50,672 nucleotides of DNA, from the NCBI GenBank assembly GCA_013360675.1, contig JABWBB010000015.1:1-50672 (forward strand), written 5' to 3'. The notes below the pieces were generated by a model. The model searched no databases and was not told the DNA's origin. It saw only the letters and a list, made by a program, of their open reading frames with translations. Shown in pieces: positions 1-50,672 of the stretch (position 1 is its first letter; the number at the start of each line of letters is the position of its first letter). The position numbers were made by a program, and so were the translations under genes. This DNA is from Phycisphaerales bacterium (GTDB taxonomy: Bacteria; Planctomycetota; Phycisphaerae; Phycisphaerales; UBA1924).

Positions 1-816
1 CAGCTCGGCGGCGAGCCCGACTACGCCGCCGACGTCGCCCGCCGGGTGGCGGACGGCGACCTGACGGTGGTGGTGGCGACGAAGGCCGGCGACACCTCCA
101 GCCTGCTCTTCGCCATGCGCGGCATGGTGGAGAAGCTCTCGCGCGTCATCGGCGAGGTGCGCGGTTCGGCCGACCAGCTCTCGGCCGCCTCCGAGCAGGT
201 CTCGGCCACCTCGCAGTCGCTCTCGCAGGGCGCCAGCGAGCAGGCGGCGAGCCTGGAGGAGACCAGCGCCTCGATCGAGCAGATGAGCGCCTCGATCAAC
301 CAGAACACCGAGAACGCCAAGGTCACCGACGGCATCGCCAACAAGGCGGCGAAGGACGCGGCCGACGGCGGCGAGGCGGTGCGGGCGACGGTGGATGCCA
401 TGAAGTCGATCGCCGACAAGATCGGCATCATCGACGACATCGCCTACCAGACCAACCTGCTGGCGCTGAACGCCGCCATCGAGGCGGCGCGCGCCGGCGA
501 GCACGGCAAGGGTTTCGCCGTGGTGGCCGCCGAGGTGCGGAAGCTCGCCGAGAGGAGCCAGGTCGCCTCGCAGGAGATCGGCGAACTGGCCGGCAGCAGC
601 GTGAAGACGGCCGAGAAGGCCGGCCAGCTCCTGCAGGAGATGGTGCCCAACATCCGCAAGACGGCCGAGCTGGTGCAGGAGATCACCGCGGCCTCCGAGG
701 AGCAGTCGCAGAGCGCCGGGCAGATCAACACGGCGATGAGCCAGCTCAACCAGACCACGCAGCAGAACGCCTCGGCTTCCGAGGAACTGTCCGCCACCGC
801 CGAGGAGATGAGCGGC
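1..816 (+). CDS. methyl-accepting chemotaxis protein, C-terminal signalling part (broken at both ends)
   Basis: The frame is open from base 1 and encodes the end of a HAMP-like region (ending VADGDL) followed by a long MCP signalling coiled coil. The kinase-contact hairpin tip is clear: [20 protein letters not shown] followed by [20 protein letters not shown]. The domain relays receptor signals to CheA/CheW in the cytoplasm. The 5' part lies outside the window. At about 811-819, in the segment [12 protein letters not shown] similarity stops and the same frame runs into antisense sequence of an HtrA-type protease, so the normal C-terminus (usually a further AEQLQ-type segment) is missing. The reading frame stays open to 1788 only because it is antisense to a high-GC gene. 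No other chemotaxis gene is in the window, and the sequence resembles betaproteobacterial receptors, so foreign or misassembled DNA is likely. Confidence 0.8.
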
Positions 817-1638
817 CCGCATCTGCACGCCCAGGAACCCGCGGACCACGCGCCCGTTGGCGCGGATGTTCTCCATCGCGCTGCGCACCATGCTCGAGGG
901 AATCGCGAACCCCAGCCCCTCGTACGCGCCGGTGCGCGTGGCGATGGCCGAGTTGATCCCGACGATCCGCCCCTCGAGATCGAGCAGCGGCCCGCCGCTG
1001 TTGCCCGGGTTGATCGCCGCGTCGGTCTGGATGAAATCCTGGAAGTAGAGATCCCCCTCGCGCGGGGCCAGGCTGCGCCCCTTGGCCGAGACGATCCCCG
1101 AGGTCACCGTGCTCGAGAACCCAAAGGGGCTGCCGATGGCGATCACCCATTCGCCCACCTCGATCTGGTCGCTGTCGCCGAACTCGGCGTAGGGAAAGCC
1201 CGTGCCGTCGATCTTCACGACGGCGATGTCGAGCTGCTCATCGCGCCCGATCACCCGGGCCTCGAACTCGCGCCCGTCGACGAGTTTCACGCGCACGATG
1301 TCGGCCCCGCGGATCACGTGGTTGTTGGTGACGATGAAGCCGTCCTCGCTCACCAGCACGCCCGAGCCCAGGCCCGTCTGGCGCAACTGCTCGGGCCCGA
1401 CGCTGATGGCCCGCCCGAAGAAATCGCGCTGCACGATGCGCTGCTTGCTGAGCTGCGTGACGTGCACGACCGCGGGCTCGACCCGCTTGGCCACGCGCTG
1501 AAAGGCCCGCGAGAGAGACCGCGCGCTGGCGATGTCCGCCGTCGCGTCGATGGGCTGGGCCAGCGCCAGGCCCCCCGGCCCGGCCGTGATCAGCACGATT
1601 CCCGCCACCCACGCCGCGAACCAGGGCACACGCTTCAT
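817..1638 (-). CDS. HtrA/DegP-type serine protease, 3' end missing
   Basis: Starts ATG at 1638 with a signal peptide ([10 protein letters not shown] to about residue 28, GLALAQ). The trypsin-like domain is complete, with His107 in TNNHVI, Asp137 in LDIAVV and Ser214 in [10 protein letters not shown], the S1C-family triad. These proteases degrade or refold damaged envelope proteins in the periplasm. After residue 274 (GFLGVQMR), where the first PDZ domain should begin, similarity ends and the sequence becomes antisense to the chemotaxis receptor. No stop codon closes this frame before base 1, as expected for an artificial or recent join. The gene lies 83 nt after queD on the same strand. It was probably a full-length HtrA with one or two PDZ domains in the real genome. 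Confidence 0.85.
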
Positions 1639-1721
1639 GCCGCGTCTCCATGCTTACCGGCGCGTCGTCCGCACGCACCGTTCAACGTTGATCTCACCCG
1701 CTCATTGGGGGTGATGCCCTC

Positions 1722-2183
1722 TTATTTGCCGTACTCGGCCCAGGTGCTCGACGTCTCGCTCACGCGGACACGCTCGACCACCAGGTGAGGCGGCAGGCGC
1801 AGGCGTCGCCCGTCCGGGGCTTCAGACTCGCGCCCGGACCGGATCTGCGCCGCCACATGGTCGTAGATGTACCGGGCCAGCACTTCCGTCGTCGGCTCGG
1901 TCTTCTCGAAAACCACCACCCGCTCGCGTACGCCCGCCAGCCCGGGCAGGTTCGGGTCGAGGCTGTTGACGCACAGGGCATGATCCAACCGGTCGAGGCA
2001 CTCGCGCACCGCCAGTTTGATCGCCTGAAAGTCACAGACCATGCCGTTGGCGTCGAGGTCCGGGGCGGCGAGCACGATCTCGACCCGACGCGTGTGCCCG
2101 TGCGGGAAACGGCACCGCCCCGGGTGCGTGCTGAGCATGTGCCCCGATTCGATCTCGAACGCCTTGGAGACCCGGTAGTTCAT
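1722..2183 (-). CDS. queD: 6-pyruvoyl tetrahydropterin synthase/QueD family protein
   Basis: A 153-residue protein of the tunnel-fold PTPS/QueD family, which in bacteria usually makes 6-carboxy-5,6,7,8-tetrahydropterin for queuosine. Zinc ligands are visible as His15 (in ESGH), His28 and His30 (PHGH), and Cys24 fits the catalytic cysteine (HPGRC). A segment [11 protein letters not shown] near the end matches the usual substrate-binding ET motif. Length is slightly above the 120-140 typical of QueD because of a central insertion around EKTEPTTEV and a longer tail. ATG at 2183 has no strong ribosome-binding site; TATCCT on the minus strand ends 9 nt before it. No other queuosine gene is nearby, so a different pterin role cannot be excluded. 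Confidence 0.85.
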
Positions 2184-2523
2184 CCTGCCCCGAGGATAGG
2201 GTGAGCCCCCGCAGAGCGACTCCCCCTCAAGGACCGATAATTAATCTGATGGTTCCATGACACGGGGAGATGTGACGGCTCATAGGCGATTCAGACTACT
2301 CATTCGCGCACTTCAGGGTAGTTCTCCCTTGTATGCAAACCCCGGCGCGATACGCTGCGGCTGTCCGAGCGTGTAGGAGCGCATCGGGCGGATCGGTACG
2401 AGAAGAGAGACGAGGCACTCCCATCAACCGATCGCGCGCAGGGAACTCCGTTGTTCAACGGGGTCTCGTGGAAGAAAATCGTCTCACGCATGCCTCGGCG
2501 TTGAGCATTTTGGAGAGACAGAC
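2184..2523. other. intergenic region between divergent queD and the PEP-CTERM gene
   Basis: About 340 nt without a credible gene. It must hold the promoters of both divergent genes. A weak forward candidate is TTGTAT (2329-2334) and TACGCT (2351-2356) with a 16-nt spacer. A purine-rich GGAGAG ribosome-binding site lies just before 2524. I see no repeats or RNA gene. Confidence 0.4.
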
Positions 2524-3090
2524 ATGAAGAAGATTCTCGCACTCGCCGCCGTGGCCGGCCTCGCCGCCGCCGCCAACGCGCAGGTCACCCCCCAGGCGAA
2601 CGTCACCAACGGCGCCTGGTACCCGGGCACGATTACCACTGGGACGAACAGCATCGCGTCTGCACCGGGCTGGGCGTTCTTCATCTTCCAGGCCAACGCC
2701 GGCGACGCCATCAACATCGAAGTCGACCGCGCCATCGGCGACCTTGATCCGGTTTCGAGCGTGGTTTTCGGCGATGCCAGCGGCACCGCCTTCGCCGCCC
2801 TGACCGGTACCAACATCTTCAACTGGTCCGGCCCGGGCCTTTCGGCCGTCATCACTTCGGGTGACGACAACGACGGACCGGCTCTCCCCGGCCCCTGGGG
2901 CGATCCGAACTACGGCTTCGTCGCCCCCAGCACCGGCACCTACACGGTCGCCGTTGCGAGTTACTTCAGCGCTGGTTCGCCCCCCTACGACATGCTGATC
3001 CAGGTGCTGGGCTCGACGGTCCCCACGCCCGGCTCGATGGCCCTGCTGGGCCTGGGTGGCCTGGCCGCGATCCGTCGCCGCCGCGCCTGA
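2524..3090 (+). CDS. secreted PEP-CTERM-like protein
   Basis: A 188-residue exported protein of unknown function. The signal peptide is MKKILALAAVAGLAAAANA, cut near residue 19. The middle is low in cysteine, rich in Gly, Asn and Thr and probably all-beta, resembling small PPC-like extracellular domains (STGTYTVAVAS). The end is a short PEP-CTERM-type sorting tail: a VPTPGS motif, a hydrophobic stretch LLGLGGLAAI and a basic RRRRA. Proteins with such tails are typically processed by an exosortase/archaeosortase-like enzyme and exported, often in exopolysaccharide-making bacteria. The PTPGS form, with threonine in place of glutamate, is common in Phycisphaerae. ATG at 2524 follows GGAGAG by 5 nt, and a strong terminator follows the stop. 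No exosortase gene is in the window. Confidence 0.85.
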   Translation: MKKILALAAVAGLAAAANAQVTPQANVTNGAWYPGTITTGTNSIASAPGWAFFIFQANAGDAINIEVDRAIGDLDPVSSVVFGDASGTAFAALTGTNIFNWSGPGLSAVITSGDDNDGPALPGPWGDPNYGFVAPSTGTYTVAVASYFSAGSPPYDMLIQVLGSTVPTPGSMALLGLGGLAAIRRRRA

Positions 3091-3138
3091 ATCGGTTGCG
3101 AATCACCTCGCAGGTTGAGGTGAACTCAGTGACTATGA

Positions 3139-3171
3139 CCGCCGCATCCCCACGGATGCGGCGGTTTTTTT
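3139..3171 (+). terminator. rho-independent terminator after the PEP-CTERM gene
   Basis: An 11-bp perfect stem (CCGCCGCATCC with GGATGCGGCGG) around a 4-nt loop, followed by seven T residues. It lies 48 nt after the stop codon at 3090. Confidence 0.9.
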
Positions 3172-3247
3172 GATTCAATCCAACCACGCCAGGTCCCGAC
3201 GGAACACTCGCCGCGAAACATCTCTGGATCTGGGGATGCGTTTTTCT

Positions 3248-3253
3248 TATACT
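3248..3253 (+). promoter_or_regulatory. -10 box candidate for the Rrf2 gene
   Basis: TATACT in an otherwise GC-rich stretch, 41 nt before the ATG at 3295. No good -35 box is visible 17 nt upstream. Many Rrf2 proteins regulate their own promoter, but I see no clear palindrome. Confidence 0.35.
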
Positions 3254-3294
3254 CGATCCGCACGGGGGCCGATGCGAAGGCCGGGAGTCCTTGG

Positions 3295-3732
3295 ATGCTC
3301 AGTCAGGCCACGGGATATGCGGCGGCGGCGCTGGCGTGCGTGGCACGCGCCGGTGGCAACCCCGTCCTCGTCCGCGACATCGCCACGGACGCCGACATCC
3401 CCGCCCCCTACCTCGCCAAGATCATCCAGTTGCTCGCCAAGCGAGGCGTTGTTTCGACGCAGCGCGGCGTGGGGGGCGGGGTCACGCTCGCCCGCGCGCC
3501 CGACCTCATCTCGCTGTACGACGTCGCCGTCGCCCTCGAAGACCCTGTCGTCCTTACCCGCTGCATGCTGGGCGAGGCCGAATGCTCGGACGAACGCGCC
3601 TGCCCGGCGCACGCCTTCTGGACCGCCCACCGCGGACGGACCATTGGGTTCCTCTGCGCCACGACCATCGCCGACATGGCTGCGTTCGAAGCCCGGCGGC
3701 ATGGTGACCCTCGACACGATGCGGCGGAATAA
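3295..3732 (+). CDS. Rrf2 family transcriptional regulator, probably Fe-S dependent
   Basis: A 145-residue protein with an N-terminal winged helix (residues 1-70) that carries the family pattern IPAPYLAKIIQLLAKRGVV followed by the wing RGVGGGVTLAR. Cys90, Cys97 and Cys103 have the spacing of the [Fe-S] ligands of IscR and NsrR, so it probably senses Fe-S status, oxygen or nitric oxide. Neither isc/suf genes nor nitric oxide genes are adjacent, so the target is unknown. ATG at 3295 is preceded by GGGAGTCCTTGG, a weak ribosome-binding site. The stop codon TAA overlaps the last base of the tRNA-Gly gene on the other strand. Confidence 0.88.
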   Translation: MLSQATGYAAAALACVARAGGNPVLVRDIATDADIPAPYLAKIIQLLAKRGVVSTQRGVGGGVTLARAPDLISLYDVAVALEDPVVLTRCMLGEAECSDERACPAHAFWTAHRGRTIGFLCATTIADMAAFEARRHGDPRHDAAE

Positions 3733-3803
3733 GCGGGCGACGCGATTCGAACGCGCGACATTCAGCTTGGAAGGCTGACGCTCTACCACTGAGCTACGCC
3801 CGC
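3732..3803 (-). tRNA. tRNA-Gly (anticodon TCC)
   Basis: Read on the minus strand, a 72-nt cloverleaf folds cleanly: acceptor GCGGGCG/CGCCCGC, D-arm GCTC/GAGC, anticodon stem TCAGC/GCTGA with loop CTTCCAA (anticodon TCC), T-arm with loop TTCGAAT, discriminator T as usual for tRNA-Gly. No CCA is encoded, so CCA must be added by the nucleotidyltransferase (a cca gene lies at 33501). The 5' 21 nt overlap the end of the same-strand glycosyltransferase gene, whose stop codon TAG is in the D-arm. Confidence 0.95.
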
Positions 3804-5030
3804 ATGGGCCAATCCTACGCCCGCCGCCGGCGCGTCAGCGGGCCGCTCAACGCGTGCGCCCGGGCTGGCCAGCATCGCGTGGGTCTGCCAGAAAGCCTCG
3901 AACGAGGCCTCGATGGTGCGGCGTTGCATCGCTTCGTGCCCAGCGGCGCCCAGCCGCGTGCGCCGGGCCGGATCGGCGGCGAGATCCACGATCGCCCGCG
4001 CCCACGCCGACGCATCGCTACCCGCCAGGACCAGCCCGGTGGCCCCGTCGCGGACAATCTCGCGCGGGCCGCCCTCGTCGCTCACGATCGCGGCAAGGCC
4101 CGAGGCCTGGGCCTCCATCACCGCCTGACCCAGCGTGTCGGTGCGGCTGGGAAAGACGAAGAGATCGCTCGAGGCGTACGCGCGTGAGAGGTCCGCCCCG
4201 TGCAGATAGCCGGTGAAATGCGCGCCGTTGATCGCCCGCGCTATCGCCGCTCGGTAGGGCCCGTCTCCCACGACGCGCAGTTCGCTCGCGATGCCCCGGG
4301 CGGCGAGGGTCGCGTGAGCCGCGTTCCACGCGCGCGCCAGCAGCGGCAGGTTCTTCTCGACGCTGACGCGCCCCACATACAACGCGCGGAAGATCTCATC
4401 GCCCGGCGATCGCTCGCGGAAGCGCGGGTGGAAGACCGGCGTGCGGATGCCCGCGGGGAGCAGACGCACACGCTCGTGCGCCACCTCGATCGCGTTCAAT
4501 CGTGGGATGTACGCCGCGCTCCGCGCCAGCACCGCATCGAAGGGGCGGTAGAAGTGCGTCATCGCGGCCCGAGCGCCCCAGACCAGGGCCTCGTCGCCGA
4601 AGAGCCCATCGACATACGCCGGGAAGTCGGTGTGATAGACGCCTGCCAAGGGCACACCCAGCCGCCGCGCGATCCAGCGCCCCACCAGCCCCACGGGCCC
4701 GGGCGTCGAGACGTGAACGACGTGGGGCGCGAACTCGCGCGCTAGCGCCAGCATCTGTCGCGCGGGCGGAAGCACCAGATCCAACTCGCCGTAGCGCGGC
4801 ATGGGGCACGCCAAGCCGGGCGCGAGGTTGACGATGTTCGCGGCGGGTTCGACGCGCTTGCGCGTCGAGGTGACCGCGCGCAGCGACCGCCCCGAGTCGC
4901 GGGCGCACGCGGCGATATCGCCGATGAAGCGGGCCACGCCGTTGACATCGCCCAGCGTGTCGGTGAACAGGAGCACGCGGAGATTCGCGGGCGTGGGGCT
5001 GGGCTCGTGCGGGGCGGGCATGCGGGTCAT
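3783..5030 (-). CDS. GT4-type glycosyltransferase (mannosyltransferase-like)
   Basis: A retaining, GT-B fold glycosyltransferase of about 415 residues. The N-terminal Rossmann domain has VLLFTDTLGDVNGVARF and a VYHTDFPAYV segment, typical of the MgtA/SqdX-like lipid and mannosyl transferases. The C-terminal donor-binding domain has LYVGRVSVEKNLPLL, VVGDGPYR, a VFPSRTDTLGQAVMEA segment and SDEGGPREIV, the family EX7E-type site. Likely role: transfer of a sugar from a nucleotide sugar to a lipid or polysaccharide at the inner membrane. I start at ATG 5030; GTG at 5063 would add 11 residues and has no better ribosome-binding site. The stop lies inside the tRNA-Gly gene, so tRNA processing would trim this mRNA. 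Donor and acceptor are not visible from sequence. Confidence 0.88.
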   Translation of the reverse strand: MTRMPAPHEPSPTPANLRVLLFTDTLGDVNGVARFIGDIAACARDSGRSLRAVTSTRKRVEPAANIVNLAPGLACPMPRYGELDLVLPPARQMLALAREFAPHVVHVSTPGPVGLVGRWIARRLGVPLAGVYHTDFPAYVDGLFGDEALVWGARAAMTHFYRPFDAVLARSAAYIPRLNAIEVAHERVRLLPAGIRTPVFHPRFRERSPGDEIFRALYVGRVSVEKNLPLLARAWNAAHATLAARGIASELRVVGDGPYRAAIARAINGAHFTGYLHGADLSRAYASSDLFVFPSRTDTLGQAVMEAQASGLAAIVSDEGGPREIVRDGATGLVLAGSDASAWARAIVDLAADPARRTRLGAAGHEAMQRRTIEASFEAFWQTHAMLASPGARVERPADAPAAGVGLAHAGVAQW

Positions 5031-5154
5031 TCTTGGCTCAGAGCGAATCCGGGAACCGGTCACTATGGTTGAGCCTCAAAGAAGTGCCCCCGCCGGAGCG
5101 GGGAGGCAACGCCGGGTTTTCAGTGTTCGTCCTGCATTCAGGGAGGTATTCCGC

Positions 5155-5685
5155 ATGGCCACCATCACACCGATCGATCCCGCCGCCGCCACCGGGCGCG
5201 CCAAGGAGATCTTTGAGGGCCCGCTCAAGGGCAAGTCGTTCAATATTTTCAAGGCGATGGCGGTGGCGCCCGCCGCGCTCGATGCTTATCTGGGCATGTC
5301 GGGCGCGCTGTCCAAGGGCGTGCTGACACCCGCGGAGCGCGAGGTGATCCACCTGTCGCTGGGGCAGGCGCGGTCGTGCGACTATTGCGTGGCGGCGCAC
5401 ACCGCGATCGGCAAGGGCGCGGGCATGACCGAGGCGCAGACGATCGAGGCCCGCAAGGGCACGATGGCCGATCCCCGCCTCAACGCGATGGCCAAGTTCG
5501 TGCTGCAGCTCGAGGAAAAGAAGGGCTTCGCCAGCGAGGCGGATGTCGCCGCCTTCCGCAAGGCCGGCTACACCGACGCCCACCTGGCCGAGACGATCGC
5601 GCACGTCGGGCTGGCGACGTTCACCAACTACTTCAACCACGTGAACCACACGCCGGTCGACTTCCCGCCCGCCCCGGCGATCTGA
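5155..5685 (+). CDS. AhpD-like carboxymuconolactone decarboxylase family protein
   Basis: A 176-residue all-helical protein of the CMD/AhpD family. The redox motif SCDYCVAAH has the CxxC and the downstream His of AhpD-type peroxidases and disulfide reductases, so a role in reducing peroxide or in thiol redox is likely. A later segment ETIAHVGLATFTNYFNHV is the second conserved helix. ATG at 5155 follows a good GGGAGG ribosome-binding site by 8 nt; longer in-frame starts upstream overlap the divergent glycosyltransferase and are rejected. A second protein of this broad family is at 33040. Partner reductases such as AhpC are not in the window. Confidence 0.85.
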   Translation: MATITPIDPAAATGRAKEIFEGPLKGKSFNIFKAMAVAPAALDAYLGMSGALSKGVLTPAEREVIHLSLGQARSCDYCVAAHTAIGKGAGMTEAQTIEARKGTMADPRLNAMAKFVLQLEEKKGFASEADVAAFRKAGYTDAHLAETIAHVGLATFTNYFNHVNHTPVDFPPAPAI

Positions 5686-5694
5686 GGCGCGGAA

Positions 5695-7995
5695 TCAGGC
5701 CCGCTTCTCGCCCGGGGGACCGGGGTAGGCCACGCGGGCGTGGTACATGCCCGCGAGCGTTCGCGAGATCGACTCGACGATCGCGTGCAGGTCCTTGAGG
5801 GTCAGTTCGCAATCGTCGAACTGACCGTCGGCCAGGCGCTTCTCGGCGATCGTGCGCACCAGCGTGTCGAGCTTGCCGGGGGTGGGGTCGGACATCGCGC
5901 GGGCGGCGGATTCGGTGGCGTCGCAGACCATCAGGATCGCCGCCTCGCGCGTGCGCGGACGCGGGCCCGGGTAGCGATACTCGAACTCGTTGGGCATCTG
6001 CGCCTCGTCGGCGTCGCCCCCGGCGGCGGCGAGGGCCTGCTGCTTGGCCCGGTGAAAGAAATACTCCACCAGCGTGGTGCCGTGGTGGCTCTCGATGAAG
6101 TGCTGCAGGCTGCGCGGGATGCGGTACTCGCGGGCGAGTTCCATCCCATCCTTCACGTGCCCCACCACCACCAGCAGGCTCATCGCCGGGCTGAGCTTGT
6201 CGTGGCGGTTGGGGCCGCCGGCCTGGTTCTCGACGAAGTACTCGGGCTTGTTCATCTTGCCCACGTCGTGGTAGAGCGCGCCGACATAGGTGAGCAGGCT
6301 GTCGGCGCCGATGGCCTCCGCCGCCGCCTCGGCGATCGAGGCCACGGTGAGCGAGTGGTTGTAGGTACCCGGCGCACGCTGCTGCAGTTCCTTGAGCAAC
6401 GGCTGCTTGGGGTCGCGCAGCTCGATGAGCGTCAGCCCGGTGGTGACGTTGAAGGCCCGCTCAATGGCCGGCAGCACGAACAGCGTCAGCCCGCCCGTGA
6501 GCAGCGCCCCGCCCCCGGCGATGGCGCAGTCGACGATCACCTCGCTCACCACCGCGTCCACCATCGGACGCTCGATCAGCGAGACGATGCCCGTGGCCCC
6601 GCCCACGCCCGCGGCGGTGAAGACCGACATGCGGAAGAGCGTGTTGCGATCGCGGATCTCCTTGAGCGTCCACACGATGCACGCGATCCCCGTGATCATC
6701 ACCGCCAGCGTGCCCACGCTCTGGCGCAACGCCACGCACACCAGCAGCCCGTGCAGCAGCCCAAAGGCCAGCGCACTGCGACGGTCGTAGCCGATCGTCA
6801 CCAGGATGGCCACCAGCAGCGTCGGCGCGGTCGCGCTCGCCGCCGCGATCGCGGGCGACGTCGCCGTCACCACGCACGCCAGAGCCAGCGGCACGGACAA
6901 GAGCACAGCGATGCCGGTCATGCGCGAGGCGTTCACGCGGATGCGCGGGCAGAAGATCGCCACATAGCCCACCAGCGCCAGCGTCACCGTGATCGCCGAC
7001 GCGCTCAGCCCCATGGTGCGCAGCAGCCGCTTCCACCCCTCGGCCCGCGAGGCGAACGCCTCGAGTTCCGCCGCGAACAGGTCCGACTGCCCCTGCGTCA
7101 GCACGTCGCCCCGCTGGAAGATCACCTGCCCCACGGGGCTGATCTTGACCGAGGGCTCGACCATCGCGGCGGCTTCGTTCTGGTCCTGCGCGGTCTCGGC
7201 GGCGTCATACAGGTGCGTGGGGCGAGTCAGGCCCGCGATGCGGTTGACCGCCGCCTGGCGCTGCAGCCCGGTGAACCCCGCGTCGCGCGCGAGTATCTCC
7301 GCCACGCCGCGCAGGCTCTCGCGGTCCTCGATGTTCACCACCTCGCCCCGAAAGACCTCGGCCACGGTCCGGTCGGCGTCGCGCAGGCGGATGGTCGTGT
7401 GCGCTCCTTCCTGCACCGCGCGCTGCCAGGTCTGCCGGTCGAGCATCGGGCGTCGCTCGAGCAGGCGCTGCAGCGCGCGGGCCTTGGTCTTCCACGCGCT
7501 GGTCGGCTCGCCATCGATCACTTCGCCCTTGACCGCCGCCAATATCTCGGGCGTCAGCCCGAACTGCTCGCGATAGGTCTTCTCTACCTCGTCGAGCGTT
7601 GCCGCCGACGACGCCACCTTGGGTAGCGTCTCGATCGACGTCACCAGTGCTTCGATCGCGGCCAGGTCCACCTGATAGACGCGGGGCGTCGACGACCTCG
7701 CGGCCTCCTTGGCCTGCAGCGTCTGGGCGCGGTCCTCGAGCGTCAGTTGCACGCGCACCAGGCGTGTCTCGTTCATCACGCGCCCCACCGCCACCAGCGG
7801 CTGACGCCACGCCCAGTTCGTCACCAGCGCCGCCACCAGCGCAAAGATCAGCGCGATTCCCAGCCCGACCGATGTCGACGGCGCCGCCAGCAGGTCGAGC
7901 ACGCGACCACGCACCACTTCGCCCGTCTCGGCCCGGCGCGCCCGCGTGCGGCGCGGGGTCGTGCGACCGCCATTCTGGGCCGGCTCCTTAGCCAT
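5695..7995 (-). CDS. 7TM-HD domain protein, PgpH-like (putative c-di-AMP phosphodiesterase)
   Basis: A 766-residue membrane protein of the 7TMR-HD (YqfF/PgpH) family. It has one N-terminal TM helix (about 43-62), an extracytoplasmic 7TMR-HD extracellular domain (about 70-320), a bundle of TM helices (about 328-510) and a cytoplasmic HD phosphohydrolase domain. Metal ligands are visible as His547 (TYNHSLTV) and His576-Asp577 (YHDVGK), with the further His pair in IESHHGT. Characterised members hydrolyse cyclic di-AMP. The start overlaps the end of phoH by 8 nt, the same pair order as in Firmicutes (phoH then yqfF). ybeY, which often follows, is absent; the next gene is convergent. Whether this organism makes c-di-AMP cannot be judged here. 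Confidence 0.9.
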   Translation of the reverse strand: MAKEPAQNGGRTTPRRTRARRAETGEVVRGRVLDLLAAPSTSVGLGIALIFALVAALVTNWAWRQPLVAVGRVMNETRLVRVQLTLEDRAQTLQAKEAARSSTPRVYQVDLAAIEALVTSIETLPKVASSAATLDEVEKTYREQFGLTPEILAAVKGEVIDGEPTSAWKTKARALQRLLERRPMLDRQTWQRAVQEGAHTTIRLRDADRTVAEVFRGEVVNIEDRESLRGVAEILARDAGFTGLQRQAAVNRIAGLTRPTHLYDAAETAQDQNEAAAMVEPSVKISPVGQVIFQRGDVLTQGQSDLFAAELEAFASRAEGWKRLLRTMGLSASAITVTLALVGYVAIFCPRIRVNASRMTGIAVLLSVPLALACVVTATSPAIAAASATAPTLLVAILVTIGYDRRSALAFGLLHGLLVCVALRQSVGTLAVMITGIACIVWTLKEIRDRNTLFRMSVFTAAGVGGATGIVSLIERPMVDAVVSEVIVDCAIAGGGALLTGGLTLFVLPAIERAFNVTTGLTLIELRDPKQPLLKELQQRAPGTYNHSLTVASIAEAAAEAIGADSLLTYVGALYHDVGKMNKPEYFVENQAGGPNRHDKLSPAMSLLVVVGHVKDGMELAREYRIPRSLQHFIESHHGTTLVEYFFHRAKQQALAAAGGDADEAQMPNEFEYRYPGPRPRTREAAILMVCDATESAARAMSDPTPGKLDTLVRTIAEKRLADGQFDDCELTLKDLHAIVESISRTLAGMYHARVAYPGPPGEKRA

Positions 7996-8986
7996 GCAGC
8001 CCCCCGTTGCGCTCCGGCTCGTCGTCCTCGCCGTAGGCGTCGATCACCCGCTGCACCAGCGTGTGCCGCACCACGTCGGTCCGGTCAAAACCGCAGACGC
8101 CCACGCCCGGCGTGCGCGACAGCCGCCGGGCGGCGTCGACCAGCCCGCTCTCGCCCGCATCGGGCAGATCGATCTGCGTCACGTCACCGTTGCAAACCAT
8201 CTTGCTCCCGTGCCCCAGGCGTGTCAGGAACATCTTCATCTGCCCGCGCGTCGCGTTCTGCGCCTCGTCCAGGATCACGAACGCCTGGTTGAGCGTCCGC
8301 CCGCGCATGAAGGCCAGCGGCGAGACCTCCACCACGTCGTTCTCCATGAACCGACGCAGCGTCGGGTAGTCCATCATGTCTGACAACGCATCAAACAGCG
8401 GCCTCAGATACGGATTCACCTTCGCCCGGATGTCGCCGGGCAGAAAGCCGAGTTTCTCCCCCGCCTCCACCGCCGGCCGAGCCAGGATCACCCGCTTCAC
8501 CAGCCCCGCCTTGAGCATGTGCACCGCGCAGGCGACGGCGAGATACGTCTTGCCCGTCCCCGCCGGGCCCACCGCGATCACCAGATCGTTGTCCCGGATC
8601 GCCTCGACATAGGCCCGCTGGTGCGCCGTCCGGGGCGAGACCAGCCGCCCGCCCGCATAGACGTTCAGATGCCCGTCCCACCCCCGCAGCGGGCCGCTCC
8701 AGTCGATGGGGGTGTTCTCGGCGTCGCTCGCGCCGATCTCGCCGGCGATCAAATCGAGGACTTCACGACGCGAGAGTTGCCTCCCCCGGTCGGCGGCCTG
8801 GGTCAGTCGCTGGATCACCCGCCGGGCCGCCTCGACCCCGTCGGGCTCCCCGCTGACCTGGACCTGCCCCTCGCGCGCGCTGACCGCCACTCCCAGCGCC
8901 TCGCGGAGCATCTTCAGGTTACGCTCACCGGCGCCGAGCACCCCGACCCGATCGGCCCCGGCTGGAACTCGAATTGTGACATCCAC
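7988..8986 (-). CDS. phoH: PhoH-like ATPase
   Basis: A 332-residue P-loop ATPase of the PhoH/YbeZ family. It has an N-terminal KH-like nucleic-acid region (about 1-70), Walker A GPAGTGKT at 140-147, Walker B VILDEAQN with Asp240 and Glu241, and the family segment CNGDVTQIDLP. PhoH proteins act in RNA metabolism and ribosome maturation, often with the nuclease YbeY. The start is GTG at 8986 with a GGGGAG ribosome-binding site about 10 nt upstream. It is the first gene of a two-gene operon with the PgpH-like gene. Despite the name, nothing links it to the phosphate system that lies just upstream. Confidence 0.93.
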   Translation of the reverse strand: MDVTIRVPAGADRVGVLGAGERNLKMLREALGVAVSAREGQVQVSGEPDGVEAARRVIQRLTQAADRGRQLSRREVLDLIAGEIGASDAENTPIDWSGPLRGWDGHLNVYAGGRLVSPRTAHQRAYVEAIRDNDLVIAVGPAGTGKTYLAVACAVHMLKAGLVKRVILARPAVEAGEKLGFLPGDIRAKVNPYLRPLFDALSDMMDYPTLRRFMENDVVEVSPLAFMRGRTLNQAFVILDEAQNATRGQMKMFLTRLGHGSKMVCNGDVTQIDLPDAGESGLVDAARRLSRTPGVGVCGFDRTDVVRHTLVQRVIDAYGEDDEPERNGGLHG

Positions 8987-9059
8987 GCAGCGTCAACTCC
9001 CCGGTCCGTATGAGCAACTCACCACGCAGCCCCATCGTAGTGGTCGGCCGTTCCCCGCG

Positions 9060-9482
9060 TTGCCTTTGGCCCTATCCGTTATGTTATCGGTCTTCGGCGG
9101 GTGTGCGGGATCAGGGCCTGCACCCTTAACCATGCGTGGGCCGGGGGTTATCACGCTGGTCGCGGACTGGGACGATCTCGATGCCGCGGTCGAGGTGGCG
9201 TGCACGCGTCAGCAGTTGGCCCCGATAGGGACGACCGAGGAGGGACCCCACCGCCGCACGTATGAACTGCGCTCCCCTGGGGATGAGCCGGCCTGGGTCT
9301 TTGCCGAACGGCAGGGCGAAGCGTTGCCCGGTACCGACGGCAGGAGCCCCCCGCAACCCATCACCCTGCGCGCGAGATTCGGGCGGTTTGGCGACGCGGG
9401 GCGCGAGGCCGCCCTGGTCGACGCGGTTGCGCGGCGGATGCGCCAGCTCGCCGGGGTCGATTACGCCCCGCTCTCTCCCTGA
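9060..9482 (+). CDS. small lipoprotein of unknown function
   Basis: From a TTG at 9060 the protein begins with a short hydrophobic signal (LALSVMLSVFGGC) whose lipobox predicts lipid attachment at Cys15, followed by about 125 residues with no family I recognise (VITLVADWDDLDAAVEVA and TLRARFGRFGD are notable segments). The alternative start is ATG at 9081, which would leave too short a signal. No ribosome-binding site is obvious for either. Codon pattern and the clean lipobox support a real gene, but it is weaker than its neighbours. Its last 22 nt overlap the end of the convergent phoR-like gene. Confidence 0.6.
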   Translation: MPLALSVMLSVFGGCAGSGPAPLTMRGPGVITLVADWDDLDAAVEVACTRQQLAPIGTTEEGPHRRTYELRSPGDEPAWVFAERQGEALPGTDGRSPPQPITLRARFGRFGDAGREAALVDAVARRMRQLAGVDYAPLSP

Positions 9483-10717
9483 GCCTGCATCATCGCGGGC
9501 GGCCGGGGCAACTCGACCCAGATCGTCGTTCCTTCCTTCCAGACCGATTCGACACCCAGGTCCCCGCCCAGCGTTTTGACGGCGTGCTTGACGATCGCCA
9601 GCCCAAGGCCCGTGCCGCGCTGGGTGCTGGTGCCGGTACGGGCGGGGTCGACCTGGAAGAAGCGTTCGAAGATCCGGTGCTGAAGGTCGATGGGGATGCC
9701 CGCGCCCTTGTCGTGAACCTCGAAGCGGGCCGCCCGAACACCCTCGCGCTCGATCAGGCGCCCCGTCACGCGGATGGTCGTCTTCTCGTAGGCGTACTTC
9801 GTGGCGTTCTCGATCAGGTTCTTGAGGATCAGCATGAACAGGCGGCGGTCGGTCTGGATCGTCGAGACGGCGGCGTCGATCTCATGACGGATCGCCAGCC
9901 CGCGCCCAGCCGCCAGCGGCGCGAAGAGCTCGGCCAGTTCGTCGATCACGGCTCGTGCATCGACCTGTGCCAGCGTCGGCTGGTCCTCGGTGGATTCGAG
10001 GCGGGAGAGATCGAGCAGGTCGGCGATCAGGTCTTCGAGACGGGTGACGTTCCCCGCGATGATCGACGCCAGCCGCGCCTGCATCGGCGGGTCGTCCTGC
10101 GCGTCGTGGGCCAGGGTTTCGGCGGCGGCGCGGATCGAGCTCAGCGGCGTGCGCAGTTCATGGCTGGCGTTGGCCACGAAATCGGCCTTGAGCTGCACGG
10201 CGTGGGCCAGTTCGGTGATGTCGCGCAGGCTCAGCACCGCCCCCGACGAGGCGAGCGGGAAGACGATGGCCTGATAGATCCGCTGGCCCTGCGGGCGCAT
10301 CACGCGGATCTGAGTACGCCCGGCCCGCCCGCCGCGTGCGTCGGCGATCGCCGCCAGCACGTCGGCCTGCGTGAAGAGCTGTTCGGCGTGGGTGCCGATC
10401 AAGGTTGTGAAACGATCCTCGAAGTAGCGACCGGCCGCCTCGTTCGCGAACCAGACCTCTCCACCGGGGCCAAAGCCCAGCAGCGGGCTCTCGATCGCGT
10501 CGAGCAGTGAGCGAAGCTCGGGTGTCTCTCGGGTGACCGGCGCGGGCGAGCTGGCCGCCGGCGCTGGGCGGGGGATGGGCTGTAGCGTGCGGGCGCGTCT
10601 CCACAGGAGCACGCCCACCATGCCCAGCGCGAGACCCCACCCCATCCATGGGATCAGCGCACTCATGCCCGTGTCGGCCAGCAGCAGGTTGACGGGGTCT
10701 ATGGGCACGGGCTGCAT
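9461..10717 (-). CDS. phoR: PhoR-like sensor histidine kinase
   Basis: A 418-residue membrane kinase. One TM helix (about 20-40) is followed by a PAS domain (about 65-165), a HisKA domain with phospho-acceptor His186 in NASHELRTPL, and an ATPase domain with N box LIENATKYAYE, G1 box DKGAGIP and G2 box GTGLGLAIVKH. This single-TM plus PAS layout is that of PhoR, which senses phosphate through the Pst transporter and PhoU. The gene starts 4 nt after the stop of the response regulator, so the two are co-transcribed. A phosphate-selective porin is divergent from this operon, supporting a phosphate role, but pst genes are not in the window. Confidence 0.9.
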   Translation of the reverse strand: MQPVPIDPVNLLLADTGMSALIPWMGWGLALGMVGVLLWRRARTLQPIPRPAPAASSPAPVTRETPELRSLLDAIESPLLGFGPGGEVWFANEAAGRYFEDRFTTLIGTHAEQLFTQADVLAAIADARGGRAGRTQIRVMRPQGQRIYQAIVFPLASSGAVLSLRDITELAHAVQLKADFVANASHELRTPLSSIRAAAETLAHDAQDDPPMQARLASIIAGNVTRLEDLIADLLDLSRLESTEDQPTLAQVDARAVIDELAELFAPLAAGRGLAIRHEIDAAVSTIQTDRRLFMLILKNLIENATKYAYEKTTIRVTGRLIEREGVRAARFEVHDKGAGIPIDLQHRIFERFFQVDPARTGTSTQRGTGLGLAIVKHAVKTLGGDLGVESVWKEGTTIWVELPRPPAMMQAQGESGA

Positions 10718-10721
10718 CCTA

Positions 10722-11450
10722 TTAAGAGGATGCGTCGGCCGAGCCGGGGATATCGGTCCCGGGCATGATCCGATACCCGACGCCGCGGACGGTTTCGATC
10801 ATGGGGGCGTACGCGCCGAGCTTGCGTCGCAGGGCGGTGATGTGCACGTCGATGGTGCGGTCGGTGACCATCACGCCCGGGCCCATCGCGCGGGAGATGA
10901 GGGCGGCCCGGGTGAGGACGCGCCCCTGGCCCTGGATCAACGCCGCGAGGATGCGATATTCGCTGAGAGTCAGGTGCGCGGGGGCGTCATCGACGCGGAC
11001 GTCGTGGGTATCCAGGTTGATGCAGACGCCCTGCGCGCGAAGGAGATTGCCCTCGGGCGGGGCGGCGCGATCGGCGCGACGCAGCATCGCGGCGATACGT
11101 GCCAGCAGCACGCGCATCGAGAAGGGCTTGGCGATGTAGTCGTCCGCGCCGACGGCCAGGCCGACGAGTTGATCGACCTCTTCGCCCTTGGCCGTCAGCA
11201 TGATGATGGGAATCGTGGCCGTGGCGGGGTTGGTGCGGAGGCGGGCGGCGACCTCGGTGCCCGGGAGTTCGGGGAGCATGACGTCGAGTAATACAAGATC
11301 GGGACGTGCGGAAATCGCGACGGCGAGGGCCTCCTTGCCGTTATGGGACACAGCGACCTCGTACCCCCCCTTTTTGAGGGAGTAGGCGATGGACTCGACG
11401 AGATCGACCTCGTCATCGACGATCAGGATGCGTGGGGCTGCGGGGGGCAA
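10722..11450 (-). CDS. phoB: PhoB-like OmpR family response regulator
   Basis: A 242-residue response regulator. The receiver domain has Asp12-Asp13 (VDDE), the phospho-acceptor Asp56 (LLDVMLP), LTAKG and KPFSM. The C-terminal winged helix has the OmpR-family pattern LTLSEYRILAAL, followed by the recognition part DRTIDVHITALRRKLG and GVGYRI. I choose TTG at 11450, preceded by GGAG 6 nt upstream (GGAGATTGC); a longer open frame to 12005 runs through the intergenic region and overlaps the porin gene. It heads the operon with the PhoR-like kinase. Likely targets include the divergent porin. Confidence 0.9.
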   Translation of the reverse strand: MPPAAPRILIVDDEVDLVESIAYSLKKGGYEVAVSHNGKEALAVAISARPDLVLLDVMLPELPGTEVAARLRTNPATATIPIIMLTAKGEEVDQLVGLAVGADDYIAKPFSMRVLLARIAAMLRRADRAAPPEGNLLRAQGVCINLDTHDVRVDDAPAHLTLSEYRILAALIQGQGRVLTRAALISRAMGPGVMVTDRTIDVHITALRRKLGAYAPMIETVRGVGYRIMPGTDIPGSADASS

Positions 11451-11962
11451 GCAATCTCCATGTCCATACGGAATCGAGACTTGGGAGCGATCGCGAGGTG
11501 CGGCGAGGGCGGTCTGGTGGAGCGTATCCGGAGGGATGGTGGAGAGAAAGTGGAGGGGGATTCGGGTTTGGTTAAGAATGGTGAGTAGAGACCACGACGT
11601 GATAACTAACGAAAACTCGCGTGGAGGGGATGTGGGAAGCCGAAAAACAAGTTGACGGGAGTTTGCGTTGACTAGCCTACGGGGGTATAGTCCGGGCCAC
11701 GTATCCGGGCCCTGAGTTTGGAGCGGCGGAGACCGCAACGTCGAAGACTGGGCGAGTAAGAGCGGAGCGTGATCGTGGGGCCCTGTAGGCCCCGAGCGAG
11801 TTGAAGGGGCGGCCTTGGTTGGCCGTGCCCGATGTCGGATCGACCCCGGGGGCCTGCCGTCGGCCAGGGGGGATCCGAGCCTGAGCGAGTCACCTATGGA
11901 AGGGTGAATCGGCGGGCTAGGGTTCAAGGACTGACGACGGCCGATTGAAGGAGTCGACTCAA
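11451..11962. other. regulatory region between phoB-like gene and porin gene
   Basis: About 510 nt without a gene, separating divergent transcripts. The half near phoB is relatively A/G-rich; the half near the porin is a GC-rich leader of about 270 nt with hairpins, including GGGGCC-CTGTA-GGCCCC at 11777-11793 and CGGCC/GGCCG at 11810-11825. Two GTTGAC copies (11651-11656 and 11667-11672) lie 16 nt apart. I find no match to the E. coli Pho box and no known riboswitch. Confidence 0.5.
11663..11691 (+). promoter_or_regulatory. candidate promoter of the porin gene
   Basis: TTGCGT (11663-11668) and TATAGT (11686-11691) with a 17-nt spacer, about 270 nt before the porin start. A GTTGAC repeat overlaps the -35 side and could be a regulator site. 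The long leader this implies is unusual here. Confidence 0.35.
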
Positions 11963-13240
11963 ATGACGAAGAACAGTGTGCTGATGATCGTGGCTGGCGC
12001 CGCAATGAGCATCGCGGCCCCGGCGTTGGCGCAGAACGCCGGCCTGGACCAGGACCGTGCGTACGCCGCCGAGATGATGGCCGACGCCTCCGGGCGCGCG
12101 AGCCTGCTGCAGGGTGGCGCCGGCGGGGCCGGGCACGACGGGAATAACTTCTTCCTGTCCGATGCGACGGGCAACAACAAGCTGACCATCGGCGGCGATG
12201 CTCACTTCTTCTACCACACCTCGTTCCGCTCCGATAACACGGGCGCGGACAACGACTTCACCCACGGCTTCCAGAACACCCTGACCCGTTTCCGCTTTGG
12301 CGGCAACATCTGGGACAAGGCCCTGACCTTCAAGATCCAGGCCTACATCAACGAAGAGGGCTCGATCGGCCTGAACGATGCCTGGGGCAAGTACACCTGG
12401 GACAACAACTTCTTCGCCCAGTGGGGTCAGTTCAAGGCTCCCCTGACCCGCGAGTACCTGGTTGACGACAACCACCAGCTGGCGGCGTACCGCTCGCAGA
12501 ACAACAACTTCTTCAACCAGTCCTACAGCCAGGGCCTGATGCTGGGCTACACGGCCGAGCAGTTCCGGTTCATGGCCTCGTTCACCGACGGCTTCCGCAC
12601 CGCGATGACCGGCAGCGCGATGAACACCCCCTTCAACTCGAGCAGCGAGGCCGACTGGGCGCTCGCCGGCCGCGTTGAGATGAAGTTCGGCGAGGGCGAG
12701 TGGGCCCGCTACAACGATTTCACCTCCTTCCAGGGCAGCGAGGGCGTTGGCTTCCTCGTCGGCGGCGCCATCGGCTATCAGTCGTTCGGCGACACCGGCC
12801 CCGGCGGCGCTGACTTCATCGACTGGACCTACACCATCGACGCCAGCGTCGAGGGCAACGGCTGGAACGCGTTCGCCGCGTTCGTTGGCAGCAACAACGA
12901 TCCCGACGGCCCCGGCGACACCAGCGACTACGGCGCTGTGGTCCAGGGCGGCATCTTCGTCGCCCCCCAGTGGGAGCTCTTCGCTCGCTGGGATGCCATC
13001 TTCCTTGACAACCAGAGCGCCGGCGCCGACGCCGACCTCCACTTCCTCTCCTTCGGCGCCAACTACTACCTCTCCCCCGAGAGCCACGCCGCCAAGTTCA
13101 CCGGCCAGATCGTCTGGTCGATGAATGAGACCCTGGGCGGCAGCCGCGGCATCGGCCTGCCCACCACCAGCACCGGCATGCTGGGTGACACCGACTCGGG
13201 CGAAATCAACTTCGTCCTCGGCGGCCAGCTCGTCTTCTAA
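11963..13240 (+). CDS. phosphate-selective porin O/P family protein
   Basis: A 425-residue outer-membrane protein. The signal peptide ends at residue 23 (PALA before Q). The remainder is an alternating aromatic/glycine beta-strand pattern ending in a C-terminal phenylalanine (GGQLVF), as expected for a beta barrel. Segments such as RFRFGGNIWDKALTFKIQ, WGQFKAPLTREYLV and NYYLSPESHAAKF match the porin O/P family (OprO/OprP type), which forms anion channels for phosphate or polyphosphate. ATG at 11963 has an AAGGAG site 8 nt upstream; a TTG 18 nt earlier lies before that site. The divergent PhoB/PhoR-like genes make induction by phosphate starvation likely. Substrate choice is inferred only. Confidence 0.88.
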   Translation: MTKNSVLMIVAGAAMSIAAPALAQNAGLDQDRAYAAEMMADASGRASLLQGGAGGAGHDGNNFFLSDATGNNKLTIGGDAHFFYHTSFRSDNTGADNDFTHGFQNTLTRFRFGGNIWDKALTFKIQAYINEEGSIGLNDAWGKYTWDNNFFAQWGQFKAPLTREYLVDDNHQLAAYRSQNNNFFNQSYSQGLMLGYTAEQFRFMASFTDGFRTAMTGSAMNTPFNSSSEADWALAGRVEMKFGEGEWARYNDFTSFQGSEGVGFLVGGAIGYQSFGDTGPGGADFIDWTYTIDASVEGNGWNAFAAFVGSNNDPDGPGDTSDYGAVVQGGIFVAPQWELFARWDAIFLDNQSAGADADLHFLSFGANYYLSPESHAAKFTGQIVWSMNETLGGSRGIGLPTTSTGMLGDTDSGEINFVLGGQLVF

Positions 13241-13272
13241 TCGCCCCGCAGCGATTCTCTACGCTTGAATCA

Positions 13273-13308
13273 CCGGCCGGACCTTCGGGTCCGGCCGGTT
13301 CTTTTTTT
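13273..13308 (+). terminator. rho-independent terminator after the porin gene
   Basis: An 11-bp perfect GC-rich stem (13273-13283 with 13288-13298) closed by a TTCG tetraloop and followed by TTCTTTTTTT. It ends the porin transcript; the convergent argS gene ends 110 nt further on. Confidence 0.93.
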
Positions 13309-13417
13309 GATTTGCCAAATCACACCGCGATCACGGCTGCCTGAGCACGCGCAAGCATGGCGATGACCGCGCCCTGGGCGCGGCAGAACGCTGAATGCGT
13401 CTTCGCAGGTCGTGTCG

Positions 13418-15274
13418 CTACATCCGCTCGGGGGCGGGCAGACCGAGGACCGCGAGCCCATCGGCCAGGACGCGTGCCGTCAGGTCGCACAGGCGCAGGC
13501 GTGCCTCGCGCACCGCCGGCTCCGCCTGCAGCACCGGGCAGCGATCGAAGAAGACCGAGAAGGCCCCGGCCAGATCGTACAGGTACTGACAGAGGCGGTG
13601 CGGCTCGAGGTGCGTGGCCACCTGCCCCAGCGTGGAGGGATACTTGAGCAGGCGCAGGGCCAGGCTCTTCTCCGCGGGTTCGACGATCGACAGCGTCGTG
13701 GACATCCACGCGTCGTCCACGCCGCGCTCGGCGGCCTTGCGGAAGATGCTGCGGATCCGCACCAGCGCGTAGAGCAGATAGGGCCCCGTGTTCCCCTCGA
13801 ACGCGAGCATGCGGTCGAACGAGAAGACGTAATCGCGCTGGCGGTCGTTGCACAGGTCGGCGTACTTGAGGGCGGTGATGCCCACGCCCTCGGCGATGGC
13901 CGCCGCCTCGTCGCCCGAGAGTTCGGGGCTGCGCGACATCACCGCGGCGCGTGAGCGATCGACCGTCTCCTGGATCAGGTCCGCCAGTTTGACGCTCTCG
14001 CCCGAGCGGGTCTTGAAGGGCTTGCCGTCCTCGCCCAGCACCGAGCCGAAGGCGGCGTGCTCGAGCAGGGCGGGGGCCTTGGTGACCGGGTTGATCGCAT
14101 AACCCGCGCGCTGGCTCGCGCCAAAGACCTGTCGCAGGTGCAGGTTCTGGCGCGCGTCGATCACGTAGATCACGCGGTCGGCGTGGAACTTCTGCACGCG
14201 CCGGCGCACGGCGGCGATATCGGTCGTCGCGTAGAGATACCCGCCGTCGGTCTTGCGGACGAGGCAGGGCTCCTTGATCGAGCCGTAGGCCGGATCGTCG
14301 AGGCGGACGACCAGCGCGCCCTGATCGGGCTCGGCGATACCGCGGGCCTGCAGTTCCGCCACCATGGGCGTGAGTTCATCGGCGTAGGAGGACTCGCCCG
14401 CGGAGTGCTCGCTGGTGACGTTGACGTGCAGTCGACGGCAGGTGTCGAGGCAGACCTTCATCGTGACGTCGGCGATGCGCTGCCAGATGGCGAAGGTCGC
14501 GGGCTCCTTCTGCTGCAGGCGGATGAGCGTCTCGCGGGCGCTGAGAAACGCCTCGGTCGCGCCGGCGACTTGTTCTTCGAGTTCGGCCAGGGCCTTGGGC
14601 CCAAGGCCAAAGCGCTGAGCCGCGGCGAGCCCCGCGCTGTCACGCTGGCACTCGGCCTGCGCGTCGCGATAGGCACGATCAAGATCATCGAGCGTCAGGC
14701 GGTCGAGGTTGATCTTCCCCATCGCGGCGAGGCGCTGCAGGCGTGCCGTGACCATCGCGATGGGCAGGCCCCAGTCGCCCACGTGGTTCTGGCGGATGAC
14801 GCTGTGCCCGAGGCGTTCGAGCGTGCGGGCGATAGCATCGCCGATCACCGGGCTGCGCAGGTGTCCCACGTGCATCTGCTTCGAGAGGTTCACGCCCATC
14901 AGATCGACCACGACGCGCAGCGCGGGGGCGGCGGGCGCCACGCCCAGCCCCGGCGCGTCCATCGCGCCCAGCATCGTCGCCAGAGCCTCGGGGCGCAGGC
15001 GGATGTTGATGAACCCCGGGCCCGCGATCGAAGCCTCGGTCAGCGGCTCGGCGATGTCCGAAAGATCCACCTTCGAGACCAGGAGTTTCGCCACCTCGCG
15101 CGGGTTGCTCTTGATCCGCTTGGCCAGGGGCATGGCGGCGTTGCACTGATAATCGCCGTGCTCGGCCGAGCGGCTCTCGGCGATCATCGGATCGGCGTCG
15201 GGCGCGTCGGGAAAGGCGGCGGCGATCGCGGCCTTGAACCGCGCGTAAAGAACATCCTGCGGGTCGGCGTGCAT
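13418..15274 (-). CDS. argS: arginyl-tRNA synthetase
   Basis: A 618-residue class I synthetase charging tRNA-Arg. The N-terminal Arg-specific domain (about 1-100, ending SIAGPGFINIRL) is followed by the catalytic domain with the HIGH-type motif HVGH at 135-138 (MHVGHLRSPVIGDAI), the arginine-binding region and the KMSKS-equivalent KPFKTRSG. The DALR anticodon-binding domain is at the end (YLYDLAGAFSVFFDRCPVL). ATG at 15274 is chosen because the protein then begins like other ArgS; a further upstream ATG would add 8 residues. A TACGAT box ends 8 nt before the ATG, which suggests an almost leaderless transcript independent of the binding-protein gene upstream. Confidence 0.95.
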   Translation of the reverse strand: MHADPQDVLYARFKAAIAAAFPDAPDADPMIAESRSAEHGDYQCNAAMPLAKRIKSNPREVAKLLVSKVDLSDIAEPLTEASIAGPGFINIRLRPEALATMLGAMDAPGLGVAPAAPALRVVVDLMGVNLSKQMHVGHLRSPVIGDAIARTLERLGHSVIRQNHVGDWGLPIAMVTARLQRLAAMGKINLDRLTLDDLDRAYRDAQAECQRDSAGLAAAQRFGLGPKALAELEEQVAGATEAFLSARETLIRLQQKEPATFAIWQRIADVTMKVCLDTCRRLHVNVTSEHSAGESSYADELTPMVAELQARGIAEPDQGALVVRLDDPAYGSIKEPCLVRKTDGGYLYATTDIAAVRRRVQKFHADRVIYVIDARQNLHLRQVFGASQRAGYAINPVTKAPALLEHAAFGSVLGEDGKPFKTRSGESVKLADLIQETVDRSRAAVMSRSPELSGDEAAAIAEGVGITALKYADLCNDRQRDYVFSFDRMLAFEGNTGPYLLYALVRIRSIFRKAAERGVDDAWMSTTLSIVEPAEKSLALRLLKYPSTLGQVATHLEPHRLCQYLYDLAGAFSVFFDRCPVLQAEPAVREARLRLCDLTARVLADGLAVLGLPAPERM

Positions 15275-15282
15275 GGGCCACC

Positions 15283-15288
15283 ATCGTA
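15283..15288 (-). promoter_or_regulatory. -10 box candidate 8 nt before argS
   Basis: On the minus strand this reads TACGAT, with 8 nt to the argS ATG. It fits the TANNNT pattern seen before several other genes in the window. It would give a leaderless or nearly leaderless mRNA. Confidence 0.4.
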
Positions 15289-15294
15289 GGTGAA

Positions 15295-16227
15295 TCAAGG
15301 ACCCTGGCCGGACGCCGGTCGCGACCAGGCTTCGAGCAGAGCGGCGAGGTCGTCGGCGAACCGGATCATCGGCGTGCCGGGCGTGTGCACGCCCGGGTCG
15401 TCGAGCACCGCGAAACGCCCGTGCTTCGCCGCGGGTGTGGGGAGATCGGCGATCTGCTTGAGCGCGGCTCGCGGCTCAAGGGCCGCGGGCGGGGCGTGGT
15501 GCGGGCGCGGCGAGATCAGCACGATCGCGTCGGGGGCCAGGCGGATGATGTCCTCGGCGTGGAGTTCGATGAAGGGGGCTCCCTCGCGGATCGCGGGCGT
15601 CGCTCCGAGGCGTTCGAGCACCTGCGCATGGAACGAGCCCGGGCCCAGGGCCGCCGGGGGTGATATCGATGCCAGCAGCAGGATGCGACCCGCCCCCGCC
15701 AGCCCCGGGCGGCGTGACCAGGCCCGCGTCATCGCGTCTCGCAGCGTGCTGGCCTGGGGTGTAGGGGTAGGTGAGCCCGGGTTCATGTGCCGATCCACGC
15801 TGAGCAGGGCTTCGGCGATGTCGTCGAGCGTGAGCAGGCGGTAATCCGCAACCTTTAAGCCCATCGAACCCGAGAGTTCGATCAGGCGCGGCGGGAGTTC
15901 ACGCGTGCCCCACTGCGTCAGCACGTGCGTGGGGCGTACGCGGACGATGGCTTCGTAATCGAGGCCGGCCTGGTCACCGCAGACGGGAATGGCCGGATCG
16001 GTGAAGCGGTCAAAGCCGTGACGCCCCACGATGGCGTCGGCGTGACCAAGGTCGGCCACGATGGTGGCGAGCGCGGGGCTGAGCACAACGACGCGGGGGC
16101 CCGCGGGGGCTGGGCCTGCGGGCGAACGCTCGCACCCTGTCTGTGTCGCCGCCATCACTGCCCCGAGCGAGAGGACACCCAGCAGACGAAGTACGGCGGC
16201 GGAGATGGTGGCGTGCCAATGAAACAC
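15295..16227 (-). CDS. periplasmic binding lipoprotein, BtuF/FhuD-type
   Basis: A 310-residue exported substrate-binding protein of the helical-backbone (Periplasmic_binding_2) family, which carries cobalamin, heme or siderophore complexes to ABC importers. The signal sequence ends in a lipobox-like AATQTGC, so it is probably lipid-anchored at Cys32. Family segments are RVVVLSPALATIVADLG near the start of the mature part, YEAIVRVRPTHVLTQWG, and a final segment PMIRFADDLAALLEAW. No permease or ATPase genes are adjacent, so it is an orphan binding protein. The start is GTG at 16227, buried inside a strong hairpin (16225-16253). It ends 20 nt before argS. Confidence 0.82.
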   Translation of the reverse strand: MFHWHATISAAVLRLLGVLSLGAVMAATQTGCERSPAGPAPAGPRVVVLSPALATIVADLGHADAIVGRHGFDRFTDPAIPVCGDQAGLDYEAIVRVRPTHVLTQWGTRELPPRLIELSGSMGLKVADYRLLTLDDIAEALLSVDRHMNPGSPTPTPQASTLRDAMTRAWSRRPGLAGAGRILLLASISPPAALGPGSFHAQVLERLGATPAIREGAPFIELHAEDIIRLAPDAIVLISPRPHHAPPAALEPRAALKQIADLPTPAAKHGRFAVLDDPGVHTPGTPMIRFADDLAALLEAWSRPASGQGP

Positions 16228-16253
16228 GCCCGGATCCTAAGGACCCGGGCGTG
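16225..16253 (-). terminator. hairpin between the coiled-coil gene and the binding-protein gene
   Basis: Inverted repeat with 12 of 13 pairs (16225-16237 with 16241-16253) and a 3-nt loop. On the minus strand it is followed by TTTCATT, a weak U-run. It lies 27 nt after the stop of the coiled-coil membrane protein gene and its 3' edge is the GTG start of the binding-protein gene. It could terminate, or hide the start from ribosomes. Confidence 0.55.
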
Positions 16254-16280
16254 CGTGGCAGAGCCGGTTGTTCGAGAGAA

Positions 16281-17663
16281 TCAGCGGCGGCCGGCGGGGG
16301 TGCGCCCGGTCATGGTGTAGAGGCGGTTCTCGTTGAGGATCGGCACGCTGGTGGCCGCGGCCTGGCGGAAGAGCGCGTCGTAGCGTTCGGCGTCGCGCGA
16401 AATCTGGACGAAGCGGGTGACGACCTCGATGGGGGCGTCGGCGCCCGGACGGGGCGGGAGGATGGGACGCTCGCCCAGGATGAGGAAATCAACATCGCCG
16501 GTGAGATCGGCAACGACCTGGCCGCCCCATTCACGGATGGTGGCCTCGATGTCCTGGCGCTCGAGGGGGGTGGCGACGCCGTCGCCGTTCATGTCGAAGT
16601 TGCCGAAGACGACGAAGCGGTAGATCTTGTTGGGGTCGTAGAGGGCGTTGGCGATGACGTCGCCCTTGACGATGGGGTTGCCGCGGGCCTCGGAGGTGAT
16701 GCGGGCGGTGGCCGAGGTGGGGGTGAGGCTGATGACCTCGACGGTCCCCTTGCCCGGGGCGTAGTTGCCGTTTTCGTCGGGGCGGATGGAGGCGGCGTCG
16801 TTGTAGACCGTAAAGGTCATGCCGAGCTGGATCTTGTGATCGCTGCCCAGCGAGAGGAAGACGCGCTTGCCCGTGTCGCCCATGCCGATGATCGTGCCGT
16901 CAACCAGGGCGGCTTCGTCCTTGCCGCGGAACATGGCGGCCTGGCGCTGCCCGCGAAGTTCGGCGAGCTGGGCGTTGAGGATCAGGTTCTGGTTGCTCAG
17001 CTCGCGCACCTGCTCGCTGAGGCGCTTCTCGGTGGCCGAGGCGTCGGCCCGGGCGCGGTCGAGACGGTCATCGACCTGCCCCTTGTAGCGCTCGACCTCG
17101 GCCTTGGTGCGCTGGATCTCGTCGTAGTACTGCCCGACTTGGCCGTTGATGGCGTCGACCGTGGCCTGGTGCGAACGCTGCAGCGCATCGACCCGGTCCA
17201 CCTCGGCCTTGAGGTCGGCGATGGCGGCGGCGCGGGCGGCGTCGGCCTGCTGCACCTGCGCGGTGAGGTTGGCGATCTCGTTGTCGCGGTTGGCGATGAC
17301 GCTGATGAGGCTGGCGTTGTCGGCGCCCTGGATGCCGCCGAGCTTCGTGGCCAGATCGGCCAGGCGGTCGCGGCGCGAGCCGGTGACGCGCTCGAGGATG
17401 GTGCCCTGCGTTTCGACGAGGTAGCCCACCAGGCTCTTGCGGTCCTTGCGGGCGTCTTCGGTGAGGTTGCGGATGAAATCCTGCCCGCGCTCGTCGGGGC
17501 GGATGATGTCCTGCGAATCGGCCTTGAGCTGCTCATTCTGGCGGACCTGGTCCTTGTAGCGACCAAAGTAGACCACCGACAGAACAAACAGCGTGAGCGT
17601 CAGGAGAGAAAGAATCGTGACGGTGACGCCCATGCCAACGCTCGTGCTGGTCCGACCTGCCAT
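16281..17663 (-). CDS. membrane-anchored coiled-coil protein with EF-hand-like loop in a BRCT-like end
   Basis: A 460-residue protein of no named family. One TM helix lies near the N-terminus (about 10-32, VTVTILSLLTLTLFVLSVVY). A long, charged, heptad-like coiled coil follows (about 35-225), then a small beta domain (TGKRVFLSLGSDHKIQLGM). The C-terminal part begins KIYRFVVFGNF, and has a perfect 12-residue EF-hand-type loop DMNGDGVATPLE at 357-368, then a helix and REWGGQVVADLTGDVDFLILG, a pattern like a BRCT fold. The TM topology predicts that most of the protein is outside the cytoplasm. ATG at 17663 has GGAGC 7 nt upstream; the open frame extends further but without a ribosome-binding site. 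Probably a lineage-conserved envelope protein; function unknown. Confidence 0.8.
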   Translation of the reverse strand: MAGRTSTSVGMGVTVTILSLLTLTLFVLSVVYFGRYKDQVRQNEQLKADSQDIIRPDERGQDFIRNLTEDARKDRKSLVGYLVETQGTILERVTGSRRDRLADLATKLGGIQGADNASLISVIANRDNEIANLTAQVQQADAARAAAIADLKAEVDRVDALQRSHQATVDAINGQVGQYYDEIQRTKAEVERYKGQVDDRLDRARADASATEKRLSEQVRELSNQNLILNAQLAELRGQRQAAMFRGKDEAALVDGTIIGMGDTGKRVFLSLGSDHKIQLGMTFTVYNDAASIRPDENGNYAPGKGTVEVISLTPTSATARITSEARGNPIVKGDVIANALYDPNKIYRFVVFGNFDMNGDGVATPLERQDIEATIREWGGQVVADLTGDVDFLILGERPILPPRPGADAPIEVVTRFVQISRDAERYDALFRQAAATSVPILNENRLYTMTGRTPAGRR

Positions 17664-17841
17664 GACTGAAGCTCCGGTGCGCCCTGGCTCTGGCCAAGTC
17701 GCCAAATACGTATACGGCCCAACGAACACGCGGCGCCCGCGCGTTCTCGTCGCGATGAGCGTCGGGCCATGGACCGCGCCACAGCGCAACCCAAAGCCGG
17801 CACGACACAGCGTGACTCCCGCGGACAGCCGCAGGAGGCAG

Positions 17842-17870
17842 AGTGTCCCCGACGTTGCCCCGCGCGTCAA
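17842..17870 (-). promoter_or_regulatory. candidate promoter for the coiled-coil protein gene
   Basis: On the minus strand TTGACG (17865-17870) and GACACT (17842-17847) with a 17-nt spacer, in the 233-nt gap before the gene. The -35 is good, the -10 is poor. Confidence 0.3.
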
Positions 17871-17896
17871 GCCGACCAACCCAACCATACCCCGAA

Positions 17897-19717
17897 TTAA
17901 TTGGCTACAGGCCCATCACCCGGGGTGAATACCGGGCTCGCCACGCCGCAGGCCTCGCGCCACAGGCCGCGGATCGCCCGCTCGAACCGGGCGGCGAAGC
18001 CCGGGGCGTCCATGAGCACCGAGCCTTGCATCTGCGTCCGCAGGGTGGCGCGGAGGTGGTTGAGGCGATCGGCGTCCTGCGCCAACGCTGCCACCGTGGT
18101 GACGTACCCGTCGATGTTTGAGGCGCACAGGTCTGGCAGCCCGACGGCGGAGAGAAGGCTCAACCCCACACGCGAGGCATGTCCCCGCCCCGCCAGCGTC
18201 AACACCGGCACGCCCATGAACAACGCCTCGCACGTCGTCGTCGTGCCGTGATAGGGGAAGGTGTCGAGCGCGATGTCCACATCGCCATAGGCGGCCAGGT
18301 GCGAGCGTTGATCGGCGAGCGGCCCGCTCAGCGTGACCCGATTCGCGCCGATGCCCACGCGCTCGAGGCGCAGCGCGAGGTCCGCGCGGGCCTCGGGCTG
18401 GTTCAAGCCGTAGTTCTTGATGAGCAGGCGTGAGCCCGGGACGGCATTGAGCACGCGGGCCCAGACCGCGAGCCACTCGTCGCCGATCTTCTGATAGCCG
18501 TTGAACGAGCCGAACGTCAGGGGCTCGTTTCGCCCGCGCGGCCCGGGGACAACCTCGGGTGCGGCGGCATCGGGCGTATAGCAGAGAAAGCACGGGTCCA
18601 TGCGCACGAGTCGCTCGGTGGCAAGGGTCTGCGCGTCGTAGGGATCGCCCGCAGGATCGGTGGTCGAATCAACGAGGCGGTGCGTGATCGAGGGCATGCC
18701 GACCGAGAGCGGATACCCCAGGTAGGTCGCCTGCACGGGGGCGGGGCGATGGGCGAAGAGGCCGATCGCCGAGTGGGCGGTGTGCCCGGCCAGGTCGATC
18801 AGCACGTCGACCGAATCGGCGCGGATGACGCGGGCGATCTGCAGCGCACCCTGTCCTGTAATCTTGCGGAAGACAGCGCAGCGCGCGCGGAAGAACGCCG
18901 TCATGGCGTCGTCGTGCAGGCTGTTGGCGTAGGCGCACCACTCGATGCGGGTCGGATCGGTGTGCGTGAAGAGCCCCACGAGGAACCGGGCGACCGCGTG
19001 CTCGCGAAAGTCGGGCGAGACAAAGCCCACCCGCAGGCGGCGATCGGGGTTCGATGGGGGCGCATGGGGGGGCAGGGTCTGCCCGGCGCGGAGGATCTCG
19101 GCGGTGAGCAGCTCGCCCGTCAGGCGCACGGCGTGGAACGCCTGCTCGGGCGTGGTTCTGGCGTCGTACGTGCCCGCGAAGGCCAGCAGGCGGGCGGCCT
19201 GGTGGCTCCTGGGGTGGTGGCGCAGGCACGCCAAGAGCGATTCAATCGCCTTGTCCGCTCGCCCACGCATGACGCGGATGTGCCCCTGCTCGACCAGCAG
19301 GTTGTGATCGGCGGGGGCGAGCGCCAGCCCTCGCGCGCAGGCCTTGTCGGCGTCGGCGTACCGGTACGCGCGGGCGAGGGCGGCGGCGTAGCGATGCCAC
19401 GCCGAGGGATTGTTCGGGTCCATCGCCAACGCCGCCTCGAACTCGGCGGCGGCCTCGGCGTGCTTCGCGTGATAACTGAGCATCTGCGCCAGATTCAGGC
19501 GTGGGTCGGCCACGCCCGGGAAGGCCTCGACCGCTCGGCGCGCAAAGAAGATCGCCTGCTCAAACTCGCCCTTCTGCGCGTGCCAGATGCCCATCGTGTT
19601 GCTGATCGCCCCGTTGCCCGGGTGCTTCTTGAGCAGGGCCTGCAGGATTGGGCGGGCCTCGTCGAGACGCCCGGCATCGATCATGGCCAGGGCCTGGTTG
19701 AGTTCACGTTCGCTCAT
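17897..19717 (-). CDS. TPR-linked GT41 (O-GlcNAc transferase-like) protein, third of three
   Basis: A 606-residue protein with TPR repeats (about 1-185) and a GT41/SPINDLY-type catalytic region (about 225-600). Family residues are present: His240 in GFVSPDFREHAVARF (equivalent to the OGT active-site His), APVQATYLGYPLSVGMPSI, Lys410 in FGSFNGYQK (equivalent to the UDP-contacting Lys) and TFPYHGTTTTCEALFMGVPV. It should transfer a sugar from a nucleotide sugar to Ser/Thr of proteins; the true donor and targets are unknown. It has no signal peptide, so acts in the cytoplasm. Its ATG overlaps the stop of the previous paralogue by 4 nt. It is closest to the middle paralogue: both share AAIDAGRLD/AMIDAGRLD and CARGLALAP in the TPR part. 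Confidence 0.9.
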   Translation of the reverse strand: MSERELNQALAMIDAGRLDEARPILQALLKKHPGNGAISNTMGIWHAQKGEFEQAIFFARRAVEAFPGVADPRLNLAQMLSYHAKHAEAAAEFEAALAMDPNNPSAWHRYAAALARAYRYADADKACARGLALAPADHNLLVEQGHIRVMRGRADKAIESLLACLRHHPRSHQAARLLAFAGTYDARTTPEQAFHAVRLTGELLTAEILRAGQTLPPHAPPSNPDRRLRVGFVSPDFREHAVARFLVGLFTHTDPTRIEWCAYANSLHDDAMTAFFRARCAVFRKITGQGALQIARVIRADSVDVLIDLAGHTAHSAIGLFAHRPAPVQATYLGYPLSVGMPSITHRLVDSTTDPAGDPYDAQTLATERLVRMDPCFLCYTPDAAAPEVVPGPRGRNEPLTFGSFNGYQKIGDEWLAVWARVLNAVPGSRLLIKNYGLNQPEARADLALRLERVGIGANRVTLSGPLADQRSHLAAYGDVDIALDTFPYHGTTTTCEALFMGVPVLTLAGRGHASRVGLSLLSAVGLPDLCASNIDGYVTTVAALAQDADRLNHLRATLRTQMQGSVLMDAPGFAARFERAIRGLWREACGVASPVFTPGDGPVAN

Positions 19718-21471
19718 GGCTGTTTCCTATACCCCTCGGCGATGGCTTCGATCGCGTCGCAGAAGCGCCCAGCAAAGGCCCTGGCATCGCTGACCACCGA
19801 CGCGGCGAGTTGCCCGCGCAGTTCGCTTCGCAGCGCGGCCAGGCGCGCGCGATCCGCGGCTAGCCCCGCGGCAATCTTGATGTACGAATCGACATCGTTC
19901 GCGCACCACTCGGCGCACCCCGCGCCCGAGAGCAGGCTCAGGCCCACGCGCTCGTGGTGCGACACGCCAATCAGCGACACCACCGGCACGCCCATGTGCA
20001 GCGCCTCGCAGGTCGTCGTCGTGCCCGCGTAGGGGAAGGTATCGAGCGCGATGTCCACGCGGGCGTAGGCGTCGAGATGCTCGCGGCTGCTGGTCGTGGG
20101 CGGTAGGAGATCCACGCGCGACGGATCGATCCCGGCGCGGGCGGCACGGTCCATCAACGCCGCTCGCAGTTCGGGCTGCTGCAACGAGAAATTCTTCAGC
20201 ACGAGGCGCGAGCCCGGGCAACACTCGAGCAGCCTCGCCCAGGCCCGCAGCAGCGGATCGCTGATCTTCGGCCCCGAGCCAAAGCAGCCAAAGGCGATCG
20301 GGCTTGAAGCATCACGCGTGACGACGGGAGGAGCGTCGGCATCGGGGCGATAGCAGAGGAAGCACGGATCGAGACGGACGAGGGTCTCGGTTGCAAAGGC
20401 ATCGGCGCGGCTGGGCTCACCCGCGGGGTCGGTGTGTGAATCGACCAGGCGATAGCCCACGCCGGGCATTCCCGTCGTGCCCGGATAGCCCAGGTAGGTC
20501 GCCTGGATAGGCGCGGGGCGCAGGGCCAGTGCATCAATGCCAGAGTCGGCCGTGTACCCGGCCAGGTCGATGAGCACGTCGATGCGCGAATCGCGGATGC
20601 GCTGGGCGGTCTGCTGCCAGGTCGAGCCGCTAATCACGCGGAACTCGGCGCAATGGTCTCGGATGCGCCGGGTGACCGCGTCGGCATGGATACTCGTCGC
20701 AAAGGCGTGCGCCCGCATGCGATCGGGTGGGAGGTGCTCGAGCAGCGGTTCGATGAACCGGGCTACGGCGTGATTGCGCAGATCGGGCGAGATGAACCCC
20801 ACGCGCAGCGGCGTGCCGAGGGGCGTGGTCCGCGCGGGCAGCGGCGCATAAGACGAGGCGACCAGTTCGCCGCAGCGCCGCGAGAGTTCGAATGTCTTCT
20901 TTCGCGAGATCGCCGGGTCATACAGCGTGGCGAAAACAAGAGCACGCGCGAGGCTCACCGAGCGTGGATGCCTCGCCGCGGCGCTTTCGAGGATCTGCAC
21001 CGCTCGCGAGGCATGGCCCACGAGCATCTCGAGGCGCCCCTGCTCGAGCAGCAGGTTGTGATCATCGGGCGCAAGCGCCAGGCCCCGTGCGCACGCCGCC
21101 AGCGCGTCGGCGTAGCGGTGGGCTCCGGCGAGCACGGTCGCGTAGCGGCGTATCCCCTCGACGTGCGAGGGATCGAGGGCAAGCCCCCGCTCGATCGCCC
21201 CGATCCCCTCGGCGAACTTTCCCTGCCCGCCGAGCATCTGCCCCAGGTTCAACCACGCCTCGGGCAGATCGGGCATGTGCTCTACAGCACGGGTCGCGTA
21301 ATACACCGCCTGCTCGAGATTGCCCTGCGTGGCAAGGGTGACGCCCATAGCCGCGTTGAGCGGGCCGCTGGAAGGATCGCGGCGCAGCGCGGGCGTGAGG
21401 AGTGCCTTGGCGCGGTCGAGCCGCCCCGCGTCGATCGCCGCGAAGACCTCGTCGAGCAGGCGGTCGCTCAT
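19714..21471 (-). CDS. TPR-linked GT41 (O-GlcNAc transferase-like) protein, second of three
   Basis: A 585-residue paralogue with the same layout: TPR repeats (about 1-180) and a GT41 catalytic region (about 220-580). His234 in GFISPDLRNHAVARF, APIQATYLGYPGTTGMPGV, Lys402 in FGSGPKISD and TFPYAGTTTTCEALHMGVPV keep the expected catalytic and donor-binding residues. I choose ATG at 21471 because it overlaps the upstream stop by 4 nt (ATGA), indicating translational coupling; the open frame continues upstream antisense-free but inside the first paralogue. Role: probably protein O-glycosylation in the cytoplasm, together with the two neighbours. Confidence 0.9.
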   Translation of the reverse strand: MSDRLLDEVFAAIDAGRLDRAKALLTPALRRDPSSGPLNAAMGVTLATQGNLEQAVYYATRAVEHMPDLPEAWLNLGQMLGGQGKFAEGIGAIERGLALDPSHVEGIRRYATVLAGAHRYADALAACARGLALAPDDHNLLLEQGRLEMLVGHASRAVQILESAAARHPRSVSLARALVFATLYDPAISRKKTFELSRRCGELVASSYAPLPARTTPLGTPLRVGFISPDLRNHAVARFIEPLLEHLPPDRMRAHAFATSIHADAVTRRIRDHCAEFRVISGSTWQQTAQRIRDSRIDVLIDLAGYTADSGIDALALRPAPIQATYLGYPGTTGMPGVGYRLVDSHTDPAGEPSRADAFATETLVRLDPCFLCYRPDADAPPVVTRDASSPIAFGCFGSGPKISDPLLRAWARLLECCPGSRLVLKNFSLQQPELRAALMDRAARAGIDPSRVDLLPPTTSSREHLDAYARVDIALDTFPYAGTTTTCEALHMGVPVVSLIGVSHHERVGLSLLSGAGCAEWCANDVDSYIKIAAGLAADRARLAALRSELRGQLAASVVSDARAFAGRFCDAIEAIAEGYRKQP

Positions 21472-23240
21472 GTCTGGGCCTCCGCGCAAGGCGTGCTGAG
21501 CAGAGATTCGAGCGCGTCGCCCATGGCGCTCGCGTACGACGCGCCATCGCACAAGGGCGATGCGAGCAGCGCGGGACGCAACGAGGCCCGCAGCGACGCC
21601 CGGCGCGGGGCATTGCCGGCGAGCGCCACCGCCTTAGCGATGTACTCGTCGGTGGTCGGCGGACACAAGTCGGCGTGCCCGATCGACGTGAGAAGCGAGA
21701 GGCCCACGCGTTGGTGGTGCATCGTGCCCGCGAGGCTGACGACCGGCACACCCATGAAGAGCGCCTCGCACGTGGTGGTCGTGCCGCAGTAGGGAAAAGT
21801 GTCGAGGGCGACATCCACGCGGGCGTAGGCGTTCAGGTGCTCGCGTGGGGTCTTGGTAAAGGCCATGAACTCAAGGCGCGTAGGGTCGCCCCCCTGGGCC
21901 TTGAAGCGAGCGCGCAGGTCGTCGCGCAGGGCTTCTTCATCCAGGCCCGAGGCCTTGAGCAGCAGGCGTGAACCGGGCACGCCCGCCAGCACGCGGGCCC
22001 AGGCCCGCAGCAGCGGATCGCAGATCTTCTGCACGGCGTTGAACGAGCCAAAGACGATCGCACCATCGGCCCCCCCGGGACCGTCGCTTTCATGACACTG
22101 TCGATCGGGACCGGGCGCGTCGTGAGGTGGCTGCCAGCAGAGGAACGTTCGCGGCAGGCGCACGAGCGATTCGGTGTGCCACGCCTCGGCCCCGGGCGGA
22201 TCGGTGATCGCATCAACGATGCGGGCATCGACGCCCGCCAGCCCCAGCGTGGCGGGATAACCGATGCACGTGACGATCCGGCGTGCCGGTCGCGTATGCA
22301 GCAGCGGCAGGCGGTTGGCATGCGTGTATCCCGCCAGGTCGATCAGCACGTCGAGTCGCTCGGTGCGAAGGCGGCCCACGAGCGCGGCATTGTCGAACTT
22401 GACCACGCTGTGCCACTGGTCTACGCCGCACTGCAGGCGTCGGCTGGTGTCGTCCTCGGCGCGTGCGTCGCTGAAGGCCAATACCTCGAAGCGCGATCGA
22501 TCGAGACGACCGATCCACGATTCGACGAACGAGGCGACCGAATGGGTGCGAAGGTCGGGCGAGAGCAGCCCGATGTGCACTTTGTCACCCGCCGCACGCG
22601 GGGGGAAGGGCACGGGCGCGGGGCAATGACGCTCGATCTGCGCCGCGCACGCCCGGTGCGCCGCGAGGATCGATCCGGGGGCGTGCCCCGGGGCATAGAG
22701 CATCGCCGCGGCGAGGCGGTAGAGCGCGATCGGGTGCTGGGGATGTGCGTCGACCGCGGCCTGCAGCACCCCCACCGCCTCGTGAGCGCGGCCGGTGTGC
22801 AGCAGCGCCGAGGCATAGGGAATGGCAAACCGGACATCGGATCCGAAGCGGTCGAGGTTCGCGCGGCCATACGACGCCGCCCGGGCGTATCGGCGTGCCG
22901 ACACCAGCGATTCGGCCAGCGCGAGCGCGGCGGCGAGGTCGGACGGATGCGCCTCGCACACCCGTTCGATCACGCCCAGCGCCTCGTCAAACCTCTCGCA
23001 CATCGACAGGCAGTGCCCCAGGTTGATCTGCACACCCAAGTGCGCGGGTGCGGCGGTGGCGGCGGCCCGCGCATAGTGCAGCGCCACCTGCGGCTGGCCC
23101 ATGCGGATCAGCGCCACCGCCATCAGGTTGTTCAGGTCCGCCTCGGCGGGCGATCGCTTGAGCGCTGTGGCGAGCAGCACGCGGGCCTTGTCGGGGCGAC
23201 CCGCGTCGAGTTCACGCCGTGCCATCGCCGCCGCGCTCAT
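21468..23240 (-). CDS. TPR-linked GT41 (O-GlcNAc transferase-like) protein, first of three
   Basis: A 590-residue protein, the most divergent of the three. TPR-like helices fill about 1-180; the catalytic region (about 218-585) keeps His233 (GLLSPDLRTHSVASF), a changed ARRIVTCIGYPATLGLAGV segment, Lys405 (FGSFNAVQK) and TFPYCGTTTTCEALFMGVPV. The APIQAxxLGYP motif of the other two reads ARRIVTCIGYP here, so acceptor or donor preference may differ. ATG at 23240 has a GGAGC site 8 nt upstream. It heads the three-gene run, but the space to the clpC terminator is only about 20-30 nt, so its promoter is unclear and read-through from clpC is possible. Confidence 0.9.
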   Translation of the reverse strand: MSAAAMARRELDAGRPDKARVLLATALKRSPAEADLNNLMAVALIRMGQPQVALHYARAAATAAPAHLGVQINLGHCLSMCERFDEALGVIERVCEAHPSDLAAALALAESLVSARRYARAASYGRANLDRFGSDVRFAIPYASALLHTGRAHEAVGVLQAAVDAHPQHPIALYRLAAAMLYAPGHAPGSILAAHRACAAQIERHCPAPVPFPPRAAGDKVHIGLLSPDLRTHSVASFVESWIGRLDRSRFEVLAFSDARAEDDTSRRLQCGVDQWHSVVKFDNAALVGRLRTERLDVLIDLAGYTHANRLPLLHTRPARRIVTCIGYPATLGLAGVDARIVDAITDPPGAEAWHTESLVRLPRTFLCWQPPHDAPGPDRQCHESDGPGGADGAIVFGSFNAVQKICDPLLRAWARVLAGVPGSRLLLKASGLDEEALRDDLRARFKAQGGDPTRLEFMAFTKTPREHLNAYARVDVALDTFPYCGTTTTCEALFMGVPVVSLAGTMHHQRVGLSLLTSIGHADLCPPTTDEYIAKAVALAGNAPRRASLRASLRPALLASPLCDGASYASAMGDALESLLSTPCAEAQT

Positions 23241-23261
23241 CGGGGCGGGCTCCAGCCGGGC

Positions 23262-23296
23262 GCAACAAACACCGGCAGGCGCGGGGCCTGCCGGTG
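23262..23296 (-). terminator. terminator-like hairpin between clpC and the GT41 operon
   Basis: A 10-11 bp perfect stem (CACCGGCAGG at 23270-23279 with CCTGCCGGTG at 23287-23296). On the minus strand it is followed by TTTGTTGCG, a modest U-run. It lies 52 nt after the clpC stop and 30 nt before the GT41 start. Confidence 0.7.
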
Positions 23297-23348
23297 CGTC
23301 AGAGGTTGGGTTCGCCGCCGGTTCATCGGCGGATGGTACCGCGGAAAA

Positions 23349-25931
23349 TCACGTGCTCTGGGTGCGGGCGGGCGGCTCGGCGGGCTTGGCCGCGGGCGTG
23401 CCCGGGGCGCTGAGCCCCTCGGGCGCGGGGCCGGCCTTGAAGAAGAGGTGATCCTCGGGCTTGCCGTCTTCGCCCGTGCGGCGTTGCACGTGGATGGTGC
23501 AGGGGGCGTCGAACCCGCCCGAGAGGATGGCCTCGCTGAGCGGATCTTCGACGAACTGGCCCAGGGCGCGGCGCAGGGGCCGGGCGCCATACTCGGGGTT
23601 GTAGCCGCGGTCGATGAGGAACTCGCGGGCGCTCTCGTCGATCGAGAGGGTGAATCCCTTGGTGCCCAGTCGCTTGTTGAGCTTGCCCACCTCGTAATCG
23701 ATGATGTTGGTGATGTCCTCGCGCGAGAGGGGGCGGAAGACGATGATGTCGTCGAGGCGGTTGATGAACTCGGGGCGGAAGAACCGCTCGATCTCCTTCA
23801 TCAGCACCGTCTTGATGTTGTCGTGATCGGTCGCGTCGGTGCGCTTGGCAAAGCCGAACCCCGCCCCGCCTTTGATGAGGTCGGCGCCCAGGTTGCTCGT
23901 CATGATCAGCACGCAGTTGCGGAAGTCGACGTTCCGCCCGAACGAGTCGGTCAGACGCCCTTCTTCCATGATCTGCAGCAGCATGTTGAAGACGTCCGGG
24001 TGCGCCTTCTCGACCTCGTCGAGCAGGATCACGCTGTAGGGGCGGCGGCGGATCTTCTCCGTCAGCTGCCCACCCTCCTCGTAGCCCACGTACCCGGGGG
24101 GTGCGCCCACGAGACGCGAGACGTTGTGCTTCTCCATGTACTCGCTCATGTCCAGGTGGACGAGGGCTTCCTCGTCGCCGAACAGGAACTCGGCCAGCGC
24201 CTTGCTCAGCAGCGTCTTGCCCACGCCGCTGGGGCCCACGAAGATGAACGAACCCATCGGGCGCTTGGGGTCCTTGAGCCCCGCGCGGGCCCGGCGGATC
24301 GCCTTGGCCACCGTCTTGATCGCCTCGTCCTGGCTGATGACGCGCTTGTGCAGTTCGGCCTCGAGCTGCAGCAGGCGCTGGATCTCTTCCTTCTCGAGGC
24401 GCTTGAGGGGCACGCCGGTCATGCGGCTGACCACCTCGGCGATGACCTCTTCATCCACCACGCCGTCGGTTTCCTGCTGGCGGGCGCGCCATTCCTTGAG
24501 GATCTCTTCGCGCTTCTTGCGCTGCTGCTCGGCCCGATCGCGCAGTTCCGCCGCCTTCTCGTAGTCGGCAGCCTTGACGGCCTCGTCCTTGTCCACGGTC
24601 AGTCGCTCGATTTCGGCCTCAAGGTCGGCCAGGTTCGGCGGCTTGGTCATGCTCTTGAGACGCACGCGGGCGCCCGCCTCGTCGATCACGTCGATCGACT
24701 TGTCGGGCTGCACGCGCCCGGTGATGTACCGCCCCGAGAGTTCGACCGCGGCGCGGACGGCCTCGTCGGTGATCTTCACGCGGTGGTGCTGCTCGTAGCG
24801 GTCGCGCAGCCCCTTGATGATGTCGACGGTCTGCTCGTTGGTGGGCGGATCGACCGTGATGGCCTGGAAGCGACGCGCCAGGGCCGCGTCCTTCTCGATG
24901 TACTTGCGGTACTCGTCGAAGGTCGTGGCGCCCACGCACTGGATCTCGCCGCGGGCCAGCGCGGGCTTGAGCACGTTCGAGGCGTCGATCGCCCCCTCGG
25001 CCCCGCCGGCGCCCACCAGCGTGTGCAGTTCGTCGATGAACAGGATCACGTTCTTGGCGCGACGAACCTCGTTCATCACCGCCTTGATGCGCTCCTCGAA
25101 CTGCCCGCGGTACTTGGTTCCGGCGACCATCATCGCCAGGTCGAGCACCACGATGCGCTTCTCGTGCAGGATCTCGGGCACGTCGGCGCTGATGATGCGC
25201 TGGGCCAAGCCCTCGACGATCGCCGTCTTGCCCACGCCCGCCTCGCCCAGCAGCACCGGGTTGTTCTTGGTGCGCCGGCACAGGACCTGCACCAGGCGCT
25301 CGATCTCGCTCTGGCGACCGATCACCGGGTCGAGCTGATTCTCGCGGGCCAGTTCGGTCAGGTCGCGCCCGAAGCTGTCGAGCGCGGGGGTCTTGCTCTT
25401 GCCCTTGGCGGGCGTCGCGCCCGAGGAGGGATTCCCGGCGGGCGAGGGGCCCGAGCCGCTGATCCCCGATTCGAGATTCTCGCTCTGCTCGCTGCCCGCG
25501 CCCAGAAGGTTGAGCACCTCCTCGCGGACCTCCTCGAGCTTCAGGCCCAGGTTCATGAGGACCTGGGCGGCGACACCGTCGTGCTCGCGCAGCAGGCCCA
25601 GCAGCAGGTGCTCGGTGCCCACGTAGTTGTGGTTGAGGTTGCGGGCCTCTTCGATGGCGTACTCGATCACCTTCTTGGCCCGGGGGGTCTGGGGCAGCTT
25701 GCCCATGGTGACCATCTCGGGCCCGGCCTTGACGAGCTTCTCGACCTCGAGGCGGACCTTGCGCAGGTCCACATCGAGGTTCTTGAGGACATTGGCGCCC
25801 ACACCGCTGCCCTCTTTCACGAGGCCCAGCAGGATGTGCTCGGTCCCGATGTATTCGTGGTTGAGGCGCTGGGCCTCCTGGTTGGCCAGGGCCATCACCT
25901 TGCGGGCACGATCGGTAAAGCGTTCAAACAT
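23349..25931 (-). CDS. clpC: ClpC-type ATP-dependent unfoldase
   Basis: An 860-residue Clp/Hsp100 protein that unfolds proteins for the ClpP peptidase. It has two N-terminal Clp_N repeats ([16 protein letters not shown] and [18 protein letters not shown]), a Gly/Ser/Pro-rich linker (about 145-180), AAA+ domain 1 with Walker A GEAGVGKT at 229-236 and [11 protein letters not shown], a UVR-type segment ([15 protein letters not shown]), AAA+ domain 2 with [22 protein letters not shown] and the closing [20 protein letters not shown]. The middle coiled coil of ClpB is absent, which together with UVR marks ClpC. The C-terminus carries a Pro/Ala-rich extension. ATG at 25931 follows a GGGAG site. No clpP is in the window. 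Confidence 0.96.
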
Positions 25932-26263
25932 GGCTCACTCCCGCAGAGTGCACGCGAGATGCGTGCTCCTCCATCTCATTCTTCGTCCAACAGCCCCCTC
26001 CGGGTTCTCGACGGAGCAAGGTTTGTTCCAGTGTTGCGCAAGTCTCTTTCAAATCACGACTTGAAAAATGAACGAAAACACGATCCATCGCTCACGCATG
26101 CACCCCAGGGCCGGCACGCGGCCCTCTTCATCGGCAGCGAGCCGCATGCCGGTTCTGTCTGGTTTGCTCAGACCCTCAAACAGGGCTCACGACCCCCAAA
26201 CAGTCCCACCCCCATGCCTGTTCGTGCGATGATCGGTCCCGGACTGCCGAATGGGCAGATCCC
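25932..26263. other. intergenic region upstream of clpC
   Basis: About 330 nt without a gene, between clpC and the BshC-like gene on the same strand. The part at 26040-26090 is A/T-rich for this genome and is the likely clpC promoter area. A short inverted repeat GCACGC/GCGTGC lies in the clpC leader. No terminator for the upstream operon and no CIRCE element was found. Confidence 0.4.
26047..26066. promoter_or_regulatory. inverted repeat, candidate clpC operator
   Basis: TTTCAA (26047-26052) and TTGAAA (26061-26066) form a perfect palindrome with an 8-nt spacer in an A/T-rich island about 115 nt before clpC. On the minus strand the TTGAAA half could also serve as a -35 box. It does not match CIRCE or the CtsR heptad repeat. 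Confidence 0.35.
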
Positions 26264-27592
26264 TCAGTCGGGAGATATGAACAATGCTTCCACATCTCGC
26301 ACCAGCGCGCGCAGCGCCTCGGGCGCGTGAAGGGGGAAGGGGAGTGTCCGATCGGCTGCGGGGTCGGTGGCGAGGCCCGCCGCGATGCTCGCCGCGTGCG
26401 CGCGCAGGCGGTCGATGGTCGGGGCGTGCTCGGCGCGGACGGTCGCGAGCAACGCGTGCAGTTCCGCAAACGCCGCGCGACGCTCGGGTGAGTGTCGAGG
26501 CAGGCGTTGGATCTCGGCGAGCAGTGCGGCCTTTTTCGCCGCCGCGGCGCGATCGCCCACCAGCGACGGGTCGAACCGCAACGCCCGTTCGCGCTGACGC
26601 ACCTGATTGATCTGCCGGGTCGGGGGCGCGACGCGTGGCGGCAGATCCGGCAGCAGCGTCGCCGTCATCATGACGCTGGGCGCAAGGCGCACCTCGGGCC
26701 CGAGCCATGCGCCGATCCATCGATCGGTCACGCGCTCATACACCTCGCCCCCGGTGCCGTGGATGAACAGATCGCACAGCCCCATGCGCACGAGGGCGGT
26801 CAGCAGCAGCGCCCGCGGGGCGAGCGTCGTGATCTCGCGCGGCGAGAGTTCACCCGCGCGCACCGGGTGACGAGCGCCGGGCTCCAGCCGCCAGAGCGGG
26901 AGTTCGTCGGGCTCGAGCGGGCGGATGCGGGCCTGGGGCACCGCCGCGGCGGCCTGGTTGTACGCCTCGATGCACGCGCGAGGGTCCGCCGCCATGAGTG
27001 ACACCAGTTCTTCAAAGAGCGGCATCGCATTCAGCGACGAGGCAAAGACCAGCGGGAGCGCGGGGATGAACTCTTGGACGAGGGGTGCGTACGCGCGAAC
27101 CACCTGTTCCGCGGCGTTGGTCGCTTTATCCGACTCACGCAAGAGTGTTTCGATCAGGTGGACGACGCGAGACTCATACTCGGGCGTTGGATCAGGCAGC
27201 CCGCGCGGCGAGGTCATCACGCCACGTCCACAGGCGGGGCCGTGGCCCGTGCCCAGCGAAACTTCGACGCGCCGTGCTGCACCATCAGGGCTTGGGGCGG
27301 GGTACCAGAATGCGCCCGGATCCACCTCGTCGGTATCGACGACAAGCCACGCGGCCTGGCCGCCGGCATGACGCGCACACACCCCGGCGGCGATGTACTT
27401 CGCCAGCACGCCCGCGTGCCAGATCTGCGGCTGGTGCCCCGAAAGGATCAGCGGGCCTTGCGTGCCCAGGCCCAAGGCTTCGCGCATCGCGTCGCACGGG
27501 GGCGAGGCTTTCGCATGCTCGAGGGCCGCACCCGGCCATCGGCGTGGCGAGGGTCTCGCGCTCACGGTCGGCTCGTTCACGGGGCACAGCAC
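26264..27592 (-). CDS. distant BshC-like protein (putative cysteine-adding enzyme)
   Basis: A 442-residue cytoplasmic protein with no strong family match by eye. Two regions parallel BshC, which adds cysteine to glucosaminyl-malate in bacillithiol synthesis: ILSGHQPQIWHAGVLAKY (49-66) followed by WLVVDTDEVDPGAF resembles the SGQQ..GLFTGPLYT and WIAGEDHD parts of BshC. PRALLLTALVRMGL with LFIHGTGGEVYERVTD (259-290) resembles the conserved acceptor-region segment around GPGE..Y. It is about 100 residues shorter than Bacillus BshC, with a reduced C-terminal coiled coil. It is the last gene of an operon that also has a BshB-like deacetylase, which supports the call. GTG at 27592 overlaps the upstream glycosyltransferase by 16 nt; GTG at 27580 is an alternative. 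Confidence 0.6.
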   Translation of the reverse strand: MLCPVNEPTVSARPSPRRWPGAALEHAKASPPCDAMREALGLGTQGPLILSGHQPQIWHAGVLAKYIAAGVCARHAGGQAAWLVVDTDEVDPGAFWYPAPSPDGAARRVEVSLGTGHGPACGRGVMTSPRGLPDPTPEYESRVVHLIETLLRESDKATNAAEQVVRAYAPLVQEFIPALPLVFASSLNAMPLFEELVSLMAADPRACIEAYNQAAAAVPQARIRPLEPDELPLWRLEPGARHPVRAGELSPREITTLAPRALLLTALVRMGLCDLFIHGTGGEVYERVTDRWIGAWLGPEVRLAPSVMMTATLLPDLPPRVAPPTRQINQVRQRERALRFDPSLVGDRAAAAKKAALLAEIQRLPRHSPERRAAFAELHALLATVRAEHAPTIDRLRAHAASIAAGLATDPAADRTLPFPLHAPEALRALVRDVEALFISPD

Positions 27593-28353
27593 CCGGGGTT
27601 GGTGTCGCAGCCGGGCAGGCCCTTGATCGCGTCGGGCGGCAACTGGTCGGCACGGCGGAGCAGCTCGCGGTGCAGCACGTCGCGGTAATGACGCAGACGG
27701 ACCTGGGCGTCGTCAAGCCGCCCGCCGAAGGTGCGCGAAAGATCGTTGTAGATGAGGCGCACGGGCAGCTCGCGGACGCGCAGGCCCGCCGCCGCGGCTT
27801 GCACCCAGAACTGCATGGGAAAGGCGTACCCGCGCACGGTCGGGCGCAGTTTCCGCAGCGAGGCCACGCGATACGCCTTGAACCCGCAGAATGCGTCGGT
27901 CAGCGACACACCCAGCACGCTTGACAGGCGGCAGTTGATCTCTTTGGTGATCTGGGCGTTGATCGAGCGGCGCTCGGGAGGCGGGTTGTCATCGCCCTCG
28001 GCGGGGGCGAGATAGCGCGAGCCGCTGATGATGTCGTGGGTGTCGGCGTCGGCGGCCTCGATGAACGAGGGGATGGCGGCGGGCTCGTGTTGCTCGTCGC
28101 AGTCCATCGTGATCAGCCAGTCGTACTTCTCGACGATGGCCCAGCGGAAGGCATCGCGGAGCGAGCGCCCGTACCCGCGGTTGCGCGCATGGCGCACGAG
28201 ATCGACATCGAACTTCAGGGCCCGCAATGGCGTGTCGTCGGTCGAGCCGTCGTCGACCACGAGCACGCGTGGCGCGAAGGGGCGCACGCGTTCGAGCACC
28301 CGCTCGACATAGGTCGATTCGTTGTAGACCGGGATGGCCACCAGCGTGCGCAT
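27577..28353 (-). CDS. GT2 family glycosyltransferase (DPM1/polyprenyl-sugar type)
   Basis: A 258-residue GT-A fold enzyme. It has VAIPVYNESTYVERVL at the start, the nucleotide-binding VVDDGSTDDT (33-42), RNRGYGRSLRDAF, and the metal-binding MDCDEQHEP with Asp84 and Asp86. The later segment SLTDAFCGFKAYR matches dolichol-phosphate-mannose-synthase-like enzymes that load sugar onto a lipid carrier. It lacks the C-terminal TM helices of GtrB types, so it is probably soluble or peripheral. A CCAP end with four cysteines in the last 30 residues (GCDTNPGCC) is unusual and might bind metal. Its gene is fourth in the five-gene operon. Confidence 0.88.
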   Translation of the reverse strand: MRTLVAIPVYNESTYVERVLERVRPFAPRVLVVDDGSTDDTPLRALKFDVDLVRHARNRGYGRSLRDAFRWAIVEKYDWLITMDCDEQHEPAAIPSFIEAADADTHDIISGSRYLAPAEGDDNPPPERRSINAQITKEINCRLSSVLGVSLTDAFCGFKAYRVASLRKLRPTVRGYAFPMQFWVQAAAAGLRVRELPVRLIYNDLSRTFGGRLDDAQVRLRHYRDVLHRELLRRADQLPPDAIKGLPGCDTNPGCCAP

Positions 28354-28374
28354 CGAAAGGCTCCTGGGCCCGGG

Positions 28375-28926
28375 TCAGCCCTGGGGCGTACCCGCGTGCC
28401 CGGCCTCGGGTTCGTTCAGACCCTTGGCCTGCTTGGCCAGCGATGTGAACGCCGCGAACCCGAACGGCTCGCCGTCGGTGTCGCTGTGTTCCTCGGCGGC
28501 GGAGTTGATCTTGTCCATGGCCTCTTCGCCGACGGCGTGGAAGCCCACGATCTCGTGCAGGGGCAGCGTGTAGACCTCGCCCTCGGGCGTATGGATCTGG
28601 AAGATGGTGCACTCGACATCCATCGAAAGAGCCCGCTCGGCCTCGGTCCCCTGGATGCCGCACGCAAAGAGCGGATAGACCCCGGCGATGGGGATGCGCG
28701 TGCCCGAGCTTGTGATGACGCCCAGGCGGCCGTCGAAGAGGCTGGGCGTGCTCTGCGGCTCGTCGGTCGTAGCGTCGCTCCGCGTGCCCGCGGCGGCTTC
28801 GAGCGCTCCGTTGCCCGACATCGCCGTGACGGAGAGCCCCGTGAGGAACTCGCGCATCACGTTGTGCCAGAACATCTCGCGGTGGACCCGCGCCCGCTCG
28901 CTCCGATCGAACTGATCCTTCTTCAT
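28375..28926 (-). CDS. conserved hypothetical protein
   Basis: A 183-residue soluble protein I do not recognise. The N-terminus is charged and helical (ERARVHREMFWHNVMREFL), then comes a Ser/Thr-rich stretch and a beta-rich middle with YTLPLHEIVGFHAV. No signal peptide or TM helix. ATG at 28926 follows a GGGAGA site 6 nt upstream; a longer frame to 28968 is antisense-like and lacks a site. It lies 31 nt after the PIG-L gene and 21 nt before the glycosyltransferase, so it belongs to the operon; its acidic end (EHSDTDGEP) says little about function. Confidence 0.75.
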   Translation of the reverse strand: MKKDQFDRSERARVHREMFWHNVMREFLTGLSVTAMSGNGALEAAAGTRSDATTDEPQSTPSLFDGRLGVITSSGTRIPIAGVYPLFACGIQGTEAERALSMDVECTIFQIHTPEGEVYTLPLHEIVGFHAVGEEAMDKINSAAEEHSDTDGEPFGFAAFTSLAKQAKGLNEPEAGHAGTPQG

Positions 28927-28957
28927 CGCGATCTCCCGCCAACACATCGGCGCGGCG

Positions 28958-29698
28958 TCAACGCACACCCGCCAGCGCGTCCAGCCCGGTCAGGCCAAGG
29001 GGCTCTCGTGTCCAGAATGGTTCCGCCGCCTCGACCCCGATGCGCGAGCCAAAGTACACGTCGTAGGCGCTCACCCGCTCGGGGAACGCCGCGTTGCGGG
29101 GATTCAGCGCGAACTGGGTGCGATACGCCTCGATCGCGCGGCGTTTCTTCGACGCGTATTCGCCGGAGATATCGACCAGGAACGTCGGATCCGCCACCTT
29201 GCGCAGGTGCGAGCAGTAGTAGTAGAACATCCACGCCGGATAGATCGGCGGGCCCAGCGCGTCAAACCCCGGCGGGACGGGTGGCTCGAACGACGTCAGT
29301 TTTGCGTCGAAGCGGGCGTCCTCGGCGATGCGCGTCGCCGCCAAGTGGTCGGGGTGCGCGTCCTCGGGGTGGGGCAGGAAGATCACCTGCGCCTGGTGCG
29401 CCCGGATCACCCCCGCGACCTTGTGCCGGGCCTCGAGCGTGTGCTCCACGCGGCGGTTGGGCAGGTCGAGCAGCACGCGCCGAAGGAGGCGCGAGGGGTC
29501 GGGCGAAAGAATCGCCGCGGCGTCGGCGGCCTCGCGCAGGCGCGTGGGGCGGTCGCCCACGGGCGTGGGGCACCCATCGGTCAGGTCGAGCAGCAGCACG
29601 TTGTGCCCCTGCGCCGCCAGTCGCGCGATCGTGCCCCCCATGCCGATCTCCTGATCGTCGGGGTGCGGGCCGATGACAAGAACGTTGAGCATGCGCAA
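28958..29698 (-). CDS. PIG-L family deacetylase, BshB-like
   Basis: A 246-residue zinc deacetylase of the LmbE/PIG-L family. Zinc ligands are His12 and Asp15 in GPHPDDQEIGMGG and His118 in AHPDH; the Asp14 next to them fits the catalytic base. Family members remove acetyl from N-acetylglucosaminyl substrates, including GlcNAc-malate (BshB, bacillithiol) and GlcNAc-inositol (MshB, mycothiol). The segment LLLDLTDGCPTPVG is like the planctomycete BshB-type sequences. The start is TTG at 29698, 6-7 nt after AAGGGAG; ATG at 29692 is the alternative. Together with the BshC-like gene downstream, bacillithiol-type thiol synthesis is the best hypothesis, but a carbohydrate role with the GT2 neighbour is possible. 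Confidence 0.87.
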   Translation of the reverse strand: MRMLNVLVIGPHPDDQEIGMGGTIARLAAQGHNVLLLDLTDGCPTPVGDRPTRLREAADAAAILSPDPSRLLRRVLLDLPNRRVEHTLEARHKVAGVIRAHQAQVIFLPHPEDAHPDHLAATRIAEDARFDAKLTSFEPPVPPGFDALGPPIYPAWMFYYYCSHLRKVADPTFLVDISGEYASKKRRAIEAYRTQFALNPRNAAFPERVSAYDVYFGSRIGVEAAEPFWTREPLGLTGLDALAGVR

Positions 29699-29720
29699 CC
29701 TGGCTCCCTTGGGTCGCGTG

Positions 29721-30167
29721 CTACTTCGCCTCGTCGTCGACGTGCGAGACCACGATCAGGCCCAGCAGGCGCGACGCCCCAGTGTCATCCTTCGTCTCGA
29801 TCTGCGCCAGCACGAGCCGGTCGGGCGTATCGGTGGCGAAGAAGCCCCCGCCCCGAAACGCTTCAGAGTTGATGTCGCGGAACTCGGCCAGTGGGAGAAC
29901 CAGCGTCTGGCCCACGCCCAGACCGTCGAGCGGCCTCGAGTACCGGGCATTGAGCCAGAGCGTGCAGGGGCCAAACGCCCGGGCCGTGGTGTTGGTCAGC
30001 TCGATCTCGGTGGGGCGGCGGAAGACCTGGATATTCACCGTCTCGCCCTGGCGCAGGGCCGGATAGTCGCGGGCGTAATCCACAACCTTGGGCTCGCCGC
30101 GGCAGCCGCCCAGCAACCCAACGACCGCGATCAACGCAACACTTGCCAAGGTTCGAAGGCTGTGCAT
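29721..30167 (-). CDS. small lipoprotein of unknown function
   Basis: A 148-residue exported protein. The signal peptide has a clear lipobox (LLGGC, Cys22), so it is anchored to a membrane. The mature part is beta-rich with no family I recognise (VNIQVFRRPTEIELTNTT, LWLNARYSRPLDGL). ATG at 30167 has a CGGAG site 6-7 nt upstream. It is the first gene of the reverse operon that continues with the PIG-L deacetylase 22 nt later. Its promoter shares the 32-nt gap with the divergent dus gene; TATAGA on the minus strand (30188-30193) is a -10 candidate at a normal distance. Confidence 0.8.
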   Translation of the reverse strand: MHSLRTLASVALIAVVGLLGGCRGEPKVVDYARDYPALRQGETVNIQVFRRPTEIELTNTTARAFGPCTLWLNARYSRPLDGLGVGQTLVLPLAEFRDINSEAFRGGGFFATDTPDRLVLAQIETKDDTGASRLLGLIVVSHVDDEAK

Positions 30168-30187
30168 GGGATTCTCCGGGGTGACTC

Positions 30188-30193
30188 TATAGT
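30188..30193 (+). promoter_or_regulatory. -10 box 6 nt before dus start (leaderless)
   Basis: TATAGT followed by 6 nt and then the GTG start at 30200, with no ribosome-binding site between. Transcription would start at the first base of the start codon. The same bases on the minus strand read ACTATA and may serve the divergent lipoprotein gene. Confidence 0.55.
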
Positions 30194-30199
30194 CCCCGC

Positions 30200-31516
30200 G
30201 TGTCGTGCGACAGCAACAACGCCACCGAACCCTCCCCGGGCATCGCCCCCGGGAGCGACACCATCGACCCTCGTCGGGTGGCGGAAATGCTCGCCCGCGC
30301 CCCCGGCGGGGGGATCCCCGAGCACATCCGGCGCCTGATGCCCGCGTTCGATGCCCCCTTCTACCAGGCCGGGCTCGCCGGCTATTCCGACCCGGCCATG
30401 CGCATCATCGCCCGGCGGCACGGGTGCCCCATGTGTGTCACCGAGGCCCTGCTCGACCGGACCCTGCTCGCGGGCGGGCGCGGGTTCGCCAAGGCCGACC
30501 TGGGCGACCTGCACGACAACATCCCCGGCGGGCACGAAGACCACCCCCTGGTCGGGCAGATCATGGGTTCGGACCCGCGCGAGATGGCCGCCGCCGCCCT
30601 CAAGATGCTCGAACAACGCGCCCGCTCGGACAGCGAGTACCGGCGTCTGGCTTATGCCGACGGCGTCACCCCTCCCGGGCCGCTGCGCCTGCCCGGGGGT
30701 GAACAGATCCGCGCGACGACCGATGACTCCCCCACCGACGCCCCCGCCATGCCCCCCGGCGTTTCCATGCGCGGCGGGTTCGAAGGCATCGACGTCAACC
30801 TCGCCTGCCCGGTCAAGAAGATTGAAAAAAAAGCACGCGGCGGGCACTGGCTCAGCGAGCCCGAGGGGGCCATCGAGATTCTTCAGGCCGTGCGCGAGGT
30901 CGTGCCCAAGGACGTGGCGTGCAGCGTGAAACTGCGCCGGAGTTTCGACGAGACGCCCGAGATGGTCGAGAGCCTGGACACGATCCTCGATGCGACGCGG
31001 GCGATGGGGTACGACTGGGCAACGGTGCACGCACGCACGGTGGTGCAGAAGTATGTGGGCCCCAGCCGCTGGGACCTGCTGCGCGATCTGGTGGCACGTC
31101 ACCCGGACATGACGATCTTCGGGAGCGGGGACATCTGGAACGCCGCGGACATCTTCCGCATGATCGCGTACACGGGCGTCAAGGCGGTGAGCGTGGCACG
31201 CGGGTGCATCGGCAACCCGTGGATCTTCCGCCAAGCCCGCGACCTGATGGCGGGACGCGACCCCGCGCCTCCGACCTTGGAAGAGCAGCGGCAGGTGCTC
31301 GAGGCGCACTTCGTGCTGCTGATGGCCGTTTGCGGCTCGATGCGCCAGCCCGAAGAGATGGCCTCGCGCCATATCCGCAAGTTCGGGATCCGTTTCTCGG
31401 CCCACCACCCCGACGCCGAGCGGGTGCGCCGGCGCGTGATCGAGGTGCAGACCCACGCCCACTGGACCGCACTGCTGGACGAGTGCTACGCGACCCCGGA
31501 GATCGCACGCGGTTGA
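30200..31516 (+). CDS. tRNA-dihydrouridine synthase family protein
   Basis: A 438-residue FMN enzyme of the Dus family, which reduces uridines in tRNA D-loops. It has the TIM-barrel opening FYQAGLAGYSDPAMR, MCVTEALL, the catalytic Cys203 in NLACPVKK (usually NxGCP), VKLRRSFDE, WATVHARTVVQKYVG and the phosphate-binding end VSVARGCIGNPWIF. Unusual are a 45-residue N-terminal extension and a loop of about 50 residues (141-190, Pro/Asp-rich) just before the FEGIDVNLACP strand. The start is GTG at 30200, 6 nt after a TATAGT box, so the mRNA is probably leaderless. Which uridine it modifies cannot be read from the sequence. Confidence 0.88.
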   Translation: MSCDSNNATEPSPGIAPGSDTIDPRRVAEMLARAPGGGIPEHIRRLMPAFDAPFYQAGLAGYSDPAMRIIARRHGCPMCVTEALLDRTLLAGGRGFAKADLGDLHDNIPGGHEDHPLVGQIMGSDPREMAAAALKMLEQRARSDSEYRRLAYADGVTPPGPLRLPGGEQIRATTDDSPTDAPAMPPGVSMRGGFEGIDVNLACPVKKIEKKARGGHWLSEPEGAIEILQAVREVVPKDVACSVKLRRSFDETPEMVESLDTILDATRAMGYDWATVHARTVVQKYVGPSRWDLLRDLVARHPDMTIFGSGDIWNAADIFRMIAYTGVKAVSVARGCIGNPWIFRQARDLMAGRDPAPPTLEEQRQVLEAHFVLLMAVCGSMRQPEEMASRHIRKFGIRFSAHHPDAERVRRRVIEVQTHAHWTALLDECYATPEIARG

Positions 31517-31619
31517 AGGGCGAAGCCCGGCGTGCTGCAGCGGCCACAACAATGATGTATTTTCTGCGCACGCGGCCCCCGCGCCGGGGCCTGGTCGAAG
31601 GCAACACCGGAGGCATTTC

Positions 31620-32033
31620 ATGGGCTTGATGAAAGAGTTTCGTGACTTTGCGATGCGCGGGAACGTGCTCGACCTGGCGGTGGGCATCATCATCGGGGCT
31701 GCGTTTGGCAAAATCGTCAACGCGATGGTGAACGACGTGCTCATGCCGCCCATCGGCCTGGCCATGGGGCGCGTCGACTTCCGCGACAAGAAGTTCATCA
31801 TCCAGGCCGCCGATGAGACGGCGAACAAGGCCGAGGTGGCGATCAAATACGGCTCGATGGTCAACACGATCATCGAGTTCGCGATCGTGGCCTTCTGCGT
31901 CTTCATGATCGTCAAGGTGTTCAACGAGGCCAAGCGCCGCATGGAAAAGGCCAAGGAAGCGGCACCGCCCCCCGGCCCCAGCACACAGGAAAAACTGTTG
32001 GCGGAAATCCGCGACCTGCTCAAGACGCGCTGA
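31620..32033 (+). CDS. mscL: large-conductance mechanosensitive channel
   Basis: A 137-residue MscL protein, the emergency valve that opens under membrane tension. The N-terminal helix MKEFRDFAMRGNVLDLAVG leads into TM1 (IIIGAAFGKIVNAMVND), then the periplasmic loop, TM2 (IEFAIVAFCVFMIVKVF) and the cytoplasmic bundle ending EKLLAEIRDLL. Length and both TM helices match the family exactly. ATG at 31620 has a perfect GGAGG site 6-7 nt upstream. It lies 103 nt after dus and is probably separately transcribed. Confidence 0.97.
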   Translation: MGLMKEFRDFAMRGNVLDLAVGIIIGAAFGKIVNAMVNDVLMPPIGLAMGRVDFRDKKFIIQAADETANKAEVAIKYGSMVNTIIEFAIVAFCVFMIVKVFNEAKRRMEKAKEAAPPPGPSTQEKLLAEIRDLLKTR

Positions 32034-32186
32034 GCACGCGGCTCACGAGCGGATGCGGGCGGCGCTCGCCCGGCAAGCGCGCTTCGTTTATTTACGATGG
32101 CATGGTGTCATTGCGCCCAAGGCGGGACGTATTCTCTGTGCAACGGCCGCCGCATACGGCACGCCGTTCAAACAAGGAGTGGCTCC

Positions 32187-33011
32187 ATGCCCATCACCCC
32201 GCGGCGGCTTCTGGCCGCTCTGATCGCTCTTGTTCTTACCGCGCCGGCCCTGGCCCAGGAAACCCAAACGCCTGCCCCCGAGGCGGCCATCACCGAAAAA
32301 GCGTCGGTCCGCGTGCCCGTCGTAGGTGATGTTCCCCTGCCGCGCACGCTGCGCGGATGGACCGGGCACGTGGAAATGGGCCTCAACGGAGCGGATGGCA
32401 ACTCCGAGTCGTTCAACGTCCGTGCCGGGGCCGGCGCCACGCGCAAGGGCGAGATCTGGGATGCGGCGGCAAAGTTCGTCTATTCCCGCAACACCTCGGG
32501 CTCGGATGTCACCCGCAACCGCTTTGACGCGAACATGCGCAATGATTTCCGCCTCGAGAAGGACTCGCGCTGGCGCATCTTCGCCACCACGGCGTACGAG
32601 TACGACGACTTCCAGGACTGGCAGCACCGCCTCTCGCAGGGCGCGGGTATCGGCTATGCCTTCATCGAAGACGACCGCACCACCCTCATCGGGCGCCTGG
32701 GTGCGGGCGTCACGGGTGAACTGGGGCGCGACGACGGCGACGACTGGACGCCCGAACTCATCGTCGGCGTGGACCTCGAGCACCAGTTCACCGAGCACCA
32801 GAAAGTGTTCGCCACCCTCGACGTGCTGCCCAGCCTCGAGAACTTCACCGACTACCGCCTCACCGCCAAGGCGGGGTACGAGATCATCGTCGACCCCGAG
32901 TCGGGCATGGCCCTGCGCCTGGGGGTCGAGGACCGCTACGACTCGACCGTCACCGGCGGGAAGAAACGCAACGACCTCGAATACTTTGTGCTGCTGGCGT
33001 GGAACTTCTAG
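32187..33011 (+). CDS. DUF481 family outer-membrane beta-barrel protein
   Basis: A 274-residue exported protein. The signal peptide ends at about residue 23 (PALA before Q). The rest alternates charged and hydrophobic residues in strands, with the DUF481 (YdiY-like) pattern TGHVEMGLNGADGNSESF, then KFVYSRNTSGSDVTRNRFD, RWRIFATTAYEYDDF and a final aromatic residue (LLAWNF) for barrel assembly. Function of the family is unknown; E. coli YdiY responds to acid. ATG at 32187 follows an AAGGAG site by 8 nt. It ends 28 nt before the next gene, which has its own -10 box. Confidence 0.85.
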   Translation: MPITPRRLLAALIALVLTAPALAQETQTPAPEAAITEKASVRVPVVGDVPLPRTLRGWTGHVEMGLNGADGNSESFNVRAGAGATRKGEIWDAAAKFVYSRNTSGSDVTRNRFDANMRNDFRLEKDSRWRIFATTAYEYDDFQDWQHRLSQGAGIGYAFIEDDRTTLIGRLGAGVTGELGRDDGDDWTPELIVGVDLEHQFTEHQKVFATLDVLPSLENFTDYRLTAKAGYEIIVDPESGMALRLGVEDRYDSTVTGGKKRNDLEYFVLLAWNF

Positions 33012-33027
33012 CCCGCGCACGAAGCAC

Positions 33028-33033
33028 TATCCT
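33028..33033 (+). promoter_or_regulatory. -10 box 6 nt before the AhpD-like gene (leaderless)
   Basis: TATCCT, then exactly 6 nt, then ATG at 33040; no ribosome-binding site. Same geometry as before dus, ispE, the ROK gene, pdxJ and 46091. Confidence 0.5.
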
Positions 33034-33039
33034 TCGTGC

Positions 33040-33489
33040 ATGGGCCGCTACGAACAGTTCCAGGACTACCGCTCAAAAATGAACTGCCGCATCCTGGGGG
33101 ATGACGCCCAGCGCGAGCGAATCGCCGGGCGTGCGGCCCCGGGGGCGACGCTGGTCACGCGCCGCTTCTTCGGGCTCGACACCAAGACCTATGAAGACGG
33201 GGCGCTCAGCGCCAAGACCAAGGAACTGCTCGGGCTGGTCGCCTCGATGGTGCTGCGCTGCGACGACTGCATCGCCTATCACATCGATCAGTGCGTGCGG
33301 GTCGGCGTCACCGACGAGGAACTCTGGGAGTGCTTCGACGTGGCCCTGATCGTCGGCGGGTCGATCGTGATCCCTCACCTCCGCCGGGGGGTTGAGTTCC
33401 TGGATGCCTGCCGCAATGCCGGCCCCGCGACCGATCCGGCGACGGGCCCCTGCCCGGGGCACACGGGGGCCACCCCGCCCATCTCGTAA
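33040..33489 (+). CDS. carboxymuconolactone decarboxylase family protein
   Basis: A 149-residue all-helical CMD-family protein. The core KTKELLGLVASMVLRCDDCIAYHIDQCVRVGV holds the family CxxC plus His (Cys-Asp-Asp-Cys, then His four on), as in AhpD-like redox proteins; the following VTDEELWECFDVALIVGGSI is the second conserved helix pair. It also has extra cysteines at both ends and a Pro-rich tail ending PPIS. Start at ATG 33040 gives the usual length; longer frames overlap the DUF481 gene. Likely a cytoplasmic thiol redox protein, substrate unknown. It ends 11 nt before cca. Confidence 0.83.
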   Translation: MGRYEQFQDYRSKMNCRILGDDAQRERIAGRAAPGATLVTRRFFGLDTKTYEDGALSAKTKELLGLVASMVLRCDDCIAYHIDQCVRVGVTDEELWECFDVALIVGGSIVIPHLRRGVEFLDACRNAGPATDPATGPCPGHTGATPPIS

Positions 33490-33492
33490 GAT
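33487..33492 (+). promoter_or_regulatory. -10 box candidate 8 nt before cca
   Basis: TAAGAT followed by 8 nt and the ATG at 33501. It overlaps the stop codon of the preceding gene (TAA at 33487-33489). Part of the TANNNT set. Confidence 0.4.
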
Positions 33493-33500
33493 TCGAACGC

Positions 33501-34778
33501 ATGGCGTCAAAGGTCAGCACCTCAGCGGCGGCGAACCGCGCAGCGGCGGAGGCGATCGTCCGCACCCTCCGCGACGCGGGGCACATCGCCTATTTCGCCG
33601 GCGGGTGCGTCCGCGATGAACTCCTGGGCCTCGCCCCCACTGATTACGACGTGGCGACCAACGCCGTCCCCGAACGACTCGCGGCTCTCTTTCCCCGCAC
33701 GTCGCACGTGGGCGCCTCGTTCGGCGTGGTGCTGGTGATGATGGGGCACGAAGTGGTCGAGGTGGCCACCTTCCGTGCCGACGGCACTTACAGCGACAAT
33801 CGCCGCCCCGACCGCGTGACCTTCAGCGACCCGCTGGCCGACGCCCAACGCCGCGATTTCACCGTCAATGCGCTCTTTCTCGACCCGCTGGATGAGGCGG
33901 GCACGCCCGGCAGCCCGGTGCGGGGCAGGGTGATCGACCACGTTGGCGGGTTGGCCGATCTCGCCGAACGGCGATTGCGTGCCGTGGGCGACGCGGATCG
34001 GCGCCTGGCCGAGGATCACCTGCGGGCGTTGCGCGCTGTTCGCCTGGCGGCACGCCTGGGGTTCACCATCGAAGCCGCGACGGGTGAGGCGATCGGGCGG
34101 CATGCCTCGGAACTGCGCGGGGTCAGCCGCGAACGCATCGGGGATGAAGTGCGGCGGATGATGGCCCACGCCAGTCGGGCCGCCGCGGCCATGCTGCTGC
34201 GCGACCTTGGCCTCGAGGCCCCGGTGCTCGAGACGAAGGTGAGCCTGGCGGCACGCACCCCCGCCACACTGGCCAGCCTGCCCGGTGAGACCCCTGTGCC
34301 CACCGCGCTGGCCGCGTGGGCCCTGGACCTGGGGCATGACCCGGCCAGCACCCCCGACGCCGTGAACGCTTTGGCGACCAAGTGGCGACAGGCGCTATGT
34401 CTGAGCAACGATGAGCGGGCGGAGTTTCAGGGGGCGCTGCTTTCGCTACGTGCGCTGACCATGGATTGGGAGGGTGCAGCGGTGGCGCGGCAGAAGCGGC
34501 TGGCCGCCGCCGACGGGTTTCCTGCCGCCCTGATCCTCCTTGACGCCGTCGACCCCACCCGGGCAGCGCAGATTCGCGGGCGTGTACGTGTTTTGGACGG
34601 TATTGCGGGCGGCATTCGACCCGTGCCGCTGATCAGCGGGGACGACTTGCAGGCCCTGGGTTTACGCCCCGGGCCCGGGTTTCGTCCGATTCTGGAGCAG
34701 GTGTACGACGCGCAGCTGGAGGGGCGGGTAACCTCGGCGGAAGAAGCCCGGGAACTTGCACGGCGTCTGGGCGTCTGA
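33501..34778 (+). CDS. cca: CCA tRNA nucleotidyltransferase / poly(A) polymerase family
   Basis: A 425-residue class II nucleotidyltransferase. The head domain has GGCVRDELLG (34-43) and the metal-binding DYDVAT with Asp48 and Asp50, then VEVATFRADG and RRDFTVNALFLDP. The neck follows with RAVGDADRRLAEDHLRALRAVRLAARLGF, the family signature. The C-terminal half is less conserved, with HD-less helices. It builds or repairs the 3' CCA of tRNAs; the tRNA-Gly in this window indeed lacks encoded CCA. Family members that only add A, or that are poly(A) polymerases, look the same by eye. ATG at 33501 has a TAAGAT box 8 nt upstream and no ribosome-binding site. Confidence 0.92.
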   Translation: MASKVSTSAAANRAAAEAIVRTLRDAGHIAYFAGGCVRDELLGLAPTDYDVATNAVPERLAALFPRTSHVGASFGVVLVMMGHEVVEVATFRADGTYSDNRRPDRVTFSDPLADAQRRDFTVNALFLDPLDEAGTPGSPVRGRVIDHVGGLADLAERRLRAVGDADRRLAEDHLRALRAVRLAARLGFTIEAATGEAIGRHASELRGVSRERIGDEVRRMMAHASRAAAAMLLRDLGLEAPVLETKVSLAARTPATLASLPGETPVPTALAAWALDLGHDPASTPDAVNALATKWRQALCLSNDERAEFQGALLSLRALTMDWEGAAVARQKRLAAADGFPAALILLDAVDPTRAAQIRGRVRVLDGIAGGIRPVPLISGDDLQALGLRPGPGFRPILEQVYDAQLEGRVTSAEEARELARRLGV

Positions 34779-34902
34779 GCCTGATGAGACCCGTCGTCCC
34801 GCGGCGGGGGTATGTTTCCCTTCCGCCCTTGCGCGAGGGGTAGCTCGGCGGGGTGTCGCCGGGGCTGGTTTGAAGTGAAGGCCTGTCGAAGGAAGAGCAA
34901 CC

Positions 34903-36357
34903 ATGAAGAGGAATCGGATTCAACGGGGCATCGCGGCGCTGATCGCGGCGATGACGCTGCACATGCTGACCCCTGCCCCCGCCCATGCCTGGGCGGCGCC
35001 CGTGGCGATGACGGCGTCGACCGACACGCTGATCTTCAAGAACGGGAATGTCCTCGAGGGCACGATTGTCTCCGAGACGGGCACCCATGTTCGGTTCAAG
35101 GGCGAGCTGCACGGCATCGCCTTCGAGACCGAGTATCCCAAGGCCGACATCCTCGAGATCAAGCGGGGCACGGGCCAGGCGGCGGGCCAGGCCGCCACCG
35201 ACACCAAGGTGGTCGATCCCTCGTCCTATCTCACCCCCCCGCCCGCGCCGGTGATCGATGATGGGCGCGACAAGATCTATTGGATCGACCTGACGGGCAA
35301 GTTCGGCGAGGAGATCACGCAGACCCCGCTGCGCAACGCGCTCAAAGACGCGAAGAACCAGCGCGCGGACGTGATCATCGTGATGGTCGACAACAAGGTG
35401 GTCGACGACGAGGAGATCCGCGGGAACGAGGAGCTCGAGAAGCTCTACGCCCAGTTCGACGAACTCTTCCGCGCCGAGAAGATCATGGCGGTGGTGGTGG
35501 ACGAGGTTCCCGCCGAGTGGCAGAAGCCCCCGCGGATCATCTACTGGGTGCGCCGGGCGCTGGGCGGGATCGCCTTCATGCCGCTGACGAGCAAGGAAGT
35601 CTACTTCCACCCCGAGGGCAAGCTCGGCGGCGTGGGCAACCTGAACGGGATGCGGGCGCGCGGCCACCGCCGCGTGGTCGAGAAGCAGATCTCGCTGCGC
35701 CGCGGGCACGCGGTGGGCTGGGTCAACCAGAGCGGCTTCCCCCAGCCCGAGATGCTGGTGCGGGCGCTGACGCAGGAAGATTTCGTCCTCTCGCTCAAGA
35801 TCGAGGGCGGACGCCCGGTTCTCTTCGAGGGCTATCCCAGCAACCCGGGCGAGGAACTCCTCACCGACGACGGGATGGAGGGGAACGCCGACACGATCGA
35901 CCAGGCCGCCCGCGGCGAAGGCAACGACGTGCTGACGCTCGATCATCGCCTGGCGAAACTGCTGGGGATCAGCAAGGGCACGGCGGAAACCCGCGACGAG
36001 CTGCTCTCGCTGCTGGGCTATCGCACCGACCAGATCGTCAAGAGCCGCTCTGAGGCCATCATGCGAGACTGGGTCCGCGGGTTTGAAGCGGGCAAGACGC
36101 AGGCCCGCCGCCTGTGGGAAGAGTTCGGCGAGGTGCAAGTGCAGGGCGACTACGACCAGCGTCGCCAGGCCCGCTCGACGCAGATCCAGAAGATCGAGCA
36201 GATCAAGAGCATCTTCAAGCGGTACGCCGAGTCGTTCGAGTGGCGTTGGCTCGCGCGGTATGGGTTCCCCATCGACGGCGAGGGCGGCCCGGGCATCGCC
36301 CAGCTGACCGAGATCCAGGATCGCATCCGCACCCAGCAACTGCTCGATCGCCGTTGA
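34903..36357 (+). CDS. exported Sm-like plus ClpP-fold protein, catalytic serine not conserved
   Basis: A 484-residue exported protein. The signal peptide is cut near residue 29 (PAHA). A small beta domain at about 42-90 (FKNGNVLEGTIVSETGTHVR) is like the one in the next gene. From about 124 the order is that of a ClpP/crotonase fold as in NfeD and SppA: IYWIDLTGKFGEEITQTPLR, ADVIIVMVDN, then at 216-244 the helix VRRALGGIAFMPLTSKEVYF and EGKLGGV. In active relatives this helix carries the nucleophilic serine (SAGA-like); here it is Gly221-Gly222, so the protein is probably catalytically silent. The last 120 residues are helical and charged. ATG at 34903 follows AAGGAAGAG. It pairs with the paralogue 60 nt downstream. 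Confidence 0.72.
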   Translation: MKRNRIQRGIAALIAAMTLHMLTPAPAHAWAAPVAMTASTDTLIFKNGNVLEGTIVSETGTHVRFKGELHGIAFETEYPKADILEIKRGTGQAAGQAATDTKVVDPSSYLTPPPAPVIDDGRDKIYWIDLTGKFGEEITQTPLRNALKDAKNQRADVIIVMVDNKVVDDEEIRGNEELEKLYAQFDELFRAEKIMAVVVDEVPAEWQKPPRIIYWVRRALGGIAFMPLTSKEVYFHPEGKLGGVGNLNGMRARGHRRVVEKQISLRRGHAVGWVNQSGFPQPEMLVRALTQEDFVLSLKIEGGRPVLFEGYPSNPGEELLTDDGMEGNADTIDQAARGEGNDVLTLDHRLAKLLGISKGTAETRDELLSLLGYRTDQIVKSRSEAIMRDWVRGFEAGKTQARRLWEEFGEVQVQGDYDQRRQARSTQIQKIEQIKSIFKRYAESFEWRWLARYGFPIDGEGGPGIAQLTEIQDRIRTQQLLDRR

Positions 36358-36417
36358 TCGAACCGTGGGACCATCAACGTTGTTTGCAGAGTCGAGTTTG
36401 AGAAGGAATCAGCAGCC

Positions 36418-37740
36418 ATGAAGAAGTTCACCAGAATGTTGGGCACGCTGGGCATCGTGTTCGCGATGGCCCTGGGCGTGGGCGTCTGTTCGTCCGACGC
36501 CCTGGCGATCGATCGCATCGTCCTCAAGGACGGCAGCGTCATCGAGGGCACGATCGTCCGCGAGGCTCAGGGCGCGGTCTGGATCAAGACAACCATCGGC
36601 GGCGTGCCCGCCGAGCGCATGTATCTCCCCTCGGAGTTCACCTCGATCGAGCGCAACGCCGCCACCGCCCCCGCCGAAGCCACTCGTCCCGCGACGGGCG
36701 GCGACGTGCCCGTGGTCCCCGCCGTTCCCGCCGTCACCACACCCGCGGCCCCGCGCAGCGGCGTACCCCGCGGCGTGGTCATCACCCTGGGCGACCGCGA
36801 GCACGGGGACATGGTCGGCGTCTACATGGTCGCCAACATCCTCGAGCGGGCCATCCCCGTCATCGAGCAGGAAATTGGGACCGACGGTACCGGCGTCGTC
36901 GTGCTCCGCTTCATGTCGGGCGGCGGCTACGGCGCGGAGGTCCAGAAGATCTCCGACGTCATCCATAACGAGTACAAGAAGCGCTGGCGCACCGTCGGCT
37001 GGATCGATTCGGCCATCTCCGCCGCCGCCATGAGCGCCCACTGCCTCGAAGAGATCTACTTCACCACCCGCGGCAACTACGGCGCGTGCACCGGGTTCTA
37101 CGGCTCGCTCGATAAGCCCGTCGAGGGCTTCGAACTCGAGAAGTCGCTCCACCAGATGGAGAAGATCTCCGCCCGCGGCGGGTACGACTACCGCATCATG
37201 CGCTCCATGCAGATCATGGATCCCCTCTCGGCCACCATCGACGCCAACGGCGAGGTCCACTACTTCGCCGACACCGTCAGCGGCGACATCATCGTCAACC
37301 GCAACACCGAGATCCTTACCTTCAACGCCGTCAGCGCGGCGAAGGTGAAGTTCTCGCGCGGCACCGCCGACACCCTCGATGAGCTCTCCAAGGCCATGGG
37401 CTTCCAGGAGATCCAGTGGGTCGGCAAGACGGTCAAGGGCTCGCTGTGGCCCATCTCGCGCGCCGAGCAGATGCAGATGGACTTCCGCAAGAAGGTGAAG
37501 ACCGACGAGGACAACCTCAACCGCTACTACGCCAACTACGCCATCCACGTCCAGCTCGCCGCCGGCGCTCCCCGCGAGGAACGCCCGCCGCTGGTCAACC
37601 GCGCCCGCCAGGGGCTCGAGCAGATCAAGAGCATGGTCCGCAACAACCCCGCCTTCGCCCGCAACATCTGGGGCGGCCGCGAGGAATACAAGGAATGGCT
37701 CGAGGAGCAGGAAAAACTCCTCCGCGACCTGATGCGCTGA
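36418..37740 (+). CDS. exported Sm-like plus ClpP-fold putative serine protease
   Basis: A 440-residue paralogue of the preceding protein. The signal peptide ends near residue 30 (DALA). The Sm-like beta domain is at about 32-78 (IVLKDGSVIEGTIVREAQ), followed by a Pro/Ala/Thr-rich linker (about 82-116). The ClpP-class part has VVITLGDREHGDMVGVY, an oxyanion-type VVLRFMSGGGYG (161-172) and the helix WIDSAISAAAMSAHCLEEIY with Ser201 at the nucleophile position, then GNYGACTGF. The order fits the soluble protease half of NfeD proteins, but without the membrane and OB domains. It probably cleaves envelope proteins or binds them outside the cytoplasm. ATG at 36418 has an AAGGAAT site; a terminator follows the stop. 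Confidence 0.75.
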   Translation: MKKFTRMLGTLGIVFAMALGVGVCSSDALAIDRIVLKDGSVIEGTIVREAQGAVWIKTTIGGVPAERMYLPSEFTSIERNAATAPAEATRPATGGDVPVVPAVPAVTTPAAPRSGVPRGVVITLGDREHGDMVGVYMVANILERAIPVIEQEIGTDGTGVVVLRFMSGGGYGAEVQKISDVIHNEYKKRWRTVGWIDSAISAAAMSAHCLEEIYFTTRGNYGACTGFYGSLDKPVEGFELEKSLHQMEKISARGGYDYRIMRSMQIMDPLSATIDANGEVHYFADTVSGDIIVNRNTEILTFNAVSAAKVKFSRGTADTLDELSKAMGFQEIQWVGKTVKGSLWPISRAEQMQMDFRKKVKTDEDNLNRYYANYAIHVQLAAGAPREERPPLVNRARQGLEQIKSMVRNNPAFARNIWGGREEYKEWLEEQEKLLRDLMR

Positions 37741-37765
37741 CCTGCGTCACATTCGAATTCTCACC

Positions 37766-37793
37766 AAGGCCCGGCATCACGCCGGGCCTTTTT
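37766..37793 (+). terminator. rho-independent terminator before ispE
   Basis: A 10-bp perfect stem (AAGGCCCGGC with GCCGGGCCTT), a 5-nt loop and a run of T. It lies 25 nt after the protease-like gene and ends only 7 nt before the -10 box of ispE, so terminator and next promoter abut. Confidence 0.9.
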
Positions 37794-37800
37794 CGTTCGC

Positions 37801-37806
37801 TACGAT
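37801..37806 (+). promoter_or_regulatory. -10 box 6 nt before ispE (leaderless)
   Basis: TACGAT, 6 nt, then the GTG start at 37813. The upstream terminator leaves no room for a leader or a conventional -35 box outside the hairpin. Confidence 0.55.
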
Positions 37807-37812
37807 CGCGGC

Positions 37813-38715
37813 GTGCGCATCGCCCGCGACGCCTTCGCCAAGGTCAACCTCGCCCTCGACGTGGGCACGCCCCTGGCCTCGGGCCTGCACCCCATCGCCT
37901 CGTGGATGGCCCCCATCGATCTTCGCGACAGCGTCGAGATCGAGCGCCTGCCCGACGACACGCCCGCACGGCTCGAGGTGTCTTGGGCCCACGACGCGCC
38001 CCGCCCCAGCCCGATCGATTGGCCGCATGAGAAGGACCTCTCGATGCGCGCACTAAGGGCCCTCGAACGCGCGCTCGGGCGTGCGCTCCCGGCGGCCATC
38101 CAAGTCAGCAAACGCATCCCGGTCGGGGGCGGGCTGGGCGGCGGGTCATCGGATGCGGCGGCGACGCTCCTGGCCCTGCGCGAACTCTTTGCCTTGCCGA
38201 TCGACGATGACACCCTGCGCTCGATCGCAATGACGCTGGGCTCGGACGTGGCCTACTTCATCGATGATGCCCCGCCACGCCCCGCGATCGTCGAGGGGCT
38301 GGGCGAACGCGTGACGCGCGTGGCCCGTGTGCCCGGGCGATTGGCGTTGGTCATCCCTGCGTTCGGCTGCCCCACGGGCGCGGTCTACAAAGCCTTTGAT
38401 GCGCTGCCTTCCGGGACTACAGGCACGCCGTCGGGCGAGCGTGTGCGCGCCGCACAGGCTCACGCTATTCACGCGGGACTGGCGCACGCGGAGCTTTTCA
38501 ATGCGCTGGCCCCGGCGGCGTGCGCTGTCGTGCCGCGATTGGCACTCTTGCTCGAAGCCCTCACCCAAGTCGGTACGCCCCACGTCACAGGGAGCGGGAG
38601 TTGCCTCTTCCTGGTGATGCCCGATCAGGGCATCGGAGCGCTGCTCGACGCCGCCCGCAATGCGACACAGAGCGTGGACCCGGGGTGCACGGTGCTGGGT
38701 GTGCGTCTCATCTAG
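37813..38715 (+). CDS. ispE: 4-diphosphocytidyl-2-C-methyl-D-erythritol kinase
   Basis: A 300-residue GHMP kinase that phosphorylates CDP-methylerythritol in the MEP isoprenoid pathway. The N-terminus AFAKVNLALDVG holds the catalytic-site Lys10 and Asn12. The ATP-binding loop is IPVGGGLGGGSSDAAA (102-117), the later Asp in LGSDVAYFI is the catalytic base, and VTGSGSCLFLV is the third GHMP motif. Length is as expected. The start is GTG at 37813, 6 nt after TACGAT with no ribosome-binding site. It is 23 nt ahead of the kinase gene, which has its own box. Confidence 0.93.
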   Translation: MRIARDAFAKVNLALDVGTPLASGLHPIASWMAPIDLRDSVEIERLPDDTPARLEVSWAHDAPRPSPIDWPHEKDLSMRALRALERALGRALPAAIQVSKRIPVGGGLGGGSSDAAATLLALRELFALPIDDDTLRSIAMTLGSDVAYFIDDAPPRPAIVEGLGERVTRVARVPGRLALVIPAFGCPTGAVYKAFDALPSGTTGTPSGERVRAAQAHAIHAGLAHAELFNALAPAACAVVPRLALLLEALTQVGTPHVTGSGSCLFLVMPDQGIGALLDAARNATQSVDPGCTVLGVRLI

Positions 38716-38726
38716 CCTCGCGCCGA

Positions 38727-38732
38727 TACACT
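38727..38732 (+). promoter_or_regulatory. -10 box 6 nt before the ROK kinase gene (leaderless)
   Basis: TACACT, 6 nt, then ATG at 38739. It lies in the 23-nt gap after ispE. Confidence 0.5.
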
Positions 38733-38738
38733 CGGGGC

Positions 38739-39710
38739 ATGCCGAGCGCAAAGCCCTATGTCGGGATCGATCTGGGCGGGACAAACATGCAGGTGGGCGT
38801 GGTGAGCGCCGACCTGAAGATGCTCTCGCGCGCCAAGCGCAAGACCAAGCCCGACGAAGGACGCGACGCGGTCATTGACCGCATCGTCGACGCGATCAAC
38901 GAGGCCTGCCAGGAGGCCAAGATCGCCCTGGCCGACCTTGGCGGCGTGGGGATCGGCGCACCCGGCGCGGTCGATCCGCGCAAGGGCGTCGTGATCGAAG
39001 CCGTCAACCTGCGCTGGAATGACCTGGCGCTGGCCGACCTCCTGACCAAGCGACTCAAGGTGCGCACGTGGCTCGACAATGACGTGAACGTCGCGGTGCT
39101 GGGCGAGAACCGCATCGGTGCGGGCAAGGGGTGCGAGCACCTGCTGGGCGTCTGGTGCGGCACGGGGATCGGCGCGGGGCTCATCCTCAACGGGAGCCTC
39201 TACTACGGCGACGCGATGACCGCCGGCGAGATCGGGCACACCATCCTCTTCCCCGGGTGCCCGCGCGGCAGCCGCTCGCTCGAACACAACTGCTCGCGCA
39301 CCGCCGTGGTCGATCGCCTGGTACGTCTGATCCGCGCCAATCACCCGAGCATGATCGTCGACGAGGTGGGCGGCGACCTGTCGGCCATCAAGAGCAAGGC
39401 GCTGGGCAAGTGCTACGAGGCGGGCGACAAACTCGTGCGCGAGGTGATCGACACGACCGCCGACATGCTGGGCGTGGGCATCGCCAACGCCGCCACGCTC
39501 CTGTCGCTGCAGCGCGTGGTGCTGGGGGGCGGGCTGACCGAGGCGGTGGGCAAGCCCTTTGTCGATCGCGTGCAGGCCGCGGCGCGGGCACTCGTCTTCC
39601 CTGACGCTCTGCGCAGGCTCGAGGTCGTGGCGAGCAAACTGGAAGACGACGCGGGCGTGTACGGGGCGGCGATGATCGCCGCCGATCGCGCCGAGGAGAA
39701 GAGCAAATGA
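38739..39710 (+). CDS. ROK family sugar kinase (glucokinase-like)
   Basis: A 323-residue ROK-family protein. The ATP-binding VGIDLGGTNMQVGVV (8-22), GIGAPGAVD, NDLALADLL, WLDNDVNVAVLGE with the catalytic-type Asp pair, and GTGIGAGLILNG mark a sugar kinase, most likely for glucose. The following segment is odd: ROK proteins have a zinc site CxCGxxGCxE after the GH, but here it reads GHTILFPGCPRGSRSLEHNC, with Cys174 and Cys185 only. It may bind zinc differently or not at all. No DNA-binding domain, so it is not a repressor. ATG at 38739 is 6 nt after TACACT. Its stop overlaps the next start by 4 nt (ATGA). Confidence 0.88.
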   Translation: MPSAKPYVGIDLGGTNMQVGVVSADLKMLSRAKRKTKPDEGRDAVIDRIVDAINEACQEAKIALADLGGVGIGAPGAVDPRKGVVIEAVNLRWNDLALADLLTKRLKVRTWLDNDVNVAVLGENRIGAGKGCEHLLGVWCGTGIGAGLILNGSLYYGDAMTAGEIGHTILFPGCPRGSRSLEHNCSRTAVVDRLVRLIRANHPSMIVDEVGGDLSAIKSKALGKCYEAGDKLVREVIDTTADMLGVGIANAATLLSLQRVVLGGGLTEAVGKPFVDRVQAAARALVFPDALRRLEVVASKLEDDAGVYGAAMIAADRAEEKSK

Positions 39711-40825
39711 TCCTTGCCGCCCTGGCTGTGTGCGTGTCCGCGCTGCTCCCCCCGCCTCAGGAAGCGGTGGACCAGGCCCGGCTGATGGAAACGCTGCGAT
39801 CATTCCCCGACATGCGCGCGGCGCTGGGGGGCGAGGAGCGTCGGCGCGGGCTCGTCCAGACCGAGACGATGATCGCGGACGCGCTGCGTGCCATGGGCTA
39901 TGAGCCCCGCCTCGAGCCCTTCATGTTCCGGCGCGTGCCCGACGCCGCCCCGAAGGCCGACGCTCCGAAGGATGGAGCCGCACCCAACGATGGCGCATCG
40001 CCCGGCGCGGATGCCGTCGCTCCGGGCACGCCCGCACCCGAGGGGCATGAGGCCGCAGCGCCCGGCGCAACAGACGTCCGCGGCACCGAGGGGCCCTGGC
40101 ACAACATCATCGTGGACCTGCCGGGGACCGAGTTTCCGCGTGAAGTGCTGCTGATCGGCGCGCACTTCGACGCCGTGCCACGCTCGCCCGGCGCCGACGA
40201 CAACGCCAGCGGGGCGGCGGCGCTGCTCGAGATCGCCCGCGTGCTGAAAGACCGCCCGATGAAACGGACGGTGCGCCTGGTCTTCTTCAACCTCGAAGAG
40301 GCGGGCCTCGTCGGGGCGCGCCATCACGTGCGCCTTTACCCCGCGCCCGGGGGCGACGCCCCCGACGCCGAGCGCCTCATCGGCATGGTGAGCCTCGAGT
40401 GCATCGGCTACTTCAGCACCGAGCCCAACAGCCAGAAAAGCCCCATGCCCCCGATCAAGGATGTCTTCGAGCCCCCCACCGTGGGCGATTTCATCGCGAT
40501 CACCACCACGAGACTCGGGGCGGCGTTCGCGGGGCGGCTCGACGCGGCGATGCGCGCCGCCGAGCCCAACCTCAAGACCTTTGTCGCATCGTTCTTCCCC
40601 GACCCGCCCGGAACGCCCCTCGACGTGATGCGATCCGACCACGCGCCGTTCCTGGTGATGAAGCACCCGGCGATCATGCTGACGGGCACGGCGAACTTCC
40701 GCAACCCCCACTACCACAAGCCCACGGACACTCACGACACCCTCGACCCCGACCGCTACACGCTCGTCGTGCGCGCCATGGCCGGGGCTGTTCACACCCT
40801 CGCCGAGCCTAGTTCTCGTCCTTGA
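39707..40825 (+). CDS. M28 family metallopeptidase
   Basis: A 372-residue zinc aminopeptidase-like protein. A hydrophobic start (ILAALAVCVSALL) is a likely signal sequence. The two-zinc site of M28 is visible: IGAHFDAVPRS (His153, Asp155), PGADDNASGAAALLE (Asp164 or Asp165), FNLEEAGLVGAR (Glu197 and Glu198), RSDHAPF and HYHKPTDTHDTLD for the final His. A Pro/Ala-rich insertion (about 80-126) separates the first helices from the catalytic part. It should remove amino acids from peptides outside the cytoplasm. ATG at 39707 overlaps the kinase stop by 4 nt, so the two are translated together. The 3' end overlaps the convergent aarF-like gene by 17 nt. Confidence 0.87.
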   Translation: MILAALAVCVSALLPPPQEAVDQARLMETLRSFPDMRAALGGEERRRGLVQTETMIADALRAMGYEPRLEPFMFRRVPDAAPKADAPKDGAAPNDGASPGADAVAPGTPAPEGHEAAAPGATDVRGTEGPWHNIIVDLPGTEFPREVLLIGAHFDAVPRSPGADDNASGAAALLEIARVLKDRPMKRTVRLVFFNLEEAGLVGARHHVRLYPAPGGDAPDAERLIGMVSLECIGYFSTEPNSQKSPMPPIKDVFEPPTVGDFIAITTTRLGAAFAGRLDAAMRAAEPNLKTFVASFFPDPPGTPLDVMRSDHAPFLVMKHPAIMLTGTANFRNPHYHKPTDTHDTLDPDRYTLVVRAMAGAVHTLAEPSSRP

Positions 40826-42503
40826 TCTTGCGGCTGCTGAGCATGATCAGCAGCACCAGGACCGCCGCGGCGGCGAACCCCGCGATCCCGATCGCCTGCA
40901 GCGCCACGCCCCCCACGCTGCGCGACGCCAGCACCAGGATCGACGAGCCCACCATCATCGCCGCCACGATGAGCGCGAACGAGATGTTGCGGCTGGCGTG
41001 CTCGATCGTCTGCGTCAGGCGAGAGAGCCCCCGGTGCTCGAGGTTCACCGCCAGTCGGTTTCGCTTGAGTTGATTGACAATCGAGCGCACGTCGTCGGGC
41101 AGGTCCTCGACGAGTTCGACGTAGCGGAGCATCCCCGCCTGAAACCGCTTGCGCATCGCACGCATGCTGTAGCGACGCGCCACCAGTCGCTCGAGGTGCG
41201 GCGTCGCGAACTCGACCATGTCGAACGAAGGGTCCAGCCGCTCGCCCACGGCTTCGATCGTCGCCAGCGCCTTGATCAGCAGCACCAGGTCGCCCGGGCA
41301 GCGCAGGTGGTGGGCCCGCAGCTTCTGGAAGAACTCCTCGAGCAGGTCCGCCATGTTCAATTGGTCCAGCGGCGTGTTCTGGAAATGGGCGATGAAATCG
41401 CGCACGTCCGAACGCAGCCCCCGGTCCTCGAGCTTGATCGGGTCGACGTCGGCCAGATCGGCCACCACCCCCAGCACCTTCTCGCTGTCGGCCTGCACGA
41501 CGCCCAGCACGAGGTCGGCGAGCTGATACGTCGTCGTCTCGTCGAGCTGCCCCGTCATGCCGCAGTCGATGAAGCAGACCTTGCCCCCGGGCATGGCGAA
41601 GAGGTTGCCCGGGTGGGGGTCGGCGTGGAAGAAGCCGATATCCAGGCACATCCGCAGCACGGCCTTGGCCCCGTTGGCCACGACCAGACGCTGCTCCTCG
41701 GGCGTGAGATCGCCCTCTTTCAGGCGAGAGAGCAGCACGCCGCGGATCTCCTCGAGCGCGAGCACGCTGCCCGTGGTGGCCTCCCAATAGACCTTGGGGA
41801 ACGACACCGATTCATCGAGCACGAACTGGCGGCGGAGTCGCTCGGTCGAGCGTCCCTCGTGGCGTAGATCGACCTCGCGCTCGAGTTCACGCGCAAACTC
41901 GTTGACCACCTCGATAGGGCTGTAGCCCAGGTTCGACAGGCGCGCCTCGGCGAACTCGGCGAGCGTTCGCATCACCTCCATGTCGGTCTGGGTCACCTCG
42001 CGAATGCCCGGCCGCAGGATCTTGAGCACGATCGACGTGCCGTCGGCCAGAACCGCCCGGTGCACCTGCGCCATCGACGCCGAGCCGATGGGCTCGTGCT
42101 CGATCTCCTTGAAGAGCTCGGCCTGACGCTGGCCGAACTCGGCCTTGAGCACCTCGGCGATCTGCCCGAACGGAACAGGGGGCACGTTGTCCTGAAGTTT
42201 GGTGAACTCGTCGGCCCATTCCTGGGGCACCAGGTCGCGCCGCGTGCTGAGCAACTGGCCCAGTTTCACAAAGGTCGGGCCCAGTTCCTCCATCGCCTGT
42301 CGCAAGCGGGCCGCCCGGGGCAGATGCTCAAACTCGGGGGCGAGTTTGCCCGCCCCCACCGCGGCCATGCCCCGCTCGAGCAGGCGGTCGAGCCCCAGTT
42401 CCTGCACCACGTCGGCAAAGCCGTAGCGCGCCAGCACGTGGACGATCTCGGCGTAGCGTCGCACATGCCGGATGGTCTGGTTGAGTTCGAGGATGTTGGG
42501 CAT
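40809..42503 (-). CDS. AarF/UbiB (ABC1) family atypical kinase
   Basis: A 564-residue protein of the UbiB/ADCK family, needed for ubiquinone or other isoprenoid-quinone synthesis. The ATP-binding segment is ELGPTFVKLGQLLSTRRDL with the KxGQ motif; IGSASMAQVHRAVLADG is the Ala-rich loop; VLKILRPGI carries the Lys; DIGFFHADPHPGNLF and CFIDCGMTG are the catalytic and metal-binding loops. Two TM helices end the protein (ISFALIVAAMMVGSSILVLA and a second Ala/Val/Leu-rich one), typical of the family. ATG at 42503 is chosen from the PNILELNQTIRHVRRY start; an upstream GTG-type extension lacks similarity. On the minus strand TAAACT lies 7 nt before it. Confidence 0.92.
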   Translation of the reverse strand: MPNILELNQTIRHVRRYAEIVHVLARYGFADVVQELGLDRLLERGMAAVGAGKLAPEFEHLPRAARLRQAMEELGPTFVKLGQLLSTRRDLVPQEWADEFTKLQDNVPPVPFGQIAEVLKAEFGQRQAELFKEIEHEPIGSASMAQVHRAVLADGTSIVLKILRPGIREVTQTDMEVMRTLAEFAEARLSNLGYSPIEVVNEFARELEREVDLRHEGRSTERLRRQFVLDESVSFPKVYWEATTGSVLALEEIRGVLLSRLKEGDLTPEEQRLVVANGAKAVLRMCLDIGFFHADPHPGNLFAMPGGKVCFIDCGMTGQLDETTTYQLADLVLGVVQADSEKVLGVVADLADVDPIKLEDRGLRSDVRDFIAHFQNTPLDQLNMADLLEEFFQKLRAHHLRCPGDLVLLIKALATIEAVGERLDPSFDMVEFATPHLERLVARRYSMRAMRKRFQAGMLRYVELVEDLPDDVRSIVNQLKRNRLAVNLEHRGLSRLTQTIEHASRNISFALIVAAMMVGSSILVLASRSVGGVALQAIGIAGFAAAAVLVLLIMLSSRKIKDEN

Positions 42504-42510
42504 CGGGACT

Positions 42511-42516
42511 AGTTTA
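42511..42516 (-). promoter_or_regulatory. -10 box candidate 7 nt before the aarF-like gene
   Basis: On the minus strand TAAACT, 7 nt before ATG 42503, in a 70-nt gap shared with the divergent pdxJ, whose own box is 46 nt away. No ribosome-binding site. Confidence 0.4.
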
Positions 42517-42561
42517 ATCCGCCCCCGACCCCCGCACTCCCGCGCCCCCTCCGGTTCCACC

Positions 42562-42567
42562 TACCCT
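42562..42567 (+). promoter_or_regulatory. -10 box 6 nt before pdxJ (leaderless)
   Basis: TACCCT, then 6 nt, then ATG at 42574; no ribosome-binding site is possible. Confidence 0.5.
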
Positions 42568-42573
42568 TGCCCC

Positions 42574-43362
42574 ATGGCTCTGCTCAGCGTCAACATCGAC
42601 CACGTCGCCACGCTCCGCCAGGCCCGTTATCGCAAGGGGCCCGACTACGGCGAGCCGGACATCTGCCGCGCCGCCCACGAGGCCGAGATGGGCGGGGCCG
42701 ACGGGCTCACCATGCACCTGCGCGAGGACCGGCGTCACGTCATCGACCGCGATATCGAGCGTGTGCGCGAACTCGCCCGCGTGAAGTTCAACCTCGAGAT
42801 GGCCGCCACGACCGAGATGGTCCGCATCGCCGCCCGCGTCAAGCCCCACACCGCGATGCTGGTGCCCGAGGGACGCGACGAGGTGACGACCGAGGGGGGC
42901 CTCGACTGCGCCGGCGGCTTGCGCAAACTCAAAGGCGTGGTCGCTCGCCTGAAAGACGCCGGGTGCGTCGTCTCGGCGTTCATCGATCCCGATTCGCCGC
43001 AGATCGAGGCGGCGTACAAGGCCGGCTTTGACGTGTGCGAGGTCCACACCGGACCCTACGCCAGGGCCTTCGCCCGCGCCGGGGGCGACATGTTCGACCG
43101 GCGGCTCACCGTCGAACTCGAACGCATCGCCATCGCGGGGGGCGAGATCCTGGCCCGGGGCATGCGCTTCAACGCCGGGCACGCGCTCAACTACATCAAC
43201 GTGATGCCCGTGGCGGCGATGCCCGGTGTGGCGGAACTGCACATCGGGCACGCGATCATCAGCCGCGCCGTCTTCGGCGGGCTGCGCTCGGCGGTGGCCG
43301 AGATGAAATCGCTGCTGGTACGGGCCGAGGACTTTCCCATGCACGAGGGGGACCACCCGTGA
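42574..43362 (+). CDS. pdxJ: pyridoxine 5'-phosphate synthase
   Basis: A 262-residue TIM-barrel enzyme that joins 3-amino-2-oxopropyl phosphate and deoxyxylulose phosphate in vitamin B6 synthesis. It starts LLSVNIDHVATLRQARY, with the conserved DHVATLRxAR, then GADGLTMHLREDRRHV, MVPEGRDEVTTEGGLD-type segment (LVPEGRDEVTTEGGLD), and ends HIGHAIISRAVFGGL. Length and all motifs match. ATG at 42574 is 6 nt after TACCCT. Its stop overlaps the GTG of the next gene (GTGA at 43359). Confidence 0.96.
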   Translation: MALLSVNIDHVATLRQARYRKGPDYGEPDICRAAHEAEMGGADGLTMHLREDRRHVIDRDIERVRELARVKFNLEMAATTEMVRIAARVKPHTAMLVPEGRDEVTTEGGLDCAGGLRKLKGVVARLKDAGCVVSAFIDPDSPQIEAAYKAGFDVCEVHTGPYARAFARAGGDMFDRRLTVELERIAIAGGEILARGMRFNAGHALNYINVMPVAAMPGVAELHIGHAIISRAVFGGLRSAVAEMKSLLVRAEDFPMHEGDHP

Positions 43363-43847
43363 AATCACTCGAACGCTTCGACCGGCTGCTCGCGTATGAA
43401 GCCCAAGCCAACGAGCGATGCTTCGACAGCATCGCCGGGGTGGCGATCGACCGCCGCCACGAGGCGCCCTTCGCCAAGGCGCTGGGCATCGCGGCCCATG
43501 TGCAACTGGCGCGCGAAATCTGGCTGGGGCGGCTGCTGGGCCAGCCCGTCCCGCCGCCGCCCAACTGGTTCCCCCCCCTGGGGCTCGACGCGATCCGCGC
43601 CAAGGCCAGGGCCAACGACGGCGCGTGGAAGGCCTATCTCGCCACGCTGACCGACGACGCCCTTAATGCGCACTGCCGCTATACCAGCAGCGAAGGGGTG
43701 GCCTATCGCAGCCTGGTGGACGACATCCTGACGCATGTCTTCAACCACTCGACCTATCACCGCGGGCAGATCGCCCCGCTGGTGACGCACCTCGGCGGCG
43801 AGCGGGCTGGCACCGATTTCATCGCCCTGACCCGCGAACGGGTGTAG
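43359..43847 (+). CDS. DinB family protein
   Basis: A 162-residue four-helix-bundle protein. The three metal ligands typical of DinB/YfiT proteins are visible: His47 (AAHVQLAREIWLGRL), His130 and His134 (HVFNHSTYHRGQI). The family includes metal-dependent thiol S-transferases (bacillithiol or mycothiol linked) and many proteins of unknown role. The GTG start at 43359 overlaps the pdxJ stop, so it is translationally coupled. A member of this family near a possible bacillithiol operon is suggestive but not proof; they are 13 kb apart. Confidence 0.85.
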   Translation: MKSLERFDRLLAYEAQANERCFDSIAGVAIDRRHEAPFAKALGIAAHVQLAREIWLGRLLGQPVPPPPNWFPPLGLDAIRAKARANDGAWKAYLATLTDDALNAHCRYTSSEGVAYRSLVDDILTHVFNHSTYHRGQIAPLVTHLGGERAGTDFIALTRERV

Positions 43848-43849
43848 CC

Positions 43850-44425
43850 ATGGCGCTGCTCGAACCCATCACCCTGTCCGGGGTGGCGCCCGAGCCCGTC
43901 ACCCTCCGCCCGGGGCGACCCGACGACGCCCCGGGCATCCTCGACCTCCGACGCGCCGTAGCGACGGAATGTCCATACATGGTCGCCGAGCCGGGCGAGA
44001 TCGCGGCATCGCCCCGCGGGCTGTGCCGGAAACTGGCGGCGTGGGAGGCCGACGCCGCAACCCTCTGCCTGGTGGCCTGCGCGCAGGACCGGATCGTCGG
44101 CCTGTCGCTGCTTCGCGGGGCGCGCCGTCGTCGCGTGGCGCACAACGCCACGCTGACGCTCATGGTCTCGCTGTCTCACCGGGGTTTGGGCATTGGCGGC
44201 GCGCTGCTCGACGCCTCGCTCGCCTGGGCGAGCGCCCATCCCACGATCGCCATCGTGACGCTGACGGCGGCCTCGGACAATCGTTCGGCGATCGGGCTGT
44301 ATCGCACGCGCGGGTTCGAGATCGAGGGCACGCGACGCGCCCGGCTCCGGCTCAGCCGCACCCGTTTCGCCGATGTCCACCTCATGGCGAGGCTCGTGAA
44401 GACCATCTCCGTCGCGTGTCAATAG
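43850..44425 (+). CDS. GNAT family N-acetyltransferase
   Basis: A 191-residue acetyltransferase. It has the GNAT order: VTLRPGRPDDAPGILDLRRA at the start, CLVACAQDRIVGLSLL, the acetyl-CoA-binding segment ATLTLMVSLSHRGLGIGGALLD with the R/Q-xx-GxG/A loop RGLGIG, then SDNRSAIGLYRTRGFEIEG, where the Tyr is the usual general acid. The substrate cannot be predicted. ATG at 43850 is only 2 nt after the DinB-like stop, so it belongs to the pdxJ operon. A 105-nt gap to folC follows. Confidence 0.88.
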   Translation: MALLEPITLSGVAPEPVTLRPGRPDDAPGILDLRRAVATECPYMVAEPGEIAASPRGLCRKLAAWEADAATLCLVACAQDRIVGLSLLRGARRRRVAHNATLTLMVSLSHRGLGIGGALLDASLAWASAHPTIAIVTLTAASDNRSAIGLYRTRGFEIEGTRRARLRLSRTRFADVHLMARLVKTISVACQ

Positions 44426-44530
44426 GAAAAAGTGCGAGGTGCACGTTATCGCTTGAGGTCGCGCCGTTTAGCGTGGAATTCGCCATGCTCGGGCTACGAT
44501 CGGGTCGAACTTCATCAATCTTTCGTTACG

Positions 44531-46075
44531 ATGAGCCCTCCCATGACGCAGGCCAGGACGACCAGCATCAAGAACGCCAAGGCCGGCCCCAAGGCGCCCA
44601 CACCCGCGGCGGAAGCCCGGCCCGCGCCCGTCGATGCGCTGGATTACGCGGGCGCGCTGGCGCTGCTCGAAGAGCGGCTGAACGTCGAGGCCGTCAAGCC
44701 CTCGCAGCTCGACACCGAACAGGTCTTCCGCCTGGATCGCATGCTCGCGCTGAGCGAATCGCTGGGCAGCCCGCACGCGGACCTGCGCTGCGTGCACGTC
44801 GCCGGCTCGAAGGGCAAGGGAAGCGTCTGCGAGATGACCGCCGCCTGCCTCGAGGCCTGCGGCTGCGTCGTAGGCCTCTTCACCAGCCCGCACCTGACGC
44901 GGGTGCGCGAGCGCATCCGCCTCAACCGGTCCGAGATCCCCGAGGGTGATTTCGCCCGCGTGATCGGCGAGGTGCACAAGGCCGCCTCCGGCCTGCCCAA
45001 GAAACTCGGCCCCGTCACCTACTTCGAGATGCTCACCGCCGCCGCCTTCCTCTACTTTGCACAGGAGGCGGTCGATGTGGCGGTGATCGAGGTCGGGCTG
45101 GGGGGCACCCACGACGCGACGAACATCATCCGCCCCGAGGTCAGCGCCATCACGTCGATCCAGCTCGAGCACACGCGCCTGCTGGGCAGCTCGCTCGCCG
45201 AGATCGCCGCCCACAAGGCGGGCATCATCAAGAGCGGCGCGCCCGCCGTCAGCGTGCCCCAGGCCCCCGAGGTGCTCGAGGTGCTGCGGGCCCGCGCCGC
45301 CGACCAGGGCACCACGCTCGAGGTGCTGGGCGAGGAACTCGACTTCAGCTTCCGCGTCTCGGCCTCCACGCACCTGGGCGCCCACGCCAAGGTCGTCCTC
45401 TCCACCCCGCGCAGCAACTTCGAGCACCTGCCCGTGCCCCTGCGCGGCGAGCACCAGGCGGCCAACTGCGGCGTGGCGCTGGCCATCCTCGACCGCCTGC
45501 GCACCCGCGGGATCGACACGCCCGAATCGCTCGTCGCCAAGGGGCTCGAGCGCACCTGCGCCGCCGGACGCATGGAGATCGTCCATCGCCACCCGACCGT
45601 GCTCATCGACGGGGCCCACAACCCCGAGTCGGTGCAGGCCCTGATGCGCGCCATCGGCACCCACCTGCGTTTCGATTCCATGATCGTCGTCTTCGGGTGC
45701 ATGGCCGACAAGGACATCCCCGGCATGCTCAAACGCTTGGCCCACGGCGCCGACAAGATCTTCTTCACCCGTTCGAGCGACTCGCCCCGCGCCGCCGATC
45801 CGCGCGATCTGGCCAAGCGTTTCAACGAGATCTGCGCCGCGGGCACCTCCGGACACAAGATGGTGCAGGTGGCCCCCACCCTGCGCGAGGCCCTGCAACG
45901 CGCCGCCCAGGCCGTCGACCGCCACGACCTCATCGTCGTCACCGGTTCGTTCGCGATGGCGGGCGAAGCCAAGCGTCTGCTGCAGGACAAGGCCCAGGCG
46001 CGCCGCGAAGCCCCCGTGGGGAATGCCGCGATCGTCGAAGTCAAGCCCCCCGCGCCCAAGCCGCGGCGTCGCTAG
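44531..46075 (+). CDS. folC: folylpolyglutamate synthase / dihydrofolate synthase
   Basis: A 514-residue Mur-ligase-like enzyme that adds glutamate to folates (and often also makes dihydrofolate). The P-loop is HVAGSKGKGSVC (89-100), then FTSPHLTRVRERIRLN, VIEVGLGGTHDATN, and the glutamate-binding end with IVHRHPTVLIDGAHNPESV. A Lys/Ala/Pro-rich extension of about 35 residues precedes the enzyme at the N-terminus and a Pro/Lys-rich tail ends it; both are unusual. The start is ATG at 44531 or 44543; TACGAT at 44527-44532 overlaps the first and lies 10 nt before the second, which I consider equally likely. It is not obviously coupled to the GNAT gene. Confidence 0.93.
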   Translation: MSPPMTQARTTSIKNAKAGPKAPTPAAEARPAPVDALDYAGALALLEERLNVEAVKPSQLDTEQVFRLDRMLALSESLGSPHADLRCVHVAGSKGKGSVCEMTAACLEACGCVVGLFTSPHLTRVRERIRLNRSEIPEGDFARVIGEVHKAASGLPKKLGPVTYFEMLTAAAFLYFAQEAVDVAVIEVGLGGTHDATNIIRPEVSAITSIQLEHTRLLGSSLAEIAAHKAGIIKSGAPAVSVPQAPEVLEVLRARAADQGTTLEVLGEELDFSFRVSASTHLGAHAKVVLSTPRSNFEHLPVPLRGEHQAANCGVALAILDRLRTRGIDTPESLVAKGLERTCAAGRMEIVHRHPTVLIDGAHNPESVQALMRAIGTHLRFDSMIVVFGCMADKDIPGMLKRLAHGADKIFFTRSSDSPRAADPRDLAKRFNEICAAGTSGHKMVQVAPTLREALQRAAQAVDRHDLIVVTGSFAMAGEAKRLLQDKAQARREAPVGNAAIVEVKPPAPKPRRR

Positions 46076-46078
46076 CCC

Positions 46079-46084
46079 TATCAT
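46079..46084 (+). promoter_or_regulatory. -10 box 6 nt before the small membrane protein gene (leaderless)
   Basis: TATCAT, 6 nt, then ATG at 46091, immediately after the folC stop (46073-46075). Confidence 0.5.
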
Positions 46085-46090
46085 TCCCGC

Positions 46091-46387
46091 ATGTTCCACG
46101 CCTGGAACATCGACCAGGGGGCGTCACGCATCGGCCAGGTCTTCGGCCGCGCCAACGCCCGCGCCTCTCTCCTCGAGCGCCTGCTCGCCTTCGCCCTGCT
46201 GGTGTTCCTGGGCCTGCTGCTGCTCGCGGTGCTGATCCCGCTGGCGCTCCTCTTCATCCTGGGCGCGCTGCTCCTCGCCACCCTGCGATGGATGCGAAAC
46301 CTCATCATCCGCGTGCGGCGCCCCAACGGGCCCCTCGACGGGCGACGCAACGTCCGCGTCATCGTGCCCGACGAACCGGAGCGATAG
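46091..46387 (+). CDS. small membrane protein of unknown function
   Basis: A 98-residue protein with a long hydrophobic part (about 27-65, LLERLLAFALLVFLG and further Leu/Ala/Ile stretches) that fits two TM helices or a hairpin, then a basic tail (RNLIIRVRRPNG and ending VPDEPER). The N-terminal part (MFHAWNIDQG) is polar. No family recognised. The start is 6 nt after a TATCAT box, and the next gene begins 3 nt after its stop, so the two form a pair. Confidence 0.7.
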   Translation: MFHAWNIDQGASRIGQVFGRANARASLLERLLAFALLVFLGLLLLAVLIPLALLFILGALLLATLRWMRNLIIRVRRPNGPLDGRRNVRVIVPDEPER

Positions 46388-46390
46388 ACC

Positions 46391-46798
46391 ATGCCCCTCT
46401 CGCGTGATCACTGCCCCACCTGCGGCTATGACCTCGCGGGTTTGGGTGCCGATCACGTTCGCGTCTGCCCCGAATGCGGCGGATCGTTCGTGCCCCGCGC
46501 ACGACCCGCAGCCCGGAGCATGCCGGGCGTTGGCCTGGTCCTGCTCGTGGACGTGGCGCTTGCCATGCTCCTGCTCGGGGTCGCTCACGCCTTCCCGCTC
46601 AACTCCATCCCGGAACTGGGCGTGTTCCTGCTCGCCCTTCTCGCGTTGATCCCCGTCACCGGGATCGTGTCATTCAGACGGGCACAGCACTACATGCGCC
46701 CGCGCCTGGACGCATGGGAAGAGTGGATCCTGAGCCTGATCGTCGTCTTGGCGGGATTGCTCTCCGGCGGGTTCGTGATGTTCTATCTGTCCTCATAG
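46391..46798 (+). CDS. zinc-ribbon membrane protein of unknown function
   Basis: A 135-residue protein. The N-terminal zinc ribbon has Cys8, Cys11, Cys26 and Cys29 (CPTCGYDLAGL then CPECGGSF), a form very common in planctomycete proteins (CxxCGYDLxGL). Three TM segments follow (VLLVDVALAMLLLGVAHAF, LGVFLLALLALIPVTGIVSF, and IVVLAGLLSGGFVMFYL). Function unknown. ATG at 46391 has a GGAGCG site in the preceding gene's end, so it is probably co-translated with it. The stop is only 4 nt from the end of the convergent O-antigen-ligase-like gene. Confidence 0.78.
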   Translation: MPLSRDHCPTCGYDLAGLGADHVRVCPECGGSFVPRARPAARSMPGVGLVLLVDVALAMLLLGVAHAFPLNSIPELGVFLLALLALIPVTGIVSFRRAQHYMRPRLDAWEEWILSLIVVLAGLLSGGFVMFYLSS

Positions 46799-46802
46799 GG
46801 AC

Positions 46803-48173
46803 CTAGCCGCGGCTGGCGTAGGTCAACGCCGCGACGTACTCGGCCTCGTCCCGCGTGGGCTCCGATTCGGCCTCGGCCAGGTTCATCTGCTCGGCCCGCG
46901 CCACCTTGTTGACCACGAGGAAGATATAGAACGGCAGCGGGATCGACGTGAACGTTCCTTGCTTGAGCGCCTGCAGCAGCGCCACCAGCGCAAAGGCCCC
47001 CAGGATCGCCGACGCCGACCGCATCGCCCGGTCGTCCTTGGCCGCCGTCCAGATCCAGCGCCAGCCCTTCCAGACGGCCCAGAGCGAGAGGCACAGGAAC
47101 CCAAAGCCCAGGAAGCCCTCTTCGGTCAGCACCTCGATGAAGAGGTTGTGGGCGTAGGTGTAACTCCCGTCGGGCGGGCGGAAGTAGGCGTTGTACGCGT
47201 TGGTGCCCAGCCCAAAGATCCACGATCCCGGGCTCGACATGAACGCCGCGAACATGTTGATGATCGACTCGAAGCGAACCTTGGCCCCCACGCCGACCGA
47301 CTCACCCGTCCAACGGGCGGCGGTCTCTTCGCTCACGAACAGCACGATCGAGACATACCCCAGCACCACAATGAACAGGCCCGACACCGACAGCAGCAGG
47401 AACTGCCGCATGTCGCGGATGGTATAGGCAAACGGGATCAACGCCACGACGGCGACGACCATCGCGATCGCCTGCCCGCGCGAGCCCGAAGCCAGCATCA
47501 CCGCCATGCCCGCAAGGAAGCAGGACGCCCGGAGCAGCAGCGCCCCGGCCGTCCCCTGGCGGGTCACCAGCAACGCCGCCACGACGGCGACCATCATGCC
47601 CAGCTCGCTCACCACCAGCGGGTTTCCGCGGAAGACCTCGCCCGAGGCGGCGACGAACTCAAGGGTCAGGCGCCCGCCGTAAACCGACGCGTTGGGGTTG
47701 GCCAGGATGAGCACCGAGATGATGGACCCGATCACCATGAAGGGGACGAGCATCTTGTAAAAGTCGTCCAGGCTCAGGATGAGCAGGGGGAGCACCCCGA
47801 GCATGAGGGCCCAATAGGGCAACCCGTTGTCGATCACGAAGTACTTCGCGGCGTCGCGCGAGGGGGTGTGCAGCATCCCGAAGAGCACCAGGAAGTAGAG
47901 CCCGCACGTGGCCCAGGTCTGGAGGTTGTTGAGCCCCCGGAAGGGTCGCTGCCCGCGGATCAGGAGCATCCCCGCCGCCGTCGCCGAGGTGAGGGCCACC
48001 GCGACGTTGAGGAGCCACGGCACGCGCATCAGCCAGGGAACCCAGGCCTGCACCACCTGCTCGAGCGGAAAGAACAGGAGCACCAGCAGGAAGGCATACC
48101 GCGGGCGCAGCAGCACATACACCAGCGAACCCGCCAGTGCCAGCGCCACGATAAGCCCGATGATCGTCGACAC
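46803..48173 (-). CDS. O-antigen ligase family membrane protein
   Basis: A 456-residue protein with about 10-12 TM helices and the O-antigen ligase/polymerase (Wzy_C) domain. The family core is the region MLASGSRGQAIAMVVAV through SWIFGLGTNAYNAYF and YTYAHNLFIEVLTEEGFLGF, with the conserved Gly-rich loop and AHNL motif. Such proteins polymerise or ligate polysaccharide repeat units outside the inner membrane. The GTG start at 48173 has a GAGGAG site 6 nt upstream. No other polysaccharide genes adjoin, but PEP-CTERM systems and exopolysaccharide loci often go together. Confidence 0.85.
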   Translation of the reverse strand: MSTIIGLIVALALAGSLVYVLLRPRYAFLLVLLFFPLEQVVQAWVPWLMRVPWLLNVAVALTSATAAGMLLIRGQRPFRGLNNLQTWATCGLYFLVLFGMLHTPSRDAAKYFVIDNGLPYWALMLGVLPLLILSLDDFYKMLVPFMVIGSIISVLILANPNASVYGGRLTLEFVAASGEVFRGNPLVVSELGMMVAVVAALLVTRQGTAGALLLRASCFLAGMAVMLASGSRGQAIAMVVAVVALIPFAYTIRDMRQFLLLSVSGLFIVVLGYVSIVLFVSEETAARWTGESVGVGAKVRFESIINMFAAFMSSPGSWIFGLGTNAYNAYFRPPDGSYTYAHNLFIEVLTEEGFLGFGFLCLSLWAVWKGWRWIWTAAKDDRAMRSASAILGAFALVALLQALKQGTFTSIPLPFYIFLVVNKVARAEQMNLAEAESEPTRDEAEYVAALTYASRG

Positions 48174-48474
48174 GCCGACTCCTCACCCCGGCTGGCGTAC
48201 GTCACACCCGCCGGATCGGTTCACACTATCGGACCCCCAGCCGCACGGGTCCACCGCGATCCCGGGGATCCGCCGTTTCATCGGCATTTTCAAGGGTCTC
48301 ACTTGTCGTCGCGACCCATCTTCTCGGCACGCCCCGCGCGAACGCTACACGCCCTGCAGATCGCGCAAGGGGCTCGACCCGGCGGCTTTAGCACCGGGGT
48401 TGCCCGCCCCGGGCCCAAACTATTCCGATGATTGAGACGGCTTGGCGCCGCGCCGGCCGAGGGAGGGTGTGTTG
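48174..48474. other. intergenic region between ligase gene and GH56-like gene
   Basis: About 300 nt between two divergent genes. I see a GGAGGG ribosome-binding site just before the forward gene (ending near 48468) but no clear promoter boxes or repeats. A GC-rich hairpin could form at GCCCCGGGC (about 48405). Confidence 0.35.
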
Positions 48475-50672
48475 ATGCTCCATGGTGTTGCGACGCGACT
48501 TGGTTCACGTGCGCTTGGGCTTCTGGGCGGGGTGCTGCTGGGCGCAGCCGCCGCGCCGGCCCTGGCCCAATCAAGCCAGCCCCCCTTCACCATTTACTCG
48601 GTGCAGTCCTCGCCCAATCCGGCCTGGCGCAACCCGATGCTCGCCGGCGACCTGCCCTACTCCCTTAACGCGCAGATCCTTCCCGAGCACTGGCTGGGGA
48701 ACTACCCCATCGCCGGCCCGCACATGATGGAGCTGGCGCCCGGCGGCCGGGCCGAGTTCATGCGCCTGCACCTCGAAAAGCTCCGGCGCGACATCGTCAA
48801 CTGGTTCCCCAACCCCAACTACGACGGGCTGGCGATCATCGACTACGAGGCCTGGTACCCCAACTGGACCATGCACCACAACTACGCCAGCAACGGCGCC
48901 GCCGATGCGTGGGATGCCGACCCGATCGACGACTGGCGCGACTACATCCGCGCGCATCGCGCCTCGCTCCTGGCCGGACGCAACCCGGCCCAGCAGGAGG
49001 AAGTCTTCCGCTCCACCTGGCTCGAGGCCACCCGCGAGTTCTATGAACTCACCCTGCAGGAATGCAAGGCCGTGCGCCCCCACGCCAAGTGGGGCTTCTA
49101 CATGATGCCCGCCCGCCACTACTTCGCCTGGTGGCGCCAGGATCAGTCCGACCTGCTCCGCTACGCCAACGACCACGAACTCGATTGGCTCTATGACCAG
49201 GTCGACGCCTTCTACCCCAGCCTCTACACCTTCTACTACTCCGTGGGCGACCGCCCCCTCCAGAACGGCGAGGACCGCCCAAGCCAGCACGCCGACTACA
49301 TCCGCAACAACATGATCGAGACCATGCGCATCTGCCGCAACAAGCCCGTCATCCCCGTGATGTGGGCGGCGTACCACAACTCCAACCAGCGCTACTCCCT
49401 CCAGCTCGTCAACGACATCAACATGCGCCAGATGCTCGACATCCCGCTCGAAATGGGCGCGAAGGGATTCGTCTTCTGGGACTGGATCCAGTCCGAGAGT
49501 TACTACCGCAACCTCATCGCCTTCGCCAACCACCGCCTCAACCCGCACCTCCGCGACCTCATCCTCCAGTACACCCCGCCCCCGCCGCCCCCGCCCCCGA
49601 GCGATCCCCCGCCCAGTGATCCGCCCCCGAGCGATCCACCCCCCAGCAACCCGCCTCCAAGCGATCCACCTCCCAGCGATCCGCCCCCGATCGATCCGCC
49701 CCCCAGCAATCCGCCCCCGAGCGATCCGCCCCCCAGCAACCCGCCTCCGAGCGATCCTCCTCCCAGCAATCCTCCCCCGAGCAATCCCCCGCCCAGCGAT
49801 CCGCCCCCCAGCGATCCGACGACGGGCAATCCCCCGCCGCCGACGCCTCCGGCTCCGCTGCCCCCTCGCACGCTTCCCCCCTCTTCACCTTCGGGGCGCG
49901 CCGGGCATCCCGGCATCCCGCCGACCAACCCCGAACCCGGAAATCCCCCGCAGCCCAGCGACCCATCAACGCCGCCTATCGGCGGCGATCCCGAGGACCC
50001 CACGCCGAATCCGCCGGAAAGCCCGGACGCCGGCGGTGAAGTCGGCGGCGGTTCCTCCGGCTCCGGTGGTGGCTCAGCCGGCGGCTCATCGGGCGGTTCG
50101 TCCGGCGGTTCGTCGGGGGGCAGCGCCGATACCTCATCGGGCAGCGTCATCAGCGCCAGCGGCGGAGGAGGTGGTGGCAGTGGTGGCGGCGGCGGAAGCA
50201 GCGGTGGAAGCAGCGGCGGCGGCTTCCGCTTCGCTTCGGGCGGTGGTGGCGGCGGCGCATCGGGATATACCGGCGTCGCCTCCATGGGCTCGGGGCTCTC
50301 GAGCTCCGCCGTCAACGGCTGGCTCTCGGATCCCGCTGCCCGCGCCCGTGTCGACCGCAACTCCCTGCTCTTCGCCACGCGCGTCGGTGACGGCACCACC
50401 CTGAACCCCCTGTTGGAAGGCGACCCCGACGCCCCCTTCACGATCGATGAGCAGGGCTTCATCCGCACCGCGAGCGTCGAGGGCTTCGAGCGCAGCGCCC
50501 TGGTCTCGAGCCTTCCCGATGAAGGCACCGCGGTTTCGGGCCTGCCTGCGCGTTCCGCGCTTGTCACGGGCCCCGTGCCCCTGAGCACCAGCGTCGCCCG
50601 GGCCAACGCCCCCAGCGCCAGCGTCTCGGGCCTGGCCTCGCGCGCCGCCATTGCCGGCACGGCGACCGCGAG
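48475..50672 (+). CDS. secreted GH56 hyaluronidase-like protein (continues past the window)
   Basis: From ATG 48475 the frame is open to the window end (732 codons). Signal peptide: residues 1-32 (APALAQ). Residues about 38-370 match GH56 hyaluronidases (hydrolysis of beta-1,4 hexosaminide bonds) in order: [27 protein letters not shown] with Asp123 and Glu125 (the D-x-E that in animal enzymes holds the acid), [12 protein letters not shown] (active-site Tyr), [10 protein letters not shown] (second Tyr), and [15 protein letters not shown] (substrate Trp). A (PPPSD/N)n linker follows (15 units), then a Gly/Ser-rich stretch and a low-complexity region that runs past the window, which probably displays the enzyme at the cell surface. 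ATG has GGAGGG 8 nt upstream. The open right end prevents seeing any anchor. Substrate could be hyaluronan, chondroitin or another polymer. Confidence 0.85.
49591..49815 (+). repeat. 15 x 15-bp coding repeat ([10 protein letters not shown])
   Basis: Fifteen in-frame 15-bp units encoding PPPSD or PPPSN (one unit PPPID). Bases differ mainly at the third codon position, so the units are not identical copies and look maintained for protein sequence. Forms the linker of the GH56-like enzyme. Confidence 0.9.

What the first reader, a model, noticed from the sequence alone, without database searches (positions are those of the whole stretch)
48475..50672. Bacterial GH56 hyaluronidase-like enzyme with a repeat linker
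GH56 is known mainly from animals and venoms; bacteria normally use other enzyme families for hyaluronan. This protein keeps the family order of active-site residues (Asp123, Glu125, two Tyr, a Trp) and is built with a signal peptide, (PPPSD/N)n linker and Gly/Ser-rich region, a design of surface or matrix-bound enzymes. A planctomycete might use it to attack animal or algal glycosaminoglycans, or its own envelope polymer.
Basis: partly seen in the sequence, partly recalled or inferred. Interest (0 to 1): 0.85.

Follow-up and report, generated by a model that had tools for sequence, protein, structure and literature searches.

The report
Bacterial hyaluronidase-family enzyme beside polysaccharide genes
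A planctomycete bacterium carries a true member of the animal and venom hyaluronidase family, and in its relatives this gene sits next to genes that build the cell's own surface polysaccharide, so it more likely trims a home-made sugar polymer than attacks animal tissue.

Summary
The gene at 48475 (open at the contig end, 50672) encodes a signal-peptide-like start, a GH56 catalytic domain, a 15-unit PPP[S/I][D/N] linker and a Gly/Ser-rich tail. Pfam Glyco_hydro_56 scores 90.5 bits (cut-off 23.2). The AlphaFold model (pLDDT 92.6) overlays on bee-venom hyaluronidase with Z 28.6, 2.3 A over 284 residues; the best non-GH56 fold reaches Z 14.6. Asp123, Glu125, Tyr251 and Trp335 are invariant in 29 bacterial relatives. 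It is no lone oddity: GH56 occurs in 58 of 400 genomes of the order, while a phylum-wide sample found it only in that order.

The interpretation shifts. A Wzy_C-type polysaccharide polymerase/ligase gene lies head-to-head with it (46803-48173, minus). The pairing recurs: Wzy_C lies within 5 kb of GH56 in 26 of 45 genomes and 14 of 23 genera (0.35 genomes expected). Surrounding regions carry glycosyltransferases, acyltransferases, epimerases, flippases and sometimes sulfotransferases, nearly absent from control regions. Best reading: an exported endo-hexosaminidase that cuts or releases the bacterium's own N-acetylhexosamine-containing exopolysaccharide. Hyaluronan activity is untested, and two arginines of the bee enzyme are not kept.

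The parts
48475..50672 (+). GH56 (hyaluronidase-family) secreted protein gene; 3' end cut by the contig end
48475..48567 (+). signal-peptide-like N-terminus (MLHG...APALAQ)
   Evidence: sequence and hydropathy; inference, no predictor run
48565..49560 (+). GH56 catalytic domain, (beta/alpha) barrel; Pfam match 48676-49548
48841..48849 (+). catalytic D-x-E motif, Asp123 and Glu125
49099..49101 (+). Tyr209 (bee Tyr184); Tyr in 24 of 29 bacterial sequences
49225..49227 (+). Tyr251 (bee Tyr227), invariant in 29 bacterial sequences
49477..49479 (+). Trp335 (bee Trp301), invariant in 29 bacterial sequences
49591..49818 (+). 15 x PPP[S/I][D/N] proline-rich repeat linker
50035..50275 (+). Gly/Ser-rich low-complexity stretch
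46803..48173 (-). Wzy_C (O-antigen ligase / polysaccharide polymerase) membrane protein, divergent conserved neighbour
48174..48474 (.). shared intergenic region between the divergent Wzy_C and GH56 genes; no sigma-70-like site or terminator found

Best explanation
The gene encodes an exported GH56 glycoside hydrolase that works as the editing or releasing enzyme of a Wzx/Wzy-type exopolysaccharide pathway. The membrane protein encoded head-to-head with it polymerises or ligates a repeat-unit glycan; the GH56 domain, outside the inner membrane, cuts internal beta-N-acetylhexosaminidic bonds of that polymer by the retaining, substrate-assisted mechanism of the family (Glu125 acid/base; Asp123, Tyr209, Tyr251 and Trp335 positioning the acetamido group), setting chain length or freeing polymer. 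The proline-rich linker and Gly/Ser tail hold the catalytic domain in or away from the cell surface or matrix. Shown by computation: family membership, fold, catalytic residues, recurrent linkage to polysaccharide-synthesis genes. Inferred: catalysis, export, the substrate being self-made, and the chain-editing role.
For: GH56 membership: Pfam 90.5 bits; a profile of 29 bacterial homologues hits only GH56 structures in the PDB, E 1e-54 to 1e-42; AF2 model pLDDT 92.6, Z 28.6 to 1fcq versus 14.6 for the next family. Catalytic residues: Asp, Glu, Tyr227 and Trp301 equivalents invariant in 29. Linkage: PF04932 within 5 kb of GH56 in 26/45 genomes and 14/23 genera, 0.35 genomes expected, 20 of 26 pairs divergent; with a Wzy profile, 18/19 GH56+ genomes have it versus 9/30 GH56- relatives. 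GH56 regions versus control regions: GT4 in 19 v 1 of 20, GT2 13 v 0, hexapeptide acyltransferase 9 v 0, sulfotransferase 7 v 0, XrtA-like polysaccharide deacetylase 7 v 0 (annotation); Wzx-like flippases. A Poly_export (Wza-type) gene in every one of 19 such genomes. No GH88 in 19 GH56-carrying genomes. PelA in the Pel pathway is a tested case of a synthesis-linked hydrolase that makes the short secreted polymer (PMC9894940).
Against: No activity data of any kind. In 19 of 45 GH56+ genomes no PF04932 gene was detected within 5 kb (G023, G093 and G153 show an adjacent one with the more sensitive profile; groups g310, g315, g330 and g335 stay unlinked), so not all bacterial GH56 need do this job. 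The window's contig stops inside the gene, and apart from Wzy_C its neighbours there are housekeeping genes (Mur-ligase/FolC-like, PdxJ), so the wider cluster is seen only in relatives. Gene linkage does not prove that the enzyme acts on that glycan. The own genome holds one GH20 hexosaminidase, which a catabolic reading could also use.
Confidence: 0.6

Rival explanations
1. A secreted catabolic hyaluronidase or chondroitin hydrolase: it degrades outside glycosaminoglycan-like polymers (animal matrix, or GAG-like matrix of granules and biofilms made by neighbours) for food.
For: True GH56 with Tyr at the position of bee Tyr227, linked in a review to hyaluronan specificity (PMC4619011); hyaluronic-acid-like and sulfated GAG-like polymers are reported from granular sludge (PMC10483923); some relatives carry a dockerin domain; one GH20 gene in the own genome.
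Against: Genes around GH56 are synthesis genes, not degradation genes; no GH88 in 19 GH56+ genomes (GH88 follows lyases, so this is weak evidence against a hydrolase route); bee Arg116 and Arg244 correspond to Tyr128 and Asn279 here and vary among relatives.
Confidence: 0.2
2. The neighbour is a ligase or protein O-oligosaccharyltransferase rather than a polymerase, and GH56 removes or trims glycan on lipid or protein carriers at the surface.
For: The window Wzy_C protein has a weak match, far below cut-off, to the O-linking oligosaccharyltransferase TfpM (39.9 bits); the Wzy_C model does not separate ligases from polymerases.
Against: Recurrent Wzx-like flippases, several GT4s and acyl/sulfo modification genes fit a secreted repeat-unit polymer; the TfpM cut-off is 600 bits.
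Confidence: 0.12
3. The GH56 scaffold has been turned to a different bond, such as chitin-like or peptidoglycan-like HexNAc chains, for wall or matrix remodelling.
For: Only the acetamido-handling residues are invariant, while the residues at bee Arg116 and Arg244 vary; relatives are only 18-36% identical to the window protein.
Against: No cell-wall genes were seen to recur beside it; polysaccharide-synthesis genes do.
Confidence: 0.06

Closest known systems
GH56 hyaluronidases (bee venom 1fcq, wasp 2atm, human HYAL1 2pe4, PH-20 9jub)
   Same: Fold, D-x-E pair, the Tyr and Trp that position the acetamido group; profile and structure scores far above any other family
   Different: About 20-25% identity; bacterial; only two Cys in the catalytic domain; bee Arg116/Arg244 positions not kept; proline and Gly/Ser tail; linked to polysaccharide-synthesis genes
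Hydrolases of exopolysaccharide synthesis loci (PelA, PslG, PgaB)
   Same: Works like: a glycoside hydrolase encoded with the polymer's synthesis genes; PelA is shown to make the short secreted polymer (PMC9894940)
   Different: Those are other hydrolase families, none is GH56 (from general knowledge); here the partner is a Wzy_C-type enzyme
Microbial hyaluronan-degrading enzymes (PL8, PL16, PL17, PL29, PL33, PL35, GH16, GH84, GH88)
   Same: Possible overlap of substrate
   Different: Unrelated sequence families; a 2024 review places GH56 with mammals and venoms and puts no microbial enzyme in it (PMC11669647)
XrtA/PEP-CTERM-associated exopolysaccharide clusters
   Same: XrtA-like polysaccharide deacetylase, GT4s and Asn-synthase-like amidotransferases near GH56 in relatives
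   Different: Scores are below NCBIfam cut-offs; exosortase itself was not sought

Membership tests
Glycoside hydrolase family 56 (Pfam PF01630) | Score above the curated Pfam cut-off | tested here: met
   90.5 bits against 23.2
Glycoside hydrolase family 56 (Pfam PF01630) | GH56 barrel fold | tested here: met
   AF2 pLDDT 92.6; Z 28.6, 2.3 A over 284 residues to 1fcq; next family Z 14.6
Glycoside hydrolase family 56 (Pfam PF01630) | Catalytic Asp-x-Glu and the Tyr/Tyr/Trp that position the acetamido group | tested here: met
   Asp123, Glu125, Tyr209, Tyr251, Trp335
Glycoside hydrolase family 56 (Pfam PF01630) | Endo-hydrolysis of hyaluronan/chondroitin beta-1,4 HexNAc bonds | not testable with these tools
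   needs pure protein and an assay
Animal GH56 hyaluronidases (subgroup) | Arg at bee positions 116 and 244 | tested here: not met
   Tyr128 and Asn279 in the window; variable in 29 sequences. That these arginines matter for substrate in the bee enzyme is from memory; GH56 membership is not affected
Exopolysaccharide-locus hydrolase (functional class) | Gene conserved next to polysaccharide synthesis genes | tested here: met
   26/45 genomes, 14/23 genera with Wzy_C within 5 kb; cluster content
Exopolysaccharide-locus hydrolase (functional class) | Acts on the polymer made by that locus | not testable with these tools
   needs genetics or biochemistry
Catabolic GAG-utilisation locus | GAG-degradation partner genes in the genome | tested here: inconclusive
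   no GH88 in 19 genomes; one GH20 in the own genome; PL8 and GH79 not searched

The most novel reading that the evidence does not exclude
Phycisphaerales make their own glycosaminoglycan-like, in some species sulfated, exopolysaccharide and use GH56 as its dedicated processing enzyme; GH56, thought of as animal, would then be an old bacterial family whose earlier job was matrix-polymer editing, with animal hyaluronidases a later branch.
Probability: 0.2. Interest if true: 0.85.

Novelty: new variant of a known kind. Interest (0 to 1): 0.62.

Why it matters
GH56 is treated in reviews as the animal and venom hyaluronidase family. A diverse bacterial branch, tied to exopolysaccharide synthesis in Phycisphaerales, suggests a new role for the fold, gives bacterial enzymes to test, and offers a gene marker for hunting the unknown makers of GAG-like polymers reported in granular sludge.

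Tried and rejected
A single-protein scan of genome contigs found no relative; alignment A2 was too diverse to scan with; A3 worked but rests on two short patterns and clearly misses many members, since the order-wide HMM search found GH56 in 58 of 400 genomes. Plasmid and phage collections: no match, so no sign of carriage on mobile elements there. Recent transfer from an animal, or contamination: not favoured, because bacterial members are about as diverged from one another (18-36% to the window) as from animal enzymes, are spread over at least 28 genera, and the contig carries ordinary bacterial genes; no tree with animal sequences was built. Sulfation of the window organism's polymer: not supported, no PF00685 hit in its genome. 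Papers: no report of GH56 in planctomycetes or of a GH56-Wzy link was found in the held library; a 1,425-genome CAZyme survey of the phylum does not name GH56 in its main text; its supplements could not be read.

Full report
What is there. The window is the whole contig C60 of a 2.92 Mb genome in 84 contigs. A plus-strand frame starting at ATG 48475 (an in-frame TTG lies at 48442) stays open to the contig end at 50672, so the protein, 732 residues here, lacks its true C-terminus. It reads: hydrophobic N-terminus ending APALAQ, a globular domain to about residue 362, fifteen PPP[S/I][D/N] units at residues 373-447 (DNA repeat 49591-49818), a Pro-rich then Gly/Ser-rich region, and an Ala/Ser-rich stretch.

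Family. Pfam Glyco_hydro_56 is the only Pfam match, 90.5 bits against a cut-off of 23.2. Single-sequence search of the PDB finds human HYAL1, bee and wasp venom hyaluronidases and PH-20. A profile of 29 bacterial homologues finds the same four distinct sequences and nothing else, at E 1e-54 to 1e-42. AlphaFold2 on that alignment gave pLDDT 92.6 and pTM 0.91. Foldseek ranks six GH56 entries first; VIA-align gives Z 25-29 for them, 2.3 A over 284 residues for bee hyaluronidase, and at most 14.6 for any other family.

Active site. From the alignments, Asp123, Glu125, Tyr209, Tyr251 and Trp335 correspond to bee Asp111, Glu113, Tyr184, Tyr227 and Trp301. Asp, Glu, Tyr251 and Trp335 are invariant in all 29 bacterial sequences; Tyr209 is Tyr in 24, otherwise Phe or Trp. 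In the bee enzyme Glu113 is the proton donor, the substrate's N-acetyl group is the nucleophile, and Asp111, Tyr184 and Trp301 position it (PMC4619011). So the machinery for a beta-N-acetylhexosaminidic bond is kept. The residues at bee Arg116 and Arg244 are Tyr128 and Asn279 here and vary among relatives (the Arg244 alignment is less certain, it lies beside gaps). That these arginines touch the uronate is from memory, so this is only a hint that the substrate differs from hyaluronan.

Distribution. The second GH56 gene of this genome is weak (C19, about 28 bits). Seventeen of 61 genomes in the near-relative search, 6 of 392 genomes drawn across the phylum, all in the same order, and 58 of 400 genomes of the order, 28 of 163 genera, carry GH56. 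A pattern-plus-tblastn scan of 84,980 species genomes returned 18 loci, all from planctomycete records or from two records labelled as cyanobacteria that share the same gene module. Fourteen well-known control genomes have none. Scan sensitivity is limited, so absence from other phyla is not proven.

Surroundings. Head-to-head with the GH56 gene lies a Wzy_C protein (46803-48173, minus; 42.3 bits). Comparing neighbourhoods of up to 13 kb in named relatives showed this gene beside GH56 again and again, with glycosyltransferases, hexapeptide acyltransferases, sugar epimerases, a polysaccharide deacetylase and sulfotransferases. A profile of 14 such Wzy proteins found about one strong hit per GH56+ genome, and that hit lay beside GH56 in most. 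It was present in 18 of 19 GH56+ genomes and 9 of 30 GH56- relatives. Because that profile was built from GH56 neighbours, the fair test is the public Pfam model: PF04932 lies within 5 kb of GH56 in 26 of 45 GH56+ genomes, 14 of 23 genera, where 0.35 genomes are expected; 20 of the 26 pairs are divergent. Genomes are related, so the genus count is the safer figure. Against 20 control stretches of related genomes at arbitrary places, 20 GH56 regions held GT4 genes in 19 v 1, GT2 13 v 0, acyltransferase 9 v 0, sulfotransferase 7 v 0, deacetylase 7 v 0. The regions were picked, so their Wzy count (19 v 0) is not independent evidence. Wzx-like flippases and Asn-synthase-like amidotransferases also recur, and a Wza-type exporter gene lies elsewhere in each of 19 genomes.

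How it most likely works. A Wzx/Wzy-type pathway makes a repeat-unit polymer; the exported GH56 enzyme cuts it at HexNAc bonds, fixing length or releasing it, as PelA does for Pel (PMC9894940). The linker and tail would spread or tether the domain in the matrix; they are a local feature, strong in only a few relatives. The chemical steps and the substrate are inferred. The own genome has UDP-sugar dehydrogenases, so a uronate-containing polymer is possible, but these are near-universal. The feeding alternative has little support from gene context, and GH88 is missing from 19 genomes, though one GH20 gene exists.

Groups without the link. GH56 genes of genera g310, g315, g330 and g335 were not near PF04932 and some relatives carry dockerin domains, so several roles may exist in the family.

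Verdict. A confirmed, unusual member of GH56, in a bacterial branch that the reviews read here do not mention (PMC11669647, PMC12254123), with a strong and, in the papers searched, undescribed tie to exopolysaccharide synthesis. New variant of a known kind.

Noticed in passing
G000 contig C19:182865-183563 (L002): A second, divergent GH56-like gene in the same genome (about 28 bits), with the D-x-E motif as DIE; on another contig than the first.
   Followed up: partly
L003:1297-2586 (minus); L025:1390-3141 (minus): A GH56 protein ending in a dockerin type I domain (Pfam 35 bits), and another with a dockerin-like repeat in front of the barrel (by eye), in planctomycetes.
   Followed up: partly
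L035 and L042: Public records titled Cyanobacteria bacterium and Leptolyngbya sp. carry the planctomycete Wzy/GH56 gene group; the contig length of the first equals that of G033:C1, a genome placed in the window's own family, so the record names look wrong.
   Followed up: partly
L076 (G043:C66:16104-19205) and G055:C2:184782-187897: Three GH56 genes in tandem followed by a Wzy_C gene in a sister family of the same order.
   Followed up: no
L072, L073, L074, L090, L087: Repeated gene order of glycosyltransferase, acyltransferase, GT4, sulfotransferase, Wzy_C, GH56 (often with a polysaccharide deacetylase): a candidate cluster for a sulfated bacterial exopolysaccharide.
   Followed up: partly
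genomes G452, G476, G571, G590, G613, G670 (genus g310): GH56 genes, often in pairs, in a genus without a Wzy_C neighbour; their role may differ.
   Followed up: no
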